A stretch of DNA of 64,000 nt from Gammaproteobacteria bacterium (GTDB lineage Bacteria; Pseudomonadota; Gammaproteobacteria; Pseudomonadales; Pseudomonadaceae). The stretch is from positions 21,579 through 85,578 of the forward strand of contig JAHIWP010000060.1 of the NCBI GenBank assembly GCA_018816095.1, in the 5' to 3' direction. Below the pieces are notes generated by a model, which saw only the letters and a program-made list of their open reading frames with translations, was not told the origin of the DNA and did no database searches. Made by a program: the position numbers and the translations under genes. Positions 1 through 64,000 of this stretch are shown in pieces (position 1 is the stretch's first letter; each line of letters opens with the position of its first letter).

Positions 1-1
1 G

Positions 2-1105
2 GTCAACTTGCTCAACACGCAGCTAGCCGGCAGCAAGCTGTCGCTGGAAACTCCGCTGGCGCTGCCGGTAGGCAGTTTGCTCAGCGCACAAGTGCAGGGG
101 AACCAGTCGTTGAGTTTTCTGCCTTTGAGCGGCCGCCTGGATCAACTCGCGCTAAACCAGCAATTGGCCTCACAAAGCAACCGCCAAGGTTCATTGGAAG
201 GTTTATTCAGCGCCCTACAAGGCCTGCGCGGCAGCGCCGAGATGAGCGAAGGCCTGCGCACCAGCATCGATAAGCTCTTCGGCACCCTGCCCGATGCCGC
301 TCAGCTAAGCACCCCAAAAGGCCTGGCCGCCGCCCTGGAGAACAGCGGTATTTTGCTAGAGAGCAAACTATTGGGCGGCCAGGGCCAAGCTCTGCCGAAC
401 GACCTCAAGGCCAACCTGCTGCGCCTGATTACCCAACTATTGCCCAGCCTGTCAGCCGGTACCCCTTTGGCCGCCGCCACTGCCAGTTCCGCAATGGCAC
501 AGGCCATGCCGGCCCTGGCCCGCGACCTACTTGGCAGCCTAGGTAAGGCCAGCACACGCCAACAAGGACTGAACTTCCCCCTGCCCTCGCGCCTGCTGCA
601 ATCGATGGAAGGTGAGGCTGACCTGGAGGCCCTGCTAAAACTTGCTGCAGCGGCCATCTCGCGTCTGCAAACTCACCAGCTCTCCAGCCTGGCGCAGAGC
701 CAGGTCGGACCGGACGGCAACCTGCTCACCACCTGGCAACTGGAGCTCCCCATGCGTAACCAGCAGGAGCTGGTGCCGCTGCAGGTAAAAATCCAGCGCG
801 ACGAAAGCAACCCACAAGAAAAACCCGAGAAAAAAGAAACTCTGTGGAAAGTTGAGCTGGCATTCGATATCGACCCACTGGGCCCCCTGCAGATCCAGGC
901 GCAACTGGCCCATGGCCGTCTATCCAGCCAGCTGTGGGCCGAACGCAGCAGTACCGTCAGCCTGATTGATGCCGAACTGGACAACCTGCGCCAACGTCTT
1001 AATGCCGCAGGCGTTCAGGTAGGTGAACTGGCCTGCAGCCAGGGCATACCGCCGCGTGGTCCACGCACAACCTTGGAACAACGCTGGGTGGATGAAACCG
1101 CATGA
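2..1105 (+). CDS. FliK-like flagellar hook-length control family protein (5' end outside window)
   Basis: The reading frame is open to the left edge, so the N-terminus is missing; at least 367 residues are visible. The C-terminal third (about residues 235-345) looks like the Flg_hook domain of FliK, with alternating strands around LELPMRNQQELVPLQVKI and FDIDPLGPLQIQAQL. The middle is Ala/Gln/Leu-rich, as in FliK linkers. It is a second FliK-type protein, because a canonical fliK lies at 21425-22678. It overlaps the next gene by 4 bp (ATGA), a free FlhB C-domain homologue, and FliK acts on FlhB in substrate switching, so the two probably work together. The exact role is not known to me. Confidence 0.8.
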   Translation, partial: VNLLNTQLAGSKLSLETPLALPVGSLLSAQVQGNQSLSFLPLSGRLDQLALNQQLASQSNRQGSLEGLFSALQGLRGSAEMSEGLRTSIDKLFGTLPDAAQLSTPKGLAAALENSGILLESKLLGGQGQALPNDLKANLLRLITQLLPSLSAGTPLAAATASSAMAQAMPALARDLLGSLGKASTRQQGLNFPLPSRLLQSMEGEADLEALLKLAAAAISRLQTHQLSSLAQSQVGPDGNLLTTWQLELPMRNQQELVPLQVKIQRDESNPQEKPEKKETLWKVELAFDIDPLGPLQIQAQLAHGRLSSQLWAERSSTVSLIDAELDNLRQRLNAAGVQVGELACSQGIPPRGPRTTLEQRWVDETA

Positions 1106-1428
1106 AGAAGACCGCGCCACGCCAAGCCATCGCCCTCACCTACGACGGGCAAAATGCGCCTGTGCTCAGTGCTAAAGGCGATGACGAACTGGCCGAAGCA
1201 ATCCTGGCGATTGCCAGAGAATATGAAGTCCCGATCTACGAAAATGCGGAGCTGGTGCGCCTGCTCGCGCGCCTAGAGTTGGGTGATGCAATCCCGGAGC
1301 AGCTGTATCGCTGTATCGCGGAAATCATCGCCTTTGCCTGGTACTTGAAGGGTAAAGCACCGGCGGGGGGTGGGCGCGATACAGATATCACGCCGCCGCT
1401 GCGCCTATTGGAAGGCCCAGCCCACTGA
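1102..1428 (+). CDS. FlhB C-terminal domain-like protein (EscU/YscU/FlhB family, stand-alone)
   Basis: This 108-residue protein aligns with the cytoplasmic export-switch domain of FlhB. Compare IALTYDGQNAPVLSAKG with VALKYDPAKGSAPVLLAKG in FlhB of this window, followed by LAxxIxxIAxEYEVPIYENAELVRLLARLELGDAIPEQLY. It lacks the four FlhB membrane helices and the NPTH autocleavage motif; the equivalent position reads RQAIALTY. It is translationally coupled to the FliK-like gene upstream. Similar free FlhB C-domain proteins are known (YlqH of Bacillus subtilis). It may be a regulatory or backup partner for the export gate, but that is inference. Confidence 0.85.
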   Translation: MKKTAPRQAIALTYDGQNAPVLSAKGDDELAEAILAIAREYEVPIYENAELVRLLARLELGDAIPEQLYRCIAEIIAFAWYLKGKAPAGGGRDTDITPPLRLLEGPAH

Positions 1429-1457
1429 GCAACCGCCGATCTAGAAGGAAGGGTTCA

Positions 1458-1862
1458 TCAGTGACGCTGCAGTTTGGCCTGCTGCATTTTGCTGACCAAC
1501 TCAGCCTCAGCCTTGCTCAGGCCGCAGGACTGAGTCAGGTCATCCACACTGGCACCCATGCCAGCCAGTCGCGCCGCTTGGGTAAACGACAGGCTACTGG
1601 GGTCACGCTGTTCAATTTGATTGAGTTTGTCCGGCAGCGGCGCCACAACGCGACGCAGCTCTTGTAATTCTTCGCCCATCTGCACGCTGCCCGCCAGGTA
1701 GGCATCCAGACGCCGACTGAGCTCTTTGAACCGCCGGTCACGCACGGCGTCACGCTCAGCTTGCAGCTTGACGACATCGCGCAACTGCCGTGTAAACCAA
1801 ATGCAGGCCCCCATTAGCCCCAGGCACACCAGGGTTAGGACGGTAAGCAGCGCGACAAGCAT
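1458..1862 (-). CDS. DUF2802 domain membrane-anchored protein
   Basis: This 134-residue protein has one N-terminal transmembrane helix (about residues 3-23). A charged, probably coiled-coil stretch follows (VKLQAERDAVRDRRFKELSRRLD). The C-terminus is helical (LSFTQAARLAGMGASVDDLTQSCGLSKAEAELVSKMQ) and resembles a small helix-turn-helix. This matches the DUF2802 family found at the end of Pseudomonas che/flagellar clusters. It starts 3 bp after the cheW stop codon, so it is the last gene of the che operon. The function is unknown. Confidence 0.75.
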   Translation of the reverse strand: MLVALLTVLTLVCLGLMGACIWFTRQLRDVVKLQAERDAVRDRRFKELSRRLDAYLAGSVQMGEELQELRRVVAPLPDKLNQIEQRDPSSLSFTQAARLAGMGASVDDLTQSCGLSKAEAELVSKMQQAKLQRH

Positions 1863-1865
1863 GAG

Positions 1866-2345
1866 CTAGATGCTCTCCAGCTCGGACCACTCTTCTTCAC
1901 TCATCATCTTGTCCAGCTCAACCAGAATCAGCAGTTCGCCGTTCTTGTTGCATACGCCCTGGATAAACTTGGCGGATTCATCATTGCCAACGTTCGGCGC
2001 TGTTTCCACTTCAGATTGGCGCAGGTAAACCACCTCAGCCACGCTATCGACCAAGATACCAACCACCTGCTTGTCAGCCTCGATAATCACGATACGGGTG
2101 TTATCGGTCACCTCAGTGGAGTCCAGGCCAAAACGCTGGCGCGTGTCGATCACGGTAACCACATTACCGCGCAGGTTGATGATGCCCAGCACATAGCTCG
2201 GAGCACCCGGCACAGGGGCAATTTCGGTGTAGCGCAGGACTTCCTGCACTTGCATCACATTGATGCCATAGGTTTCGTTATCCAGGCGGAACGTCACCCA
2301 CTGCAGAATCGGATCTTCAGAACCTTGTGCCGAACTTTTCTTCAT
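1866..2345 (-). CDS. cheW: Chemotaxis coupling protein CheW
   Basis: At 159 residues it is a single CheW (SH3-like) domain, which bridges chemoreceptor tips to the CheA kinase in the polar array. Visible hallmarks are WVTFRLDNETYGINVMQVQEVLRY near the N-terminus, the NLRGNVVTVIDTRQRFG segment and a C-terminal ILVELDKMMSEEE. It lies downstream of parP in the che operon. The protein begins with a short polar extension (MKKSSAQGSEDP), common in Pseudomonas CheW. Confidence 0.95.
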   Translation of the reverse strand: MKKSSAQGSEDPILQWVTFRLDNETYGINVMQVQEVLRYTEIAPVPGAPSYVLGIINLRGNVVTVIDTRQRFGLDSTEVTDNTRIVIIEADKQVVGILVDSVAEVVYLRQSEVETAPNVGNDESAKFIQGVCNKNGELLILVELDKMMSEEEWSELESI

Positions 2346-2449
2346 GTCCCTAACCTCGTCTTGAACCGCTCACGGCGGCGATCGCGGGTATCTAGCCCGC
2401 TGTCTTTACTGTAGTTGTAAGGCGGTGCAGCGCACAGCCCGTGCGTTAT

Positions 2450-3289
2450 TCAATGACCCTGTCTGGCCGCCATACGTTTAGCGGCACCACTGGCAATCAA
2501 CTCAGCCAGCGATGCAATATCCAACAGGGCACACATGTGTTCAATTACCGTACCGGCCAGCCATGGGCGCTGAGTCCGCTGGCTGCGCCATTTGACCTCA
2601 TTCGGGTCGAGCCGAATCGAGCGGCTGACCTGATGCACAGCCAGCCCCCACTCATAGCCCTGAACGGAGATCACATACTGTAAACCTTCGCGAAAATCAT
2701 CGCGGTAACGATCAGGCATTACCCAGCGCGCAGTATCCAGCACCTTCAGGTTGCCTGCCTGGCTCGGCAGTATGCCGAGAAACCAGTCGGGCTGGCCAAA
2801 TAATGGCGTCAGCTCCTGGCCTTGCAGGGGGTAAATCGAACCCAGACACACCAACGGCACGGCCAACGTCAGGCCGGCAACGTCGAACAATAAACATTCG
2901 AAAGGCTCCTGAGCCCATTCCGGACGGCCCGGTAACGCCGGTTCAGGCGCCATCAACGGAGGCAGCGATACGCGCTCAACCTCAATCACGGCTGGAGTGG
3001 CAGCCACTTGTGGCGCGACTTCAACGCGGGCTTCAACGGACGGTGCCGGGATCTCGATGGTAGGCAGCACAAGCGGTCGTGCAGCCAGTTCAGCCAAGGG
3101 TTTGCTGGCCACGGCTTGCACTTGAGGCAGGGTTCGGGCATCGCGAACCTGCTCTTCAAGCACCGCGGCTTCGAACTCATCCAGCGTGATGCTATCGGCT
3201 AACTCGACCGCAGCGTCCTGCAACAAGCTATCCAGATAGGACTGCAAGGCCAGTTGCGGACGTGTCGCGGTAGCAAGGGGAAGACTCAT
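2450..3289 (-). CDS. parP: ParP-like CheW-domain protein (chemotaxis array localisation)
   Basis: It has 279 residues from the ATG at 3289; a TTG 21 bp upstream has no better ribosome site. The N-terminus (YLDSLLQDAAVELADSITLDEFE) is followed by a Pro/Ala/Val-rich linker to about residue 130. A CheW-like domain follows (FECLLFDVAGLTLAVPLVCLGSIYPL through GTVIEHMCALLDIASL). Position directly after a ParA-family ATPase between motD and cheW matches ParP of Vibrio and Pseudomonas. ParP links the ParC polar-localisation ATPase to CheA and the receptor array. The identification rests on domain layout plus context. Confidence 0.8.
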   Translation of the reverse strand: MSLPLATATRPQLALQSYLDSLLQDAAVELADSITLDEFEAAVLEEQVRDARTLPQVQAVASKPLAELAARPLVLPTIEIPAPSVEARVEVAPQVAATPAVIEVERVSLPPLMAPEPALPGRPEWAQEPFECLLFDVAGLTLAVPLVCLGSIYPLQGQELTPLFGQPDWFLGILPSQAGNLKVLDTARWVMPDRYRDDFREGLQYVISVQGYEWGLAVHQVSRSIRLDPNEVKWRSQRTQRPWLAGTVIEHMCALLDIASLAELIASGAAKRMAARQGH

Positions 3290-3376
3290 GAAAACAACCC
3301 GTAATAACAATCTGTACAGACTATCGGCCGCGCTAGCGACAGACTTGAGCCTATATCTTCAGCATAGCCGCTCATC

Positions 3377-4165
3377 TCAGGCGACCTGCGCGGCAATCTG
3401 CTGCGCCAACAAGTTCTTGAGAAGCGCCCGGTAGGCAATCACGCCACGGCTATTTTTGTCGAATTGCGACGGTGTCAGGCCGGCCCGACTGGCGTCGCGC
3501 AGGCGCGTATCAACCGGAATATAAGCGGGCCACAGGTGCTCAAGGTAATTGTTGCGCAAGACCCGCAGCGTACTCATGGAGGCCTGAGTACGGCGATCAA
3601 ACAGCGTCGGCACGATGGTGTAAGGCAGCGCCTGCTGCCGCGAGCGGTTGATCATGGCCAGGGTATTGACCATGCGTTCAAGGCCTTTGACCGCAAGAAA
3701 CTCAGTCTGCACCGGAATCACCAACTGTTGGCTGGCAGCCAGGGCATTGACCATTAACACGCCGAGCAAGGGCGGGCTGTCGATCACTGCATGATCAAAG
3801 TCCTCCCAAAGCTGCGCAAGGCTCTTGGCGATCACCAACCCTAACCCGCTCTGCCCGGGTGACTGACGCTCAAGCGTGGCAAGTGCGGTACTGGAAGGCA
3901 GCAAAGAAATTCGCTCATGGCTGGTCGGCAACAGCAATTGCTGCGGCAAACCGCGCGGCACGCTGCCCTTGTGCTGAAACAGATCAAAACTGCTGTGTTC
4001 AAGGCTGTCAGGGTCGTGCCCGAAATAGCTGGTCATCGAACCATGAGGATCGAGATCGACCACCACCACGCGCTTACCGGCATCAGCCAGCAGGCCCGCC
4101 AAGGCGATTGATGTGGTGGTCTTACCAACGCCACCTTTTTGATTGGCTACTGCCCAGACTCTCAT
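3377..4165 (-). CDS. parC: ParA/MinD-family ATPase ParC (polar localisation of chemotaxis proteins)
   Basis: It has 262 residues from the ATG at 4165. The ATG 9 bp upstream is butted against GAGAGG, while 4165 has that site at a normal 9-nt distance. A deviant Walker A motif is present (ANQKGGVGKTTTS, residues 6-18). The Walker A' aspartate (VVVVDLDPHGSMTSYFG) and Walker B (DHAVIDSPPLLG) are also visible. The family forms ATP-dependent gradients that place cargo; in this position, next to parP in a che operon, it corresponds to ParC, which keeps chemotaxis arrays at the flagellated pole. It is not the chromosome-partition ParA, as no parB is adjacent. Confidence 0.85.
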   Translation of the reverse strand: MRVWAVANQKGGVGKTTTSIALAGLLADAGKRVVVVDLDPHGSMTSYFGHDPDSLEHSSFDLFQHKGSVPRGLPQQLLLPTSHERISLLPSSTALATLERQSPGQSGLGLVIAKSLAQLWEDFDHAVIDSPPLLGVLMVNALAASQQLVIPVQTEFLAVKGLERMVNTLAMINRSRQQALPYTIVPTLFDRRTQASMSTLRVLRNNYLEHLWPAYIPVDTRLRDASRAGLTPSQFDKNSRGVIAYRALLKNLLAQQIAAQVA

Positions 4166-4216
4166 CGTAATCATCCTCTCGGTGCAGGTGATGCCTGACC
4201 GAGAACGGGGCCACCT

Positions 4217-5086
4217 TTATGGGGCCGGCGACGGGGGGTTGACGGCACCCGCTTGCGGGGCCGGCGCTATCAGTGTTGCTGCAGGTTGCGTGCCAGCCCG
4301 CTTCAGGGCCGCATCAGGCTGCGCATTCGCGCTGCCCACACCACTTACACTGCGACGCACATCGAGATTGCGCGATATCACCAACACCACCCGGCGATTG
4401 CGGCCACGCCCTTCTGCGGTGGTGTTATCGGCCACGGGCTGGAACTCACCGTAACCTACAGCTGCCATACGACTCGGGTTAACCCCATCCATCGCCAGCA
4501 TCCGGACGATACTCGCGGCCCTTGCGGTAGAAAGCTCCCAGTTAGTAGGAAACTGCGCAGTCTGAATGGGCAGGTTATCGGTAAAGCCTTCTACATGAAC
4601 CGGATTCTCATAGGGCGCCAGAATTTTGGCTACCTTCTCGATAATATCGAACGCCGCATTATTAGGGACGGCATCTCCACTGGTGAACAGCAGGCTGGAA
4701 CTGAGCTCAATCTCGATCCATAACTCATTGCCGCTGACCTTGAGTTGACCGGACTGAATCAAGCCGCCAAAGGCATCACTTATGCTTTGGGCGATACTTT
4801 CCAACGAGTCGGCAGCTGACAGCGTGCTTTCTTCATCCACCAGCGAACGATCCGGCTCAGTGGTACGCGGCCGCTCATCGCCGACCGGAATCGGCTTGAT
4901 CGCGCGATCAGGCTGATTGAACACACCAGTCAGGCTGTCTGAAAGAATTTTGTACTTGCCTTCGTTAATCGAGGAAATCGAGTACATCACCACGAAAAAC
5001 GCAAACAGCAAGGTAATGAAGTCGGCATAGGAGACCAGCCAACGTTCGTGGTTTTCATGTTCTTCTTGATGACGCCGGCGGGCCAT
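4217..5086 (-). CDS. motD: Flagellar stator protein MotD (MotB family)
   Basis: This 289-residue protein is anchored in the inner membrane and holds the stator to peptidoglycan. The N-terminal helix SYADFITLLFAFFVVMYSIS carries the proton-binding Asp22. A periplasmic plug/linker follows. The OmpA-like peptidoglycan-binding domain spans roughly residues 150-240 (VEGFTDNLPIQTAQFPTNWELSTARA, VGYGEFQPVADNTTAEGRGRNRRV). The tail is Ala/Pro-rich and disordered. It pairs with MotC just upstream, the second stator set that Pseudomonas uses besides MotAB. Confidence 0.93.
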   Translation of the reverse strand: MARRRHQEEHENHERWLVSYADFITLLFAFFVVMYSISSINEGKYKILSDSLTGVFNQPDRAIKPIPVGDERPRTTEPDRSLVDEESTLSAADSLESIAQSISDAFGGLIQSGQLKVSGNELWIEIELSSSLLFTSGDAVPNNAAFDIIEKVAKILAPYENPVHVEGFTDNLPIQTAQFPTNWELSTARAASIVRMLAMDGVNPSRMAAVGYGEFQPVADNTTAEGRGRNRRVVLVISRNLDVRRSVSGVGSANAQPDAALKRAGTQPAATLIAPAPQAGAVNPPSPAP

Positions 5087-5098
5087 GTTGTGCCTCCA

Positions 5099-5839
5099 TC
5101 AATCCATAAAGCCTTGCAGCTTCAATTCGATGGAGCGTGGGTTTTCACCCTCGGCAATCGACAGGATGCCTTCGAGCAACATCTCACGATAACGCGATTG
5201 ACGTTGAGCGATGGCCTTAAGCTTGTTACCAATAGGCAGCAGCAACAGGTTGGCAAACCCCACGCCATAAATGGTCGCCACAAAGGCCACCGCAATGCCG
5301 CTGCCGAGCATGCTCGGATCGGCCAGATTACCCATGACGTGAATCAGGCCCATCACCGCACCGATAATGCCGATCGTCGGCGCATACCCGCCCATGCTTT
5401 CAAACACCTTGGCAGCCTGAATATCACGGCCCTCCTGGGTGTACAGGTCGACTTCGAGAATACTGCGAATGGCTTCCGGCTCTGCACCGTCAACCAACAG
5501 CTGCAAACCTTTGCGGGCGTAGGGGTCCATTTCAGCATCAGCCACCGCCTCAAGGCCCAGCAAACCTTCCTTACGCGCGGTCATGCTCCAGCCGACGACC
5601 CGATTGATACCGCCGACCAGATCTATCCGCGGCGGAAAAAAGATCCAGCTGATAATTGCCAACGCACGCTTGAATACATGGACGGGAGCTTGGAGGAATG
5701 CTGCGCCTAGGGTGCCGCCGATGACGATCAGCGCTGCTGGCCCATTGAGCAAAGCACCAACATGACCGCCTTCGAGATAGTTGCCGCCAAGGATCGCGAC
5801 AAATGCCAGGATGACCCCAATAAGGCTCAGTACATCCAT
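5099..5839 (-). CDS. motC: Flagellar stator protein MotC (MotA family)
   Basis: At 246 residues it is a four-helix membrane protein of the MotA/ExbB superfamily that forms the proton channel with MotD and pushes on FliG. The N-terminal SLIGVILAFVAILGGNYLEGG and the paired C-terminal helices (GYAPTIGIIGAVMGLIHVMGNL, GIAVAFVATIYGVGFANLLLLP) are characteristic. The cytoplasmic loop is rich in charged residues. The start codon overlaps the cheB stop (TAATG), and motD follows after 12 bp. Confidence 0.94.
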   Translation of the reverse strand: MDVLSLIGVILAFVAILGGNYLEGGHVGALLNGPAALIVIGGTLGAAFLQAPVHVFKRALAIISWIFFPPRIDLVGGINRVVGWSMTARKEGLLGLEAVADAEMDPYARKGLQLLVDGAEPEAIRSILEVDLYTQEGRDIQAAKVFESMGGYAPTIGIIGAVMGLIHVMGNLADPSMLGSGIAVAFVATIYGVGFANLLLLPIGNKLKAIAQRQSRYREMLLEGILSIAEGENPRSIELKLQGFMD

Positions 5840-6945
5840 TAAATACAGGCCTCCACCAGGTGCCTGCCAATATCATCCAACGGGTACACAGCATCAGCCA
5901 GATTGGCTTTGACGATAGCCATGGGCATGCCGTAAATCACACAACTGGCTTCATCCTGTGCCCACACCTGGCTGCCGGTCTGTTTGAGCAGGCGCGCACC
6001 TTCACGGCCATCCGCCCCCATGCCCGTCAGCACGACCGCGAGCACTTTGTCCGCGTAAGATTTGGCCACGGAGCCGAAGGTGATATCGACACAAGGCTTG
6101 TAGTTAAGGCGCTCGTCACCCGGCAAGATCTTCACCATGCCACGGGCGTCAACCATCATTTGCTTACCGCCTGGGGCTAACAGCGCCAGCCCAGGCCGCA
6201 GCACATCGCCATCTTCAGCCTCTTTGACGCTGATACGGCACAGCTTGTCGAGGCGCTCGGCAAAGGCCTTGGTGAAGGCTGCAGGCATGTGCTGGATCAG
6301 CACCAGCGGCGCGGGGAAGTTAGCAGGTAACTGCGTCAACACACGCTGCAGCGCAACCGGCCCACCCGTTGAGGTGCCGATAGCGACTAATTTATAGGGC
6401 TTACGCTTGGGTATAGCACTCGAAACGGCCGCAGGGGCAGGTGCAACCGCGGGTCGACTCAGCGTGCTGGCCGTTGAGGCGGGGCGTACCGCTGGCCGGG
6501 CTGGCGCAGCAGCTGATGCCGCAGGCTGCGGGCTCAGGCTGCGGCGGTTGCTGCGGGCGATGGTATGGATTTTCTCGCAGAGCAGTTGCTTAACCCGCTC
6601 GGGGTTACGCGAAATGTCTTCAAAGTTCTTCGGCAGAAAATCCACGGCACCCGCTTCAAGAGCATCCAGCGTGACGCGTGCGCCCTCATGGGTAAGTGAG
6701 GAGAACATCAATACCGGCGTTGGGCAGCGCTGCATGATGTTACGCACGGCCGTGATGCCATCCATCATTGGCATCTCGTAATCCATGGTAATTACATCAG
6801 GCTTGAGCGCTTGAGCCTGCTCAATAGCCTCACGACCGTTAGTGGCGGTGCCGATTACCTGAATATTCGGATCGGCTGAGAGAATCTCTGACACGCGCCG
6901 ACGAAAAAAACCGGAGTCATCTACCACCAACACCTTAACAGCCAT
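5839..6945 (-). CDS. cheB: Chemotaxis protein-glutamate methylesterase CheB
   Basis: It has 368 residues from the ATG at 6945, which has AGGAG at good spacing. The receiver domain (1-120) has the acceptor Asp55 in [14 protein letters not shown] Pro/Ala linker (about 140-175) leads to the methylesterase domain. Its catalytic Ser lies in [10 protein letters not shown], His in LIQHMPAAF and Asp in GMGADGREG. CheB removes methyl groups from chemoreceptors, and phosphorylation by CheA activates it. It lies between cheA and motC. No cheR is present in the window. Confidence 0.95.
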
Positions 6946-6989
6946 ATACAACTCCTAAGCGGCGCGAAAAATACCCGCGCCGCGAACAA

Positions 6990-9152
6990 TCAGATACGTC
7001 GCGCGTAATGTTTGAGCATGCTCGGCACGTCAAGAATCAGAGCAATACGGCCATCACCGGTGATCGTCGCGCCTGACATGCCTGGAGTGCCCTGCAGCAT
7101 CTTGCCAAGCGGCTTGATCACCACCTCTTCCTGACCCACCAACTGATCGACCACAAAGCCAATACGCTGGCTGCCAACGGTGAGAATCACCACATGCCCT
7201 TCGCCCTGCTCCACGTGGGCGGCATTGCCGATCAGCCAACGCTTGAGATAGAACAGCGGCAAGGCTTTATCACGCACGACCACCACTTCCTGGCCATCGA
7301 CAATATTGGTACGCGATAGATCAAGGTGGAAGATTTCGTTGACGTTAACCAGCGGAAAGGCAAAGGCCTGATTGCCCAACATCACCATCAGCGTCGGCAT
7401 GATTGCCAGGGTCAGCGGCACCTTAATGACGATCTTCGAGCCCTGCCCCTTCACCGAAAATACGTTGACGGTGCCATTGAGCTGGTTAATTTTGGTTTTC
7501 ACCACGTCCATGCCCACACCGCGACCGGAGACATCGGAGATCTCCGTCTTGGTCGAGAAGCCGGGGGCGAAAATCAGGTTGTAGCACTCGAACTCATTGA
7601 GCCGATCAGCCGCATCCTTATCCAACAAACCTTTTTCCACGGCCTTGGCACGCAGCACATCCGCGTCCATGCCCTTACCGTCATCGGAGATCGACAAGAG
7701 GATGTGATCACCCTCCTGCTCGGCGGACAGCACCACTTTGCCGCCTCGCGCTTTACCGGACGCTTCGCGTTCGTCTGGGGTTTCAATGCCATGGTCAACC
7801 GCGTTGCGCACCAAGTGCACCAGCGGATCGGCCAGCGCCTCGACCAGGTTCTTATCGAGGTCGGTTTCTTCACCGACCAGCTCCAGATTGATCTCTTTCT
7901 TGAGCTGGCGCGCGAGGTCGCGAACCAGTCGCGGGAAGCGCCCGAAGACTTTCTTGATCGGCTGCATGCGGGTTTTCATCACCGCCGTCTGCAAGTCGGC
8001 CGTCACCACATCCAGGTTGGACACCGCCTTGGACATGGCTTCATCGCCGCTACTGGAACCCAAGCGCACCAGGCGATTACGCACCAGCACCAGTTCACCG
8101 ACCATGTTCATGATTTCATCCAGGCGCGCAGTGTCGACCCGCACGGTGGTTTCCGCTTCGCTGGGCGGCGCAGCCTTTTCTACCGCAGGCACCTTGGCGG
8201 GTTCAGCCTTAGCCGCTGGCTTTGCAACCGCAGGCGCTGAACTTTTGCTGGGTTCTACTGGCTTGGCAGCTGGCGCTGGCGTAGCGGCTTTGATCGCCTC
8301 TGGCTCGACAAACTTGCCTTTGCCATGCAGCTGATCGAGCAAGGCTTCAAACTCATCGTCGGTGATGTCACCGCTTGCTGCAGCAGGCTCAGCCGGGGCT
8401 GCCGGCGTAACGGGAGCCGAAGTGGCTGGCGCTACAAACTGACCTTTGCCGTGCAGCTGGTCGAGCAACGACTCAAATTCATCGTCGGTGATTTCATTGC
8501 TAGAGGTAGGCTCGGGTACGGCAGGTGCGACGGGAGCCTCGGGCGTGACGAACTGACCTTTGCCATGTAACTGATCCAGCAACGACTCGAATTCATCATC
8601 AGTAATTTCATCGCTGCTGGCGGCGCTGGATGCGGCTGTCGCCGGTTCATCCAAAGCACCGAGCAACGTCTCGAATTCACTGTCGGTAATGTCGCCAGCA
8701 ACGGGCTCAGGCGCATGCTCAGCGGGCACTTCAACCGCCACAACCGGTTCAGGCTCAGCACCTGCCGGTTCAGCCAGGCGCGCCAAAGCAGCCAGCAGCT
8801 CAGGAGTAGCCGGGGTTAGATCGGTACGCTCGCGCACCTCGGTAAACATGCCGTTAACGGCATCCAGTGCTTCAAGTACCACATCCATTAACGCGGAGTC
8901 GACGCGCCGCTCACCCTTGCGCAGGATGTCGAAGACGTTTTCTGCGATATGGCAGCATTCCACCAGCTCATTGAGCTGGAGAAAACCAGCACCACCTTTG
9001 ACGGTATGAAAACCGCGAAAAATAGCGTTGAGCAGATTCATGTCGTCCGGACGACTTTCCAGCTCTACCAGCTGCTCGGACAACAGTTCAAGAATCTCGC
9101 CGGCCTCTACCAGGAAGTCCTGGAGGATTTCTTCATCGGCGCCGAAGCTCAT
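6990..9152 (-). CDS. cheA: Chemotaxis sensor histidine kinase CheA with triplicated linker motif
   Basis: This is a 720-residue cytoplasmic kinase that phosphorylates CheY and CheB. The HPt domain (P1) has His49 in HTVKGGAGF. A region of about 180 Ala/Pro-rich residues replaces or holds P2 and contains three near-identical copies of a 20-residue acidic-hydrophobic motif plus one degenerate copy (see the repeat entry). The dimerisation domain starts near TVRVDTARLDEIMNMVGELVLVRNR. The ATP-binding N, G1 and G2 boxes (HLVRNAVDHGIE, SDDGKGMD, GRGVGMDVV) are intact. A C-terminal CheW-like regulatory domain ends at ML KHYARRI. It sits between cheZ and cheB. Confidence 0.96.
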   Translation of the reverse strand: MSFGADEEILQDFLVEAGEILELLSEQLVELESRPDDMNLLNAIFRGFHTVKGGAGFLQLNELVECCHIAENVFDILRKGERRVDSALMDVVLEALDAVNGMFTEVRERTDLTPATPELLAALARLAEPAGAEPEPVVAVEVPAEHAPEPVAGDITDSEFETLLGALDEPATAASSAASSDEITDDEFESLLDQLHGKGQFVTPEAPVAPAVPEPTSSNEITDDEFESLLDQLHGKGQFVAPATSAPVTPAAPAEPAAASGDITDDEFEALLDQLHGKGKFVEPEAIKAATPAPAAKPVEPSKSSAPAVAKPAAKAEPAKVPAVEKAAPPSEAETTVRVDTARLDEIMNMVGELVLVRNRLVRLGSSSGDEAMSKAVSNLDVVTADLQTAVMKTRMQPIKKVFGRFPRLVRDLARQLKKEINLELVGEETDLDKNLVEALADPLVHLVRNAVDHGIETPDEREASGKARGGKVVLSAEQEGDHILLSISDDGKGMDADVLRAKAVEKGLLDKDAADRLNEFECYNLIFAPGFSTKTEISDVSGRGVGMDVVKTKINQLNGTVNVFSVKGQGSKIVIKVPLTLAIMPTLMVMLGNQAFAFPLVNVNEIFHLDLSRTNIVDGQEVVVVRDKALPLFYLKRWLIGNAAHVEQGEGHVVILTVGSQRIGFVVDQLVGQEEVVIKPLGKMLQGTPGMSGATITGDGRIALILDVPSMLKHYARRI
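8307..8693 (-). repeat. In-frame repeats in the CheA linker
   Basis: Three copies of ITDDEFEsLLDQLHGKGqFV lie at CheA residues 183-202, 221-240 and 263-282. A degenerate fourth copy (ITDSEFETLLGALDE) starts at residue 154. Copies are spaced 38-42 residues apart by Ala/Pro/Val-rich linkers. The amphipathic acidic pattern resembles a short docking helix for CheY or CheB, which would make the segment a multi-valent P2 equivalent. The repeats are seen directly; the docking role is inferred. Confidence 0.85.
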
Positions 9153-9165
9153 AAGACGTGTGCTC

Positions 9166-9954
9166 CTAAAATCCTAAGCTAGAAAGCAGGTCGTCGACAT
9201 CATCTTGATTAGATGCGACGTCTTCACGCTTATCGGCATGAATCTGCGGACCTTCACCGTGGGAAGGTTCTTTTTGTTTTTCTTGCTCGGCACGGAGTAA
9301 CTCGTGGTTGTGCTCAATGCCGGCAAATTGATCCACCTGGCTGGCCATCAGCACCAGTTTCAGCAGGTTGCTTTCAACTTCAGTGACCAACTGGGTCACC
9401 CGTTTGATCACCTGCCCGGTGAGATCCTGATAATCCTGAGCCAGCAAAATATCATTGAGGTGCCCGGAGATTTTCGCGCTATCACGCTCACTGCTTGCTA
9501 GAAAAAGCTCAACACGCTTGGCCAACTCACGAAAACCGTCTGCGCTCATCTCGCGGCGCATAAAACGCCCCCAGTCAGCACTCAGGCTTTGCGCTTCAGC
9601 ACTGAGGTCATTGACCAGCGGCGCACTCAACTCAACCAGATCCATGGTGCGATTGGCCGCTTTCTCGGTCATCGTCACCACATAATTCAGGCGTTCGGTG
9701 GCATCGGTGATTTGCGAGACTTCAGTGGCATGCGGCACACGAGGGTCAAGCTGAAAATTGACGATAGCGTTGTGCAGCTCACGGGTCAGCTTGCCGACCT
9801 CATGATACAAGCCACGGTCACGCGCCTTATTCAGGTCATGTATCAGCTGGACCGCTTCACCAAAATTGCCTTTTTCCAGGCTGTCTACCAGTTGGCGAGC
9901 GCTGTGCTTCAAGGACGATTCAAGATCACCCTGAGCAGGATTTTTATGCTCCAT
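9166..9954 (-). CDS. cheZ: CheY-P phosphatase CheZ
   Basis: This 262-residue protein speeds dephosphorylation of CheY-P. It is a long helical hairpin with the family signature AQDYQDLTGQVIKR at residues 172-185. By homology the catalytic pair is Asp177 and Gln181. A flexible charged region then leads to a C-terminal CheY-binding helix, DVDDLLSSLGF. It is directly downstream of cheY (18 bp gap) and upstream of cheA. A GAGG ribosome site precedes the ATG. Confidence 0.95.
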   Translation of the reverse strand: MEHKNPAQGDLESSLKHSARQLVDSLEKGNFGEAVQLIHDLNKARDRGLYHEVGKLTRELHNAIVNFQLDPRVPHATEVSQITDATERLNYVVTMTEKAANRTMDLVELSAPLVNDLSAEAQSLSADWGRFMRREMSADGFRELAKRVELFLASSERDSAKISGHLNDILLAQDYQDLTGQVIKRVTQLVTEVESNLLKLVLMASQVDQFAGIEHNHELLRAEQEKQKEPSHGEGPQIHADKREDVASNQDDVDDLLSSLGF

Positions 9955-9972
9955 AGAACCTCGTGGCAGACA

Positions 9973-10347
9973 TCAGCCGTTGACCCGCTCAAAGATTTTC
10001 TCAATCTTCTCTTTCAGAACCTGGGCAGTGAACGGTTTGACTACATAACCGTTAACCCCAGCCTGGGCAGCCTCGATAATCTGATCACGCTTAGCTTCTG
10101 CCGTGACCATCAGCACCGGCAGGCTTTTCAGCCGATCATCTGCACGCACGGCACGCAGCAAGTCAATACCGGTCATGCCAGGCATGTTCCAATCCGTTAC
10201 CAGAAAGTCGAAGCTGCCGCTTTGCAGCATGGGCAATGCAGTCGTGCCGTCATCGGCTTCTGCGGTGTTGGTGAACCCCAAGTCACGCAGGAGGTTCTTG
10301 ATGATCCGTCGCATCGTTGAAAAGTCATCAACGATGAGGATTTTCAT
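9973..10347 (-). CDS. cheY: Chemotaxis response regulator CheY
   Basis: This is a 124-residue single-domain receiver. It starts [15 protein letters not shown] with the acidic pair Asp7/Asp8, the phospho-acceptor Asp in [11 protein letters not shown] (residue 52), Thr in MVTAEAKRD and Lys in YVVKPFT. CheY-P binds FliM/FliN and switches flagellar rotation. The family-standard start at 10347 is chosen. A TTG 12 bp upstream sits 5 nt after GGAGG and could add four residues. The gap to fliA upstream is 93 bp. Confidence 0.96.
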
Positions 10348-10440
10348 GTTTTTGTCCAAGTCGACCTCCGTACAGTCCCAAACGCACCCAGCAACCTGCA
10401 TGCGCCTTTATTCATGAAACCAGCCGCGGGAGCGGGCAGT

Positions 10441-11187
10441 TTAGTGCGCGCGCCACTCACCCAGACGGGCGCGTAAACGAGCGGCACACTGACTGTGTAG
10501 TTGGCTTACGCGTGACTCGCTAACCCCCAACACCGCGCCGATCTCTTTAAGGTTCAATTCTTCATCGTAATACAGTGCCAACACCAAGCGCTCGCGCTCT
10601 GGCAGGTTGCCAATGGCATCCGCCAAGGCCGCCTGAAAGCGTTCATCTTCTAGATCACGAGAAGGTTCGAGGTGGTGGTTGCCAGCGTCTTCAGTCAACT
10701 CGCCGTGCTCGCCGTCCTGTAACAGGTCGTCGAAACTGAACAGGCGGCTGCCTAAAGTGTCGCCAAGAATGCCGTAGTAATCCTCCAGACTCAATTGGAG
10801 TTCGGCCGCAACCTCTTGATCTTTAGCGTCCCGACCGGTTCTAGCCTCAACTTTTCGAATGGCATCGCTCACCATGCGGCTATTGCGGTGCACCGAACGG
10901 GGTGCCCAGTCGCCTTTGCGCACCTCATCAAGCATGGAGCCGCGAATACGGATACCGACGAATGTCTCGAAACTGGCACCTTTACTGGAGTCGTATTTTT
11001 TTGACGCTTCAAGCAGGCCGATCATCCCCGCCTGGATCAAGTCGTCAACCTGCACACTGGCCGGCAAGCGTGCCAGCAGGTGATAGGCAATGCGTTTGAC
11101 CAGAGGCGCATAGCGCTCGATCAGCTGGTGCTGGGAATCCTGCGCCTGCGCTTTGCTATACATACGAAGTCCAGAGGCTGCTGTCAT
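10441..11187 (-). CDS. fliA: RNA polymerase sigma factor FliA (sigma-28)
   Basis: At 248 residues it directs transcription of late flagellar and chemotaxis genes. Region 2 is clear (YAPLVKRIAYHLLARLPASVQVDDLIQAGMIGLLEA, then FETFVGIRIRGSMLDEVRKGDWAPRSVHRN). The region 4 helix-turn-helix is LNLKEIGAVLGVSESRVSQLHSQCAARL. Its start overlaps the fleN stop by 4 bp (ATGA), so the two are translationally coupled. FlgM, its anti-sigma, is not in the window. Confidence 0.96.
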   Translation of the reverse strand: MTAASGLRMYSKAQAQDSQHQLIERYAPLVKRIAYHLLARLPASVQVDDLIQAGMIGLLEASKKYDSSKGASFETFVGIRIRGSMLDEVRKGDWAPRSVHRNSRMVSDAIRKVEARTGRDAKDQEVAAELQLSLEDYYGILGDTLGSRLFSFDDLLQDGEHGELTEDAGNHHLEPSRDLEDERFQAALADAIGNLPERERLVLALYYDEELNLKEIGAVLGVSESRVSQLHSQCAARLRARLGEWRAH

Positions 11188-12014
11188 ATGGCCGTGTCTA
11201 CGATCGGTTGCTGCACCAGTCGCTCAACAAAGAACTCTAAATGACCGCGCGGGTTGGCCGGTAATGGCCAGGCGTCGACTTTCTGAGCGATTGCTTTGAA
11301 CGCCAGCGCGCATTTCGAGCGCGGAAAAGCTTCATAAACCGCGCGCTGCTTCTGCACGGCCTTGCGCACTGATTCGTCGTAAGGCACTGCACCGACATAC
11401 TGCAGGGCAACGTCAAGAAAACGATCAGTCACCTTGGTCAGCTTAGCAAAGAGATTACGACCTTCCTGCGGGCTATGAGCCATGTTGGCCAATACCCGAA
11501 ACCTATTCATGCCGTGGTCGCGGTTGAGCAATTTAATCAGGGCGTAAGCATCGGTAATCGAGGTGGGTTCATCACACACCACCACCAGAACCTCCTGCGC
11601 GGCGCGCACGAAACTGACGACACCATCACCGATCCCGGCGGCGGTATCGATAATCAGCACATCGAGGTTGTCGCTGATATCGCTGAAGGCCTGGATTAAT
11701 CCAGCATGCTGCATCGGCGACAACTGCACCATGCTCTGAATGCCCGAAGCGGCCGGCACGATGCGAATACCACCGGGCCCCTGCAACAGCACATCACGCA
11801 GCTCACACTCGCCGCTGATAACGTCTTCCAGGGTGCGTTTAGCACTGAGCCCCAACAATACATCAACGTTGGCCAAACCCAGGTCAGCGTCCATCAACAT
11901 AACCCGGCGCCCCAGATCAGCCAGGGCCAACGCCAGGTTCACCGAGACGTTGGTCTTGCCGACGCCACCTTTGCCGCCGGTCACCGCAATCACCTGTACG
12001 GGATGCATACCCAT
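11184..12014 (-). CDS. fleN: Flagellar number regulator FleN (FlhG), MinD-like ATPase
   Basis: This 276-residue ParA/MinD-family ATPase limits the number of polar flagella by binding and inhibiting FleQ. The deviant Walker A VTGGKGGVGKTNVS is at the N-terminus. VMLMDADLGLANVDVLLGL and VLIIDTAAGIGD complete the nucleotide site. The ANMAHSPQEGRNLFAKL segment is typical of the FleN/FlhG branch. It lies between flhF, its partner in flagellar placement, and fliA. Confidence 0.95.
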   Translation of the reverse strand: MGMHPVQVIAVTGGKGGVGKTNVSVNLALALADLGRRVMLMDADLGLANVDVLLGLSAKRTLEDVISGECELRDVLLQGPGGIRIVPAASGIQSMVQLSPMQHAGLIQAFSDISDNLDVLIIDTAAGIGDGVVSFVRAAQEVLVVVCDEPTSITDAYALIKLLNRDHGMNRFRVLANMAHSPQEGRNLFAKLTKVTDRFLDVALQYVGAVPYDESVRKAVQKQRAVYEAFPRSKCALAFKAIAQKVDAWPLPANPRGHLEFFVERLVQQPIVDTAI

Positions 12015-12091
12015 AATTTCTAATACCTTGTCTAACGTCGTCTGGAGCCACTTGCTCGGCTAAATACCGCTCAATTCCAATAATATTTAGC

Positions 12092-13390
12092 TTAACTGGC
12101 ACGCCGTGCAGGCTGCTGGTAAAGACCGGAAAACATCTCTGCCATCGTATCTTCACTCGGTTCTTGGGTCGCCTGCAGCCCAACGGCCCGACTCACCAAC
12201 TGATGACTGCGCGGTATCTGCAGGTCATCGGGAATGCGTGGCCCATCAGTGAGGTAGGCTACCGGTAGACGTTGGCTAATAGCCAGCCCTAACACCTCAC
12301 CCAAACTGGTGGCCTCATCCGCTTTAGTGATAATACAGCCAACCAGACCACAGCGTTTATAACTATGGTAGGCGGCTTTCAGCACTTGGCCCTGGCTGGT
12401 CGCGGCCATCACTAGATAGCTCTTGGCATTGACGCCACGGCTGGCCAGCGTTTCCAGCTGCATGCGCAGCGCCGGATCATTGGCCGGCAGGCCAGCGGTA
12501 TCGATCAGCACCACACGCTTGCGCGCCAGCGGAGCCAAAGCCTGGGTCAAGGATTGACCCGGATCGACCAGCGTGACTGGCACGTTAAGAATACGACCCA
12601 GGGTTTTGATCTGCTCCTGCGCGCCAATGCGGTAGCTATCGAGGCTGACCAGGGCAATATGCTGCGCGCCGTACTTGAGCACATAACGCGCCGCCAGCTT
12701 GGCCAATGTCGTGGTCTTGCCCATACCCGCCGGGCCCACCAGGGCGATCACACCACCCTCTTCCATTGGCTCTTGCTGCGGCGTCTTGATGGCGTGAGCC
12801 AGGTGCGCCAGCAACATGCGCCAGGCCTGACGCGGCTCGGCAATGTTGGCAACGCGTTCAAGCAGCGCCTTCGCCAGTTCAGCGGACAGCCCCATGCGCT
12901 GCAGACGACGCCACAGATTCGCTTGCTGCGGCTGGCGGCTCTGCAGCTGCCCCCAGGCAATTGAACCCAGCTGCACCTCAATCAGTTCACGCAGGCCATG
13001 CAGCTCGAAGCGCATGGCATCCAGGGCGCCCTGATCAGCGGCGGCAGGTGCAGCACGTGCCGGAGACAACGCCTCGGCCAAGCGATCGACTGGCACACTG
13101 GCGGCAGCGCCAAACAACTGACGATCCTTGCCGGCATCGACTTGAGCACGCGTGGTCAGCTCCGCCTGCGCTGTGGCAATTTTTGCCTGGGTCTTGCGCA
13201 ATTCGGCTTCCAGCGCCGGATTTGGCTGACGGGCTGGCGCGGCAGGCACTTGATAATCCAGTGCGGCGGTCAGCTCGACACCGCCAGCAACCCGGCGATT
13301 GCCAATGATCGAGGCATCGGCACCCAGTTCATCACGCACCAGCTTCATGGCGGTACGCATATCGGCGGCGAAAAAGCGTTTGACCTGCAT
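12092..13390 (-). CDS. flhF: Flagellar biosynthesis SRP-like GTPase FlhF
   Basis: It has 432 residues. The N-terminus (MQVKRFFAADMRTAMKLVRDELG) is the family signature, followed by a variable basic/Ala-rich region. The NG domain starts near residue 160, with P-loop LVGPAGMGKTTTLAKLAARY, then SLDSYRIGAQEQIKTLGRIL and VVLIDTAGLPAND. FlhF recruits early flagellar components, FliF first, to the cell pole and is balanced by FleN just downstream. A GAGG site precedes the ATG; flhA ends 15 bp upstream. Confidence 0.95.
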   Translation of the reverse strand: MQVKRFFAADMRTAMKLVRDELGADASIIGNRRVAGGVELTAALDYQVPAAPARQPNPALEAELRKTQAKIATAQAELTTRAQVDAGKDRQLFGAAASVPVDRLAEALSPARAAPAAADQGALDAMRFELHGLRELIEVQLGSIAWGQLQSRQPQQANLWRRLQRMGLSAELAKALLERVANIAEPRQAWRMLLAHLAHAIKTPQQEPMEEGGVIALVGPAGMGKTTTLAKLAARYVLKYGAQHIALVSLDSYRIGAQEQIKTLGRILNVPVTLVDPGQSLTQALAPLARKRVVLIDTAGLPANDPALRMQLETLASRGVNAKSYLVMAATSQGQVLKAAYHSYKRCGLVGCIITKADEATSLGEVLGLAISQRLPVAYLTDGPRIPDDLQIPRSHQLVSRAVGLQATQEPSEDTMAEMFSGLYQQPARRAS

Positions 13391-13405
13391 GGCCTGTAAC
13401 CTCGG

Positions 13406-15535
13406 TTAGTTCTGCCCCACCGTCGCAACGATGGTGACCTGCTTATTATCCGGAATTTCCTGGTATGCCAGTACATGGATACTCGGAACCGCCAGCCGCG
13501 CGAATCGCGAGAGCATCGCCCGGACCGGACCGGCCACCAGCAGTATCACTGGCTTGCCGAGCATTTCCTGGCGCTGCGCCGCTTCCACCAGGGAACGCTG
13601 CAGCTTCTCGGCCATGCCAGGCTCCAGGAGGATGCCCTCCTCGGAGCCTTGACCGGCCTTCTGAATACTATTTAGCAATATCTGTTCCAACCTTGGCTCA
13701 AGGGTGATCACAGGCAGCTCCGGCTCTAGTCCCACAATGCTTTGCACAATTGCCCGGGCTAACGCGACACGCACCGCAGCCACCATAACGGCGGGATCTT
13801 GACTCTTCACCGAGACATTGGCGATGGCCTCGGCAATGGTACGGATATCACGCACTGGCACCTGCTCCTGCAGCAGGCTTTGCAGCACCTTGAGCAGGGT
13901 CGACAGGGAAATCATCCCAGGTACCAACTCTTCAGCGAGCTTGGGTGAGCTCTTGGCCAGCAGCTGCATTAACTGCTGCACTTCTTCGTGCCCCAGCAGT
14001 TCATGAGCATGTTTGTGCAGCACTTGGTTGAGGTGGGTGGCGACCACGGTACTGGCATCCACCACGGTATAACCAAGAGACTGCGCCTGATCACGCTGGC
14101 TTGGGTCGATCCACACCGCTTCCAGGCCGAATGCCGGATCCTTGGCGGCAATGCCATTGAGCGAACCGAATACCTGACCAGGATTGATCGCCAGCTCACG
14201 ATCCGGATACACCTCGGCCTCGGCCACGCTGACGCCCATCAAGGTCAGGCGGTAGGCGCTGGGCTGCAGGTCAAGGTTGTCGCGGATATGCACCGAAGGC
14301 ATAAGAAAGCCCATTTCCTGGGAAAGTTTTTTGCGTACGCCTTTGATCCGCGCCAGCAGCTGGCCGCCCTGGTTACGGTCAACCAGGGGAATCAAGCGAT
14401 AGCCGACTTCCAAGCCGACCATGTCCACCGGCGTCACGTCGTCCCAGCCCAGTTCCTTAACCTCCTGAGCCTTCTGCGCCGGCAGCAGTTCCTGCTGGCG
14501 CTGCACTTCCTTAACCTCGCTTTCTTTAGTCGTGCGCTGCTTATTGGCAATCCAATAGGCCGCGCCCGCCGCCACCAACCCGAGACTGATAAAGGAGAAA
14601 TGCGGCATGCCGGGCACCAGGCCCATGGCGATCATCACCGCAGCTGTCACCGCCAGCGCGCGCGGCGAAGCAAACATTTGCCGATTGACCTGGGCACCCA
14701 TGTCTTCCGAACTGGAAACCCGGGTCACCATAATCGCGGCAGCAGTGGACAGCAGCAGCGAAGGAATCTGCGCCACCAGACCGTCACCGATGGTCAGCAA
14801 GGTGTAGATACGCCCCGCGTCGACAAAGCTCAGGTCATGCTGAAAAATCCCGATGGCCACGCCGCCGATCAAGTTGATAAACAGAATCAGCAAGCCGGCA
14901 ATCGCATCACCGCGCACGAACTTGCTGGCACCGTCCATAGAGCCATAGAAGTCGGCCTCCTGGGACACCTCGCTGCGCCGCAGCTTGGCCGTTTCCTGAT
15001 CGATCAGACCGGCGTTAAGGTCGGCGTCGATGGCCATTTGCTTACCGGGCATGGCATCCAGAGTGAAGCGCGCGCTGACTTCGGAGATGCGCCCAGCACC
15101 TTTGGTGACCACTACGAAGTTGATGATCATAAGGATCGCAAACACCACGATACCGACCACGTAGTTGCCGCCGATCACCACCTCACCAAACGCTTGAATC
15201 ACCTTACCCGCGGCATCTTGGCCATCCTGGCCATTGAGCAGCACCACCCGCGTGGACGCGACGTTAAGCGCCAGCCGCAGTAAGGTCGCCGCGAGCAGAA
15301 TGGTCGGGAATACCGCGAAATCCAGGGGCCGTAGGGCATAGATCGCCACCAGCAACACGACGATCGACAAGGCAATACTGAAGGTAAACAGTACGTCGAG
15401 CAGGAATGGCGGAATCGGCAGCATCACCATGCCGAGCATGACCAGCAGCAGCAACGGAATACCCAGATTGCCCTGCTTCAACCCCGACAGGTTGCTGCGC
15501 ACATCACCGATCATTTGTGAGCGATCTATTGCCAC
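13406..15535 (-). CDS. flhA: Flagellar type III export gate protein FlhA
   Basis: This 709-residue protein is the largest part of the export gate. The start is GTG (GTG GCA ATA GAT) preceded by GGGG; no better ATG lies upstream. The first 330 residues hold about eight membrane helices, starting LLLLVMLGMVMLPIPPFLLDVLFTFSIALSIVVLLVAIY. The FHIPEP-type loop (VVTKGAGRISEVSARFTLDAMPGKQMAIDADLNAG) is intact. The cytoplasmic C-domain binds late chaperone-substrate complexes. It has its own sigma-54-like promoter and leads flhF-fleN-fliA. Confidence 0.96.
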   Translation of the reverse strand: MAIDRSQMIGDVRSNLSGLKQGNLGIPLLLLVMLGMVMLPIPPFLLDVLFTFSIALSIVVLLVAIYALRPLDFAVFPTILLAATLLRLALNVASTRVVLLNGQDGQDAAGKVIQAFGEVVIGGNYVVGIVVFAILMIINFVVVTKGAGRISEVSARFTLDAMPGKQMAIDADLNAGLIDQETAKLRRSEVSQEADFYGSMDGASKFVRGDAIAGLLILFINLIGGVAIGIFQHDLSFVDAGRIYTLLTIGDGLVAQIPSLLLSTAAAIMVTRVSSSEDMGAQVNRQMFASPRALAVTAAVMIAMGLVPGMPHFSFISLGLVAAGAAYWIANKQRTTKESEVKEVQRQQELLPAQKAQEVKELGWDDVTPVDMVGLEVGYRLIPLVDRNQGGQLLARIKGVRKKLSQEMGFLMPSVHIRDNLDLQPSAYRLTLMGVSVAEAEVYPDRELAINPGQVFGSLNGIAAKDPAFGLEAVWIDPSQRDQAQSLGYTVVDASTVVATHLNQVLHKHAHELLGHEEVQQLMQLLAKSSPKLAEELVPGMISLSTLLKVLQSLLQEQVPVRDIRTIAEAIANVSVKSQDPAVMVAAVRVALARAIVQSIVGLEPELPVITLEPRLEQILLNSIQKAGQGSEEGILLEPGMAEKLQRSLVEAAQRQEMLGKPVILLVAGPVRAMLSRFARLAVPSIHVLAYQEIPDNKQVTIVATVGQN

Positions 15536-15552
15536 ACCACTACCCCAGCCAA

Positions 15553-15574
15553 TTCAATCTTTTGACGCTTTGCG
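15553..15574 (-). promoter_or_regulatory. Candidate FleQ-binding site in the flhA leader
   Basis: On the minus strand GTCAAAAGATTGAA (15553-15566) matches 11 of 14 positions of the published FleQ consensus GTCAATAAATTGAC as I recall it. It overlaps CGCAAAGCGTCAAAA (15560-15574), which is identical, base for base, to a block in the fliE leader. It lies downstream of the sigma-54-like promoter and about 20 bp upstream of the flhA start. FleQ is reported to bind downstream of the start site at flhA. Confidence 0.6.
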
Positions 15575-15591
15575 CGCCTCTGGGCAGGGAT

Positions 15592-15608
15592 TTGCAAGAA
15601 GCTGTCCA
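15592..15608 (-). promoter_or_regulatory. Candidate sigma-54 promoter of flhA
   Basis: The minus strand reads TGGACA-GCTTC-TTGCAA. The -24 GG and -12 GC are present with the exact spacing, though the -24 box departs from TGGCAC at two bases. The predicted start is near 15582. RpoN/FleQ control of flhA is established in P. aeruginosa. Confidence 0.6.
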
Positions 15609-15610
15609 AC

Positions 15611-15640
15611 TTTACCGGCCTGAGCCAAACAGCCGGTAAA
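15611..15640 (-). repeat. Inverted repeat between flhB and flhA
   Basis: TTTACCGGC and GCCGGTAAA form a perfect 9-bp stem with a 12-nt loop in the flhB-flhA gap. It is followed on the minus strand by GTTGGAC and no T-tract, so it is not a standard intrinsic terminator. It may pause read-through from flhB or protect the fliL-flhB mRNA end. Confidence 0.6.
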
Positions 15641-15665
15641 TGGGAGGATTGCCGCGCACGGATGA

Positions 15666-16802
15666 TCAGTCGTCGCGGCGTAAATCCGGCGGAATCGGGA
15701 TCTCTGGCAGCGGCCCGGGGCGTTTGCCTTTGCCCGCCTGGTACTGGCGCAGCTGGTAGACGTAAGCCAGTACCTGGGCAATCGCCAGATAAAGCCCTGC
15801 GGGAATTTCCTGATCCAGCTCAGTGGAATAGAACACGGCCCGCGCCAGAGCCGGAGACTCCAGCACCATCACCTTGTGCTCATTGGCAATCTCACGAATC
15901 TTCAATGCCGTAAAGTCGCCGCCCTTGGCCAGCAGCACCGGCGCGCTGCCTTTGGCCGGGTCGTATTTCAAGGCCACGGCAAAGTGCGTCGGGTTGGTGA
16001 TCACCACATCGGCGTCCGGCACTGACTGCATCATGCGCCGCTCGGCCATTTCGCGCTGTAGCTGACGAATACGCTGCTTAACTTCCGGCTTGCCTTCGCT
16101 GTCTTTGTACTCGTCGCGCACTTCCTGCTTGGTCATCATCAGCTTCTGCTTGCTGCTCCAGAGCTGGAATGGCACGTCTACGGCAGCAATCAAAATCAAC
16201 CCGCAGGACATCCACAGGGCGCTCCAGCCCACAACCGTCATCGAATGCAGAATCGCCGATTCAAGGGGCTCATGGACAATTGCCAACAGGTCTTCCTGCC
16301 AGGCCGACAACACCACCACGCACACCAACAGGATCAGAATGAATTTGGCCAACGCCTTGAGCAGCTCAACCAGCGCCTGCACGGAAAACATCCGTTTAAG
16401 GCCCGCTGCGGGATTCATCCGGCTGGCCTTGGGCGCCATGGCTTCGGCGGAAAACAGCCACCCCCCCAAAGAAATCGGCCCAACAATCGAGACGATCAAC
16501 AGCAGTATCAGCAGGGGAAACAGCGCGTTTAATGCGATCTCCCCGGATGCCGCCAGCCACAGCCCCATGCTGCGCTCATCCATGACCACCTCACGCGGCA
16601 AGGAAAAATTGCCCTGCATGATGTCCATCATGGACTTACCGATACTGCCGCCGAACGCCAACATGCCGCCAAACCCGCCCAACGTCACCGCGAGGGTGTT
16701 GAGCTCTTGGGAGCGGGCAATCTGGCCCTTCTCACGGGATTCGCGCAGGCGTTTCTCCGTGGGTTCCTCGCTTTTATCAGCACCACTCTCGGACTCGGCC
16801 AT
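15666..16802 (-). CDS. flhB: Flagellar type III export switch protein FlhB
   Basis: This 378-residue export gate protein has four membrane helices and a cytoplasmic switch domain. The N-terminus (SEEPTEKRLRESREKGQIARSQEL) is the family signature. The autocleavage motif NPTH is at residues 270-273 (VITNPTHFAVALKY). Cleavage there, together with FliK, switches export from hook to filament substrates. It is the last gene of the fliLMNOPQR-flhB run, 3 bp after fliR. Confidence 0.96.
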   Translation of the reverse strand: MAESESGADKSEEPTEKRLRESREKGQIARSQELNTLAVTLGGFGGMLAFGGSIGKSMMDIMQGNFSLPREVVMDERSMGLWLAASGEIALNALFPLLILLLIVSIVGPISLGGWLFSAEAMAPKASRMNPAAGLKRMFSVQALVELLKALAKFILILLVCVVVLSAWQEDLLAIVHEPLESAILHSMTVVGWSALWMSCGLILIAAVDVPFQLWSSKQKLMMTKQEVRDEYKDSEGKPEVKQRIRQLQREMAERRMMQSVPDADVVITNPTHFAVALKYDPAKGSAPVLLAKGGDFTALKIREIANEHKVMVLESPALARAVFYSTELDQEIPAGLYLAIAQVLAYVYQLRQYQAGKGKRPGPLPEIPIPPDLRRDD

Positions 16803-16805
16803 GGC

Positions 16806-17582
16806 TTAGCGCGCCCTCGCCATTTCACGAAGGAACTGCAAGGCTTCGGTCGCAAACATCTGGTATTGCGCGAGGAAATCGGCCATGCCGATCCAAACAA
16901 TCACCAGCCCGAGCACCAAGGTCAGCGGAAAACCGATCGAGAAGATATTCAGTTGTGGCGCCGCCCGAGTCATGACTCCGAACGCAAGATTGACCACCAG
17001 CAGCGCGGTGACCGCAGGCAACACTAAAAGCAAAGCGGCGCCTAGCACCCAACTCAGTTTGTGGGCGATCTCCCAGTAATTTTCCAAGAGAAAACCGCCG
17101 CCAACCGGCAGGGTAAAGAAACTCTCGGCGAGCACTTCAAAGACCACTAAATGGGCATTCATCGCCAGAAACAGTAGGGTCACCAGGATCGTAAATACCT
17201 GGCCGATCACTGGCACCGAAATACCGTTGGCGGGGTCAACCATTGAGGCAAACCCGAGGCCCATCTGCATGGCAATAATTTGCCCGGCAATCACAAAAAT
17301 CTGGAAGAACAGCTGCAGCACAAACCCCAGCATCGCGCCGATCAGGATCTCCTGAGCAATCCAGATAAAGGCCTGCACACTGATGGCATCAATAGCCGGC
17401 ATGGGCGGCAGGCTCGGCATAATTGCCAGGCAGATGGCCAGAGACAGATACAGGCGCACCCGGCCAGGAACCAGCTGAGTGCCGATGAGCGGCATAAACA
17501 TCAACAGCGCAGAAATGCGAAACAGTGGCAGCATAAAACTGCCCACCCACGCCCCAATCTGCCCGCTGCTTAATTCGAACAT
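16806..17582 (-). CDS. fliR: Flagellar type III export protein FliR
   Basis: This 258-residue integral membrane protein is part of the FliPQR export pore. Hydrophobic helices cover most of the length (GSFMLPLFRISALLMFMPLIG, GAMLGFVLQLFFQIFVIAGQIIAMQMG, WVLGAALLLVLPAVTALLVVNLAFG). The conserved MGLGFASMVDPANG segment is present. It sits one base after fliQ and 3 bp before flhB. Confidence 0.95.
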   Translation of the reverse strand: MFELSSGQIGAWVGSFMLPLFRISALLMFMPLIGTQLVPGRVRLYLSLAICLAIMPSLPPMPAIDAISVQAFIWIAQEILIGAMLGFVLQLFFQIFVIAGQIIAMQMGLGFASMVDPANGISVPVIGQVFTILVTLLFLAMNAHLVVFEVLAESFFTLPVGGGFLLENYWEIAHKLSWVLGAALLLVLPAVTALLVVNLAFGVMTRAAPQLNIFSIGFPLTLVLGLVIVWIGMADFLAQYQMFATEALQFLREMARAR

Positions 17583-17583
17583 G

Positions 17584-17853
17584 TCAGCCGATCAACAGCG
17601 GAATGTTCATGATCAGGTTTTGGGTGTATTCCATCAATTCGCGCACCAGCCAAGGGCCGAGCACTATCAAGCAGATCAGAATCACCAGCAACCTGGGTAA
17701 AAAACTCAGGGTCTGTTCGTTGATTTGGGTCGCTGCCTGGAACATTGCCACCAGCAAACCCACCAGAAGACTAGGCACGACGAGCACAGCAACAATCATC
17801 GCAGTCAACCACAAGGCATCGCGCACCAGATCAACCGCCACTTCAGGAGTCAT
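17584..17853 (-). CDS. fliQ: Flagellar type III export protein FliQ
   Basis: This 89-residue protein has two transmembrane helices. It starts MTPEVAVDLVRDALWLTAMIVAVLV and contains the family motif QAATQINEQTLSFLPRL before the second helix. It assembles with FliP and FliR into the export pore. It is 2 bp from fliP and 1 bp from fliR. Confidence 0.95.
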   Translation of the reverse strand: MTPEVAVDLVRDALWLTAMIVAVLVVPSLLVGLLVAMFQAATQINEQTLSFLPRLLVILICLIVLGPWLVRELMEYTQNLIMNIPLLIG

Positions 17854-17855
17854 GG

Positions 17856-18644
17856 CTAAGTACCTCCGAAGCTGGCGGCCAAGGTGCCCATGATCAGCGC
17901 CCAGCCATCAATCAACACAAACAGCATGATCTTGAACGGCAGGGAAATGATCAGCGGCGACAGCATCATCATGCCCATCGCCATCAGGATACTGGCTACC
18001 ACCATGTCGATGATCAGAAACGGGATAAAAATCATAAAGCCAATCTGGAAGGCGGTTTTCAGCTCCGAGGTGACGAAAGCCGGCACCAGAATGGTCAGCG
18101 GTGCATCATCCGGCGTGGCGATATCCGTACGTTTGGACAGGCGCACGAACAGCTCCAGATCGCTTTCGCGGGTCTGCGCCAGCATAAAATTTTTGATTGG
18201 CCCTTCCGCCTTGAGGATCGCATCCTGGGCGGTCATCTGCTCGCTGAGGTAGGGCTGCAGGGCTTCGCGGTTAATCTGATCAAACACCGGAGCCATGATA
18301 AACATGGTCAGAAACAGCGCCAGGCCCACAAGAATCTGGTTCGACGGTGTTTGTAGCAGGCCCAGCGCCTGCCGCAAAATAGAGAAGACGATGATGATCC
18401 GGGTAAAGCTGGTCATAAGCATGACAAACGCTGGAATAAAACTCAGCGCAGTCATGATCAGCAGGATCTGCAGGCTAACCGAATATTCCTGCTGTCCTTC
18501 GGTGTCGGTACTCAGGGTGATCGCCGGAATCGATAACGGGCTACTGCCCGACTGAATCAGCGTGCTACCCGTCGGCGGATCTGCAGCGAACGCAAGCGAA
18601 GCCGCCAGGCTAAAAACCAACACCAGTAAGCAACGCAGCATCAC
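17856..18644 (-). CDS. fliP: Flagellar type III export protein FliP
   Basis: It has 262 residues. A cleavable signal peptide ([19 protein letters not shown]) precedes a periplasmic segment, then the helices [32 protein letters not shown] and [28 protein letters not shown]. FliP forms the five-subunit core of the export pore. It overlaps fliO by 4 bp. Confidence 0.96.
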
Positions 18645-19075
18645 GACTTGTCCTTCTGATCCTTACCCAGCAACTCCATCAGGCGCTGCGCAAACTCGGT
18701 CGAGGCCGGCTCGGCATCCGGCAAATGCACCGGTTCCTGCATCACATGTAACGAGGTGATGTTGCCTGGCGTCAGCCCCAGCAACACCTGCTCGCTCCCC
18801 ACCTGCACCAGCACCAAGCGATCGCGCGGCCCTAAGGCCTGGGTGGCCACCACTTTGATCACCTGACCACCACGCGGCACGATCCGCTGTACCCGGCGCA
18901 TCAGCCAGGCCAGCAGAAAGATCAAGCCGATCACCAGCAACAGACCCAGCAACAGCTGCACCAACTGCCCGCCCATACCCGAACTGGCAAGCGGGGCAGC
19001 GGCTTGTGCGGCGGGTTCGGCAGCCATTGCAGCAACAGGTAGAGCCAGCAGGCTCAGCAGGAGGGTTCTATACAT
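18641..19075 (-). CDS. fliO: Flagellar export assembly protein FliO
   Basis: This 144-residue protein has a signal-like N-terminus ([18 protein letters not shown]), one transmembrane helix ([22 protein letters not shown]) and a cytoplasmic domain with the FliO pattern [35 protein letters not shown]. FliO helps FliP assemble into the pore. It lies between fliN and fliP. Confidence 0.92.
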
Positions 19076-19077
19076 GG

Positions 19078-19563
19078 TTAGCGCAACTTCTTGATGCGTT
19101 CGCTGGGGCTGATCACGTCAGTCAGACGAATGCCGAATTTCTCATTCACCACCACCACTTCGCCATGAGCAATCAGGGTGCCGTTGACCAACACATCCAG
19201 CGGCTCGCCGGCCAGACGATCCAACTCAACGACCGAGCCTTGATTGAGCTGCAGCAGGTTGCGAATGGTGATATCAGTGCTGCCGACTTCCATGGAGATC
19301 GACACCGGGATATCCAGAATCACATCCAGGTTCGGCCCATCCAGGTTAACCGGCAGGTTGTTCTTGGGCGCGCTGCCGAATTCTTCCATGGGCGCACGCG
19401 GGACCGAGGGTGCCGCATTGCTTGCAGCAAGCATGGCGTCGATATCGTCCTGCCCGGCATCGCCGGCCTCAGACAATGCAGCCGCCCACTCATCGGCAAG
19501 CGCCTGCTCTTCAGGGGAGCTGGCTTCTTCGCCGTCTTCGATATTATCGTTTTCGTCTGCCAT
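19078..19563 (-). CDS. fliN: Flagellar motor switch protein FliN
   Basis: It has 161 residues. The first 75 or so are acidic and variable; the C-terminal SpoA domain (LDVILDIPVSISMEVGSTDITIRNLLQLNQGSVVELDRLAGEPLDVLVNG) forms the C-ring base with FliM. It binds CheY-P and the FliH-FliI export ATPase. It is located between fliM and fliO. Confidence 0.96.
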   Translation of the reverse strand: MADENDNIEDGEEASSPEEQALADEWAAALSEAGDAGQDDIDAMLAASNAAPSVPRAPMEEFGSAPKNNLPVNLDGPNLDVILDIPVSISMEVGSTDITIRNLLQLNQGSVVELDRLAGEPLDVLVNGTLIAHGEVVVVNEKFGIRLTDVISPSERIKKLR

Positions 19564-19598
19564 CGTTTTTCCTCGGCTGGCGTGAATAGGGTTAACAG

Positions 19599-20570
19599 TT
19601 AACGCAGGCGCTCAATCGGATCGAGCACCTGCAACGCCAGGTTGCCTTTGTGGGCCCCTAGCTTGACCTTGAATGAAGGGACGCCGTTAGCGCAGAGCAC
19701 CATATTTTCTGGCAGCTCAACTGGGATCACATCGCCGGGCTGCATGTGCAATATGTCGCGCAATTTAAGCTGGCGCCGCGCGACGGTGGCACTCAGTGGC
19801 ACGCTCACACCGAGGATGTCTTCGCGCAGTGCCTTGATCCAACGCTCATCCTGATCGTCGACATCGGACTGGAAGCCCGCATCAAGCATCTCGCGGATCG
19901 GCTCGATCATCGAATACGGCATGGTGATATGCAGATCGCCGCCACCGCCGTCCAATTCGATATGGAAGGTCGACACCACAATCACTTCACTGGGGCTGAC
20001 GATGTTGGCCAGCGCCGGGTTCACTTCCGAGTTGACGTACTCGAAGTTGATATCCATCACCGCATGCCAGGCTTCTTTCAGGTCAACAAATGCCTGATCC
20101 AGCACCATGCGCACCACACGCAATTCGGTCGGGGTGAACTCACGCCCTTCAATCTTGGCGTGACGGCCGTCGCCGCCGAAGAAGTTGTCCACCAGTTTGA
20201 ACACCAGCTTGGCGTCGAGAATAAACAGGCCGGTGCCGCGTAGCGGCTTCATCTTCACCAGGTTGAGGCTGGTCGGCACATACAGCGAGTGCACGTACTC
20301 GCCAAACTTCATCACCTGCACGCCGCCCACCGCCACATCGGCAGAACGGCGCAGCAGGTTGAACATGCTGATGCGGGTATAGCGGGCGAAGCGCTCGTTG
20401 ATCATCTCAAGCGTCGGCATACGCCCACGGACAATACGGTCCTGGCTGGTCAGGTCATATTGCTTGACGCTTCCCGGTTCGGCTTCATCCTCGGTTTCAA
20501 CCAAGCCGTCATCCACGCCGTGTAACAGGGCATCGATTTCATCCTGGGAAAGCAGGTCTTGCACAGCCAT
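19599..20570 (-). CDS. fliM: Flagellar motor switch protein FliM
   Basis: This 323-residue C-ring protein binds CheY-P. The N-terminal CheY-binding peptide LLSQDEIDALLHG is intact. The CheC-like middle domain (about 40-225) contains LRGTGLFILDAKLVFKLVDNFFGGDG. The SpoA domain is at the C-terminus. It follows fliL by 13 bp. Confidence 0.97.
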   Translation of the reverse strand: MAVQDLLSQDEIDALLHGVDDGLVETEDEAEPGSVKQYDLTSQDRIVRGRMPTLEMINERFARYTRISMFNLLRRSADVAVGGVQVMKFGEYVHSLYVPTSLNLVKMKPLRGTGLFILDAKLVFKLVDNFFGGDGRHAKIEGREFTPTELRVVRMVLDQAFVDLKEAWHAVMDINFEYVNSEVNPALANIVSPSEVIVVSTFHIELDGGGGDLHITMPYSMIEPIREMLDAGFQSDVDDQDERWIKALREDILGVSVPLSATVARRQLKLRDILHMQPGDVIPVELPENMVLCANGVPSFKVKLGAHKGNLALQVLDPIERLR

Positions 20571-20583
20571 ATACCGCTCCTGG

Positions 20584-21111
20584 TTACTGCAATACGAGGT
20601 TGGTGAACAACACTTGCTCGATCGTGACCTTGCCGGTCTCTTTCTGCGCCAACTCCTGCACGCTGGCGGTGGCCTGCTGGCGCAGCATTTCCTTGCCCAC
20701 CGGGGTAATCAGGGAGGCGAAGTCCTGCCCGGAAAACAACATAACTAAACGGTTACGCAGCACCGGCATATGCACTTTGAGGGCATCTAGTGCGGCCTGG
20801 TCGCGCGTCATCAACGCAACGCTGACCTGCATATAGCGGGCGCGGCCCTGATAGTTGAAATTCACTACAAATGCCGGCGACAGCTCTTCATAGATAGCTG
20901 CCTGTTTGACTGGCGCTGCAGGCTCATCACTGGCGGCGGCCTTGGCCTCTTCAGCGCCCGCGTCATTCTTGCTCAAAAAGAACCAGGTGCCGCCCACGGA
21001 AAGACCTACAGCCAGCAGCACGGCGAGCACGATGATGATGATCAGCTTCATTTTGCCGGCTGGTTTCGCTTCGCCATCTGCCGGCGCTTGCGCTGCTTCT
21101 TTCTTAGCCAT
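20584..21111 (-). CDS. fliL: Flagellar basal body-associated protein FliL
   Basis: It has 175 residues: a short cytoplasmic tail, one membrane helix (KLIIIIVLAVLLAVGLSVGGTWFF) and a periplasmic domain ending VTIEQVLFTNLVLQ. FliL associates with stators. It is first in fliLMNOPQR-flhB, behind a sigma-54 promoter at 21162-21177. A perfect inverted repeat overlaps the poor ribosome site. Confidence 0.95.
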   Translation of the reverse strand: MAKKEAAQAPADGEAKPAGKMKLIIIIVLAVLLAVGLSVGGTWFFLSKNDAGAEEAKAAASDEPAAPVKQAAIYEELSPAFVVNFNYQGRARYMQVSVALMTRDQAALDALKVHMPVLRNRLVMLFSGQDFASLITPVGKEMLRQQATASVQELAQKETGKVTIEQVLFTNLVLQ

Positions 21112-21114
21112 GCC

Positions 21115-21131
21115 AATAATCCGTCATTATT
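21115..21131 (-). repeat. 17-bp inverted repeat at the fliL ribosome-binding region
   Basis: AATAAT and ATTATT are perfect arms around a 5-bp centre, ending 4 bp before the fliL ATG. On the minus strand it reads AATAATGACGGATTATT. It covers the likely Shine-Dalgarno GACGGA. It could be a protein site or a weak hairpin; no function can be shown. Confidence 0.6.
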
Positions 21132-21161
21132 CGGAGTTCTATCCGCTTTCAAAGGGTTGCG

Positions 21162-21177
21162 AGCAAGTGTTATGCCA
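21162..21177 (-). promoter_or_regulatory. Candidate sigma-54 promoter of fliL operon
   Basis: The minus strand reads TGGCAT-AACAC-TTGCT, with -24 GG and -12 GC at standard spacing and one mismatch in the -24 hexamer. The predicted start is near 21151, 40 bp before fliL. It lies beyond the fliK terminator, so the fliL operon is an independent unit. Confidence 0.7.
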
Positions 21178-21253
21178 GTCTGTCAACAGGCCTGCTCACT
21201 ACGGGTGGTCCAGCACCTTAAATAGGTGCGGCCAAGGCATCGGTAAGCGCACG

Positions 21254-21298
21254 CCCCAAACAAAACCGCCCGACTCCCACGCAATGGGAGCCGGGCGG
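21254..21298 (-). terminator. Intrinsic terminator after fliK
   Basis: The stem CCGCCCG.CTCCCA / TGGGAG.CGGGCGG (21266-21279 with 21285-21298) has a 5-nt loop and single opposed A/C mismatch. On the minus strand it is followed by TTTTGTTTGG. It lies 127 bp past the fliK stop and insulates the fliL promoter. Confidence 0.85.
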
Positions 21299-21424
21299 TA
21301 CGCAGTTTAGATCAGTGGGCCGTGCAACTACAGCGCCAAGCACCTCAGAACCTAACCAAAGCCGGCGGCGCATCGCCTGTCCTGCATTAATGCAGGCTGA
21401 TGCGGGCTAGCGGTTGCTACTCGC

Positions 21425-22678
21425 TCAAGCGTAATAGTCGACCAGGCCACGGGCGCTCCCCGCGTTTGGCCGCGCTGATTCAACAGTGCTCACATGCAGT
21501 TCTTCGTCCGCGCCCGATCGCTCACCCGAGGCACCACCACGCCCTCTGCCGTCACCACCATCCTGACCTTGCCAACCGCGGTTCAGCGACTGATCGGAAA
21601 CGCTCACGTCCAGCTGGTTCATGCCTTGCTGGGCGAACAGCTCACGCAGGCGATGCATCTGCGCATCCAAGGCTTCACGCACGCCCGCATGGGGGCTGGC
21701 AAAGGTCACCTGGCTCTGTTCTTGGTTGACGCTAATGCGCACCTCCAGGCGCCCCAACTCGGCCGGATCGAGTTGAATTTCGGCAGATTTGAGATTCTGG
21801 CTGGACATCACCATCACTCGATCCACTACCGCCTCACTCCAACCGCCCTGCTGCATGGGCACCGGCTGCCCAACCACAACCGGCGCACGCGCAGAGAGTG
21901 GGCTTTGTTGGCCAATGGCCTGACTCAGCGCATTGAGTTTGCTGACAAAGTTCTCAGGCGAATTGTTCGCCGTGCCCTCCTTCAGCGCTTCCAGGCTTTT
22001 GCCGGTAAGGGCCTCAAGCTGTATGTCCGAGAGCTCGAGCGCATCGCCTTCAACTGGCGCCTCATCCTGCAGCAGCTGACTGGCCAGCATACCCTGACTC
22101 GCGCTCTGCGTTGCCTGATTAGCCTGCGCCAAAGGTGTAGCGGCTTGTTCCGCCAACGTTTTTTCCTTCGCCCCCATCTCCAATGCCATACGCACTGCTG
22201 GCAGTTGGTTGAGCGCATCCAACTCAGCGTCAAAGCTGGCCTCGGTCATACTCGCAGGCCCTGAACTGGTCAACCCGCTGGTTACCAGCAAGGGCGCAGG
22301 CGCACTGTCGGGCGCGAGCCCTTGCGGCGGCAGTTCACCGGTTATACCGAGCAACAACAGCGGATCAAGCGCATCCGCCTCGCTTGCCGGGTCACTCGGC
22401 AAAGGCTTGCCGCTATCGGCAAGCTCGCCAGGCACAGTGACAGCAACAACCTGCGGCTCATCGTCTTGCTGCTCTTTCGGTTTACTCTCGCGCGCAGGCT
22501 TTGCGGCAGCATCGTTACGCTCGACCGCCTTGGCCTGACGCTCCTTGGCGTACACCTGGGAAAAGCTGGATGCCTCGTTTTTATTGGCCTGCGCGGGTTT
22601 TTCCGGCGGCTTTGCTGCAGCAGCCTTAGGCTTTACGGCAGGTGCCGATTTAAGCAGCAGATCGGGGGCAACGGACAT
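21425..22678 (-). CDS. fliK: Flagellar hook-length control protein FliK
   Basis: It has 417 residues from the ATG at 22678, which has GGAGAG 6 nt upstream; earlier in-frame starts have none. The N-terminal half is Ala/Pro/Lys-rich and disordered, the ruler portion. The C-terminal Flg_hook domain (about 290-370) has the classic AEIQLDPAELGRLEVRISV core and AHAGVREALDAQMHRLRELF. Gly/Arg-rich residues follow. FliK is secreted during hook growth and triggers FlhB switching. It has its own sigma-54-like promoter and terminator. Confidence 0.94.
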   Translation of the reverse strand: MSVAPDLLLKSAPAVKPKAAAAKPPEKPAQANKNEASSFSQVYAKERQAKAVERNDAAAKPARESKPKEQQDDEPQVVAVTVPGELADSGKPLPSDPASEADALDPLLLLGITGELPPQGLAPDSAPAPLLVTSGLTSSGPASMTEASFDAELDALNQLPAVRMALEMGAKEKTLAEQAATPLAQANQATQSASQGMLASQLLQDEAPVEGDALELSDIQLEALTGKSLEALKEGTANNSPENFVSKLNALSQAIGQQSPLSARAPVVVGQPVPMQQGGWSEAVVDRVMVMSSQNLKSAEIQLDPAELGRLEVRISVNQEQSQVTFASPHAGVREALDAQMHRLRELFAQQGMNQLDVSVSDQSLNRGWQGQDGGDGRGRGGASGERSGADEELHVSTVESARPNAGSARGLVDYYA

Positions 22679-22715
22679 GGATACTCTCCGCTCGGGGTTG
22701 GTCGTGCAGAGGCAA

Positions 22716-22732
22716 TTGCAAGGGGCGGGCCA
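22716..22732 (-). promoter_or_regulatory. Candidate sigma-54 promoter of fliK
   Basis: The minus strand reads TGGCCC-GCCCC-TTGCAA, one mismatch from TGGCAC-N5-TTGCA. It lies in the hptB-fliK gap, about 40 bp upstream of the fliK start. In P. aeruginosa fliK belongs to the FleR/RpoN class of flagellar genes, which fits. Confidence 0.7.
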
Positions 22733-22792
22733 ACTCATTGGCGTAGCAATAAACAAGGCAGGTATGCAGCAGGCGCCTGCTCAGCAGCAAAA

Positions 22793-23146
22793 CTAATGCC
22801 GATAACGCTGGCGCTCGGACTTCAGCAAGATGCGCACAATGGCAAACTCACGCTCAACCTGCTCAACCAGCTCAGGGGCTTGCGCCAATTGCTCGCGCCG
22901 CGCGGCCTCTTCCAGTTGCCTGCAAAGCCCTGCGAGCATCAGCGCCCCCATATTGCTGCAACTGCCTTTAAAACTGTGGGCGGCCAGTCGCAGGCTCTGT
23001 GCATCCGTCGCCTGCTCAGCCTGGCGCAGCGACAGTAGGCGCTCTTCGGAGTCGATCAGAAAGGTATCCAGCAACACTGGATATTCATCTTCCATAACGT
23101 CCTGCAATGCCAGCAACACGGTGCTATCAAGATGAATATCGGACAA
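22793..23146 (-). CDS. hptB: Histidine phosphotransfer protein HptB
   Basis: This 117-residue single HPt domain has the phosphorylatable His57 in LRLAAHSFKGSCSNMGA. In P. aeruginosa HptB receives phosphate from several hybrid kinases and passes it to HsbR. It is the third gene of hsbA-hsbR-hptB, 30 bp after hsbR, here placed inside the flagellar cluster. Confidence 0.92.
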   Translation of the reverse strand: MSDIHLDSTVLLALQDVMEDEYPVLLDTFLIDSEERLLSLRQAEQATDAQSLRLAAHSFKGSCSNMGALMLAGLCRQLEEAARREQLAQAPELVEQVEREFAIVRILLKSERQRYRH

Positions 23147-23176
23147 CGTCTCACTCCCTGGGCGTTATTGCGTCGA

Positions 23177-24871
23177 TTATGCCCTAGGCTGCCAAGAAAA
23201 CTCCACGCGCACCCCGGACTCGCCGTCACCCCAACTGCAACGCTCACTCAATCGCCTGACCAGCGCCAGCCCGCGCCCGCTTAGGCGATGGGTATCGCTC
23301 GACTGCGCTGACACCTGCGACGTATTAAAGCCCGAGCCACTGTCCTCGACGCGGACAATCAAACGCCCGCCAGCACCCTCGGGGATTAATTGCAGATGAA
23401 AACGCACAAACCCGTCCACCAGCGTGGCCAGCCGCATGCTGCGCTGGCGGTAATATTCGGCAAACCCCTCTGCATTCGCCTTGAGCGCAGAATCCAGACC
23501 CAGCACGCCATGTTCCAAGGCGTTCGAATACAGCTCGGCCAGTACACTGAACAGGGCACCGCCCTGGGGTCGCAGCCCTTGCACCTCTAACAGCAGCTGC
23601 AAGAGAAACGGTAAAGGATTGAAATGCCGCAGGGTTTCACCGCGAAACTCGAAATTCGCCGACCAGTCCAGTGAGTGACTCTGGCCATTGTCCGCAAAAG
23701 CCAGTGGCGGCCGGTTCAGCGTGGCCTGATCGACCAGGCTGACCTCAACAAGGCTGACATCATCCTGTTGCTCACCACTGAAATGCGTCAGCGCCTGTTG
23801 GATTTCAGCAAACAGCTGCGCCTGCTGCCGGTTGGCACGAAACACCTCAAGCAAACGTTCCTCACCAAACAGCTCACCCTGCTTATTGCACGCTTCCAGC
23901 ACACCATCGGAGAGCAGGAAAACCCGATCACCCAGCGCCAGCGGGTAGACCTCGTACTTGTCATTGAACGCGCCAGGCTCAAGCACGCCCAGCGGCAAGT
24001 GCCGCGACACCAACGGTATCCGCTCGCCATTGCCGCGCAGCAGATAACCATCCGGCAAGCCACCACCCCACACCTCGACCACCTGGCGCTGGAAGCTGAT
24101 GTTCAGAATGCTCGCACAGCAAAACACGCCCACGGGCAGGATGTGTTTGAGCTTGGCGTTGATTTCACGCAGCACTTCGGCCAGGGAGTAGCCCTTGGCT
24201 GTCATGCCATAAAACACCTCGGCCAAGGGCATCGCGCCAATCGCCGCCGGCAAGCCATGCCCGGTGAAATCACCGAGCAGCACATGCATGCCACCGGAGG
24301 GTTTGAACGCAGCGAGCAGTAGATCGCCGTTAAACACCGCATAGGGCGATTGCAGGTAGCGGATATTCGGCGCATCCAGGCAACCGGAATGGGTCACCTT
24401 GTCGAATACCGCCTTGGCCACCCGTTGCTCGTTGAGCAGATGCTCGTTGTGCATGGCAATCAGATCGCGCTGCTGCAAGACTGTGTCCTGCAAGCGCCGC
24501 AGGCGGTCCATCGCGTTGATCTTGGCCTCAAGAATGACCCGATTGTAGGGCTTGGCCAGAAAGTCATCACCGCCGGCCTCCAGGCAACGCACTAAGGCTT
24601 CGCCTTCGGTCAGGGAGGTCAGAAAAATGATCGGCACCAGTTCTTCACCAGCAGCCTGCTTGATTCGACGTGCGGCGTCGAAGCCATCCATCACCGGCAT
24701 CAGGGCATCCATCAGCACCAGCTGTGGACGCTCCTGCTCGAACAATGCCACCGCCTCAAGGCCATTGCTGGCCGTCAGCACCCGGTGTCCCTGGCGGCTG
24801 ACAATGGTCGACAGCAGCATGCGGTCGGCAGCATTGTCCTCGGCGATCAGAATGGACAGGCGCTCTGGCAT
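23177..24871 (-). CDS. hsbR: Response regulator HsbR with PP2C phosphatase and HATPase kinase domains
   Basis: It has 564 residues. The receiver domain (1-120) has acceptor Asp55 (LVLMDALMPVMDG). A SpoIIE/PP2C-like phosphatase domain (about 170-385) contains LLGDFTGHGLPAAIGAMPLAEVF and FLLSDGVLEA. An anti-sigma type HATPase domain (about 425-564) contains ELYSNALEHG and VRVEDSGSGF. Known HsbR dephosphorylates or phosphorylates HsbA depending on its own phosphorylation by HptB. It lies 14 bp after hsbA. Confidence 0.92.
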   Translation of the reverse strand: MPERLSILIAEDNAADRMLLSTIVSRQGHRVLTASNGLEAVALFEQERPQLVLMDALMPVMDGFDAARRIKQAAGEELVPIIFLTSLTEGEALVRCLEAGGDDFLAKPYNRVILEAKINAMDRLRRLQDTVLQQRDLIAMHNEHLLNEQRVAKAVFDKVTHSGCLDAPNIRYLQSPYAVFNGDLLLAAFKPSGGMHVLLGDFTGHGLPAAIGAMPLAEVFYGMTAKGYSLAEVLREINAKLKHILPVGVFCCASILNISFQRQVVEVWGGGLPDGYLLRGNGERIPLVSRHLPLGVLEPGAFNDKYEVYPLALGDRVFLLSDGVLEACNKQGELFGEERLLEVFRANRQQAQLFAEIQQALTHFSGEQQDDVSLVEVSLVDQATLNRPPLAFADNGQSHSLDWSANFEFRGETLRHFNPLPFLLQLLLEVQGLRPQGGALFSVLAELYSNALEHGVLGLDSALKANAEGFAEYYRQRSMRLATLVDGFVRFHLQLIPEGAGGRLIVRVEDSGSGFNTSQVSAQSSDTHRLSGRGLALVRRLSERCSWGDGESGVRVEFSWQPRA

Positions 24872-24885
24872 GGCATGCGCCCCGA

Positions 24886-25191
24886 TCAGGTGATTTTGAA
24901 CAGCTGCTCGAAGTTCGAGATCGCGAGGATTTTGCGCACATCCGGGTTGCAGTTGCGCAAGCTGATCTGCGCACTGTCGCCGCCGGCGTGATCACGCAGC
25001 AACAGCAACATACCCAGCGCTGAGCTGTCCAGGTAAGTGGTGCCCTTAAGATCGACAACATAGCGCTGCGGCGTAGTGCTGACGCGCTCATAGGCATTGC
25101 GAAATTCCTGATGCGCAGCGAAATCGAAGCGGCCCTGAATCACAATGGTCAGCTCTTGCCCATCGGATGAGGGCTGCGAGGTGATTGCCAT
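24886..25191 (-). CDS. hsbA: Anti-anti-sigma factor HsbA (STAS domain)
   Basis: This is a 101-residue STAS domain with the phosphorylation site in TTYLDSSALGMLLL (Ser56/Ser57). In P. aeruginosa unphosphorylated HsbA binds FlgM and thereby frees FliA, while the phosphorylated form acts with the diguanylate cyclase HsbD. A strong AAAGGAG precedes the ATG. The 146-bp gap to fliJ probably holds its promoter; I could not pick a convincing box. Confidence 0.92.
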   Translation of the reverse strand: MAITSQPSSDGQELTIVIQGRFDFAAHQEFRNAYERVSTTPQRYVVDLKGTTYLDSSALGMLLLLRDHAGGDSAQISLRNCNPDVRKILAISNFEQLFKIT

Positions 25192-25337
25192 GAATTACTC
25201 CTTTAACAAATAGACTCGGGCGCATGTTCGAGTATGCCAAGCGGCACGTTATGCACAGTCAAGATGTAGCATCGCAAAGCCTGTGCGGCAACTGTTTAGG
25301 CGGTATTGAGTGGTGATTCAAGCCGTTATATCGACGC

Positions 25338-25790
25338 CTAATACTGGGAATCACGGGCCACTAAGCGCTGCGAGAGTTCATCAAGCAACTTCTGTTCGCG
25401 CTTGTCTTCGGCCAGTCGCGCTTCGTCCTGATAACGCTTGACCAGTTTGCGCAGCCCTTCCATGCGGGCGTAGCGCTGTTGCCAGATATCACGCACCTTG
25501 TCCATATTGGCGCGGTGCCAATCGACACTGTTGCGCTGCTGGCCGATAGCACCTTCCAACTGGGTGAGAAAGCGCTGGTAGTTCATCAGCCACTGCCCAG
25601 AAACACCGCGCTGGCCTTCACTGATCCATTGCTGCTGATAATCACCGCGGTAGCGCTCCAAGTCCCCCAGCTGCACTTCAGCCTGACGCAATAAGCCCTG
25701 ACAATGGCCCAGCTGCAACGCGGCCTCGCGCTCGGCACGCTCGGCCATGACTACCACGGGAGCCAACCGCGCCGCGCGGCTTTGCGCCAT
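25338..25790 (-). CDS. fliJ: Flagellar export chaperone-like protein FliJ
   Basis: At 150 residues it is predicted almost wholly helical and coiled-coil (REAALQLGHCQGLLRQAEVQLGDLERYRGDYQQQW, QRYARMEGLRKLVKRYQDEARLAEDKREQKLLDELSQRL). FliJ inserts into the FliI hexamer like a rotor stalk and couples it to FlhA. It follows fliI by 3 bp and is the last gene of the fliE operon. Confidence 0.93.
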   Translation of the reverse strand: MAQSRAARLAPVVVMAERAEREAALQLGHCQGLLRQAEVQLGDLERYRGDYQQQWISEGQRGVSGQWLMNYQRFLTQLEGAIGQQRNSVDWHRANMDKVRDIWQQRYARMEGLRKLVKRYQDEARLAEDKREQKLLDELSQRLVARDSQY

Positions 25791-25793
25791 GGC

Positions 25794-27155
25794 TTAGTTG
25801 CCCGCCGCGCCAGGGTTGAAGGTGGCAGCGAGCATCGCACTGCTGTTTTCCAGGCTTTCATTGTCGTGCAGGCCCTGCCGCAAGTATCTGACCATGGCCG
25901 GCTGACGGGCGATGGCCAGGTCGGTATCCGCGTCGCCCCCCGACACATAAGCACCCACGCTGATCAGGTCGCGACTCTGCTGATAACGCGACCACAACTG
26001 CTTAAAGCGCTGCGACAGGCGCAGATGTTCGGCACTGACCACCTGCGGCATCACCCGGCTGATCGAGGCTTCAATATCAATGGCGGGGTAGTGCCCCTCC
26101 TCGGCCAAGCGTCGCGACAACACGATATGCCCATCGAGCACCCCACGGGCGGCATCGGCAATCGGGTCTTGCTGATCGTCCCCCTCACTGAGCACGGTGT
26201 AGAAGGCGGTAATCGAGCCGCCGCCCTCCTCGGCATTACCGGCACGTTCCACCAGTTTGGGCAGGCGAGCAAATACCGACGGCGGATAGCCCTTGGTCGC
26301 TGGCGGCTCGCCAATGGCCAGGGCGATTTCGCGCTGCGCTTGAGCAAAACGGGTCAGCGAATCCATCAGCAGCAGTACGTTCTTGCCTTTGTCGCGGAAG
26401 TATTCGGCTATTCGCGTGCAATACATGGCGGCACGCAGACGCATCAGCGGCGCGTCATCGGCTGGCGAAGCCACCACCACGGAGCGTTTAAGGCCCTCGT
26501 GACCGAGAATCTCATCGATAAATTCTTTTACTTCACGACCCCGCTCACCGATCAGCCCGACCACGATAATGTCGGCCTCGGTAAAGCGCGTCATCATGCC
26601 CAGCAGCACCGACTTACCCACACCGGTACCGGCAAACAGGCCAAGACGCTGACCGCGGCCGACGGTCAGCAAGCCATTGATCGAGCGGATACCAACATCC
26701 AGCGGTTCACTGATGGGATTACGCTTGAGCGGATTGATCGTCGGGCCATCCATCGGCACCCAGTCTTCGGCCTTCATCCCGCCTTTGCCGTCGAGCGCGC
26801 GGCCGGTGCCATCGAGAACCCGACCGAGCATCGACATGCCCATGGGCAGTCGGCCGGTATCCGGCAGCGGCACCACACGCGCACCGGGGGCGATACCGGC
26901 CAGACTGCCGACCGGCATCAAGAAGATTTTGCCATTGGAAAAACCCATCACCTCGGCTTCGACCTGCACCGGGTGATAGCTGTCATCGTTGATCACCAGA
27001 CAACGGCTGCCGAGTGCAGCACGCAGGCCTTCGGCTTCCAGGGTCAGACCGACCATGCGCAGCAAGCGGCCTTCAACCTGCGGCTGAGTCGGCAGCGCTA
27101 CGACATTGCTGTAACCGGCCAGGCGCTTGGCAAAGCTGATCCGTTCAAGGCGCAT
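25794..27155 (-). CDS. fliI: Flagellum-specific ATP synthase FliI
   Basis: It has 453 residues from the ATG at 27155, inside the end of fliH. This export ATPase is related to F1-beta. The P-loop [17 protein letters not shown] and Walker [22 protein letters not shown] are intact, as is the catalytic Glu region ([15 protein letters not shown]). The C-terminal helical domain ends [10 protein letters not shown]. It energises substrate unloading with FliH and FliJ. Confidence 0.96.
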
Positions 27156-27951
27156 CCGCAATCATCTCGGGGGCATCCAGGTCAGTTTGCAGGTCGGCTT
27201 CCAGCGGGTGCATGGCCTGCTCGCGCTGCTGTTCAAACAACTGCTTAATGGCCTGATTCAGTCGGGTTTCCACCGTGGCATCAATGCGGCTGAGTTCGCT
27301 TTCCACCCGACAACCGCCGGGCAGCAAAGCGGCATCTTCGAGAATTCGCCAACTCTCTTCATGGCGCTCGCGCAGGGCTTTAACCATCTCGAAATCTTGC
27401 GGATTAAGGTGAATGCGGATATTGCCCGCGCCCATCGGCAGCAGCTTCAACGCCTCGCTGAGCACCTGACGAATCTGGCTGGAATCACTGACCAACTCAC
27501 GCTGAATCACCTGGCGCACGATCTGCTCAAGCAGCTTGATCAGCCCTTCTTCGAGCTGCTGATCCTGCCCGGCGATCGGCTCGAACAGGTGAGTCATAAG
27601 CTGCTCCAGCCCAGCTATTTTTGCCGCCAAGGCCACATCGGCGTCCTGTTTGGCTTTTAGCTGGCCTGCATGGAAGCCGTCTTTTTCGCCGGTGGCAAAC
27701 CCCTCGTTGTAGGCGTCCTGACGGATTGCCTCCAACTCATCCAACGTCAAAGGCTTGACGTCTTCTAGAGCCACCTCTTCGCTGTCGGCCTGCGCGGGTT
27801 CGCTCGTTTCAGCGGTCGGTTCAACAGCCTGTTCTTCTGCGCTGGGTTCAGGCGTTGGCGCATGCGGGTCAAAGCTGGGCAACGCCCAGACGTTAACGCC
27901 TCTTAGATCCTTGGCGCGAATCAGCTCACTCGCCGGTTCTTTACTGGACAT
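27145..27951 (-). CDS. fliH: Flagellar assembly protein FliH
   Basis: It has 268 residues. An acidic, low-complexity N-terminal part ([21 protein letters not shown]) is followed by the FliH/YscL stalk ([51 protein letters not shown]). The globular C-domain binds FliI. FliH regulates FliI and docks it to FliN. It starts 3 bp after fliG and overlaps fliI by 11 bp. Confidence 0.93.
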
Positions 27952-27954
27952 TGC

Positions 27955-28971
27955 TTAGACCATTTCCTCGCCGCCTTTGCCGCCCAAGACAATTTCCCCG
28001 GCTTCGGCCATACGTCTGGCGATGGTAAGGATTTCCTTCTGCGCCGTTTCCACATCGCTGACGCGTACCGGGCCTTTGGCTTCCAGATCGTCGCGCAGCA
28101 GTTCGGCAGCACGTTTGGACATGTTCTTGAACACCTTTTCCTTGATGGCCTCATCGGCGCCCTTGAGCGCCAACACCAGCACATCGGAGGAAACTTCGCG
28201 CATCAACGCCTGGATGCCACGGTCATCGACATCGGCCAGGTTGTCGAAGACGAACATCAGGTCTTCGATCTGGCTGGACAGGTCCTCGTCAACTTCACGG
28301 ATCGAATCCATCAGCTGACCTTCAACCGAGCTGTCGAGGAAGTTCATGATGTCGGCGGCACGCTTGACCCCGCCCAATGCAGCGCGAGTGCTATTAGAGC
28401 TGCCGGAAAACTGTTTCTCAAGGATCAGATTGAGCTCTTTCAGCGCGGCTGGCTGCACGGTGTTCAGTGAAGACACCCGCAGCACGATGTCCAGGCGCAC
28501 CTTGTGGTCGAAATGGCCAAGCACTTCACCGGCCTGGTCGGGGTCGAGGTAGGCCACAACAATGGCCTGAATCTGCGGGTGCTCGTAGCGGATCACATCC
28601 GCCACGGCACGCGGCTCCATCCATTTAAGGCTGTCCAAGCCGCTGGTGCTGCCGCCGAGGAGGATGCGGTCAATCAGATTGCCGGCTTTGTCTTCGCCCA
28701 GGGCCTGCGTGAGCATCTTACGGATGTAGCCGTCGGCACCAACGCCCAGGCTGGTCTGATCGCCGACGATGTCAACGAACTCGCCCATCACCTGCTCGAC
28801 CTGCTCACGCTGAATATTGCGCATACCGGCCATGGCCACGCCTACGCGCTGCACTTCCTTCGGCCCCAGATGCCGCAGCACTTGGGCGGCATCCGTTTCA
28901 CCGAGCGACAGCAGCAGGATCGCGGCCTTATCGACCTTGTTCAACTTGGCGACGGTTCGATTATCACTCAT
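27955..28971 (-). CDS. fliG: Flagellar motor switch protein FliG
   Basis: This 338-residue C-ring protein transmits torque. It consists of armadillo-like N, middle and C domains. The start MSDNRTVAKLNKVDKAAILLLSLGETDAAQVLRHLGPKEVQ and the charged torque helix (FVFDNLADVDDRGIQALMREVSSDVLVLALKGADEAIKEKVFKNMSKRAAELLRDDL) are intact. It overlaps the end of fliF by 8 bp, giving coupled production of two directly interacting subunits. Confidence 0.97.
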   Translation of the reverse strand: MSDNRTVAKLNKVDKAAILLLSLGETDAAQVLRHLGPKEVQRVGVAMAGMRNIQREQVEQVMGEFVDIVGDQTSLGVGADGYIRKMLTQALGEDKAGNLIDRILLGGSTSGLDSLKWMEPRAVADVIRYEHPQIQAIVVAYLDPDQAGEVLGHFDHKVRLDIVLRVSSLNTVQPAALKELNLILEKQFSGSSNSTRAALGGVKRAADIMNFLDSSVEGQLMDSIREVDEDLSSQIEDLMFVFDNLADVDDRGIQALMREVSSDVLVLALKGADEAIKEKVFKNMSKRAAELLRDDLEAKGPVRVSDVETAQKEILTIARRMAEAGEIVLGGKGGEEMV

Positions 28972-30748
28972 CGGCGTTAATCCACTCTTTCACAACCTGG
29001 GCGACGCGGCCCGGATCTTCTGCGACCAGGCTCTTTATGGCGTTTAGCTGTGCATCATACCCCTCACTCGGGCTCGGCAGGAGGATGCTTTGCGGCCCGC
29101 CGAGGCTGACCCGGTCTTCGGCCAAGTCACCGCCCAACCCGCCCATTTCACCGAGTTCAACGTCGCCACCACGGCCATCGCCCTGGCTGCGGCCAGCACC
29201 GGTGATGTTGTTCAGCACTGGGCGCAACACACCAAATACCAACACCAGGATAAACAGGACGCCAAGTACCTGTTTGACCACATCCCAGAACCACGGCTGG
29301 GTATAAAACGGAATTTCGATCAGCTCTTCACCCAGTTCAGCGGAGAACGGCGTATTGATCACGCTGACGCTGTCGCCACGGCTGGCATCGAAACCGACGG
29401 AGTCCTGCACCAGACGGGTAAAGCGCGCCAGGTCGTCACTGCTCCACGGCACGCGAGTGACCTCACCCGTGGCGGCATCCGGCTTGGCTTGATCATCGAC
29501 CACCACCGCCACCGACAAGCGGCGCAGACGCCCCTGCTGTTGTTTGGTGTAGCTGATTGAACGGTCCAGCTCGAAGTTGCGTGTCGATTGCTCACGTTTG
29601 TCCGCCGGATAAGGCGCGAGCATGGCCAGGCCGGTGGCCGGGTCGATGATTTGCGCGCCATTGGCGTCCAGCAAAGGCTGCCCGGGCGCAATCGCCCCAG
29701 CCACAGCTGCGGCACCCGCACCGGCTTGCTGAGGTGCTGCGGCGGGACCTGGCGGCTGATTACTCAGGGCACCGGGCACGCCTTGTGGTGGCAGGCTGCT
29801 GGTGCGTTGCTCATTGACCTGCTGCTCACTGCGCAGCGCCGGCTGGTCGGGGTTGAACATTTCCGAGGTGGACTCCACCGCGCTGAAGTCCACATCCGCC
29901 GACACTTCGGCCTTGTAACGACCAGAGCCCAGTACCGGCTGCAAAATATTGTGCACGCGCTGGGTGAACAGGCTTTCCATGCGGCGGCTGTAATCGAACT
30001 GTTTGCCGGCCATGGTCAGCTCGGACATTTCCTGAATATCCGAGAGCAGGTTGCCCTTCTGATCGACCACGGTGACCTGGGCCTTATTCATTTCCGGCAC
30101 GCTGCTGGCAACCAGGTTGACGATGGCCATCACCTGGCTCGGCTCCAGGCCGCGCCCCGAATACAACTCAACCAGTACCGAGGCGCTGGGCTTACGTTCG
30201 TCGCGTACGAACACCGAGCTTTTCGGGATAGCCAAATGCACGCGGGCGGCTTTGATGTTGTTCAGGCTGGCGACCGTTCGGGCCAGCTCACCTTCAAGGC
30301 CACGGCGGTAGCGGGTGGCTTCCATAAACTGGCTGGTGCCCAGGCCTTGCTCCTGGTCGAGAATCTCAAAGCCGACGCTGTTGTCTTTCGGCGCAACGCC
30401 AGCGGCCGCCAGACGCATACGCGCACGGGCCAGGTCATCGGCCTGAACCAATAACGCGCCGGAGTTGGGCTCCACGGTGTATTTGATATCGGCAGCGGAC
30501 AGTGTCTCCATCACCTGCGAAGCATCCATGCCATCAAGGCTGCCATACAGCGGGCGGTAATCCGGTTGCTGCGACCACAGCACCACGGCAAAGCCGATGG
30601 CCACACTGGCGGCAAGACCGACCAACAAACCGATCTGCCGCAACATCGACATATCGGAAAGGTTTTCCAGGAAGGTCAGGCCGAACAATGGTTTTTTCGG
30701 CTCGCCACCAGTGGTGGCAGGTACGTTTGCAGCGACAGCTTCCGCCAT
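28964..30748 (-). CDS. fliF: Flagellar MS-ring protein FliF
   Basis: This 594-residue protein has two membrane helices (about residues 35-58 and 455-477) around the periplasmic ring-building motifs. The YscJ-like RBM1/2 domains hold VEPNSGALLVQADDLARARMRLA. A Pro/Ala/Gln-rich insertion (about 325-375) interrupts RBM3, normal for the family. The C-terminal cytoplasmic tail (SLVAEDPGRVAQVVKEWIN) binds FliG. It follows fliE by 15 bp. Confidence 0.97.
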   Translation of the reverse strand: MAEAVAANVPATTGGEPKKPLFGLTFLENLSDMSMLRQIGLLVGLAASVAIGFAVVLWSQQPDYRPLYGSLDGMDASQVMETLSAADIKYTVEPNSGALLVQADDLARARMRLAAAGVAPKDNSVGFEILDQEQGLGTSQFMEATRYRRGLEGELARTVASLNNIKAARVHLAIPKSSVFVRDERKPSASVLVELYSGRGLEPSQVMAIVNLVASSVPEMNKAQVTVVDQKGNLLSDIQEMSELTMAGKQFDYSRRMESLFTQRVHNILQPVLGSGRYKAEVSADVDFSAVESTSEMFNPDQPALRSEQQVNEQRTSSLPPQGVPGALSNQPPGPAAAPQQAGAGAAAVAGAIAPGQPLLDANGAQIIDPATGLAMLAPYPADKREQSTRNFELDRSISYTKQQQGRLRRLSVAVVVDDQAKPDAATGEVTRVPWSSDDLARFTRLVQDSVGFDASRGDSVSVINTPFSAELGEELIEIPFYTQPWFWDVVKQVLGVLFILVLVFGVLRPVLNNITGAGRSQGDGRGGDVELGEMGGLGGDLAEDRVSLGGPQSILLPSPSEGYDAQLNAIKSLVAEDPGRVAQVVKEWINADE

Positions 30749-30763
30749 GATTCAGCCCTACCC

Positions 30764-31093
30764 TTAAACCGGCATCTGCATAATGTCTTGATACGCCTGA
30801 ACCAGCTTGTTGCGCACTTGGGTCATGGCTTGCATGGAGACGCTGGATTTCTGCGAGGCAATCATCACATCCGTCAAATCCACACCACTGGTGCCCATTT
30901 CAAAGGCGGTTGCCAACTTACTGGCTGCCTGCTGGGTTTCGCTAACCTTGCCCACCGCCTGGCCGAGCATATCGGAAAAGCTCGGGGCCCCTGGTTCAGG
31001 CGTGCTGGCGACAGGTTTCTGACGCACCATGGCGTCGGCCTGCATAGAACGCATTTCCAGCATCAAACGATTGAACTCAACACCCTGACTCAT
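30764..31093 (-). CDS. fliE: Flagellar hook-basal body complex protein FliE
   Basis: It has 109 residues, starting at the ATG at 31093, 5 nt after GGAGG. FliE joins the MS ring to the proximal rod. [44 protein letters not shown] is the conserved C-terminal rod-type region. It opens the fliEFGHIJ operon behind a perfect sigma-54 promoter. Confidence 0.96.
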
Positions 31094-31109
31094 CACTTCC
31101 TCCACTGGC

Positions 31110-31131
31110 CGCAGTTTTTTGACGCTTTGCG
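31110..31131 (-). promoter_or_regulatory. Candidate FleQ-binding site in the fliE leader
   Basis: On the minus strand GTCAAAAAACTGCG (31110-31123) matches 10 of 14 positions of GTCAATAAATTGAC. It is fused to CGCAAAGCGTCAAAA (31117-31131), identical to the flhA leader block. It sits 15 bp downstream of the sigma-54 box (17 bp at flhA) and 17 bp before the fliE ATG. Confidence 0.6.
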
Positions 31132-31146
31132 GCGTTTGCAGAGGTA

Positions 31147-31163
31147 TTGCAACAAGGGTGCCA
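31147..31163 (-). promoter_or_regulatory. Sigma-54 promoter of the fliE operon
   Basis: The minus strand reads TGGCAC-CCTTG-TTGCAA, an exact match to the -24/-12 consensus. The predicted start is near 31137, 44 bp upstream of the fliE ATG. FleQ/RpoN control of fliE is established in P. aeruginosa. Confidence 0.85.
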
Positions 31164-31187
31164 GGTTACCGACCTAGCGCTCAGCGC

Positions 31188-31409
31188 CTAGCGACGCGCC
31201 TGCGAGCGGATATACAGCGCTTCAACCTTCTCTCGTGCCCAAGGCGTCTTGCGCAAAAAAGTCAGGCTGGACTTGATGCTCGGATCGCTCTTGAAACAGC
31301 GAATGTCGATGCGTTGCGCCAAGCCATCCCAACCATACTGGGCAACCAGAGCGGTGAGGATGGCTTCAAGTGTCACGCCATGCAGCGGATTGTTCGGTGA
31401 TTGAGTCAT
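31188..31409 (-). CDS. DUF2132 / VF530-family small protein
   Basis: This 73-residue protein contains [60 protein letters not shown], which is essentially the entire DUF2132 domain (VF530 family, described as DNA-binding from its structure). It lies between putP and fliE on the same strand as fliE but upstream of the sigma-54 promoter, so it is probably a separate unit. The cellular role is unknown. Confidence 0.85.
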
Positions 31410-31581
31410 GCAGAACCTGTACGGACAGCCTGATTGAAAATATGCGCCACCTTAGCCAAGCCCACGCCTGACCGAAAGTGCGAAAACTGATGCCGGGGCT
31501 TTTATCTCGTCATAAAACGGCTCTGGCCGTTTTTGACGTCGCCAAGCAACGGCGTAAGGACGATAGCGAAATATGACGACC

Positions 31582-31613
31582 AAAAAAAACCGGCCCTACA
31601 ACGTGTGGGCCGG
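31582..31613 (-). terminator. Intrinsic terminator downstream of putP
   Basis: CCGGCCC (31590-31596) pairs with GGGCCGG (31607-31613) around a 10-nt loop. On the minus strand it is followed by eight T residues (31582-31589). It lies about 90 bp past the putP stop and ends the putP transcript. Confidence 0.88.
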
Positions 31614-31660
31614 CAAAAAAACGCTTAAGTCACATGCACATCAGCGCAAAACACGCTGAC

Positions 31661-31690
31661 TGGGCAACTGCGCGATCGGTCAGTTGCCCA
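31661..31690 (-). repeat. Perfect hairpin in the putP 3' untranslated region
   Basis: TGGGCAACTG and CAGTTGCCCA form a perfect 10-bp stem with a 10-nt loop, 13 bp after the putP stop codon. No T-tract follows. With the terminator at 31582 the putP mRNA would end in two tandem hairpins, suggesting 3' end protection or an sRNA-like 3' end. Confidence 0.7.
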
Positions 31691-31703
31691 CTACAGGGGA
31701 TTA

Positions 31704-33191
31704 TCAGGCCGACTGGTATTCTTTCTCGGCTTCGTCGAAGCGCTTGATCATGCCAGCCGATGGGCCGTTGCCGATTTTGCTGAACACGACGATGGCCAGG
31801 GTGGCGAAAATAAAGCCAGGGATGATTTCGTACAGACCCAGGTGACCGAGAAGGTTCTTCCACAGGATCACGGTCAGGGCACCCACCAGCATGCCGGCCA
31901 ACGCGCCGTTGCGAGTCATTTGCTTCCATACCAGCGACAGGATCACCACCGGACCGAAGGCTGCACCGAAGCCTGCCCAGGCATAGGACACCAGGCCCAA
32001 TACACGGTTTTCCGGATTAGCCGCCAACATGATGGCGACGATAGCGATCAGCAGCACCATGCCGCGACCCACCCATACCAGCTCGACCTGCGACGCATCT
32101 TTACGCAGGAAAGCTTTGTAGAAGTCTTCCGTAAGGGCACTGGAGCACACCAGCAACTGGCAGCTCAGGGTGCTCATCACCGCGGCGAGAATGGCAGACA
32201 ACAGAATGCCGGCAATCCATGGGTTGAACAGCAACTTGGCCAGTTCAATAAAGACGCGCTCTGGGTTATCGGTTACCGGACCAGCAAGGTCCGGGTTAGC
32301 GGAGAAATACGCAATACCAAAGAAGCCCACTGCCACGGCACCCGCGAGGGTCAGGATCATCCAGGTCATGGAAATGCGACGGGCAGCGGGGATCGACTTA
32401 ACCGAATCAGCAGCCATGAAGCGCGCCAGGATGTGCGGCTGACCGAAGTAACCCAAGCCCCAGGCCAGCAACGAAATCACGCCAACAAAGGTCGCGCCCT
32501 TAAGCATGTCGAAGTTAGTGGCGTCCTGCAGTTCGATGGCGGCGAAGGTGGTATCTGCGCCACCGGTGGCAATCATCACCACGACCGGAGTGAGGATCAG
32601 CGCGAAGATCATCAGCGTGGCCTGCACGGTGTCAGTCCAGCTCACCGCCAGGAAACCACCGATAAAGGTGTACGCAATGGTCGCCGCCGCGCCAGCCCAC
32701 AAGGCTGTCTCGTAGGACATACCGAAGGTGCTTTCAAACAGGCGGGCACCAGCCACCACGCCCGAGGCGCAATAGATGGTGAAGAACACCAGAATGATCA
32801 GCGCCGAGAAAATACGCAGCACACGACTGCCATCCTCAAAGCGGTGGGTAAAGTAATCGGGCAGGGTCAGCGCGTTGCCATTGTGCTCGGTCTGCACCCG
32901 CAGACGGCCAGCCACGAACAACCAATTCAAGTAGGCACCGGCGATTAGGCCGATGGCGATCCAGCCTTCAGACAGGCCCGAGAGGTATACCGCGCCCGGC
33001 AAGCCCATTAGCAGCCAGCCGCTCATATCCGATGCCCCCGCCGACAAGGCGGTAACAAAACTGCCCAGGCTACGGCCGCCCAGAATGTAATCGGAAAGGT
33101 TCTTGGTGCGCATATAGGCGACCAGGCCAATCAGCACCATGAGCGCGATGTACACCACAAAGGTGACGAGCATCGGAGTACTTGCAGTCAT
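31704..33191 (-). CDS. putP: Sodium/proline symporter PutP
   Basis: This 495-residue protein has about 13 membrane helices of the SSS family. DYILGGRSLGSFVTALSAGASDMSGWLLMGLPGAVYLSGLSEGWIAIGL covers the Na+/substrate motif of TM2. GLGYFGQPHILARFMAADS and LSAILAAVMSTLSCQLLVCSSALTEDFYK are also diagnostic. It takes up proline with Na+. GAGGGG precedes the ATG. The usual neighbour putA is absent here; a gene for an HDOD protein is divergent instead. Confidence 0.95.
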   Translation of the reverse strand: MTASTPMLVTFVVYIALMVLIGLVAYMRTKNLSDYILGGRSLGSFVTALSAGASDMSGWLLMGLPGAVYLSGLSEGWIAIGLIAGAYLNWLFVAGRLRVQTEHNGNALTLPDYFTHRFEDGSRVLRIFSALIILVFFTIYCASGVVAGARLFESTFGMSYETALWAGAAATIAYTFIGGFLAVSWTDTVQATLMIFALILTPVVVMIATGGADTTFAAIELQDATNFDMLKGATFVGVISLLAWGLGYFGQPHILARFMAADSVKSIPAARRISMTWMILTLAGAVAVGFFGIAYFSANPDLAGPVTDNPERVFIELAKLLFNPWIAGILLSAILAAVMSTLSCQLLVCSSALTEDFYKAFLRKDASQVELVWVGRGMVLLIAIVAIMLAANPENRVLGLVSYAWAGFGAAFGPVVILSLVWKQMTRNGALAGMLVGALTVILWKNLLGHLGLYEIIPGFIFATLAIVVFSKIGNGPSAGMIKRFDEAEKEYQSA

Positions 33192-33798
33192 TAGGGAATC
33201 CCCTCTTGATTGTTGTTATTGGGCAATAGGGAGTAGCCCCATTACCAACGTGGCATTTCATACCCGCGATGCAGGTGAAGCCGGTTCACGCAGTCGGAGT
33301 TCTAGACCCCATTACAAAAAGGGCGCATGTCGCAAAACAGTCGCCCGTAAAACGCCTTTAACGGCTTGCCAAGGCCTCGCACGCAAAGCAACGGCACGTA
33401 CTCAAACTACGAATTAATACTGCGCACGGCTGACAACTTAACACCCAAAGAATGCGGAGTTTGCGCACGATCAGCCGCAGAAGCGACTCAACAAATTATA
33501 CCGCCACGCCCTGCCTTTTATTGGCCGCTACCTGTATTAGGTCTAGCCCAATTGCGGCGGCTTGCAGGAACGTCCTGTGGCGCAAACCTAGGCACGGCGT
33601 AAGCCGGGAACGGAATTTAGTGGCAGAGGCATGAACGCTTCTTACAAAATGCTCTGGAGTTTTTACAAAATGCTCCATGCCGGGAACTTCCGGCAAACAC
33701 CTGTTTCAAGCACCGAGCAGCAATGGCGGCGCCATTTACCGCACGACCTACCCGCATAGTACCGATCTAGACAGCCTGAACAAATATTGAGGTGTGTA
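33192..33798. other. 607-bp divergent intergenic region putP / HDOD gene
   Basis: No credible coding sequence was seen; short frames here lack ribosome sites and homology. The stretch is AT-richer than its neighbours near 33390-33540. It must carry the putP promoter on the left and that of the HDOD gene on the right. The only ordered element found is the pair of phased direct repeats at 33642-33675. Confidence 0.6.
33642..33675 (+). repeat. Two 13-bp direct repeats, 21-bp period
   Basis: TTACAAAATGCTC occurs at 33642-33654 and again at 33663-33675. The period of 21 bp is two helical turns, so both copies face the same side of the DNA, as in tandem operator sites. They lie about 125 bp upstream of the HDOD start. 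The binding protein is unknown. Confidence 0.65.
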
Positions 33799-34656
33799 TT
33801 GCAGAGCGAAACATCCGACTACTCCGTCTACCGGCGCTTGGTCTCGCAACTGCTGCAGGGTGAGGAGCAATTACCCAGCCTGCCGACCCTCACGATGGAT
33901 ATTCGCCGCGCCTTGGGCGATCCCAATATTTCGCTCAACGCCTTAACCCGCTTAATCAGTCGCGACCCTGCCCTTAGCGCCTTGCTGATAAAGCATGCGT
34001 CTAGCGCTTTGCACCGTACCACCACGGCACCGAAAACCCTGCTTGAAGTCATCAGCCGGCTCGGCATGGCCGAAGTCGACCGAATCACCATGGCGCATAG
34101 CATCAAAAGCCTGTTTACCCTGCACAGTCCCAAGCATAAACAGCTGTTTATCGAGGCGTGGGAGCGCGTGGTGATCAAGGCCAGCACCTGCACCCTGCTT
34201 GCTCGCCAGCTTGGCCATGTGACGGCGGAACACGCCCTGTTGGCCAGCCTACTCAGTGAAGTCGGCACCCTCGTCGTGCTTTCGGCGTTCCGCAGCGACA
34301 GCGTGCCCCTCTCCAGCGCGCTGTATTACAAGCTGTGCCGCGAATACAGCAAATCGCTGGGGATTATCGTGTTGAAGAAATGGTCGGTGGATAACGACTA
34401 TATCGAGATCATTCGCAACACCGGCAATTGGCAGCACAGCCCGGCAGGTAAGCTGCAATTGCTGGATATGGTCAACCTGGCGCTCTACCACTCGCTCAAG
34501 GAGCACGAGCCAACTGCAGATTTGCCGCCGCTGCAAGAGCTGGCGGCCTATAAGAAGCTGACGCCGCCGCAGAACTCCATCGATGAAAACGGTGAACTCA
34601 GCCTGCTGAGCAGTCACCGCGCCGAGATCCTGGCAATCGCCCAGACCTTACGCTGA
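33799..34656 (+). CDS. HDOD domain protein
   Basis: It has 285 residues from the TTG at 33799, six bases after GAGG; the TTG at 33787 has no ribosome site. An HDOD domain fills about residues 20-215 (LPSLPTLTMDIRRALGDPNISLNALTRLISRDPALSALLIKHASSAL, EVISRLGMAEVDRITMAHSIKSLF). HDOD proteins are catalytically inactive HD relatives that act in signalling, often linked to c-di-GMP or motility. It is a lone gene, convergent with the haemoglobin operon. Specific function unknown. Confidence 0.85.
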   Translation: MQSETSDYSVYRRLVSQLLQGEEQLPSLPTLTMDIRRALGDPNISLNALTRLISRDPALSALLIKHASSALHRTTTAPKTLLEVISRLGMAEVDRITMAHSIKSLFTLHSPKHKQLFIEAWERVVIKASTCTLLARQLGHVTAEHALLASLLSEVGTLVVLSAFRSDSVPLSSALYYKLCREYSKSLGIIVLKKWSVDNDYIEIIRNTGNWQHSPAGKLQLLDMVNLALYHSLKEHEPTADLPPLQELAAYKKLTPPQNSIDENGELSLLSSHRAEILAIAQTLR

Positions 34657-34764
34657 GCCTCTTTACTGCTTCACACGCTCGAGCCAAGCAACGCACTGCG
34701 CGGGCAACAGCGTCAGGCTGGGTTTGATGCCGTAGGCCTATGCGCAACAGACCAGAACTAAACG

Positions 34765-35184
34765 TTAGCGATCGATTACTTGCGCCCGCATGGGCGCCAG
34801 CCGCGCCAGCAGGCGATTCTGCGCGGGCATGGGGACGCCCTGGGCACTCATGGCCTCTTGCAGGTTTTCCACCAGGGCATTGAAGTCACTCGGCGTGAGG
34901 TGCTGGCCCTTGTGGCTTTCTTCCATGCTGTCACCACTGTAAGTACAAGGGCCGCCGGCCTCGACGCAAATCTGCTCCACCAACTTGTCGCGCAGACGCA
35001 CGATGTCGATATTTTCAAAGTGCCTAACGATGCGCGGGTCGCCGGCAATATTCAGCAGCATGCCCTCGACGATGCGGGTAATCCCGGCCTGTCCCCCCAG
35101 GTCGCGGTACAGGCTGTCGTCTTTGGCCGGCTGCTGAGCACAGGCCGTCAGGGTCAACACAATGGCCAGCAGCAGGCTGCGCAT
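34765..35184 (-). CDS. Truncated haemoglobin (group I) lipoprotein
   Basis: It has 139 residues. The lipoprotein signal MRSLLLAIVLTLTAC has Cys15 as the lipid site, so the globin should face the periplasm. The trHb fold follows: LYRDLGGQAGITRIVEGML, DPRIVRHFENID, PCTYSGDSMEESHKGQHLTPSDFNALVENL. The proximal haem His is probably His91. Aligned with mycobacterial HbN, the distal Tyr (B10) position reads Leu43. It is the last gene of a four-gene operon, 2 bp after the DUF3034 gene. Possible NO, O2 or redox sensing or detoxification is inferred. Confidence 0.85.
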   Translation of the reverse strand: MRSLLLAIVLTLTACAQQPAKDDSLYRDLGGQAGITRIVEGMLLNIAGDPRIVRHFENIDIVRLRDKLVEQICVEAGGPCTYSGDSMEESHKGQHLTPSDFNALVENLQEAMSAQGVPMPAQNRLLARLAPMRAQVIDR

Positions 35185-35186
35185 GC

Positions 35187-36050
35187 TTAGAAGCTCCCTT
35201 GCACGGACAGGTAAACGCCGTCCTGGTTATCCAGCGTGGCGATTTCCCCCAGGCGCGCATAGGCCAGTACCACGGAGAGATGCTTGTTGGGGAAGTAACC
35301 GAGAAACAGGTCGGCCCAGTCACTCTCCCCGGCAAAGCTGAGGTTGTCCGGCTTCTCGCGGTACTCGACGCCCAGCGCCCAGCGCGGGTTGAACAGCACG
35401 GCAACCGAGCCTTCCTTGAGCACCGAGTGGCGATCACGCCGATCACCGCCAAAGCCCAGCAGGCCCAGCTCATTGGCCCGGCTGTAACGAACACCGCCAT
35501 TGAGCAGCAGGTTGTAGCCCAAGGCACCGCCAAGGATCAGCCGGCTCGCGGTGATATAGCCCTCGGTGTCTTCGCTGCGCTGCGCGCCAATCAGCCGGGG
35601 AATCAGAAAATCCTTCTGGCGCTTGTGCTGAATACCCAGCGACACCTGCGGCAGCTTGTCGTAAATCAGGTCGCCAAACAGGCGCACCTTGAGGCCGAAC
35701 ACATCCTGGCTCAGGCTGTTTTCCGGCAGGTTGAGGTTGCGCGCCAGGGTGCCCAAATCAAAACGCTGGCGGGCGAAGGACAACTCGATTCGGTTATCGA
35801 ATGCGACACCAATACCGGCCACATCCAGGCGGTAGTCGCCGGTTTCCACCCGCGTGGCGAATACATCGGCGCCCCACTCGCCGCGCTCGCCATACCCGGA
35901 CAACACCGCCCAGGGCGTGATGCCACCGCCGGCCGCGCCCTCCAGGCTGCTGGCGCCACCGGTGGCCAGCAGGCGGCCATCGGCCCAGCTCAGGTTAGCC
36001 AACAGGCCCAGCAACAGAAGCACACCGTGAAACGGCTTTAGCATGGTCAA
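35187..36050 (-). CDS. DUF3034 family outer-membrane-like protein
   Basis: This 287-residue protein has a signal peptide (MTMLKPFHGVLLLLGLLANLSWA). The start of the mature protein, LLATGGASSLEGAAGGGITPWAVLSGYG, is the DUF3034 signature. The rest shows alternating amphipathic strands (WALGVEYREKP, DLFLGYFPNKHLSVVLAYARLG) and ends VYLSVQGSF, with terminal Phe as in outer-membrane beta-barrels. It overlaps the GGDEF/EAL gene by 4 bp. Function unknown. Confidence 0.8.
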   Translation of the reverse strand: MTMLKPFHGVLLLLGLLANLSWADGRLLATGGASSLEGAAGGGITPWAVLSGYGERGEWGADVFATRVETGDYRLDVAGIGVAFDNRIELSFARQRFDLGTLARNLNLPENSLSQDVFGLKVRLFGDLIYDKLPQVSLGIQHKRQKDFLIPRLIGAQRSEDTEGYITASRLILGGALGYNLLLNGGVRYSRANELGLLGFGGDRRDRHSVLKEGSVAVLFNPRWALGVEYREKPDNLSFAGESDWADLFLGYFPNKHLSVVLAYARLGEIATLDNQDGVYLSVQGSF

Positions 36051-38383
36051 TGCACCACGTCCGAGGCGGCTGGCGCGTGTTGCGCCAGCCAGGTTTCAAA
36101 GGCTGACGCCGCCAGCGGCCGGCTGATCAGGTAGCCCTGGGCGGTGTCACACTTCCAGCGCGCCAGGAGTTGCAGGCTGCGCTCAAACTCAACGCCTTCA
36201 GCCACCACCTTGAGGCCCAGGCTGTGGCTCATTTCGATGGTTGAACGCACGATCACCGAATCTTCACTGTCATCATCCAGATCGCGGATAAACGATTGAT
36301 CGATCTTCAGCTCCTGCACCGGCATACGCTTGAGCTGAGCGAGGGACGAGTAACCCGTACCAAAGTCATCCACCGACAAGCTGATACCGCACTCGCGCAA
36401 GCCATGCAGCACCTGCAGAGCGACCTCCGGATTGAGCATCACCCCGCTTTCGGTAATCTCAAAAATCAGCTGTGCGGCCGGCACTTGGTATTCAGACAAC
36501 AATTGGCTGACCCGCGCCGGTAACTGCGGGTCGATCAGGTCCTCGGTGGAGATATTCAATGACACCTGCACGTAAAGGCCGCGCCCGCCCCACTCACGCA
36601 ACTGGCGCATAACGTCTTCTAGCACCCAGGAGGTCAACAGCTGAATGCTGCCGGTGCGCTCGGCCAGCGGAATAAACTCCCCAGGCGAAACCATGCCCAG
36701 CTCGGGGTGTTGCCAACGCAGCAAGGCCTCTGCCTGCCGCACCCGCCCGCTGGCAATATCCAACTTCGGTTGATAGTGCAGCAGCAGCTCGGCCTTGCTC
36801 GGCGCGTGGCGTAAATCGCGAATCAGGCGAATCTGCCGCTGCTGGGCATCATCGCGCCCCCGCTGGTAGACCTGTAGATGGCTGGCCATACCGGCCGCAT
36901 CCTGCATCGCGATGGCCGCCCGGCGCAGCAGTTCTTCCGGGGCGTTGCCATCCACCGGGTAACTGGCAATGCCAATGCGGCAATCCAGTGCTACATCATG
37001 GCTGGCCACGCGCAAAGGTTTGAGCAGCAATTGCTGCAGCGTGTCGGCAATGCCCACGGCGCTGTCGCTGTCGGCGTTTTCCAGCAGCAGGAGAAACTCG
37101 TCACCGATGATCCGCGCCACGCTATCGCCGGGGCGCAAAATTCCCTGCAGTTGCCGGCTAAGCTGCTGCAGCGCCAAGTCGCCGCCCTCCGGCCCGAGGC
37201 TTTCATTGACCGCGCGAAAGTTCGCCACCCCTAAATACAGCAACGCCATCGGCCGCCCCGCCGTAATGGCACTGCCCAGGCGCTCCAGCGCCAGCGTGCG
37301 GTTGGGCAAGCCGGTGAGCGCATCATGCAAGGCATTGTGCGCCAACTGCCGTTCACGCTCGGCAATGCCTTGCTGCATGGCCTTGAAGGCCATGGCCAAA
37401 CGCCCTAATTCGTCAGCGCGGTGCAGGTCCAGATCGGCCTGATAATCCCCCTGACGCACTCGTTCGGCGACGGCAGCCAGTTGCTGCACGGGTTGCGACA
37501 CCGAGCGCGCTAACAACAGGGCGCCGCTTAGTGACGCGGTCAGTGCCACCAGGGCGATCAGCAGAATATTTTGATCAAGCGACGCGAACGCCTGCTGCGC
37601 CTGACTCAGGGATTTGTGCAGCAGCGCACGCACCTCAAACCCGTCGCCACTGGCCAGTACCAGTGCTTGGTTAAGGTAGCGTTCGCTGCCGATCAAGCTC
37701 ACTGCATCATTCGTCAGGTGAGTCATCCCCTCCTGTACCTGCTCGCGCTGCGCCGCTGGCAAGGTACTGATCCAGATATCAGCCCCCCCCTTCTGGGTCG
37801 CCAACAGGGTTAAGTCCAGGTGGGTCAGTTCGCGCAGCTCGGCAGCAAAGGCATCATCCACCTGAAAGCCCATCATCACTCGGGCAATCGGCAACGGTGC
37901 GCTAACGGTGGCCTGCACCAGCAGGTAAATTTTCTCGGCAATCGGCATCAGGAAAATCTGCACGCCTTCGCGCTGGCGCTGCATCACCTGGGCACTCAAG
38001 CGCTGGGCTGTGGCACCGCTAATCTGCCGGTCGCTGCTGACTTCCAGGTTGCCGTCTAGGGACAGCATCATCACCACACTGGCATTGATCCGCGCACCGT
38101 GATTGGCCAACGCCGAACGAATGGTCTCGGTGTCACCGCTGGCCACGGCGTCCTTAAAACCGAAGTCGGCGGCCAACACCTGAACGGCATCGTGCAACTG
38201 CCGGCCACGCACTTCGAGCAACTGCTGAAACACCAGGCTGCCGACATCCAGCTGCTCGCGTGCCTGGCTGCGCACCGCTGCATTAGTGGCGGTTTGTACG
38301 GCTACATAGAGCGCGCCGACCACAATGAGCAGCAGCAGAACCAATACACCGGCAATTCGCGCCTGGAAGCTATTGCGCAGCAT
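36047..38383 (-). CDS. Membrane GGDEF/EAL protein with periplasmic sensor (probable c-di-GMP phosphodiesterase)
   Basis: It has 778 residues from the ATG at 38383 (AAGAAGG 6 nt upstream). It has an N-terminal helix, a CACHE/CHASE-like periplasmic domain (about 35-275), a second helix (about 277-300), HAMP, then GGDEF and EAL. The GGDEF motif is degenerate (IIGDEF) but an RxxD I-site (RPGD) lies exactly five residues before it. The EAL domain keeps EALLRW, SLNIS, FEITES, DDFGTGYSS, LKIDQSF, EGVE and QGY. So phosphodiesterase activity with a regulatory GGDEF is the likely state. It overlaps both neighbours. Confidence 0.88.
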   Translation of the reverse strand: MLRNSFQARIAGVLVLLLLIVVGALYVAVQTATNAAVRSQAREQLDVGSLVFQQLLEVRGRQLHDAVQVLAADFGFKDAVASGDTETIRSALANHGARINASVVMMLSLDGNLEVSSDRQISGATAQRLSAQVMQRQREGVQIFLMPIAEKIYLLVQATVSAPLPIARVMMGFQVDDAFAAELRELTHLDLTLLATQKGGADIWISTLPAAQREQVQEGMTHLTNDAVSLIGSERYLNQALVLASGDGFEVRALLHKSLSQAQQAFASLDQNILLIALVALTASLSGALLLARSVSQPVQQLAAVAERVRQGDYQADLDLHRADELGRLAMAFKAMQQGIAERERQLAHNALHDALTGLPNRTLALERLGSAITAGRPMALLYLGVANFRAVNESLGPEGGDLALQQLSRQLQGILRPGDSVARIIGDEFLLLLENADSDSAVGIADTLQQLLLKPLRVASHDVALDCRIGIASYPVDGNAPEELLRRAAIAMQDAAGMASHLQVYQRGRDDAQQRQIRLIRDLRHAPSKAELLLHYQPKLDIASGRVRQAEALLRWQHPELGMVSPGEFIPLAERTGSIQLLTSWVLEDVMRQLREWGGRGLYVQVSLNISTEDLIDPQLPARVSQLLSEYQVPAAQLIFEITESGVMLNPEVALQVLHGLRECGISLSVDDFGTGYSSLAQLKRMPVQELKIDQSFIRDLDDDSEDSVIVRSTIEMSHSLGLKVVAEGVEFERSLQLLARWKCDTAQGYLISRPLAASAFETWLAQHAPAASDVVH

Positions 38384-39056
38384 CGCGGGCCTTCTTAAAT
38401 GCATCGCCAAAGGCGCTGGCCGGCGCACGCGGGGCAACCTGGGCAGCCGGGGCTTGTATGGCCAAGGTGAAGCGCTGCTGGTTACCGCCCTCGCTCAACT
38501 GCACCTCACCGGCCGCCTGCGGCAACATCTCTGGGGCTTGTGGGTGCCACAGGCTGGCCGAGTAAGTACCCGCCGGCAGTTGGTCAATACGCAAGCGCCC
38601 CTGGGCATCGCTCACAGCAAACCAAGGATCGTCGGTGACATAGACATAGCCCAACATCCAGTCGTGGATATTGCAGCCAAGCACGACCACACCGGGCTTA
38701 TCGAAGATCACCGGTTCACTTGGCGTGCCCTGATACAAGCGCAATTCAAAGCGCTTGGCTGGTGAGAAGGAATAGACGTGGTGGCGAATATTGTCGCTAT
38801 TGGGAAACTTCACCGACGTGCCGCTGCGCACCGCCAGCACATTCGGTACGAACTGCTGCGAGCGTTGATCCATAATCGCAGCCGCCGATGCAGTCGGGGC
38901 ATCGGCGAAGCTGCGCAAACTAAGTACGGCATTCGCAAGCGGCTGGCCTTGGCTGTCCAGCAGTTCAGCCTGCAAGCTGGCGGCATGCAGCGGCGCGCTC
39001 AGCAGCAAGAAAATCAGCAGCGAGCGCGCAAACGATAAATACAGGTATTGGCTCAT
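38370..39056 (-). CDS. Cupredoxin-like periplasmic protein
   Basis: It has 228 residues from the ATG at 39056. The signal peptide SFARSLLIFLLLSAPLHAA is clear. A plastocyanin-like domain with likely type 1 copper ligands follows: His92 or His93 (NIRHHVYSFSPAKRF), Cys128, His131 and Met134 (LGCNIHDWML). A carboxypeptidase-regulatory-like strand region (VSDAQGRLRIDQLPAGTYSASLWHP) comes next. Such proteins are often called methylamine utilisation proteins in databases, but no methylamine genes are near. It is first in the four-gene operon and overlaps the GGDEF/EAL start by 14 bp. Confidence 0.82.
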   Translation of the reverse strand: MSQYLYLSFARSLLIFLLLSAPLHAASLQAELLDSQGQPLANAVLSLRSFADAPTASAAAIMDQRSQQFVPNVLAVRSGTSVKFPNSDNIRHHVYSFSPAKRFELRLYQGTPSEPVIFDKPGVVVLGCNIHDWMLGYVYVTDDPWFAVSDAQGRLRIDQLPAGTYSASLWHPQAPEMLPQAAGEVQLSEGGNQQRFTLAIQAPAAQVAPRAPASAFGDAFKKARDAAQ

Positions 39057-39232
39057 CAAGACGACTCGTACGCGAGGGGCACACTTTATTAGGAACAGCA
39101 TCCATGCCTGACACATTGAGTGCCGCAGTGAGCCACAGCTTAGCCGCCTGCCTGCAGAAGTTCACCTTATGTCGGCCGCCATCCCCCGTTGTATCGCGGC
39201 GAGCCAGATGCAGCGCAGGCTAGAAGGGCCGG

Positions 39233-39985
39233 TTACTCGGCGCTGCGCAGGCGCTTGGGCGTCAGGCCGAGGTAGCGACGCATCGCCGTGGTGAGCGCGC
39301 TCTGGCTGGAGAAACCGCACTCCTCGGCGATGCGGATAAGCGGCAACCCACTCTCGCGCAACAAGCGCACTGCGCGATCAAGGCGGGTTTTCAGCAGGTA
39401 CTGGTGCGGCGTAAGGCCGACACTGTCCTTGAACTGCGCGTGAAAATGACTAGGGCTCAAGCAAGCCACCTGGGCCAGCTCAGCCACGCTGATGCGCCGA
39501 GCCAGGTGCTCGACGATATAAGTATCGAGTCGTTCTAAATTAAGCGGGCCAATGGCGCGCGCCTGCTGCTCACCAAACAGTCGCAGGTGCAAAGCCCTCA
39601 GCAAAACGCCACCGAGCGCCCGCGCCAACAGCGGATCAGAGCCGTAACGCTCCAGCTCGGCGCCGGCATAGCTCAGCAGGTTCTGGAAATCGGCATCCAG
39701 CTGCGGGTAGCGCGGTGTTTCAAACAACCCCGTCAGCAGCTGCAGGTCCTCACTGGATACACCCTGCTCATCCAGGTCGATGATCAACATGCGGTTATCG
39801 CCCATACCGGCGAACTGATGATCGGCATCCCCGGGCACCAGGCAGGCACGCATGCGGCACACCTCGCCGCCACGACCATTGACCTCAAACTCCGCGCGCC
39901 CAGCCAGCGACAACACCAGCTGGTGATGGTCGTGGGTGTGTTCATGGGCTTGGTCATCAAGACGTATCAAGCGCGCGTTGAGCAT
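39233..39985 (-). CDS. AraC-family transcriptional regulator, PruR-like
   Basis: It has 250 residues. A cupin-type sensor domain (HEHTHDHHQLVLSLAGRAEFEVNGRGGEVCRMRACLVPGDADHQFAG) precedes a C-terminal double helix-turn-helix (RRISVAELAQVACLSPSHFHAQFKDSVGLTPHQYLLKTRL, LIRIAEECGFSSQSALTTAMRRYLGLTPKRLR). In P. aeruginosa an AraC regulator of proline catabolism (PruR) lies between the icp and putAP genes. The same order with icp and putP here supports that identity. The gene is upstream of, and parallel to, the cupredoxin operon, which it might also control. Confidence 0.75.
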   Translation of the reverse strand: MLNARLIRLDDQAHEHTHDHHQLVLSLAGRAEFEVNGRGGEVCRMRACLVPGDADHQFAGMGDNRMLIIDLDEQGVSSEDLQLLTGLFETPRYPQLDADFQNLLSYAGAELERYGSDPLLARALGGVLLRALHLRLFGEQQARAIGPLNLERLDTYIVEHLARRISVAELAQVACLSPSHFHAQFKDSVGLTPHQYLLKTRLDRAVRLLRESGLPLIRIAEECGFSSQSALTTAMRRYLGLTPKRLRSAE

Positions 39986-40223
39986 TAAAAGTGCAACCCC
40001 GGATAAAAGAGGTGCAACTTTAACCGTTTGCCCGGTGAAACTGCAGCCAGCACGACAAATGGGCAGCGCCCGCCGCGCCCCTTACAGCTAATTAAAAGCA
40101 CCTGAATACGCTGCCTGTAGTCAGCCCCTAGTGGGTCAATCACCTTTCATTTGCACGACCTGGCAAGCGATTTGCTGAACAATCCTGTCCCTTGCGCATC
40201 GCTCGGGTTTTAGGACACCCGCT

Positions 40224-40373
40224 ATGATTTTCAGCATTGCCCTCGCTCTCGCATCAGCGCTGTTACTCGCCGGCCACTACCTCAGCCAGCTTGCGGCTAA
40301 ACGCCATGAGCAGCACCTAAATCAACTGCAATCAGGCCGCCCCCTGGCACTGCAGGTGACGCGCCAACCCTAG
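40224..40373 (+). CDS. Possible small membrane protein (49 aa)
   Basis: The frame starts ATG ATT TTC AGC and ends TAG. It encodes one hydrophobic helix (IFSIALALASALLLAGHYL) followed by a basic/polar tail (AAKRHEQHLNQLQSGRP). AGGA lies 9 nt before the ATG. It lies just before the icp gene on the same strand. Helix-plus-charged-tail design argues for a real small protein, but without comparison it stays tentative. Confidence 0.45.
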   Translation: MIFSIALALASALLLAGHYLSQLAAKRHEQHLNQLQSGRPLALQVTRQP

Positions 40374-40439
40374 TGCAGATTTCCGCAGGCGAGCCGTTGC
40401 AGTTATGCTGGCAACCTCGACTTTCGCCAGGAGTTCACC

Positions 40440-40835
40440 ATGCTCGCTCCCCGCCTAACGCTGATGTTTGGCCTTGTGCTGCTCAGTGCCTGCGCACAAA
40501 AACCCAACAGCGTCAGCCTGGAGCAGAACCAGCAGAGCAAATGCCCGCTATCACTGCACATTGGCCAGCAATTTATCCTGCGCTTGCCGAGCAACCCGAC
40601 TACTGGCTTTCGCTGGTTGATGCGCGACTCGGCAACACAGGTTCTGCAAAGCCTCGGCCCGGAGGTCTACAGCAACCCTGAAGATGCCGGCCTGGTCGGC
40701 AGCGCCGGGGTTTCTACCTGGCGCTTTCAGGTGGTTAAGGCCGGCGAAGGCCAACTGGCCCTCACCTATGAACGCCCCTGGGAAGTCGGCGTAGTGCCTG
40801 CCCAGCGCTTCGACTGCACACTCAAGGCGCAGTGA
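40440..40835 (+). CDS. icp: Inhibitor of cysteine peptidase, chagasin family I42 (lipoprotein)
   Basis: It has 131 residues. The lipobox LLSAC puts the lipid Cys at residue 19. The inhibitor loops are visible: NPTTGFRW (loop 1), the GSAGVSTWRF segment (loop 2) and YERPWE (loop 3), all chagasin hallmarks. The protein should block papain-like cysteine peptidases in the periplasm or at the surface. P. aeruginosa carries an icp gene in the equivalent place. Confidence 0.88.
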   Translation: MLAPRLTLMFGLVLLSACAQKPNSVSLEQNQQSKCPLSLHIGQQFILRLPSNPTTGFRWLMRDSATQVLQSLGPEVYSNPEDAGLVGSAGVSTWRFQVVKAGEGQLALTYERPWEVGVVPAQRFDCTLKAQ

Positions 40836-41034
40836 CCTGTCGCCATAGGCTGCGCTAACTGGTTGGGCCAATGGGCAATCACCGCATCAGCCTTTAAACC
40901 GGCTAACGAGACCGAGAACTAGCGCCGCATACGTGACGGCCACATGGATTTGCGACCAATAGCTGCAATCAACGTTTGGCTATGGACGTTACTTGGCTAA
41001 AATGCCCGGCTTTATCGATCAGTGCGCAGCCAAC

Positions 41035-41778
41035 GTGAGCAAACAACCCGACCGTCTTTTCGCCCAACCCCTGGCCCAGGTGCCGGACTTCGTGTTCAAC
41101 GAAGATGTGGTGCGGGTCTTCCCCGACATGATCAAACGCTCGGTACCGGGTTACCCGACCATTGTCGAAAACATCGGCGTACTCGCCGGCCAGTTTGCCC
41201 AGCCGCACAGCGTGCTGTATGACCTCGGCAGCTCATTGGGCGCAGTTACCCAAGCGTTGCGCCGGCATGTACAGATCGCCGACTGCCGAGTCATCGCCGT
41301 GGACAACTCCAGCGCCATGGTCGAGCGCTGCCGCGAGTATCTGTTCGCCCAGGACTCGATGTTTCAGGAACTGCTGCCGGTTGAGGTGCTCGAAGCCGAT
41401 ATTCTCAGCCTCGACTTTCAGCCAACCTCGTTGGTGGCGCTGAACTTCACCCTGCAATTTATTCAGCCCGAACAGCGCCTCGAATTGCTCACCCGCATTC
41501 GCCAAGCACTGCTGCCCGGCGGCGCACTGATTCTCTCGGAAAAACTGCACTTCGAGGACGCCGAACAACACCGCCTGCTCGGCGACCTGCACATCGCCTT
41601 CAAGCGCGCCAACGGCTACAGCGAGCTGGAGATTGCCCAGAAGCGCAGCGCCATTGAAAAAGTCATGCTGCCCGACAGCCTGGAGCAACACCGCGAGCGC
41701 CTCCTCGCCGCGGGTTTCAGCCAAGTAGTGCAGTGGTTTCAGTGCCTCAACTTTGCCTCGATGATTGCCCTGCCATGA
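41035..41778 (+). CDS. cmoA: Carboxy-S-adenosyl-L-methionine synthase CmoA
   Basis: It has 247 residues from the GTG at 41035 (GTG AGC AAA CAA), which matches the usual N-terminus [20 protein letters not shown]. Upstream frames would add 11-14 atypical residues. A Rossmann methyltransferase fold holds the SAM motif [16 protein letters not shown] and [14 protein letters not shown]. CmoA makes carboxy-SAM from prephenate and SAM for tRNA wobble-uridine modification. It overlaps cmoB by ATGA. Confidence 0.94.
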
Positions 41779-42743
41779 TTAATCGCCTCGACCTCGACGC
41801 CCTGCAAGCAGCGCTTGCCGGTACCCCGCTGCAGGATTGGTCCGCCGACTTGCCTGGCCAGATCGATGCAAAACTGGCCATCGGTCACGGTGACCTGCCG
41901 CGCTGGTACGGCGCCGTCCAAGCACTGCCTGAACTGCAGGTTGAGCAACTGGAGTTGCTGCACGATTTCAGCCTCAACGGCCGCTGCGATGAGCCGACGC
42001 GCGGCGCGCTAAAAACTGCTTTGCAAGGGCTGATCCCCTGGCGCAAAGGGCCGTTCCATCTGTTTGACGTACACGTCGACACCGAGTGGCGCTCGGACTG
42101 GAAATGGCAGCGGGTGGCCCCCTACCTCGATCTCAAGGGCAAGCGCGTGCTGGATGTCGGCTGCGGCAACGGCTACTACATGTGGCGCATGCTCGGCGCA
42201 GGTGCGGACAGCGTGGTGGGCATCGACCCGAACTGGTTGTTCCTCTGCCAGTTTCTGGCGATGAAAAATTACCTGCCCGACCTGCCCGCCTGGCACCTGC
42301 CGTTGGCCTTCGAAGAACTGCCCGGCAAGTTGCAGGGCTTCGATACGGTATTTTCCATGGGCGTGCTGTATCACCGCCGCTCGCCCATCGATCACTTGAT
42401 CGACCTCAAGGACTGTTTGGTCAAAGATGGCGAGCTGGTGCTGGAAACCCTGGTGGTGGAAGGCGATGCCCAGCAAGTGCTGGTACCTGAAGATCGCTAC
42501 GCGCAGATGCGTAACGTCTGGTTCCTACCGTCGGTGCCGGCCCTAGAGCTGTGGCTGCGCCGCGCCGGCTTTGTTGATGTGCGCTGCGTGGATGTCAGCA
42601 CCACCAGCGTCGACGAACAGCGCTCAACCGAGTGGATGCGCTTTCAGTCGCTGCCTGAGTTCCTTGATCCGGCCGACCATAGCCGCACGGTCGAAGGACT
42701 GCCGGCGCCAAGCCGCGCGGTATTGATCGCACGTAAACCGTAA
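41775..42743 (+). CDS. cmoB: tRNA U34 carboxymethyltransferase CmoB
   Basis: It has 322 residues from the ATG at 41775, which overlaps the cmoA stop. [29 protein letters not shown] precedes the SAM site [38 protein letters not shown] is also conserved. CmoB transfers the carboxymethyl group from carboxy-SAM to 5-hydroxyuridine in tRNA. It works directly with CmoA. Confidence 0.95.
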
Positions 42744-42744
42744 G

Positions 42745-42815
42745 ATGAGTTAGACGCGCAGCGGCGTAACCCATGAGTCCGAGAGATGGGTATCGCTGCG
42801 CTCAACCCATCCTAC
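42745..42815. repeat. REP-like palindromic repeat, copy 1 (between cmoB and pdxJ)
   Basis: The right half (42785-42815) reads GATGGGTATCGCTGCGCTC then AACCCATCCTAC. The same segments occur in copy 2 at 63408-63499. The left half is diverged. It occupies nearly the whole gap between two convergent genes, so it could serve as a shared 3' end hairpin. Confidence 0.75.
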
Positions 42816-42829
42816 AACTCGCCTCTCGA

Positions 42830-43576
42830 TCAACCGCGATTGGCCGCTGCGGTGATCAGCTGCTTCATTTCCACCACTGCCTGCTTAAAACCGACAAACA
42901 GGGCGTGTGCCACCAGTGCATGACCAATATTCAGCTCGTTGATCCCGGCAATCGCGGCCACCGGCTCAACGTTGTGGTAATGCAGACCATGGCCGGCATT
43001 GACGATCAGCCCGTGTTGCAGGCCGCAAGCCACGCCGTCGCGAATCCGCGCCAGCTCGCGTGCCGCCTCTTGCGGCGTATGGGCATCGGCATAACGACCG
43101 GTGTGCAGCTCGATAGCCGGGGCACCTACGCGCTTGGAGGCTTCAATCTGCTGCGGCTCAGGGTCGATAAACAGCGACACTTCACAGCCAATTTTGCTCA
43201 GACGCTGAACCGCCGCACGAATGCGTTCTTCTTGTCCTGCCACGTCCAGGCCGCCTTCGGTGGTCAGTTCCTGACGCGTCTCTGGCACCAGGCAGACGTG
43301 CTCGGGACGAATGCTTTCGGCAAACGCGAGCATCTCCTCGGTCACGCCCATCTCGAAGTTCATCCGCGTCTGCATGACTTCCTTGAGCAGGCGCACATCA
43401 CGCTCTTGAATATGCCGGCGATCTTCACGCAGGTGCACGGTAATCCCATCGGCCCCGGCCTCTTCAGCGTCCAGCGCCGCCTTGACCGGGTCTGGGTAGC
43501 GGGTACCACGGGCCTGGCGCAAGGTGGCCACATGGTCGATGTTCACACCCAGCAGAATACGATTGGCATCAGTCAC
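42830..43576 (-). CDS. pdxJ: Pyridoxine 5'-phosphate synthase PdxJ
   Basis: This 248-residue TIM-barrel enzyme condenses deoxyxylulose 5-phosphate with aminoacetone 3-phosphate in vitamin B6 synthesis. [49 protein letters not shown] is the characteristic N-terminus. ELHTGRYAD and [11 protein letters not shown] are also conserved. It overlaps recO by 8 bp, the usual recO-pdxJ coupling. Confidence 0.96.
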
Positions 43577-44267
43577 GGCTTGGCTCCTTGAGCGTCATAA
43601 AAAGTTCGCGGCTGACCAGCGGTCGTCCGCCTAAATGGGGGGCCAGGGCTTGGCGCATCAGGCGCTTGGCAGCCGCCAGGGCGCCGGGCGTGGTCCAGTC
43701 GGCCTCGGCCATGGCCAGCAATTCAATCCCGTGGAAAACCCCAGGCTGAAAATGCCCGATGGGCACCAGCCCGGTTTCGGTCTGCAGCCGATACAGGCCA
43801 GCTTCGGCGATGGGCTGGCCTTCGCTGTCCAGATTCAGGGCAAAACCATAGCCCAGCTCATCCAGCAAACGCCACTCAAAAGAACGCAGCAACGGCTCCA
43901 GCGCGCGGCCCTCGGCAAGGGCCAGCACTGTCATCGCGTAATGTTCGAAGACGGCAGGATGGGGCGCTTCAGCGGGGAGCAAGCGGATCAGTAGCTCGTT
44001 GAGATAGATACCACTAAAAAGGGCCTCACCGACTAACAGATTAGGAATGCCTGCGGGATCGAGGCGGCCAACGTTTTTCAGCTCGCCGCGCCCGCGAAAC
44101 TCGGCCTCAAGCGGAATAAACGGCCGCGCCAAGCTGCCCGCCTTCCCCCGCGCACTGCGCAATACCGCCCGCAGGCGGCCTTGCGGCGTAAGGAAATCCA
44201 CCAGCGCACTGCTCTCGCGGTAAGCACGGCTGTGCAGCACATAAGCGGGCTGGCTAGGCGCAAGCAT
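43569..44267 (-). CDS. recO: DNA repair protein RecO
   Basis: It has 232 residues from the ATG at 44267; the TTG one codon earlier is less likely. The N-terminal OB-fold has [34 protein letters not shown], and a helical C-domain follows. RecO helps load RecA with RecF/RecR on SSB-coated DNA. The zinc Cys cluster seen in some RecO proteins is absent, as in other gammaproteobacteria. It follows era by 46 bp. Confidence 0.93.
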
Positions 44268-44313
44268 CAAGGCTTACTCGAAATAGCGGGCACACAGGCG
44301 GGCCCGCGGCGCA

Positions 44314-45216
44314 TCAAATATTGTCGTAGCCCAAAGAACGCATGGCGCGCTCATCGTCAGACCAGCCACTTTTGACCTTGACCCACAGATTAAGCATGAC
44401 CTTGGAGTCGAACATCACCTCCATGTCCTTGCGGGCTTCCTGGCCAATACGTTTGATCCGCTCACCCTTGTCGCCAATGATGATTTTCTTCTGCCCGTCG
44501 CGCTCAACCAGAATCAACGCATGGATGTGCAGAATGCGCCCATCGCGCTTGAACTCTTCGATTTCCACGGTGATTTGATACGGCAGCTCGGCGCCAAGTT
44601 GGCGCATGATTTTCTCGCGCACCAGCTCGGCAGCGAAGAAACGGCTGGAGCGGTCGGTGACCTGATCTTCCGGGAAGAAGTGCACACCTTCCGGCAAACG
44701 CTCACCTACCAGCTTTTCCAGAGTATCGAGGTTATGCCCGTGCTGCGCCGATACCGGAACGATTTCAGCATTCGGCAACTGGGTGGCCAGCCACTCCAGA
44801 TGCGGCATCAGCTCGGCTTTATCTTCCAGACGGTCAGTCTTGTTGATCGCCAGAATCACCGGGCCTTCGACGTACTGAATGCGCTCCAGGACCATCTGGT
44901 CTTCGTCAGTCCAGCGGGTACGGTCGACCACAAAGATCACCACGTCGACATCTTTCAGCGCCGACGAGGCGTTCCTGTTCATGTAGCGGTTGAGCGCTTT
45001 CTCGTTGTTTTTGTGCAGGCCAGGGGTATCGACATAGATAGCCTGCACCTCACCCTCGGTCTTAATCCCGAGCATGTTGTGCCGCGTGGTCTGCGGCTTG
45101 CGCGAGGTGATCGCCAGCTTTTGCCCGAGAATATGGTTGAGCAAGGTCGACTTACCCACGTTGGGCCGGCCGACGATGGCGACATAGCCACAGCGTGTAA
45201 CAGGTAAATCAGTCAT
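44314..45216 (-). CDS. era: GTPase Era
   Basis: It has 300 residues. The ATG at 45216 is chosen because GGAG stands 7 nt before it but only 1 nt before the ATG at 45222. G1 [10 protein letters not shown]3 DTPGLHKN and G4 NKTD are clear. The C-terminal KH domain holds [16 protein letters not shown]. Era binds 16S rRNA and assists 30S maturation. It overlaps rnc by 8 bp. Confidence 0.96.
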
Positions 45217-45898
45217 TGCCATTCTCCACACCCAGGGCGATCAGCGCGGCAGCGGCGGCCACCTGCTCGGCAATACGCCGGCTAGCACCCTGCCCCAGGG
45301 TTTTATCATTCAGTAAGGTAATCTGACATTCGACCACGAACGAGCGGCAGTGCGGCTCGCCCTGGATGTCCACCACTTCGTAACGTGGCAGCTCACAACC
45401 GCGCGACTGCAAAAACTCCTGCAGGCGGGTTTTCGGGTCTTTGTTGGTGTCGACCAGCGTCAGGCTCTCCAGCTCCGTGGTCAGCCAGGCCAACACCCGC
45501 TCACGGGCGGCCTCCATACCGGTATCCAGGTAAATGGCGCCAATCAACGCCTCCAGGGCATCGGCCAGGATCGACTCACGACGGAAGCCGCCACTTTTTA
45601 GCTCACCGGAACCCAGGCGCAGGTACTCGCCGAGGTCAAAGCCGCGCGCCAATATCGCCAGCGTTTCGCCCTTGACCAAGCGCGCACGCAAGCGTGACAA
45701 CTGGCCCTCACGGGCCAACGGAAAGCGCTGAAACAACGCTTCACCGGCGACAAAGTTGAGGATCGCATCACCGAGAAACTCCAGGCGCTCGTTATTACGC
45801 CCGGCGAAGCTGCGGTGGGTGAGCGCCAGGATCATCAGTTCCTGATCTTTGAAGGTATACCCGAGTTGCCGCTCGAGGCGGGCTAATGACGCGCTCAC
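45209..45898 (-). CDS. rnc: Ribonuclease III
   Basis: This 229-residue enzyme cuts double-stranded RNA, including rRNA precursors. The signature [12 protein letters not shown] gives catalytic Glu40 and Asp44. A second acidic patch lies in [13 protein letters not shown]. The C-terminal double-stranded RNA-binding domain ([12 protein letters not shown] to AAAALIALG) is complete. It overlaps the upstream gene by 4 bp. Confidence 0.96.
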
Positions 45899-46272
45899 GG
45901 CATACGCACGCGGAATTCTTTATCGAAACGCACCACCAGATCGATATTCTCGATCAACGGCTCGCGCTTTTCGTATTTCACGTGTACCCGAAACTCGTTG
46001 TTTTCCACTTTAATTTTCACTGCGTCCTGCATGTTCAAGTCACGAATGCTGTTGACCTGCATGCCTTTGCTGATATAGCTGTAGAAATCGCTGACGCTGC
46101 GAACATCAAGCGCTTTATCGGTTTCGACGGAGGTGATCATTTTCTCCAGCGCCATGTTGTCGAAGTAATGCGGCATTACCTTGAACGCTGCGCTGGCCAA
46201 AAAGGCCACAACTGCAAGCACCATCAGCCAACTGAGAATCGACATTCCTTTTTGCGAATGTGCAGATTTCAT
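45895..46272 (-). CDS. DUF4845 membrane protein
   Basis: It has 125 residues from the ATG at 46272, with GGGGAC upstream. The N-terminus [39 protein letters not shown] has a prepilin-like G-M-S motif before a single membrane helix, followed by a small extracytoplasmic domain ([29 protein letters not shown]). It is a conserved lepB-rnc neighbour in Pseudomonas. Function unknown. Confidence 0.85.
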
Positions 46273-46376
46273 ATTTGTCCCCAAATTCAAGTGGTGTGAA
46301 AGTCATTACGGCTGGAGGCAAGACTATATATAGCCTGCGAGGCTGCATTTAACAGCGTCGCAAGCTCGTCCGCGGG

Positions 46377-47231
46377 TCAGTGAATCAGACCTACACGGGA
46401 AAAATTGGGCAGGTTACTCGACTTAGGATCCGGCCAGCTCATCCAGATCGCAAAGGCCTTACCGACGATATTCTGATCCGGAACCATGCCTAGCAGCGGC
46501 TTGGGGATGGCCGGATCATTCCAGTAACGGCTGTCATTGGAGTTGTCGCGGTTGTCGCCCATCATGAAGTAATGCCCTTGCGGCACCACCCACTCGCGGC
46601 CAGGTTCAAGACGGTAGCGGCGCATTTCCTTACGGATCTGGTGCTCTGCCTCACCGAGTTTTTCGTTATACAGCGTCGCGCTGCCCAGGCTGCCGGGCTC
46701 ATCGCCAATCAACTGCTGCGCAACAGACTCACCATTAATGGTCAGGCGCTTGTCGCTGCTGTAAGCAATCCGGTCGCCGGCCAGGCCCACCACACGTTTG
46801 ATGTAGTTAATGTTCGGATCGCTGGGGTAGCGGAACACCATCACATCGCCGCGCTGCGGGTCACCCACCTCAATCACCTTGGTGTCCAGCACAGGCAGGC
46901 GAATGCCATAAGCGAACTTGTTAACCAGGATGAAATCGCCCACTTCCAACGTCGGCTTCATCGAGCCGGATGGAATCTGGAAGGGTTCGACCAGAAACGA
47001 ACGCAGCACCAGCACGATGGCCAGCACCGGGAAGAACGATTTACCGTACTCCATCAGCAGCGGCTCTTTGTTCAAGCGTGCCACTACCGCCTCATCAGGT
47101 TCACTGACCTGGCTGTGGTAGGTGCTAATCGCCGCTCGCCGGCGTGGCGCCAGAAAGATCAGGTCGAACAACGCCAGCGCGCCACAAACGGCGACAGCGA
47201 TAACCAGCAATAACGGGAAATTGATCGACAT
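46377..47231 (-). CDS. lepB: Signal peptidase I LepB
   Basis: This 284-residue inner-membrane protease removes signal peptides. Two N-terminal helices precede the catalytic Ser90 in IPSGSMKPTLEVGDF and the general base Lys145 in NYIKRVVGLAGDRI. VPQGHYFMMGDNRDNSNDSRYWN is the box E region. It lies 6 bp after lepA. Confidence 0.96.
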   Translation of the reverse strand: MSINFPLLLVIAVAVCGALALFDLIFLAPRRRAAISTYHSQVSEPDEAVVARLNKEPLLMEYGKSFFPVLAIVLVLRSFLVEPFQIPSGSMKPTLEVGDFILVNKFAYGIRLPVLDTKVIEVGDPQRGDVMVFRYPSDPNINYIKRVVGLAGDRIAYSSDKRLTINGESVAQQLIGDEPGSLGSATLYNEKLGEAEHQIRKEMRRYRLEPGREWVVPQGHYFMMGDNRDNSNDSRYWNDPAIPKPLLGMVPDQNIVGKAFAIWMSWPDPKSSNLPNFSRVGLIH

Positions 47232-47237
47232 AGGCCC

Positions 47238-49037
47238 TTAACTATCCAACCTGAGCACGGCGAGGAAGGCTTCCTGTGGAATTTCCACGTTGCCGACCTG
47301 CTTCATGCGTTTCTTACCGGCCTTCTGCTTTTCCAGCAGCTTGCGTTTACGGCTGACGTCACCACCGTAGCATTTGGCCAATACGTTCTTGCGCAGCGCC
47401 TTGACGGTAGTGCGCGCCACGATCTGCCCACCAATGGCCGCCTGAATGGCCACATCGAACATCTGCCGAGGAATCAGCTCTTTCATCTTCTCGGTCAACG
47501 CACGGCCTTTGTAGTGCGCGTTGTCACGGTGCACGATCAACGCCAAGGCATCGACCTTCTCACCGTTGATCAGTACATCCAGCTTGACCAGATTGGCCGA
47601 CTGGTAACGGTCGAAGTGGTAATCCAGCGAGGCATAGCCCCGGCTGGTTGATTTCAGACGGTCGAAGAAGTCCAACACCACTTCGTTCATCGGCAGGTCA
47701 TATGTAACTTGCACCTGGGAGCCGAGGAACAGCATGTCGTGCTGCACGCCGCGTTTTTCAATGCACAGGGTAATCACGTTACCCAAATGCTCCTGCGGCA
47801 CGAGGATATTGGCGCGCACAATCGGCTCACGCATATCTTCGATGGCCGAAAGATCTGGCAATTTCGACGGGTTATCGACGTAAATCGTCTCACCGGTCTT
47901 GAGCAACAATTCGAAAATCACCGTTGGCGCGGTGGTGATCAGGTCCAGGTCGTACTCGCGCTCCAGGCGCTCCTGAATGATCTCCATGTGCAGCATGCCG
48001 AGGAAGCCGCAACGGAAGCCAAAGCCCAAGGCATCCGAGCTTTCCGGGGTGTACTGCAAGGATGAGTCGTTCAGCGTGAGCTTTTGCAGGGCTTCACGGA
48101 AATCTTCAAAGTCATCAGAGCTAACCGGGAACAGGCCGGCGTAAACCTGCGGCTGGATGCGTTTGAAGCCTGGCAGCACATCAACATCCGGCGTCGAACT
48201 CAAGGTCAGGGTGTCGCCCACGGGCGCGCCATGAATGTCCTTGATGCCGGCGATGATAAAGCCCACTTCACCCGCTTTGAGATCAGCGGTGGCGGTGTGC
48301 TTCGGGTTGAACACGCCGACACTGTCGACCAGGTGAATCTTGCCGGTTGACTTCACCAGCACCTTGTCACCCTTCTTGATCCGACCATGGCGCACGCGCA
48401 CCAGGGACACAACGCCCAGGTAGTTATCGAACCAGGAATCGATGATCAAGGCTTGCAGTGGGTCTTCGATATTGCCGGTAGGCGCGGGAATGGTCTGCAC
48501 CAAGCGCTCAAGCACCTCATCAACGCCCAGGCCGGTCTTGGCACTGCAAGTCACGGCGTCGGTGGCATCAATACCGATGATCTTCTCGATCTCTTCCTTA
48601 ACCCGGTCTGGGTCGGCCTGAGGCAAGTCGATCTTGTTCAGCACCGGCATGACCTCAAGGCCCTGCTCAATCGCGGTGTAGCAGTTGGCTACCGACTGCG
48701 CTTCCACGCCCTGACCCGCGTCGACCACCAGCAGCGCGCCTTCACAAGCGGCCAAGGAGCGGCTGACTTCGTAGGTGAAGTCGACGTGGCCCGGCGTATC
48801 AATGAAGTTCAGCTGGTACGTAACGCCGTCTTTAGCCTTGTAATACAGGGTGACGCTGTGGGCCTTGATGGTGATCCCGCGCTCGCGCTCAAGATCCATG
48901 GAATCCAGCACCTGGGCTTCCATTTCACGATCAGCCAGGCCGCCACACATCTGGATAAAACGGTCAGCCAGGGTCGACTTGCCGTGGTCAATGTGGGCGA
49001 TGATGGAGAAATTGCGGATATGACTCAAATCACTCAC
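47238..49037 (-). CDS. lepA: Elongation factor 4 LepA
   Basis: This 599-residue translational GTPase moves or rescues stalled ribosomes under ionic stress. G1 [31 protein letters not shown] and NKIDLP are intact. The family-specific C-terminal domain ends [40 protein letters not shown]. It is followed at once by lepB, as in most proteobacteria. Confidence 0.97.
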
Positions 49038-49142
49038 GGATCAACACTCGAAAAGGTCGCAGGCGATTGCCCGCCGAAAATAGCCGCGAAGTGTACCCGA
49101 AAGCCACCTTGCACGTCACCACAGCCGCAAAGCGGCTCCACG

Positions 49143-49170
49143 TAAAAGGGCGACCGAAGTCGCCCTTTTA
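49143..49170 (-). terminator. Terminator after mucD
   Basis: TAAAAGGGCGAC and GTCGCCCTTTTA form a perfect 12-bp stem. On the minus strand the loop is TTCG closed by C-G, the very stable UUCG tetraloop. The T run is built into the stem end. It starts 15 bp beyond the mucD stop and separates the muc operon from lepA. Confidence 0.88.
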
Positions 49171-49184
49171 CCCTAGAACTGTCG

Positions 49185-50621
49185 TTAATCGGCCAGCTTA
49201 AAGGTAATAAAGCTGGCACGCCCCTGACGCAGTACACGCATAGACACCGAACGATTTTTCGGCAGCGCCTGCGCCACCTCGGTAAAGGTCTTGGCCGAAT
49301 TAATCGCCTGGTTGTTCAGGTGCGTGATCACATCGCCCGGACGCAAGCCAATCAACGCTGCCGGCCCCTCCTGCACCTCGGAAATCACCACGCCACCTTT
49401 AAGATCGAGGCTCTTCTTCTGCTCAGCACTCAACTCAACCACCTTGACGCCAAGACGATTGCTGCTGCGCTCGACGCCAGGCGCCGCGTTTCCTGCCAAC
49501 GTTTCGCCATCTTCAGGCAACGCACCGATGGCCACTTTTAACTTCTTACGTGCGCCGTCACGCACCACGTCCAGTTCGGCGCGAGCGCCCGGTTTCAGCG
49601 CACCGACCAAATGCGGCAGATCAGCTGACATGATGATCGGCTTACCATCCAGACTGAGGATGACATCACCCACTTGCAGACCGCCTTTAGCCGCCGGACC
49701 GTCTTCTAGCACCTGAGCCACCAAAGCACCCGCCGGCTTGTCCAGGCCAAACGACTCGGCCAGATCCTTGTTCACTTCCTGAATCACTACGCCCAGCCAG
49801 CCGCGGCTGACCTTACCCTCCGCCTTGAGCTGATCAGCCACGTCCATGGCCACACTCATCGGAATGGCAAACGACAACCCCATAAAACCGCCGGAACGGG
49901 TGAAAATCTGCGAGTTGATGCCGACTACTTCGCCGGCCAAGTTGAACAGTGGACCACCCGAGTTGCCCGGATTGATTGCCACATCCGTCTGGATAAACGG
50001 CACATAGCTCTCGTTCGGCAGACTGCGACCCTTGGCACTGACGATGCCGGCAGTGACCGAATGATCGAAGCCAAATGGTGAACCGATCGCCAAAACCCAC
50101 TCACCGACTTTCAGCTCGTCAGACTTGCCCAGCTTGACGGTTGGCAGACCGCTACCCTCAACCTTGAGCAACGCCACATCGCTGCGCGGATCCGTACCAA
50201 TCAATTTGGCTTCCAATTCACTGCGATCCGCCAAGCGCACGATGATCTCATCGGCATCGGCAATCACGTGATTATTGGTCAGCACATAACCATCAGCGGA
50301 AATGATAAAACCGGAGCCTAGCGACTGAGCTTCACGCTGACGACCGCCCCCTGGCGCACGCGGCATCTGGGGAATGTTGCGCTCAAAAAACTCGCGAAAC
50401 ATCGGCGGCAAGCCTTCCAGATCAGGCACATTAAGCTGACCTGCGCCGGCCACCGGGCGATCCGGCATCTTCTGCCGGGTACTGATATTGACCACCGCCG
50501 GCGACGCCTGCTCAACCAGCTCGGTGAAATCCGGCAGGCTGGCCTGGGCAAGCAGTGCCTGCCCCATCAGCAACACGGCACATAACGCAGTAAAGGTAGA
50601 TTTCAGACCAGGCTTCGACAT
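49185..50621 (-). CDS. mucD: Periplasmic serine protease MucD (DegP/HtrA family)
   Basis: It has 478 residues from the ATG at 50621, where GGGGAG gives the best site. The signal peptide ends near LLAQA. Catalytic triad His118 (TNNHVIADA), Asp148 (DPRSDVALL) and Ser221 (NPGNSGGPL) is complete. Two PDZ domains follow (about 270-360 and 385-470). MucD clears misfolded envelope proteins and lowers AlgU activation. It is the last gene of algU-mucABCD. Confidence 0.96.
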   Translation of the reverse strand: MSKPGLKSTFTALCAVLLMGQALLAQASLPDFTELVEQASPAVVNISTRQKMPDRPVAGAGQLNVPDLEGLPPMFREFFERNIPQMPRAPGGGRQREAQSLGSGFIISADGYVLTNNHVIADADEIIVRLADRSELEAKLIGTDPRSDVALLKVEGSGLPTVKLGKSDELKVGEWVLAIGSPFGFDHSVTAGIVSAKGRSLPNESYVPFIQTDVAINPGNSGGPLFNLAGEVVGINSQIFTRSGGFMGLSFAIPMSVAMDVADQLKAEGKVSRGWLGVVIQEVNKDLAESFGLDKPAGALVAQVLEDGPAAKGGLQVGDVILSLDGKPIIMSADLPHLVGALKPGARAELDVVRDGARKKLKVAIGALPEDGETLAGNAAPGVERSSNRLGVKVVELSAEQKKSLDLKGGVVISEVQEGPAALIGLRPGDVITHLNNQAINSAKTFTEVAQALPKNRSVSMRVLRQGRASFITFKLAD

Positions 50622-50649
50622 ACAACTCCCCATCAGGCCAGCAAAAGTC

Positions 50650-51105
50650 TTAATACGCTGCCGCGGCACCAGCAAGCAATGCGCGCAACACCACAGGTTG
50701 CAGAGCCGGATCACCGGCCGTAAGACGACTGCGCCAACGTACTGCGCAGCAGGCAAGCAGAAAACCGAACAGCGCACTGAGTATCACCCAAGGCTCCCTC
50801 AACCCTAGCTGATCAGCCAGCACAGCTGCAAAAAATAAACCCAGCAATGGCAGCAAATAAACCAGCAGCGAGCCGCGCACCAGCAAATCCTCGCGCACGC
50901 CGATGATGACTGCATCCCCAACACTCAGGTGTAGATTCGACAGCGCACGTACATAACCACGACGCCCACTTACCCCGATCTGGTCAAGCAAGCCCTGGCC
51001 GCAACCGGCTTTGACCGAGCAGCTGGAGCAGGTGCTTTTACGCAAGGTTTCGACCCACACAGCGCCCGACTCGACTGCCACGACGCGGCCATGCTCCTCG
51101 ATCAC
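50650..51105 (-). CDS. mucC: MucC (RseC family) membrane protein
   Basis: It has 151 residues. The N-terminal part has the RseC cysteine pattern CSSCSVKAGCGQG. Two membrane helices follow (VRGSLLVYLLPLLGLFFAAVLADQLG, WVILSALFGFLLACCAV). The family is linked to SoxR reduction and envelope stress regulation. It overlaps mucB by 4 bp. Confidence 0.92.
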   Translation of the reverse strand: MIEEHGRVVAVESGAVWVETLRKSTCSSCSVKAGCGQGLLDQIGVSGRRGYVRALSNLHLSVGDAVIIGVREDLLVRGSLLVYLLPLLGLFFAAVLADQLGLREPWVILSALFGFLLACCAVRWRSRLTAGDPALQPVVLRALLAGAAAAY

Positions 51106-52049
51106 TGCACCACCTCAGTGGCTGCACGCATTGACAAGGCCACACGCTCAGCGGTCCCCAGCGGTATCTCGCCGACCACCGTGACCATGACATCACCATC
51201 GTCCGTTTTCAGCCGGCGCGAAACAGCAGCAGTTGGCCCCAGTTGAGTGCGCATGTCTTCGACGGCCGTACCGCGCAACGGCTCCATAAATACAGAAAAG
51301 CGTGCCAGGCCGTCGTCATACACCTGGCAGGCGACCAACTCATCCGATGCCGGGCTGCGACGCTGAGTAACTGAGCTCAGACTAAAACCTGGCGGCAACC
51401 AATCCGAGTGCCAGGCCTCAGCAGTGTCAGCCTGCACAGGCGACAACCGCACGGGCCGACAGCCGACGCTCGGTTCTAGGTTAGCAACGGCGGGAGTCTC
51501 AATTTGCAACTGGGTGAATTGAAAACGCTCGAGCAACTGGCCTTTGTCGTTAACCAACAACGATTTCAACGGCAAACCTGTTTGCTGATCAACGTGCAGC
51601 TCGATGCCATAACGGTGCTGATCTCGCGGCACCAGCGCCAATACACGACTGGCACGCCCCGCCACACGAGCCGCACCCAGCACACGCAGCTCGTACCATT
51701 CACTCAATTGCGCAGCATCCAGCCCTCTGGCGGGCCACAACTGGCTGTCAATCAACTGATCGGCCAATGCGCCGCTGGCACATTGCACCTGACCATCGAC
51801 GCGCACGACCTCCTGAGCTGAACCATCCAGCTGCAGCAACCGCTCACGCGGAGCGCCATCCTCCTCAACGCGATGCCAGATACTGTGCGTCGAAAAGCTG
51901 CCATTGCGCTCGTATACAAAGGTGCCTTGAAAGCTCTGCGTGCGCTCAGCATCCGCCAAACGCTGCAGTAAGTCCTGCCCCTCATCGGCCACGGCAGGCA
52001 ATGCCAGCCAACTACCCAGTAACAGGACGCTAAAAGGAATAAAGCGCAT
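51102..52049 (-). CDS. mucB: Periplasmic sigma-E regulator MucB (RseB)
   Basis: This 315-residue protein has the signal peptide MRFIPFSVLLLGSWLALPAVA. The lipoprotein-like N-domain (LLQRLADAERTQSFQGTFVYERNGSFSTHSIWHRVEEDG) and the C-domain (WLPPGFSLSS to VVGEIPLGTAERVALSM) form the RseB fold. MucB shields MucA from proteolysis and releases it on sensing lipopolysaccharide. Confidence 0.95.
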   Translation of the reverse strand: MRFIPFSVLLLGSWLALPAVADEGQDLLQRLADAERTQSFQGTFVYERNGSFSTHSIWHRVEEDGAPRERLLQLDGSAQEVVRVDGQVQCASGALADQLIDSQLWPARGLDAAQLSEWYELRVLGAARVAGRASRVLALVPRDQHRYGIELHVDQQTGLPLKSLLVNDKGQLLERFQFTQLQIETPAVANLEPSVGCRPVRLSPVQADTAEAWHSDWLPPGFSLSSVTQRRSPASDELVACQVYDDGLARFSVFMEPLRGTAVEDMRTQLGPTAAVSRRLKTDDGDVMVTVVGEIPLGTAERVALSMRAATEVVQ

Positions 52050-52070
52050 GCGACTCCCTAACGAAAGCCC

Positions 52071-52664
52071 TTAAGGGGTTTCCAAACTGGCGGCGCGCGC
52101 ATAAGGCAGCGCACCTTCACTGGTGCTCATGGCCGCTTGTTGCGCATGCTGGCGCAAATAAGCAGGCAGGCGCTGCTCGTGCCAGCCAGGCTGACCCTGA
52201 CCTACAGCACTGGCAGCTGGGCCAACAGACTCTTCGCTCGTATTAAAACCGGCCAACATGGCCTGACCGCTGACCTGTGGCGTGCTCAGCACCGGCTGAC
52301 TAGCCTGCTGCGCCATTTGTGCACCGGTGATGTCATCTTGGTTATACAGACGCACGCCAGCCAACACCGCCACGGTAACCGACGCAGCAACCGCCAAACG
52401 CCCTACGGTGCGCCAGGCGCCACGCGCTGCTGGCTGGGCAACCGGCGCGGCCTCATCAGCCAAGGCGGCAGACACGGCAGCCGCAATATCCAGGCGCGGT
52501 TCAAGCAGCTCTTTGTGCATGACCGCACGCGCAATTTGATAGCGCGACCAGGTTGCACGCAGCTCTGGGTCGTCACTGGCCGCCAGCACTCGCCTTAATT
52601 CAAGTTCATCCGCTTGGTTATCCATCACCGCGGACAGCGATTCCTGCAGGGTTTCACGACTCAT
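52071..52664 (-). CDS. mucA: Anti-sigma factor MucA
   Basis: It has 197 residues from the ATG at 52664, behind AGAGGA. The N-terminal AlgU-binding domain (SRETLQESLSAVMDNQADELELRRVLAASDDPELRATWSRYQIARAVMHKE) is intact. One membrane helix lies near 86-106 and a periplasmic MucB-binding tail follows. Length is close to the 194 residues of P. aeruginosa, so no mucoid-type truncation is seen. Confidence 0.95.
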   Translation of the reverse strand: MSRETLQESLSAVMDNQADELELRRVLAASDDPELRATWSRYQIARAVMHKELLEPRLDIAAAVSAALADEAAPVAQPAARGAWRTVGRLAVAASVTVAVLAGVRLYNQDDITGAQMAQQASQPVLSTPQVSGQAMLAGFNTSEESVGPAASAVGQGQPGWHEQRLPAYLRQHAQQAAMSTSEGALPYARAASLETP

Positions 52665-52695
52665 GGCGGTTCCTCTCTTGGCTGACGCCGCTGCC

Positions 52696-53277
52696 TTAGG
52701 TTTCCTGCAACAACGGCTGCAGGGATCGATCAATGGCCTCACGCGCTCGGAAAATTCGCGAACGCACGGTACCAACTGGACACTGCATGACGCTGGCAAT
52801 GTCCTCGTAACTCAGACCATCAAATTCACGCAAGGTTAGCGCTGTGCGTAAATCTTCTGGCAATTGCTCAATACTGCGGTGCACCGTGGCCTCGATCTCG
52901 TCACGCAAGAGCACGCGTTCCGGCGACTCGATATTTTTGAGGGCGTGATCGCCATCATAGAACTCGGCATCCTCAGCACTTACATCACTCTCTGGCGGCC
53001 GCCGACCGCGCGACACCAAATGATTCTTTGCCGTGTTAATGGCGATGCGGTACAGCCAGGTATAAAACGCACTGTCACCGCGGAAATTACCCAAGGCTCG
53101 GTAAGCCTTGATAAAGGCTTCCTGCGCCACATCCTGTGCCTCATGGGTGTCATGCACAAACCGCACAATCAACCCGAGAATCTTGTGTTGGTACTTGAGC
53201 ACCAATAGATCAAATGCACGCTTGTCGCCGCGCTGAACGCGCTCGACCAGTTGCTGATCATCTTCCTGGGTTAGCAT
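52696..53277 (-). CDS. algU: Extracytoplasmic sigma factor AlgU (RpoE)
   Basis: This 193-residue ECF sigma factor controls alginate and envelope-stress genes. Region 2 is GDKRAFDLLVLKYQHKILGLIVRFVHDTHEAQDVAQEAFIKAYRALGNFRGDSAFYTWLYRIAINTAKN. Region 4 is LPEDLRTALTLREFDGLSYEDIASVMQCPVGTVRSRIFRAREAI. GAGGAG precedes the ATG. A matching AlgU-type promoter lies about 55 bp upstream. Confidence 0.97.
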   Translation of the reverse strand: MLTQEDDQQLVERVQRGDKRAFDLLVLKYQHKILGLIVRFVHDTHEAQDVAQEAFIKAYRALGNFRGDSAFYTWLYRIAINTAKNHLVSRGRRPPESDVSAEDAEFYDGDHALKNIESPERVLLRDEIEATVHRSIEQLPEDLRTALTLREFDGLSYEDIASVMQCPVGTVRSRIFRAREAIDRSLQPLLQET

Positions 53278-53293
53278 GAAAACTCCTCATTGG

Positions 53294-53374
53294 GTTTGAA
53301 GGAGCGCAAGCCGACCCATTAATCGATCTGCCAAAGTAGACTTGGGCATTGCGCAAAAGTTCTCTCCTTCAAAC
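53294..53374. repeat. 11-bp inverted repeats bracketing the algU promoter
   Basis: GTTTGAAGGAG (53294-53304) is repeated exactly in reverse complement as CTCCTTCAAAC (53364-53374). The arms are 59 bp apart and enclose the candidate AlgU promoter. They could be paired operator sites for looping, or form a long-stem structure in DNA; on transcripts only one arm is included. Confidence 0.65.
53336..53362 (-). promoter_or_regulatory. Candidate AlgU-dependent promoter of algU
   Basis: The minus strand reads GAACTT, 16 bp spacer, TCTAC. The -35 box is a perfect match to the AlgU/sigma-E consensus and the -10 (TCTGA consensus) matches at three bases. AlgU is known to drive its own operon. Confidence 0.65.
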
Positions 53375-53644
53375 AAGCTTCCTGCAGATCACTTAAAAGC
53401 CCTGCACGGAATAGCGCAGCAAAGGGACTCCGATGCTGCGCTTTTAGTCTGGATCACACACGGGCCAAGCAAAACTGCTGCCCTACTGCAACGCCGCCCG
53501 AGACAGGCGAATTACCAAATAAATAACCGCCTATGGAACCCGAAACACTTAAAAAGTTCCCGAGTAACACACTTGGTCATAAGCCGGCTATTGTGCAGCC
53601 CACCCCCTCTATATACTAGGGGTCGCTTTTCGCGGAATTCAAAC

Positions 53645-55261
53645 ATGAGCCAACATTACCAACACGACGTTCTGGTTATTGGGAGTGGCGCAGCCGGTCT
53701 GACTCTGGCCCTGACGCTGCCGGCGCACCTACGCATTGCTGTGCTCAGCAAAGGTAACCTGTCCAACGGCTCCACCTACTGGGCACAGGGCGGCGTGGCG
53801 GCGGTGCTGGACGACACCGACACCATCGAATCGCATGTCGAGGACACCCTCAACGCCGGTGGCGGTTTGTGCCGCGAAGAAGCTGTACGCTTCACCGTCG
53901 AGCACAGCCGCGAAGCCATCCAATGGCTGATCGATCAGGGCGTGCCCTTTACCCGCGACGATGAGCACGCCCGTGAAGATGGCGGTTTCGAATTCCACCT
54001 AACACGTGAAGGCGGCCATAGCCATCGGCGCATCATTCATGCCGCCGATGCCACTGGCGCCGCAATCTTCAACACCCTGCTCGAACAGACCAAGCAGCGA
54101 AGTAATGTCGAACTGCTGGAGCAGCGCGTCGCCGTCGATCTGATCACCGAGCGCAAACTCGGCCTGGAGGGCCAGCGCTGCCTGGGCGCTTACGTACTCA
54201 ACCGCACCAGCGGTGAGGTAGATACCTTCAGCGCGCGCTTTGTGATTCTCGCCACTGGCGGTGCAGCCAAGGTCTACCTGTACACCAGCAACCCGGACGG
54301 CGCCTGCGGTGATGGCATCGCCATGGCCTGGCGCGCCGGTTGCCGGGTCGGCAACCTGGAATTCAACCAATTCCACCCGACCTGCCTGTACCATCCCAAA
54401 GCGAAAAGCTTTCTGGTCACCGAGGCGCTGCGCGGTGAAGGCGCATTGCTCAAGCTGCCCAACGGCGAACGCTTTATGCCGCGCTTCGATGACCGCGCCG
54501 AGTTGGCCCCGCGCGATATCGTGGCCCGCGCCATCGACCATGAAATGAAGCGCCTGGGGATTGATTGCGTATTCCTGGATATCAGCCATAAACCGGCTGA
54601 CTTTGTGAAATCACACTTCCCTACTGTGTACGAGCGCTGCCTGGATTTCGGCATCGACATCACCCAAGAGCCGATTCCAGTCGTACCGGCCGCGCATTAC
54701 ACCTGCGGCGGCGTGCTGGTTGACCAAAACGGCCACACCGACGTGCCCGGGCTATATGCCATTGGTGAAACCAGCTTTACCGGCCTGCACGGGGCTAACC
54801 GCATGGCCAGTAACTCGCTGCTGGAATGCTTCGTCTATGCACGCTCGGCGGCCACAGACATTGTCAGCCAGCTGGCGCAGGTACAAATACCCACAGATCT
54901 ACCCAGCTGGGATGCCAGCCAGGTCACCGACTCCGATGAAGACGTGATCATTGCGCACAACTGGGACGAATTGCGGCGTTTTATGTGGGACTACGTCGGC
55001 ATCGTGCGCACCAATAAGCGCCTGCAACGCGCCGAGCACCGGGTGCGTCTGCTGCTCGATGAAATTGACGAGTTTTACAGTAACTACAAGGTCAGCCGCG
55101 ACCTGATCGAGCTGCGTAACCTGGCCCAGGTGGCCGAGCTGATGATTCGCTCAGCCATGCAGCGCCATGAAAGCCGTGGCCTGCACTACACCTTGGATTA
55201 CCCGCAGCAGTTGGCCGAAGCAAAAGACACTATTTTGCTACCGCCCACCTATGGCGACTGA
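53645..55261 (+). CDS. nadB: L-aspartate oxidase NadB
   Basis: It has 538 residues from the ATG at 53645. In-frame codons upstream run through the intergenic region and lack homology. The FAD-binding motif [13 protein letters not shown] is at residues 11-23; [13 protein letters not shown] and [42 protein letters not shown] are conserved. It oxidises aspartate to iminoaspartate in NAD synthesis. A TATACT box lies about 30 bp upstream of the start. The 3' end overlaps ygfX by 32 bp, tail to tail. Confidence 0.96.
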
Positions 55262-55682
55262 ACTTCAACCGCACGCGTAAGCGCCGGTGCTGATCACGTG
55301 GCAGGCTGTCGCGGGCGATGCACAACGAGCGCACGCGGCGCTGCCCAGCCAGGCGAAAGCGCAGCAAGACAATCAGCGGCAACGCCAGGCTATCGGGGTG
55401 TATTTCGATGGCCTGCCAGCCCTGCGCGGCACTGTAAACCTGCCAGCCATCGTGATTGCAGCGCAGCGCCTGATAGGCACAAGGCTGCGTCAGCAACAGG
55501 TGTCGCGGCACAACCCAAGCGGCATGCGCCAGACAGAACAGCACACCCAAGCCCCACGTCCACAGCGGAATATCCACCCAAGCGAGACTGAGCAGCGCAA
55601 GCCCCAGGACTAGCGCATAGCCTGCCAGCAGCCAGCGCGAGGGCTGCCACTGGCATTCAAAGGCATCACTTCGGCTGGACAC
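55230..55682 (-). CDS. ygfX: YgfX (CptA) family membrane protein
   Basis: It has 150 residues, GTG start (GTG TCC AGC), overlapping the sdhE gene by 17 bp. Two N-terminal helices ([37 protein letters not shown]) precede a soluble domain with [23 protein letters not shown] and [34 protein letters not shown]. coli YgfX/CptA was described as the toxin partner of YgfY, but YgfY is now known as SdhE, so the toxin role is debated. Confidence 0.85.
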
Positions 55683-55920
55683 GATCCAGAATCATCCGAA
55701 CCATGCGCTTAAGATCGGCATCTTCCGGCTCAGCACGCTGCATAAACCAGCCGAACATGTCCTGATCTTCGCATTCAAGCAGCTTGCGATAACGCTCGCG
55801 ATCATCGGCGTCGAGGTGTGGATACACCTCTTTGACAAACGGCACCAACAGCACATCCAACTCCAGCATGCCGCGACGGCTGTGCCAAAAAAGACGATTG
55901 AGTTCAACCGAGTCAACCAT
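55666..55920 (-). CDS. sdhE: FAD assembly factor SdhE (CptB, YgfY)
   Basis: This 84-residue helical protein has the RGxxE motif in [10 protein letters not shown], required for covalent flavinylation of SdhA and fumarate reductase. [17 protein letters not shown] completes the family pattern. It is the first gene of sdhE-ygfX and is divergent from ygfZ. Confidence 0.94.
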
Positions 55921-56169
55921 AGGTCTGCTCCTTGAAAAAATGGCGTGAAACCATTTTTAACGTCGCACAGCGACTGCCCGAAGGGTGGTCGCCATAAATG
56001 GCAGACCATAAATAAGGCGCGCAGTATACCGAGGAAACCGCCGCGATTGGCCATGTACAGCACTGAGCAGGGTGATGTACTGCTGCGATGCAGCGGCAAG
56101 CGCTGACAAGGCGCAAGGTGCACTCTATGATGAGCACCCTAATTTTTATCCAGCGATACCTAATCCACC

Positions 56170-57111
56170 ATGGCCGACACCGCGTTTTATTGCATCCTCA
56201 GCCACGAAGGCATCCTCGCCGTACGCGGCCCGGACGCCAACAAATTCCTCCAGGGCCAAGTCACCTGCAACCTTAACTACCTGAGCGACAGCCACTCCAG
56301 CCTCGGTGCGCGCTGCACACCCAAAGGCCGTATGCAGTCGAGCTTTCGCATCGTCATGGTCAGTGACGGCTATTTACTGGCGATGGCCAGCGAGCTGCTT
56401 GAAGCGCAGCTCGCCGACCTTAAAAAATACGCCGTATTCAGCAAATCCAAGCTCGCCGATGAAAGCAGCGCGTGGCTGCGCATTGGCCTAAGCGGCGGCG
56501 ATAAGGCCCTGCACAGCCTCGGCCTGGAACTGTCTGACACCGCCGACAGCGTGGCCCATGGTAACGACATGCTGGCCCTGCGCCTGAGCGATGGCCGCGC
56601 CGAGCTGTGGATACCTGCCGCCCAAGCCGAAGCCGTACAGGCGCTGTTGGCCAGCCAACTGCCAGAGGCGCCGCTCAACGATTGGCTATTGGCCCAGGTC
56701 CGCGCCGGGATTGGTCAGGTCATGGGCAGCACCCGCGAGCTGTTTATCCCGCAGATGCTCAACTTGCAGGCGGTGGGCGGTGTCAGCTTTAAAAAAGGCT
56801 GCTACACCGGCCAGGAAATCGTTGCGCGCATGCAATACCTGGGCAAGCTCAAACGCCGTTTGTATCGCCTAGAACTGCAAGACAGCCAAGTGCCGGCACC
56901 GGCCACAGAACTGTTTTCGCCCACGCATGCATCCAGCATCGGTGAAGTCGTGCTGGCCGCGCGCAGCGAAGCAGGTGTCGAACTGCTCGCCGTGCTGCAG
57001 GGCGATGCGGTGCTAAATGGCAATATCCACCTGGGCTCTGCCGAAGGCAGCCCGCTAAGCGTGCTTGATTTGCCGTATACACTGGATACAGACCGTGAAA
57101 TACAGCGCTAA
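56170..57111 (+). CDS. ygfZ: Folate-binding Fe-S cluster assembly protein YgfZ
   Basis: It has 313 residues. The GcvT-like fold starts ILSHEGILAVRGPDANKFLQGQVTCNL. The diagnostic YgfZ motif KKGCYTGQEIVARMQYLG is intact, including the essential Cys. YgfZ uses tetrahydrofolate to help assemble or repair Fe-S proteins. It is divergent from sdhE with a 249-bp shared promoter region in which no strong box was found. Confidence 0.94.
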   Translation: MADTAFYCILSHEGILAVRGPDANKFLQGQVTCNLNYLSDSHSSLGARCTPKGRMQSSFRIVMVSDGYLLAMASELLEAQLADLKKYAVFSKSKLADESSAWLRIGLSGGDKALHSLGLELSDTADSVAHGNDMLALRLSDGRAELWIPAAQAEAVQALLASQLPEAPLNDWLLAQVRAGIGQVMGSTRELFIPQMLNLQAVGGVSFKKGCYTGQEIVARMQYLGKLKRRLYRLELQDSQVPAPATELFSPTHASSIGEVVLAARSEAGVELLAVLQGDAVLNGNIHLGSAEGSPLSVLDLPYTLDTDREIQR

Positions 57112-57167
57112 TCAGCGCGCACCCGTTCATTACACTTATTTGCCTGACCGCCTAAAGAGAATTGCCC

Positions 57168-58004
57168 ATGAGTAAGCTTGCCGAAAAAGTCCAACAAGAA
57201 CTGCTCCTGGCTATCGACAGAGATGAACTGGTGCTGCCAACCCTGCCCGAAGTCGCCCTGCGGGTGCGCGAAGCGGCAGAAGACCCTAACGTCGGCATTG
57301 CCGAGCTGAGCAAGGTGATCGGTAACGACGCGGCCCTGACCGCACGCATCATCAAAGTCGTCAACAGCCCGCTGCTGCGCACCAGCAAAGAAATCACCGA
57401 CCTGCAAATGGCCGTCGGCCGCCTGGGTATCAACTACACCAGCAACCTGGCCACAGGCCTGGCGATGGAGCAGATGTTCCAGGCAACCAGCGACGTCGTG
57501 GACCGCAAGATGCGCGAAGTGTGGAACAAAAGCACCGAGATCGCCGGCATTTGCCACGTACTATGCAAGCACTACACCCGCCTGATGCCGGACCAGGCCA
57601 CCCTCGCCGGCCTGGTGCATCAGATCGGCATACTGCCGATCCTTACCTATGCCGAAGAGCACAGCGAACTGCTGGCTGACTCAATCAGCCTCAACCACGT
57701 GATTGAGCAGATTCACCCCATCATTGGTGACAAAATCCTGCGCACCTGGGAATTCCCCGAGCAGATCGCCATGGTGCCCAGCCAGCACCTGGACTTCACC
57801 CGCGACAGCGCTAAAGTCGACTATGTCGACTTGGTTCAGGTCGCCACCCTGCAAAGCTACCTGGGCAGCGAGCACCCCTACACCCAACTGGACTGGAGCC
57901 AGATCCCGGCGTTCCGCAAGCTGGGCCTAGACCCAAGCCAGAACCTGAATGACGACGAAGACCTGTCGGCTGCCATGGAAGCAGCCATGAGCATGCTTCA
58001 GTAA
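57168..58004 (+). CDS. HDOD domain protein
   Basis: It has 278 residues from the ATG at 57168 (AGAGAA upstream). The HDOD domain covers about residues 15-215: LPTLPEVALRVREAAEDPNVGIAELSKVIGNDAALTARIIKVVNSPLL, MAVGRLGINYTSNLATGLAMEQMF, ATLAGLVHQIGILPIL. It is a second HDOD protein in the window and not closely alike to the one at 33799. It lies 56 bp after ygfZ, possibly co-transcribed. Specific function unknown. Confidence 0.88.
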   Translation: MSKLAEKVQQELLLAIDRDELVLPTLPEVALRVREAAEDPNVGIAELSKVIGNDAALTARIIKVVNSPLLRTSKEITDLQMAVGRLGINYTSNLATGLAMEQMFQATSDVVDRKMREVWNKSTEIAGICHVLCKHYTRLMPDQATLAGLVHQIGILPILTYAEEHSELLADSISLNHVIEQIHPIIGDKILRTWEFPEQIAMVPSQHLDFTRDSAKVDYVDLVQVATLQSYLGSEHPYTQLDWSQIPAFRKLGLDPSQNLNDDEDLSAAMEAAMSMLQ

Positions 58005-58081
58005 CGCGCTCACAAGCCCACACGCGCATGCAACCGAAGCCAACCAGCCGGGCCTCTACCTCGGTAACTGGCATACGGTTC

Positions 58082-58843
58082 ATGCGCACACTGCTGTTAT
58101 CCGCCCTACTCAGCCTGATGGGCTGTGGCCTCGCGGCGGCACAATCGGTGCGGCTGACCAACGGCGAATGGCCGCCTTACCTGGGTGAACACCTGCCACA
58201 CCACGGCGTTGCCTCGCGCATTGTCAGTGAAGCCTTTGCCTTGCAAGGCATAGTGGTGGAGTGGGAGTTTCACCCTTGGGCCCGCGCATTACTAATGGCT
58301 AAAAAAGGCCAACGTGCCGGCAGCGCCGTGTGGCTGAAGAACAGCGAGCGGGAAGCTGCGTTCTTTGTCAGCGACCCCGTGATGGACAGTGGTTATTACA
58401 TCTTCCACCGCAAAGGCTATAGCTTTGACTGGGCTCAGGTAGCTGACCTGCAAAGCCAGCGCATTGTCGGCACTCGCGGCTATGACTACGGCAAAGCCTT
58501 TCAGCAGGCCGAAGCCAGCGGGCAACTACGGGTCAACCGGGTGACCAGCGATGAAACTGCGTTTCGCCAGTTACTCGCGGGCCGAGTGGACCTATTCCCG
58601 GTCGATAAAGCCGTAGGCTTTGACGTGCTGTATCAGCACTTCAGCGCCGCCGAGCGTGCCCAACTGAGCTTTCACCACACCCCGTTACGCACTGACAGCA
58701 TGCACCTGCTGCTGTCTCGGCGAGTTCCCGGCAATGCGCAACTGCTCAAGCGCTTCAACCTTGGTCTGCAACAGTTGTGCGAAAGCGGAAAAATCGCCCA
58801 GTACCTGCTGGAAATCCAACAACCACTTAGCCTCAGCCCTTAA
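58082..58843 (+). CDS. Periplasmic solute-binding protein, family 3
   Basis: It has 253 residues from the ATG at 58082. The signal peptide MRTLLLSALLSLMGCGLAAAQS is clear. SBP_bac_3 features are VRLTNGEWPPYLGEHLPHHGVASRIVSEAFALQGIVVEWEFHPWARALL and LLAGRVDLFPVDKAVGFD. No ABC permease or ATPase genes lie nearby, so it may be an orphan sensor-type binding protein. The ligand is probably an amino acid-like compound, but that is only family knowledge. Its end overlaps tctE by 11 bp, tail to tail. Confidence 0.85.
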   Translation: MRTLLLSALLSLMGCGLAAAQSVRLTNGEWPPYLGEHLPHHGVASRIVSEAFALQGIVVEWEFHPWARALLMAKKGQRAGSAVWLKNSEREAAFFVSDPVMDSGYYIFHRKGYSFDWAQVADLQSQRIVGTRGYDYGKAFQQAEASGQLRVNRVTSDETAFRQLLAGRVDLFPVDKAVGFDVLYQHFSAAERAQLSFHHTPLRTDSMHLLLSRRVPGNAQLLKRFNLGLQQLCESGKIAQYLLEIQQPLSLSP

Positions 58844-60251
58844 CGCAAGCCTCGCCTGCGGCAAATGCAACGCGAACCAACAAGCCATGGGGCTGCGCCT
58901 GATGCAGGCTGATATCCGCCTGATGTGCACGGCAGATTTCACCGACAATCGCCAAGCCCAAGCCGGCTCCCGCGCCCTTATTACTGTGCCGATAGAAACG
59001 CGCAAATACCCGTTCATGCGCCTCTGCTGGAATACCTGGGCCATCATCCTCGACCTCCAGCACCGCGCTCGGTAGCACCCGCAAAATCACATTGCCGCCA
59101 GACGGCGTATGCGCTAGGGCATTGTCCAGCAAATTGCACAGCAACTCATTGAGCAAGGTCGGCTCGCCGCTGACCCACACCGGCTGCTCGGCTTCCAACG
59201 CCAGGGCGATGCCCCGCGCATGGGCCAGCGGCGCCAGCGCCATTCCTAACTCGCGGGCCAGTTGACTGAGATCCAGACGTTGCGCGCCACCTTCAGCGAT
59301 TGCCCGCGCGCCACTTTCGATGCGTGCCAGGGAGAGCAATTGATTGGCCAGATGGGTCAGCTTGTCGGTGTTATGCGCCGCTTCCTCCAGCGTACTGCGC
59401 CACACCGCCGGCTCTTGTGCGCGCAAGCCCAACTCAACCCGCGCCTTGAGCGCCGCCAAGGGTGTGCGCAGCTCATGGGAAGCATCGGCAATAAATTGCG
59501 ACTGGCGCTCGAACAGGTTGTGCAGCCGATCATTGAACTGGTTTAGCGCATCGATCAACGGCCGCAACTCACGCGGCATGCCGACAGCCGACAACGGTTG
59601 CAAATCATCACTTGTGCGCGCTGCCACGCGGCGGCGCAGGGTTTCCAGCGGGCGCAGCGCAGCACTCACTGCCAACCACACCAACAGCAACGCGCTCAGC
59701 GACAGCACGCCCATGCGCAGCAGAGTACCGAGCAACAACTCGCGGGCCATGCGTTCGCGTGCGCCCTGGGTTTCCGCCACGCGAATTTCCGCTACACCAT
59801 TGACTCCCGGCTCGCTGACTGGCTGCAGCAGGCTAACCACGCGCACACCCTGATTACGGAATTCGGCATCGTAGAAACGCGCCAACGCCGGATAATCCTC
59901 GGTGCGTTTGGTGCCCGCAGGCGCCGGCGGTAAATCCTCATAACCGGACACCAGTGCGCCCTGCACATCCAGCACTTGATAGTAGATACGCCCGGCGCTG
60001 TCATAGGCAAAGGTGTCCAGCGCCACATAGGGCACATTGGCATTCAGCCGTTCGGCGGTGGTGTACAGACCATCGGCAATCGCCCGCGCCGAGGCCAACA
60101 AGGTGCGGTCATAGGCGGTATCCGCCGCATGTCGGGCGCTCCAATAGGCGCTCAGGCTGCTGACCAACAGAATCAGCGCCAACAGCAGCGCCAAGCGGCG
60201 AAGCAGGCGCCCGCGTAGGCTGCTCGAGTCAGTCACAGCAGGCTCAGTCAC
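58833..60251 (-). CDS. tctE: Sensor histidine kinase TctE
   Basis: It has 472 residues from the GTG at 60251, which overlaps the tctD stop by 8 bp. Two membrane helices (about 18-40 and 165-190) flank a periplasmic sensor domain. A short HAMP-like segment follows. H box DASHELRTPLAALKAR, N box LLNELLCNLLDNALAHTPSGG and G box VEDDGPGIPAEAHERVF are intact. TctE controls tricarboxylate uptake genes with TctD. Confidence 0.93.
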   Translation of the reverse strand: MTEPAVTDSSSLRGRLLRRLALLLALILLVSSLSAYWSARHAADTAYDRTLLASARAIADGLYTTAERLNANVPYVALDTFAYDSAGRIYYQVLDVQGALVSGYEDLPPAPAGTKRTEDYPALARFYDAEFRNQGVRVVSLLQPVSEPGVNGVAEIRVAETQGARERMARELLLGTLLRMGVLSLSALLLVWLAVSAALRPLETLRRRVAARTSDDLQPLSAVGMPRELRPLIDALNQFNDRLHNLFERQSQFIADASHELRTPLAALKARVELGLRAQEPAVWRSTLEEAAHNTDKLTHLANQLLSLARIESGARAIAEGGAQRLDLSQLARELGMALAPLAHARGIALALEAEQPVWVSGEPTLLNELLCNLLDNALAHTPSGGNVILRVLPSAVLEVEDDGPGIPAEAHERVFARFYRHSNKGAGAGLGLAIVGEICRAHQADISLHQAQPHGLLVRVAFAAGEACVKG

Positions 60252-60914
60252 TGAGTGCTTCCAGCAAATAGCCCAGACCGCGGAAGGTGACAATCTTCAC
60301 GCCGCCGCCCTCAAGCTTCTTGCGCAGGCGGTGTACGTAGATTTCGATGGCGTCGCTGCTGGCCTCTTCATCCAGGCCGAACACCTGGGCGGCCAGCTGC
60401 TCCTTGCTCATCACCCGGCCCGGCCGGGCAATCATCGCCTCCAGCACCGCTTGCTCGCGCGAGGTCAACGTCAGCAGGCTATCAGCCAGGCTAAACGCCG
60501 GGTATCCAGGTCATACAGCAAATTACCGCAGCGTTGCTGGCGTTCGCCACCCAGCACGGTGCGGCGCAGCAGGGCCTTGACCCGCGCCTCCAGCTCGCTC
60601 AACTCGAAAGGCTTGGCCAGGTAATCATCGGCGCCGAGGTTAAGGCCATGCACGCGGTCCTTGACCTCACCGCGCGCGGTAAGCATCAGCACTGGCAGGG
60701 TATTGCCGCGCTCGCGCAGGCGCTCCAACACCTGAAAACCGTCCAGACGCGGCAGGCCGATATCGAGAATCGCCAGGGCGTAATCCTCGCTGCCAAGGGC
60801 CAGATCAGCGGCTATGCCGTCATGCAGCATGTCCACGGTCAGCCCGGTGCCACGCAGGGCCTGAGCCACGCTTTCAGCCAGGGGCAGATGGTCCTCGACC
60901 AGCAGGATTCGCAC
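60244..60914 (-). pseudogene. tctD: Response regulator TctD, split by a frameshift
   Basis: The GTG at 60914 starts VRILLVEDHLPLAESVAQAL, with a full receiver domain (acceptor Asp in LAILDIGLPRLDGF, Lys in YLAKPFELSELEARV). The frame ends at a TGA at 60471-60473, shortly after LLYDLDTRRLAWLIAC. The winged-helix DNA-binding domain (TSREQAVLEAMIARPGRVMSKEQLAAQVFG through VTFRGLGYLLEALSD) continues in another frame, 60244-60468. The offset equals one missing base near 60474-60520. One inserted G would read RRLAWLDSLLTLTSREQ, a normal linker. It is either a recent mutation or a sequencing error. Confidence 0.88.
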
Positions 60915-61002
60915 GGTAATAGCACTCCACGAACTTGTTGTTATGTACCCAGTGTAACGGTGCAAAGGCTGCTGCGAACGCCCCTGCAATTTTCTTTCAA
61001 GC

Positions 61003-61020
61003 TGAAAGCCTGGTGAAAGC
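61003..61020 (+). promoter_or_regulatory. Candidate TctD box upstream of opdH
   Basis: TGAAAGC occurs at 61003-61009 and 61014-61020, an 11-bp period, the layout expected for an OmpR-type dimer. It lies about 100 bp before opdH and about 90 bp before tctD. That TctD binds here is inferred from gene order. Confidence 0.5.
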
Positions 61021-61039
61021 TTGACCCCATAGCATCGGT

Positions 61040-61067
61040 TTCAGGTGGCTCGACCCACCGACCTGAA
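61040..61067 (+). repeat. Inverted repeat in the opdH leader
   Basis: TTCAGGT (61040-61046) and ACCTGAA (61061-61067) form a perfect 7-bp inverted repeat, with GGTGG/CCACC further inside. It may be an operator or an mRNA hairpin ahead of opdH. Confidence 0.5.
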
Positions 61068-61120
61068 CGACTGACGCAGTGGTGCGCAGCCGTGACAAAA
61101 ACAACAATGGAGACCACAGG

Positions 61121-62392
61121 ATGCCGACTGCATCAAATCGGGCACTTTCGCCTGTTCACCTGCTCAGCCTGGCCATCAGCACGGCCCTGCTTGCCCCCGC
61201 AGCCAATGCCGACTTTGTCGCCGACAGCAAGGCAAGCCTGACCACCACCAATATCTACCTCAATCGCGACTTCCGTGAAGGTACAAGCAGCCAGCAGAAC
61301 AAGCGCGACGAATGGGGTCAGGGCTTTCTCCTCGACATCCAGTCCGGCTACACCGAAGGCACTGTCGGCTTTGGTTTGGACGCCATGGGTATGCTCGGCG
61401 TCAAACTAAACTCCGGCGGCGGCAGCACTGGCACCGACCTGCTGCCTGTGCAGGACGATGGCGGCACCCCAGACCAATTCGGCCGCCTGGGCCTGACAGC
61501 CAAGGTCAAGGTCTCCAATACCGAGCTGCGCTATGGCTCGCACATTCCTGAGCTGCCCGTGGTCAAGGCCAGCGACAGCCGCCTGCTGCCGCAGGTATTT
61601 GAAGGCGGTTTGCTGACTTCGTCCGAATTGGATGGACTGACTTTTACCGGCGGGCGTTTGGACAAAGTGATCGACCGCGCCTCGACCAACTCCGAAGAGC
61701 TAATCCTAAACAGCAAAAATCGCCGCTTCGCCGGCGGCATCACCGCTGACCATCTGGATCTGATGGGCCTCGACTACCAGTTCGCCAAGGGCCTCACCGG
61801 CCGTTACTACTTTGCCGACCTCGACGATATTTACCGTCAGCACTTCTTCGGCCTGCTCGCCAGCCAGCCACTGGGCAGCGGCAACCTGAGTGCCGATGTA
61901 CGCCTGATGCTGAGCAAAGACAGCGGCGCGGCGAACGCCGGAAAAGTCGATAACCGCGCCTTCAACGCCATGCTCAGTTACGCCATCAACGGCCACAAAC
62001 TGGGCCTGGGCTTTCAGGACATGAGCGGCGACACCGGTTACGCCTATATCGATGGCAGCGACCCGTTCCTGGTCAACTTCGTACAGATCAACGACTTCGC
62101 CAACGCCGACGAACGCTCCTGGCAGGCCCGTTATGACTACGACTTCGGCAAAGTTGGCGTACCCGGCCTGAGCTTTATGACCCGCTACATCAAAGGCAGC
62201 GATGCGCAAATTGCTGGCAGCGACGACACCGGCGGTGAGTGGGAGCGCGACATCGAGGTCAAGTACGTGGTGCAGAGCGGCCCGCTGAAAGATGTCTACG
62301 TGCGCCTGCGTAACGCCAGTTTCAAATCCGACTTCGCCCGCGATGCGGACGAGAACCGCGTCATCGTCGGCTACACGTTGCCGATCTGGTAA
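61121..62392 (+). CDS. opdH: Tricarboxylate-specific porin OpdH (OprD family)
   Basis: It has 423 residues from the ATG at 61121 (GGAG 10 nt upstream). The signal peptide ends AANA, then DFVADSKASLTTTNIYLNRDFREG is the OprD family start. The barrel strands continue to the terminal VIVGYTLPIW; aromatic terminal residue fits outer-membrane insertion. Adjacency to tctCBA and tctDE supports OpdH, the porin for cis-aconitate and other tricarboxylates. Confidence 0.9.
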   Translation: MPTASNRALSPVHLLSLAISTALLAPAANADFVADSKASLTTTNIYLNRDFREGTSSQQNKRDEWGQGFLLDIQSGYTEGTVGFGLDAMGMLGVKLNSGGGSTGTDLLPVQDDGGTPDQFGRLGLTAKVKVSNTELRYGSHIPELPVVKASDSRLLPQVFEGGLLTSSELDGLTFTGGRLDKVIDRASTNSEELILNSKNRRFAGGITADHLDLMGLDYQFAKGLTGRYYFADLDDIYRQHFFGLLASQPLGSGNLSADVRLMLSKDSGAANAGKVDNRAFNAMLSYAINGHKLGLGFQDMSGDTGYAYIDGSDPFLVNFVQINDFANADERSWQARYDYDFGKVGVPGLSFMTRYIKGSDAQIAGSDDTGGEWERDIEVKYVVQSGPLKDVYVRLRNASFKSDFARDADENRVIVGYTLPIW

Positions 62393-62421
62393 ACCACAAT
62401 AAGAGTTCAGAGGAACACACC

Positions 62422-63399
62422 ATGAAAACTGCCTTTACTCGCATTGCCCTGGCTACCGCTTGCATGGCCTTTGCCGGCCAACTGCTGGCTGCGGAACCGA
62501 AGCGCCCAGAATGTATTGCCCCGGCCAAACCCGGTGGCGGCTTCGACCTGACCTGCAAACTGGCTCAAAGCGGCCTGAAAGACGAAGGCCTGCTCAAATC
62601 ACCGATGCGCGTCACCTACATGCCCGGCGGTGTTGGCGCGGTGGCCTATAACGCGGTGATCGCCCAGCGCGCTGATGATCCAGGCACCATCACGGCGTTT
62701 TCCAGTGGCTCGCTGCTTAACCTGGCGCAAGGCAAGTTCGGCCGTTACGACGAAACCGGTGTGCGCTGGCTCGCCGCCGTCGGCACTGACTACGGCGCCA
62801 TCACCGTGCGTGCCGACTCGCCCTACCAAAACCTCGATGACTTAGTGCAAGCGCTGAAAAAAGACCCGGGCAGCATCGTTTTCGGCGCTGGCGCCACCAT
62901 CGGCGGTCAGGACTGGATGCAAACTGCACTGATCGCGCGTCTGGCAGGCATCGACCCGAAAAACCTGCGTTACGTGGCCTTTGAAGGCGGCGGCGAAACC
63001 CTCACTGCCATGCTCGGCGGCCATGTACAGGTCACCTCCAGCGGCCTGGGTGAAGTCACCCCGCAACTGGCAGCGAAGAAAGTACGCATCCTCGCCGTGC
63101 TGTCCGATGAGCGCCTGCCAGGCAAACTGGCTGACATCCCGACAGCCAAGGAGCAGGGCTACGACATTAGCTGGCCGGTGATCCGTGGTTTCTACATGGG
63201 CCCAGAAGTGACTGACGAGCAGTTCAACTGGTGGAAACAGCAGTTCGACACCCTGCTGACCAGCGAAGATTTCGCCAAGCTGCGCGAGCAGCGCGACCTG
63301 CTGCCGTTGTCAGTCACTGGCGACGAGCTGAAAGCCTTGGTCTTCAAGCAAGTTGAGGAATACAAGGCACTGGCTGGCGAGTTCGGCCTAGTTCAGTAA
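62422..63399 (+). CDS. tctC: Tricarboxylate-binding periplasmic protein TctC
   Basis: It has 325 residues. The signal peptide is FTRIALATACMAFAGQLLAA. PAKPGGGFDLTCKL and MPGGVGAVAYNAVIAQRADDPGTITAFSSGSLLNLAQGKFG belong to the TctC/BugT family. It captures citrate-type substrates for the TctAB membrane carrier. It is 29 bp after opdH, with AGAGGA upstream. Confidence 0.94.
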   Translation: MKTAFTRIALATACMAFAGQLLAAEPKRPECIAPAKPGGGFDLTCKLAQSGLKDEGLLKSPMRVTYMPGGVGAVAYNAVIAQRADDPGTITAFSSGSLLNLAQGKFGRYDETGVRWLAAVGTDYGAITVRADSPYQNLDDLVQALKKDPGSIVFGAGATIGGQDWMQTALIARLAGIDPKNLRYVAFEGGGETLTAMLGGHVQVTSSGLGEVTPQLAAKKVRILAVLSDERLPGKLADIPTAKEQGYDISWPVIRGFYMGPEVTDEQFNWWKQQFDTLLTSEDFAKLREQRDLLPLSVTGDELKALVFKQVEEYKALAGEFGLVQ

Positions 63400-63407
63400 C
63401 TCGCTAC

Positions 63408-63499
63408 GTAGGATGGGTTGAGCATCGCGATACCCATCGCTCAAGCGCACCCTTGATGGGTATCGCTGCGCTCGACCTACGCGGCCCGACCCATCCTAC
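63408..63499. repeat. REP-like palindromic repeat, copy 2 (between tctC and tctB)
   Basis: Outer arms GTAGGATGGG (63408-63417) and CCCATCCTAC (63490-63499) are exact reverse complements. Inner arms GATACCCATC (63429-63438) and GATGGGTATC (63455-63464) are also exact. The transcript would fold as a cruciform-like nested hairpin inside the tctCBA operon, which may lower tctBA expression relative to tctC. It shares its right-hand half with copy 1. Confidence 0.85.
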
Positions 63500-63541
63500 G
63501 GTTTCACGCTCTGCCCCCGATTCTCGACTAGGTAATCCGCC

Positions 63542-63985
63542 ATGTACGTTCGCCTGTTCGCCGCGATCTGGCTGTTGTTTTGCGCCGCGCTCGCCGTTAT
63601 TGCCTGGGGCTTCCAGGCACCCTTCGCCTACGACCCGGTGGGTCCGCGCGCTTATCCCTTGCTGCTGCTAGCCCTGATGTCGGCCGGCAGCCTGTGGCTA
63701 TTGTTCAAGCCAGGTTTGCTCGAACAAACCTTCAACCGCAAAGCCGCTCTGCGTGCCACGTTGTGCGTGCTTACTTTGCTGGCCTATGCCGTGCTGTTTG
63801 AAACCCTTGGCTTTGTTATCAGCACGGCCCTGGCCGCGTTCGCCCTTGGCCTGCTGTTTACCGGCCGCCTGATTCCTTGCGCCATCAGCGCCGTGCTGAT
63901 GGGCGTGTTGCTGTATGTGCTGTTTGACTACCTGCTGGATGTGCCGCTGCCCCTCGGCCTGTTCGAAGCCTTTGTGGAGAGCTGA
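63542..63985 (+). CDS. tctB: Tricarboxylate transporter small subunit TctB
   Basis: This 147-residue protein has four membrane helices (FAAIWLLFCAALAVIAWGF, YPLLLLALMSAGSLWLLF, ATLCVLTLLAYAVLFETLGFVISTALAAFALGLLFTG, AVLMGVLLYVLFDYLL). The PFAYDPVGPRAYPLLL segment is the TctB signature. It forms the carrier with TctA, starting 1 bp downstream. Confidence 0.93.
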   Translation: MYVRLFAAIWLLFCAALAVIAWGFQAPFAYDPVGPRAYPLLLLALMSAGSLWLLFKPGLLEQTFNRKAALRATLCVLTLLAYAVLFETLGFVISTALAAFALGLLFTGRLIPCAISAVLMGVLLYVLFDYLLDVPLPLGLFEAFVES

Positions 63986-63986
63986 A

Positions 63987-64000
63987 ATGGAAACCCTGAA
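63987..64000 (+). CDS. tctA: Tricarboxylate transporter large subunit TctA (first codons only)
   Basis: ATG GAA ACC CTG (M-E-T-L) starts one base after the tctB stop, with GGAG 8 nt upstream. Only 14 bases are in the window; identity rests on the fixed tctCBA gene order. Confidence 0.7.

What the first reader, a model, noticed from the sequence alone, without database searches (positions are those of the whole stretch)
34765..39056. Tight operon: cupredoxin + membrane GGDEF/EAL + DUF3034 barrel + haemoglobin lipoprotein
Four genes overlap or abut (14-bp and 4-bp overlaps, then a 2-bp gap), so they should be made together. Three products carry export signals, and the fourth has a large periplasmic sensor domain joined to c-di-GMP enzymes. 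A copper-type electron carrier and a haem globin, both outside the cytoplasm, next to a c-di-GMP phosphodiesterase suggest that a periplasmic redox, copper, NO or oxygen signal is passed to c-di-GMP. The DUF3034 protein may be the outer-membrane part. I know of no described function for this set. Seen: genes, motifs, overlaps. Inferred: the signalling model.
Basis: partly seen in the sequence, partly recalled or inferred. Interest (0 to 1): 0.75.

Follow-up and report, generated by a model that had tools for sequence, protein, structure and literature searches.

The report
Copper-protein-coupled envelope sensor operon
Four neighbouring bacterial genes make a copper protein, a membrane receptor, an outer-membrane-type protein and a haemoglobin that look like one signalling unit, and relatives keep the copper protein and receptor together even when the receptor's output enzyme is of another kind.

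Summary
At 34765-39056 (minus strand) lie a type-1 cupredoxin (CUP), a dCache-HAMP-GGDEF-EAL receptor, a DUF3034 protein and a group-I truncated globin lipoprotein, tightly packed. All four lie together in 30 of 39 DUF3034 genomes among 398 sampled in the phylum.

The set is two pairs. DUF3034 and globin are adjacent in 39 of 39 (12 of 18 loci in a class sample that includes divergent DUF3034s). CUP has a dCache-type sensor 13-149 nt downstream in 61 of 73 places, and the enzyme behind the sensor varies: GGDEF-EAL 52, class III cyclase 5, Ser/Thr kinase 3, histidine kinase 1. The sensor domain was found in 7 of 7 tested genomes with CUP and 0 of 9 without. Copper ligands are invariant in 150 of 150 CUPs; checked EAL catalytic residues in 132 of 132; GGDEF is canonical in 20 of 132.

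Best explanation: CUP is the periplasmic input partner of a receptor family with exchangeable outputs; here it controls a c-di-GMP phosphodiesterase, with DUF3034 and globin as an outer-membrane accessory. The signal is unproven. The globin's apolar haem pocket argues against NO dioxygenase or O2 storage. Ten literature searches showed no description of the set.

The parts
38370..39056 (-). CUP: secreted type-1 cupredoxin plus C-terminal CarboxypepD_reg-like stretch (plasmid relatives are annotated methylamine utilization protein); copper ligands H92, C128, H131, M134
36047..38383 (-). membrane receptor: dCache_3 periplasmic sensor, HAMP, degenerate GGDEF (IGDEF), EAL with all checked catalytic residues
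37598..38296 (-). periplasmic sensor domain, of the subfamily shared by EAL, cyclase and histidine-kinase receptors next to cupredoxins
35187..36044 (-). DUF3034 protein, signal peptide and C-terminal Phe (by eye): predicted outer-membrane beta-barrel (no structure available)
34765..35184 (-). group-I truncated globin lipoprotein (lipobox LTAC, by eye), proximal His91, Cys73/Cys80 pair, apolar distal pocket
39137..39164 (-). conserved promoter-like element TGAACTT-N14-CTAAGCT upstream of the operon

Best explanation
A cupredoxin-coupled transmembrane receptor. SHOWN BY SEQUENCE: a secreted cupredoxin with invariant type-1 copper ligands is encoded next to a membrane receptor whose periplasmic dCache-type domain belongs to one subfamily, while the cytoplasmic output differs between relatives (EAL, cyclase, His kinase, Ser/Thr kinase); in this operon the output is an EAL phosphodiesterase with its checked catalytic residues intact and an atypical GGDEF motif; DUF3034 and the globin form a second pair. 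INFERRED: the cupredoxin docks on the dCache domain, and its metal or redox state sets the domain's conformation, which HAMP passes on; in this version an active receptor lowers c-di-GMP and favours motility or dispersal. DUF3034 with the globin held at the outer membrane is an accessory that supplies or reports the signal to the cupredoxin, most likely a small diatomic (NO more than O2) or electrons from outside; this last step is the least certain.
For: Pairing: 61 of 73 cupredoxin places have the sensor domain 13-149 nt downstream; 26 of 35 where no DUF3034 is in the locus. Output exchange: EAL 52, cyclase 5, Ser/Thr kinase 3, His kinase 1; a periplasm-only profile trained on EAL receptors scores the cyclases 150-198 bits and the His kinase 135. 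L062 keeps DUF3034, cupredoxin and dCache but carries a Ser/Thr kinase. Sensor domain in 7 of 7 cupredoxin genomes and 0 of 9 without. Copper ligands invariant in 150 of 150. Checked EAL residues 132 of 132; canonical GGDEF 20 of 132. DUF3034+globin adjacent in 39 of 39 phylum genomes. A barrel-like ORF stands near the cupredoxin in 18 of 35 loci lacking DUF3034, against 3 of 146 background ORFs. Partial rate correlations: cupredoxin-sensor 0.27 (0.11 to 0.41), cupredoxin-DUF3034 0.36, cupredoxin-globin 0.32; sensor-globin and sensor-DUF3034 near 0.
Against: 12 of 73 places have no sensor directly downstream: L214 ends at a contig edge, L257 has a receptor upstream, and in G535 (L229/L119) the receptor lies elsewhere; L213, L218, L231, L232 pair the cupredoxin with a barrel-like ORF alone. 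Of the 13 phylum genomes with a strong cupredoxin and no DUF3034, 9 show the receptor beside it. No interaction, metal binding or activity was measured, and structure prediction was off. The Ser/Thr kinase sensors match the periplasm-only profile weakly (L223 43.5, L259 31.3 bits) and are one clade on the cupredoxin tree. Partial correlations are not specific (globin-EAL 0.26, DUF3034-EAL 0.27 and cupredoxin-GGDEF 0.20 also exclude 0). Of 20 fetched cupredoxin homologues below 130 bits only 2 have a sensor match within 150 nt. Five of 18 class loci have DUF3034 without a globin beside it.
Confidence: 0.6

Rival explanations
1. Electron-transfer or detoxification operon: cupredoxin and globin move electrons or handle NO or peroxide outside the cytoplasm, and the EAL protein is a separate regulator in the operon; no docking of cupredoxin on the receptor.
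For: Two redox-type cofactor proteins in one operon; a weaker cupredoxin relative lies beside a dihaem-peroxidase gene (CCP_MauG at L237), and another near a similar-looking ORF (L239, not scanned).
Against: The cupredoxin keeps a receptor where DUF3034 is absent from the locus (26 of 35) and when the output enzyme differs; the globin's apolar pocket lacks the Tyr-B10/Gln-E11 of HbN.
Confidence: 0.2
2. Copper sensor (a special case of the best explanation): holo versus apo cupredoxin tells the receptor how much copper is in the periplasm; DUF3034 or the porin-like barrel admits copper or a copper complex.
For: Of 19 cupredoxin positions checked, six are invariant in 150 sequences: the four copper ligands, N86 and D88; barrel-like genes accompany 18 of 35 cupredoxins that lack DUF3034.
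Against: A 2-mismatch scan found CueR-like sites in 12 of 132 upstream regions with no consistent position; copper sensing does not need a globin. Not excluded.
Confidence: 0.25
3. Gene order is kept by shared descent or co-transfer only, with no functional link between cupredoxin and receptor.
For: Most rows are from one phylum, and output labels cluster on the cupredoxin tree.
Against: Neighbouring ORFs differ in length and strand; at least three layouts; at least 5 output changes on the cupredoxin tree with the pairing kept (many branches are weakly supported); sensor domain 7 of 7 against 0 of 9.
Confidence: 0.07

Closest known systems
Periplasmic-protein-coupled receptors NspS-MbaA, LuxP-LuxQ, TorT-TorS (recalled, not fetched)
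   Same: A secreted partner gene beside a membrane receptor; MbaA is a GGDEF-EAL protein.
   Different: Here the partner is a type-1 cupredoxin rather than a solute-binding protein, and related sensor domains drive four kinds of output.
YfiB-YfiR-YfiN (recalled). NCBIfam: the window receptor matches DgcN/YfiN at 120 bits, cut-off 325; a HK_near_YfiR_like model matches a cyclase and a kinase receptor at 41 and 30 bits, cut-off 194
   Same: Outer-membrane part, periplasmic protein and inner-membrane HAMP receptor controlling c-di-GMP; YfiR has been linked to redox (recalled).
   Different: No YfiR or YfiB family match for the cupredoxin, DUF3034 or globin; phosphodiesterase instead of cyclase; copper protein; DUF3034 plus globin.
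Shewanella PdeB (PMC9061725, passages read)
   Same: Membrane GGDEF-EAL phosphodiesterase with a periplasmic receptor domain for an unknown signal; its GGDEF domain has a non-cyclase role.
   Different: PdeB has a PAS domain after HAMP; Pfam shows none in the window protein.
Nitrite-reductase copper domains, pseudoazurin, amicyanin; MauL (recalled)
   Same: Type-1 ligand pattern H...CxxHxxM; profile E 4e-6 (nitrite reductase) and 0.004 (pseudoazurin, amicyanin).
   Different: Longer protein with a second domain; encoded beside a receptor, not with an amine dehydrogenase.
Mycobacterium HbN, group-I truncated globin
   Same: Globin family and proximal His; E 2e-23.
   Different: Secreted or lipidated; Tyr-B10 and Gln-E11 replaced by apolar residues; Cys pair absent from HbN.

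Membership tests
Type-1 copper cupredoxins | His, Cys, His and Met ligands in order | tested here: met
   150 of 150 unique sequences; profile match to nitrite reductase, pseudoazurin and amicyanin chains
Type-1 copper cupredoxins | binds copper, blue colour | not testable with these tools
   needs protein
EAL phosphodiesterases | catalytic and metal residues present (list recalled) | tested here: met
   E552, N610, E642, D672, D673, K693, E729, Q749 in 132 of 132
Active diguanylate cyclases | [GSA]G[DE][DE]F motif | tested here: not met
   IGDEF in the window; canonical in 20 of 132
Group-I truncated globins | Bac_globin family, proximal His F8, Phe CD1 | tested here: met
   His 135 of 135, Phe 133 of 135
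NO dioxygenase or O2-storage truncated globins | polar distal residue (Tyr-B10, Gln-E11 as in HbN; roles recalled) | tested here: not met
   B10 L/V/I/M in 134 of 135 (Asn in 1); E11 L/F/I/M in 135 of 135
DUF3034 (PF11231) | profile over cut-off | tested here: met
   371 bits, cut-off 25
Outer-membrane beta-barrel | barrel structure | not testable with these tools
   structure prediction off; only signal peptide and C-terminal Phe seen by eye
Periplasmic-protein-coupled receptor | secreted partner gene adjacent to a receptor with a periplasmic domain | tested here: met
   61 of 73
Periplasmic-protein-coupled receptor | physical docking | not testable with these tools
   needs binding assay or complex prediction
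YfiBNR | YfiR and YfiB family members | tested here: not met
   no such family among matches for cupredoxin, DUF3034 or globin at E <= 0.01; the receptor's NCBIfam list was cut at 25 of 44

The most novel reading that the evidence does not exclude
A receptor family whose ligand is a redox protein: the oxidation or metal state of a periplasmic cupredoxin is read by a dCache domain and passed to exchangeable outputs (c-di-GMP phosphodiesterase, nucleotide cyclase, His kinase, Ser/Thr kinase); in the DUF3034 version an outer-membrane barrel and an NO-selective, outer-membrane-anchored globin feed electrons or NO to it, giving a wire from the cell surface to c-di-GMP.
Probability: 0.25. Interest if true: 0.87.

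Novelty: new variant of a known kind. Interest (0 to 1): 0.7.

Why it matters
It would give a function to DUF3034, to a secreted truncated-haemoglobin subfamily and to cupredoxins annotated 'methylamine utilization protein', and would add a copper protein to the periplasmic partners that drive receptors. Because related sensors are fused to several outputs, one assay (swap the output, read the input) could identify the signal. The operon occurs in Pseudomonas, Xanthomonas and Caballeronia, many of them plant- or soil-associated (recalled), where biofilm and motility decisions matter.

Tried and rejected
FNR/ANR (10 of 132), CueR-like (12 of 132) and Fur (0 of 132) patterns upstream of the cupredoxin gave no consistent site; a loose sigma54 pattern with 3 mismatches hit 90 of 132 and was judged uninformative (the 132 regions were not de-duplicated). 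A sigma-S-like reading of the conserved element (18 of 75 unique Pseudomonadaceae upstream regions against 0.21 in shuffles) is only a suggestion. PDB search with DUF3034 gave three sequences, none with a stretch passing on its own.

Papers: two were opened, passages only: PMC9061725 (PdeB) and PMC8304167 (CmpA, a different GGDEF-EAL protein). All others were seen as listings only, including the two that mention DUF3034, the four and five with cupredoxin plus GGDEF or c-di-GMP, 20 of 37 and 8 of 18.

Choices that affect counts: the 130-bit limit for cupredoxins was set after the data were seen; at 140 bits it is 60 of 72. Twenty places below 130 bits were also fetched, out of many listed; 2 of them (L248, L268) have a sensor-profile match within 150 nt, three more a weak one at 526-541 nt (L252-L254, 28-39 bits), and L237, L238 and L260 (G117, 129.4 bits) one at 0.8-1.9 kb. 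The sensor profile was trained on EAL receptors of DUF3034 loci, so 26 of 35 without DUF3034 is the independent figure. L058 is counted as EAL although its receptor frame is broken. In the tree L062 was labelled EAL and 6 output changes were counted; with the right label it is 5, and the three Ser/Thr kinases are one clade. The 80 named loci were chosen by DUF3034 and are not used as a sample.
Full report
WHAT IS THERE. The four ORFs are as described: cupredoxin 38370-39056, receptor 36047-38383, DUF3034 35187-36044, globin 34765-35184, all minus strand, spaced by a 14 bp overlap, a 2 bp gap (or a 4 bp overlap with a TTG start) and a 2 bp gap. Pfam gives dCache_3-HAMP-GGDEF-EAL, DUF3034 and Bac_globin. 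The cupredoxin has no Pfam family over cut-off, but its profile matches nitrite-reductase copper domains, pseudoazurin and amicyanin. The nearest named DUF3034 relatives are from Pseudomonas.

IS IT CONSERVED. DUF3034 was found in 21 of 59 genomes of the same genus, 18 of 369 of the class and 39 of 398 of the phylum (the samples overlap and include the window's genome). I read the neighbourhoods of 73 stretches plus the window. In the 39 phylum genomes the globin match lies within about 260 nt of DUF3034 in 39, the cupredoxin lies in the same locus in 33, and all four lie together in 30; L068, L104 and L121 have the cupredoxin but no sensor beside it. In six (G668, G492, G620, G535, G795, G632) the cupredoxin is not in the locus; in five of those a strong cupredoxin lies elsewhere in the genome, and G492 has none. 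In the class sample, 12 of 18 DUF3034 loci have the globin; one (L074) is cut by a contig end, and five (L062, L070-L073) have none in the locus. Among 80 named loci chosen by DUF3034, 60 have the four in the window's order; these are mostly Pseudomonas and Xanthomonas relatives, with one Acidobacteria bin. Layouts differ: cupredoxin-receptor-DUF3034-globin in Pseudomonas and Xanthomonas, two divergent pairs in some lineages including Novosphingobium, and DUF3034-globin-cupredoxin-receptor in Caballeronia. Neighbouring ORFs differ in length and strand from locus to locus.

TWO PAIRS, NOT ONE FOURSOME. In the same 398 genomes the globin subfamily (140 bits or more) occurs in 41 genomes, including all 39 with DUF3034; the next match is at 96 bits. 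The cupredoxin (140 bits or more) occurs in 38 of the 39 and in 13 others. In 9 of those 13 the cupredoxin stands beside the membrane receptor (L211, L212, L215, L217, L219-L223); L213, L216, L218 show none and L214 ends at a contig edge.

THE OUTPUT IS EXCHANGEABLE. I collected every cupredoxin place of 130 bits or more from three searches: 73. In 61 the sensor match begins 13-149 nt after the cupredoxin match on the same strand: 35 of 38 with DUF3034 in the locus and 26 of 35 without. By Pfam and EAL-domain searches, 52 of the 61 are EAL receptors (one, L058, with a broken frame), five are class III cyclases (L212, L215, L246, L255, L258), three are Ser/Thr kinases (L062, L223, L259) and one is a histidine kinase (L256). 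L062 keeps DUF3034, cupredoxin and dCache but has a kinase output and no globin found. A profile of the periplasmic part alone, trained on EAL receptors, scores the cyclases 150-198 bits and the His kinase 135, but two kinases (L223, L259) only 43.5 and 31.3. The ML tree of the cupredoxins needs at least 5 changes of output (many branches are weak, and starred branches alone force 2 for the cyclases). Two weaker cupredoxin relatives (114-122 bits) lie near hybrid histidine kinases (L237, L238).

SPECIFICITY. A profile of 26 sensor domains was run in 16 whole genomes chosen by cupredoxin status: found once each in 7 of 7 with the cupredoxin (185-252 bits in six, 53 bits in the kinase genome G367) and in 0 of 9 without; chance of that split is 1 in 11,440 (by hand, ignoring kinship).

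EXCEPTIONS. Twelve places lack the sensor directly downstream: L229, L104, L232, L213, L214, L216, L218, L231, L233, L068, L121, L257. L214 ends at a contig edge; L257 has a receptor upstream with a barrel-like ORF between; L229 is in G535, whose receptor stands with DUF3034 and globin elsewhere (L119); L213, L218, L231, L232 have the cupredoxin with a 403-420 aa barrel-like ORF only. Below 130 bits, 2 of 20 fetched places have a sensor match within 150 nt.

OUTER-MEMBRANE SLOT. By a strict rule (length, signal-like start, aromatic C-terminus with alternating pattern) 18 of 35 cupredoxin loci without DUF3034 hold a barrel-like ORF nearby, against 3 of 146 other ORFs in the same stretches. Pfam matches of some of these to Porin_4 or OMP_b-brl are below cut-off. 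So a barrel-like gene often goes with the cupredoxin, and DUF3034 may be one form of it.

RESIDUES. Cupredoxin ligands H92, C128, H131, M134: 150 of 150 unique sequences. EAL: the catalytic and metal residues checked are invariant in 132 of 132 (second receptors at some loci included); canonical [GSA]G[DE][DE]F in 20 of 132, IGDEF in the window. Globin, 135 unique cores: proximal His 135, Phe CD1 133, Cys73 and Cys80 134 each; the one exception (L151, P. matsuisoli) has lost both, as expected of a disulfide. B10 is L/V/I/M in 134 (N in 1), E7 L/F/V/I/A, E11 L/F/I/M in 135, where HbN has Tyr, Leu and Gln. A lipobox-like motif occurs in 109 of 143 globins (not de-duplicated); several others show a plain signal instead. 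An apolar pocket disfavours O2 stabilisation and NO dioxygenation and would be compatible with NO or CO binding (from general knowledge of haem sensors, recalled).

RATES. On 43 loci, partial correlations of pairwise distances are 0.27 for cupredoxin-sensor, 0.36 for cupredoxin-DUF3034, 0.32 for cupredoxin-globin, and near 0 for sensor-globin and sensor-DUF3034. This would place the cupredoxin between receptor and outer-membrane pair, but globin-EAL (0.26), DUF3034-EAL (0.27) and cupredoxin-GGDEF (0.20) are also above 0, so the support is weak.

REGULATION. A promoter-like element TGA[ACT]C-N15-19-CTANNCT lies upstream in 18 of 75 unique Pseudomonadaceae regions against 0.21 in shuffles; in the window 39137-39164. 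The pattern was written after seeing an alignment of 16 upstream regions, and its sigma factor is not assigned.

MECHANISM. Shown: conserved pairing, differing output, intact copper site, intact phosphodiesterase site, atypical cyclase motif. Inferred: docking of cupredoxin on dCache; signal carried by copper or redox state; lowering of c-di-GMP here; outer-membrane pair feeding the cupredoxin. The input is the open question. I rate the general receptor model 0.6, copper sensing (a special case of it) 0.25, an electron-transfer operon with a merely co-encoded EAL protein 0.2.

KNOWN SYSTEMS. It works like NspS-MbaA or LuxP-LuxQ and, in layout, like YfiBNR (all recalled), with a copper protein as the periplasmic partner. 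PdeB of Shewanella (PMC9061725, passages) differs by a PAS domain. My ten literature searches (open-licence PMC only, nearly all seen as listings) showed no description of this set; subscription papers were not searched.

Noticed in passing
L058 (G085) and L173 (Pseudomonas lactucae): The receptor gene is broken into three frames in both; in L058 the DUF3034 frame also holds a stop. Degraded copies or sequencing errors; left as they are.
   Followed up: no
L198 (Xanthomonas phaseoli): One 1073-aa frame matches both the receptor and DUF3034, and no globin was picked up beside it.
   Followed up: no
L075 (G668): DUF3034 reduced to about its last two thirds beside an intact-looking globin; a cupredoxin and receptor lie on another contig (L224).
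   Followed up: partly
L082, L084, L086, L088, L098, L099, L157, L160, L161, L163, L164, L167, L171, L172: A second dCache-GGDEF-EAL gene sits directly upstream of the cupredoxin, so some Pseudomonas carry two receptors around one cupredoxin (some loci of the two collections are the same strain).
   Followed up: no
L237, L239: Weaker cupredoxin relatives near a dihaem-peroxidase gene (CCP_MauG, L237) or a similar-looking ORF (L239); in L237 a hybrid histidine kinase follows.
   Followed up: partly
window 39233-39985 (-): AraC-type regulator on the same strand directly upstream; its 3' end is also upstream of the cupredoxin in several close relatives, so it may belong to the control of the operon.
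   Followed up: partly
window 33787-34656 (+): HDOD-domain gene convergent with the operon.
   Followed up: no
window 40440-40835 (+): Small lipoprotein with an NPTTGFRW motif, which looks like a chagasin-type protease inhibitor (motif recalled).
   Followed up: no
L210: Complete four-gene operon on a contig binned as an Acidobacteria genome: transfer or mis-binning.
   Followed up: no
L269 (Comamonas aquatica plasmid): Cupredoxin-EAL pair preceded by a DUF4394 gene, between a helicase gene and type IV pilus genes.
   Followed up: no
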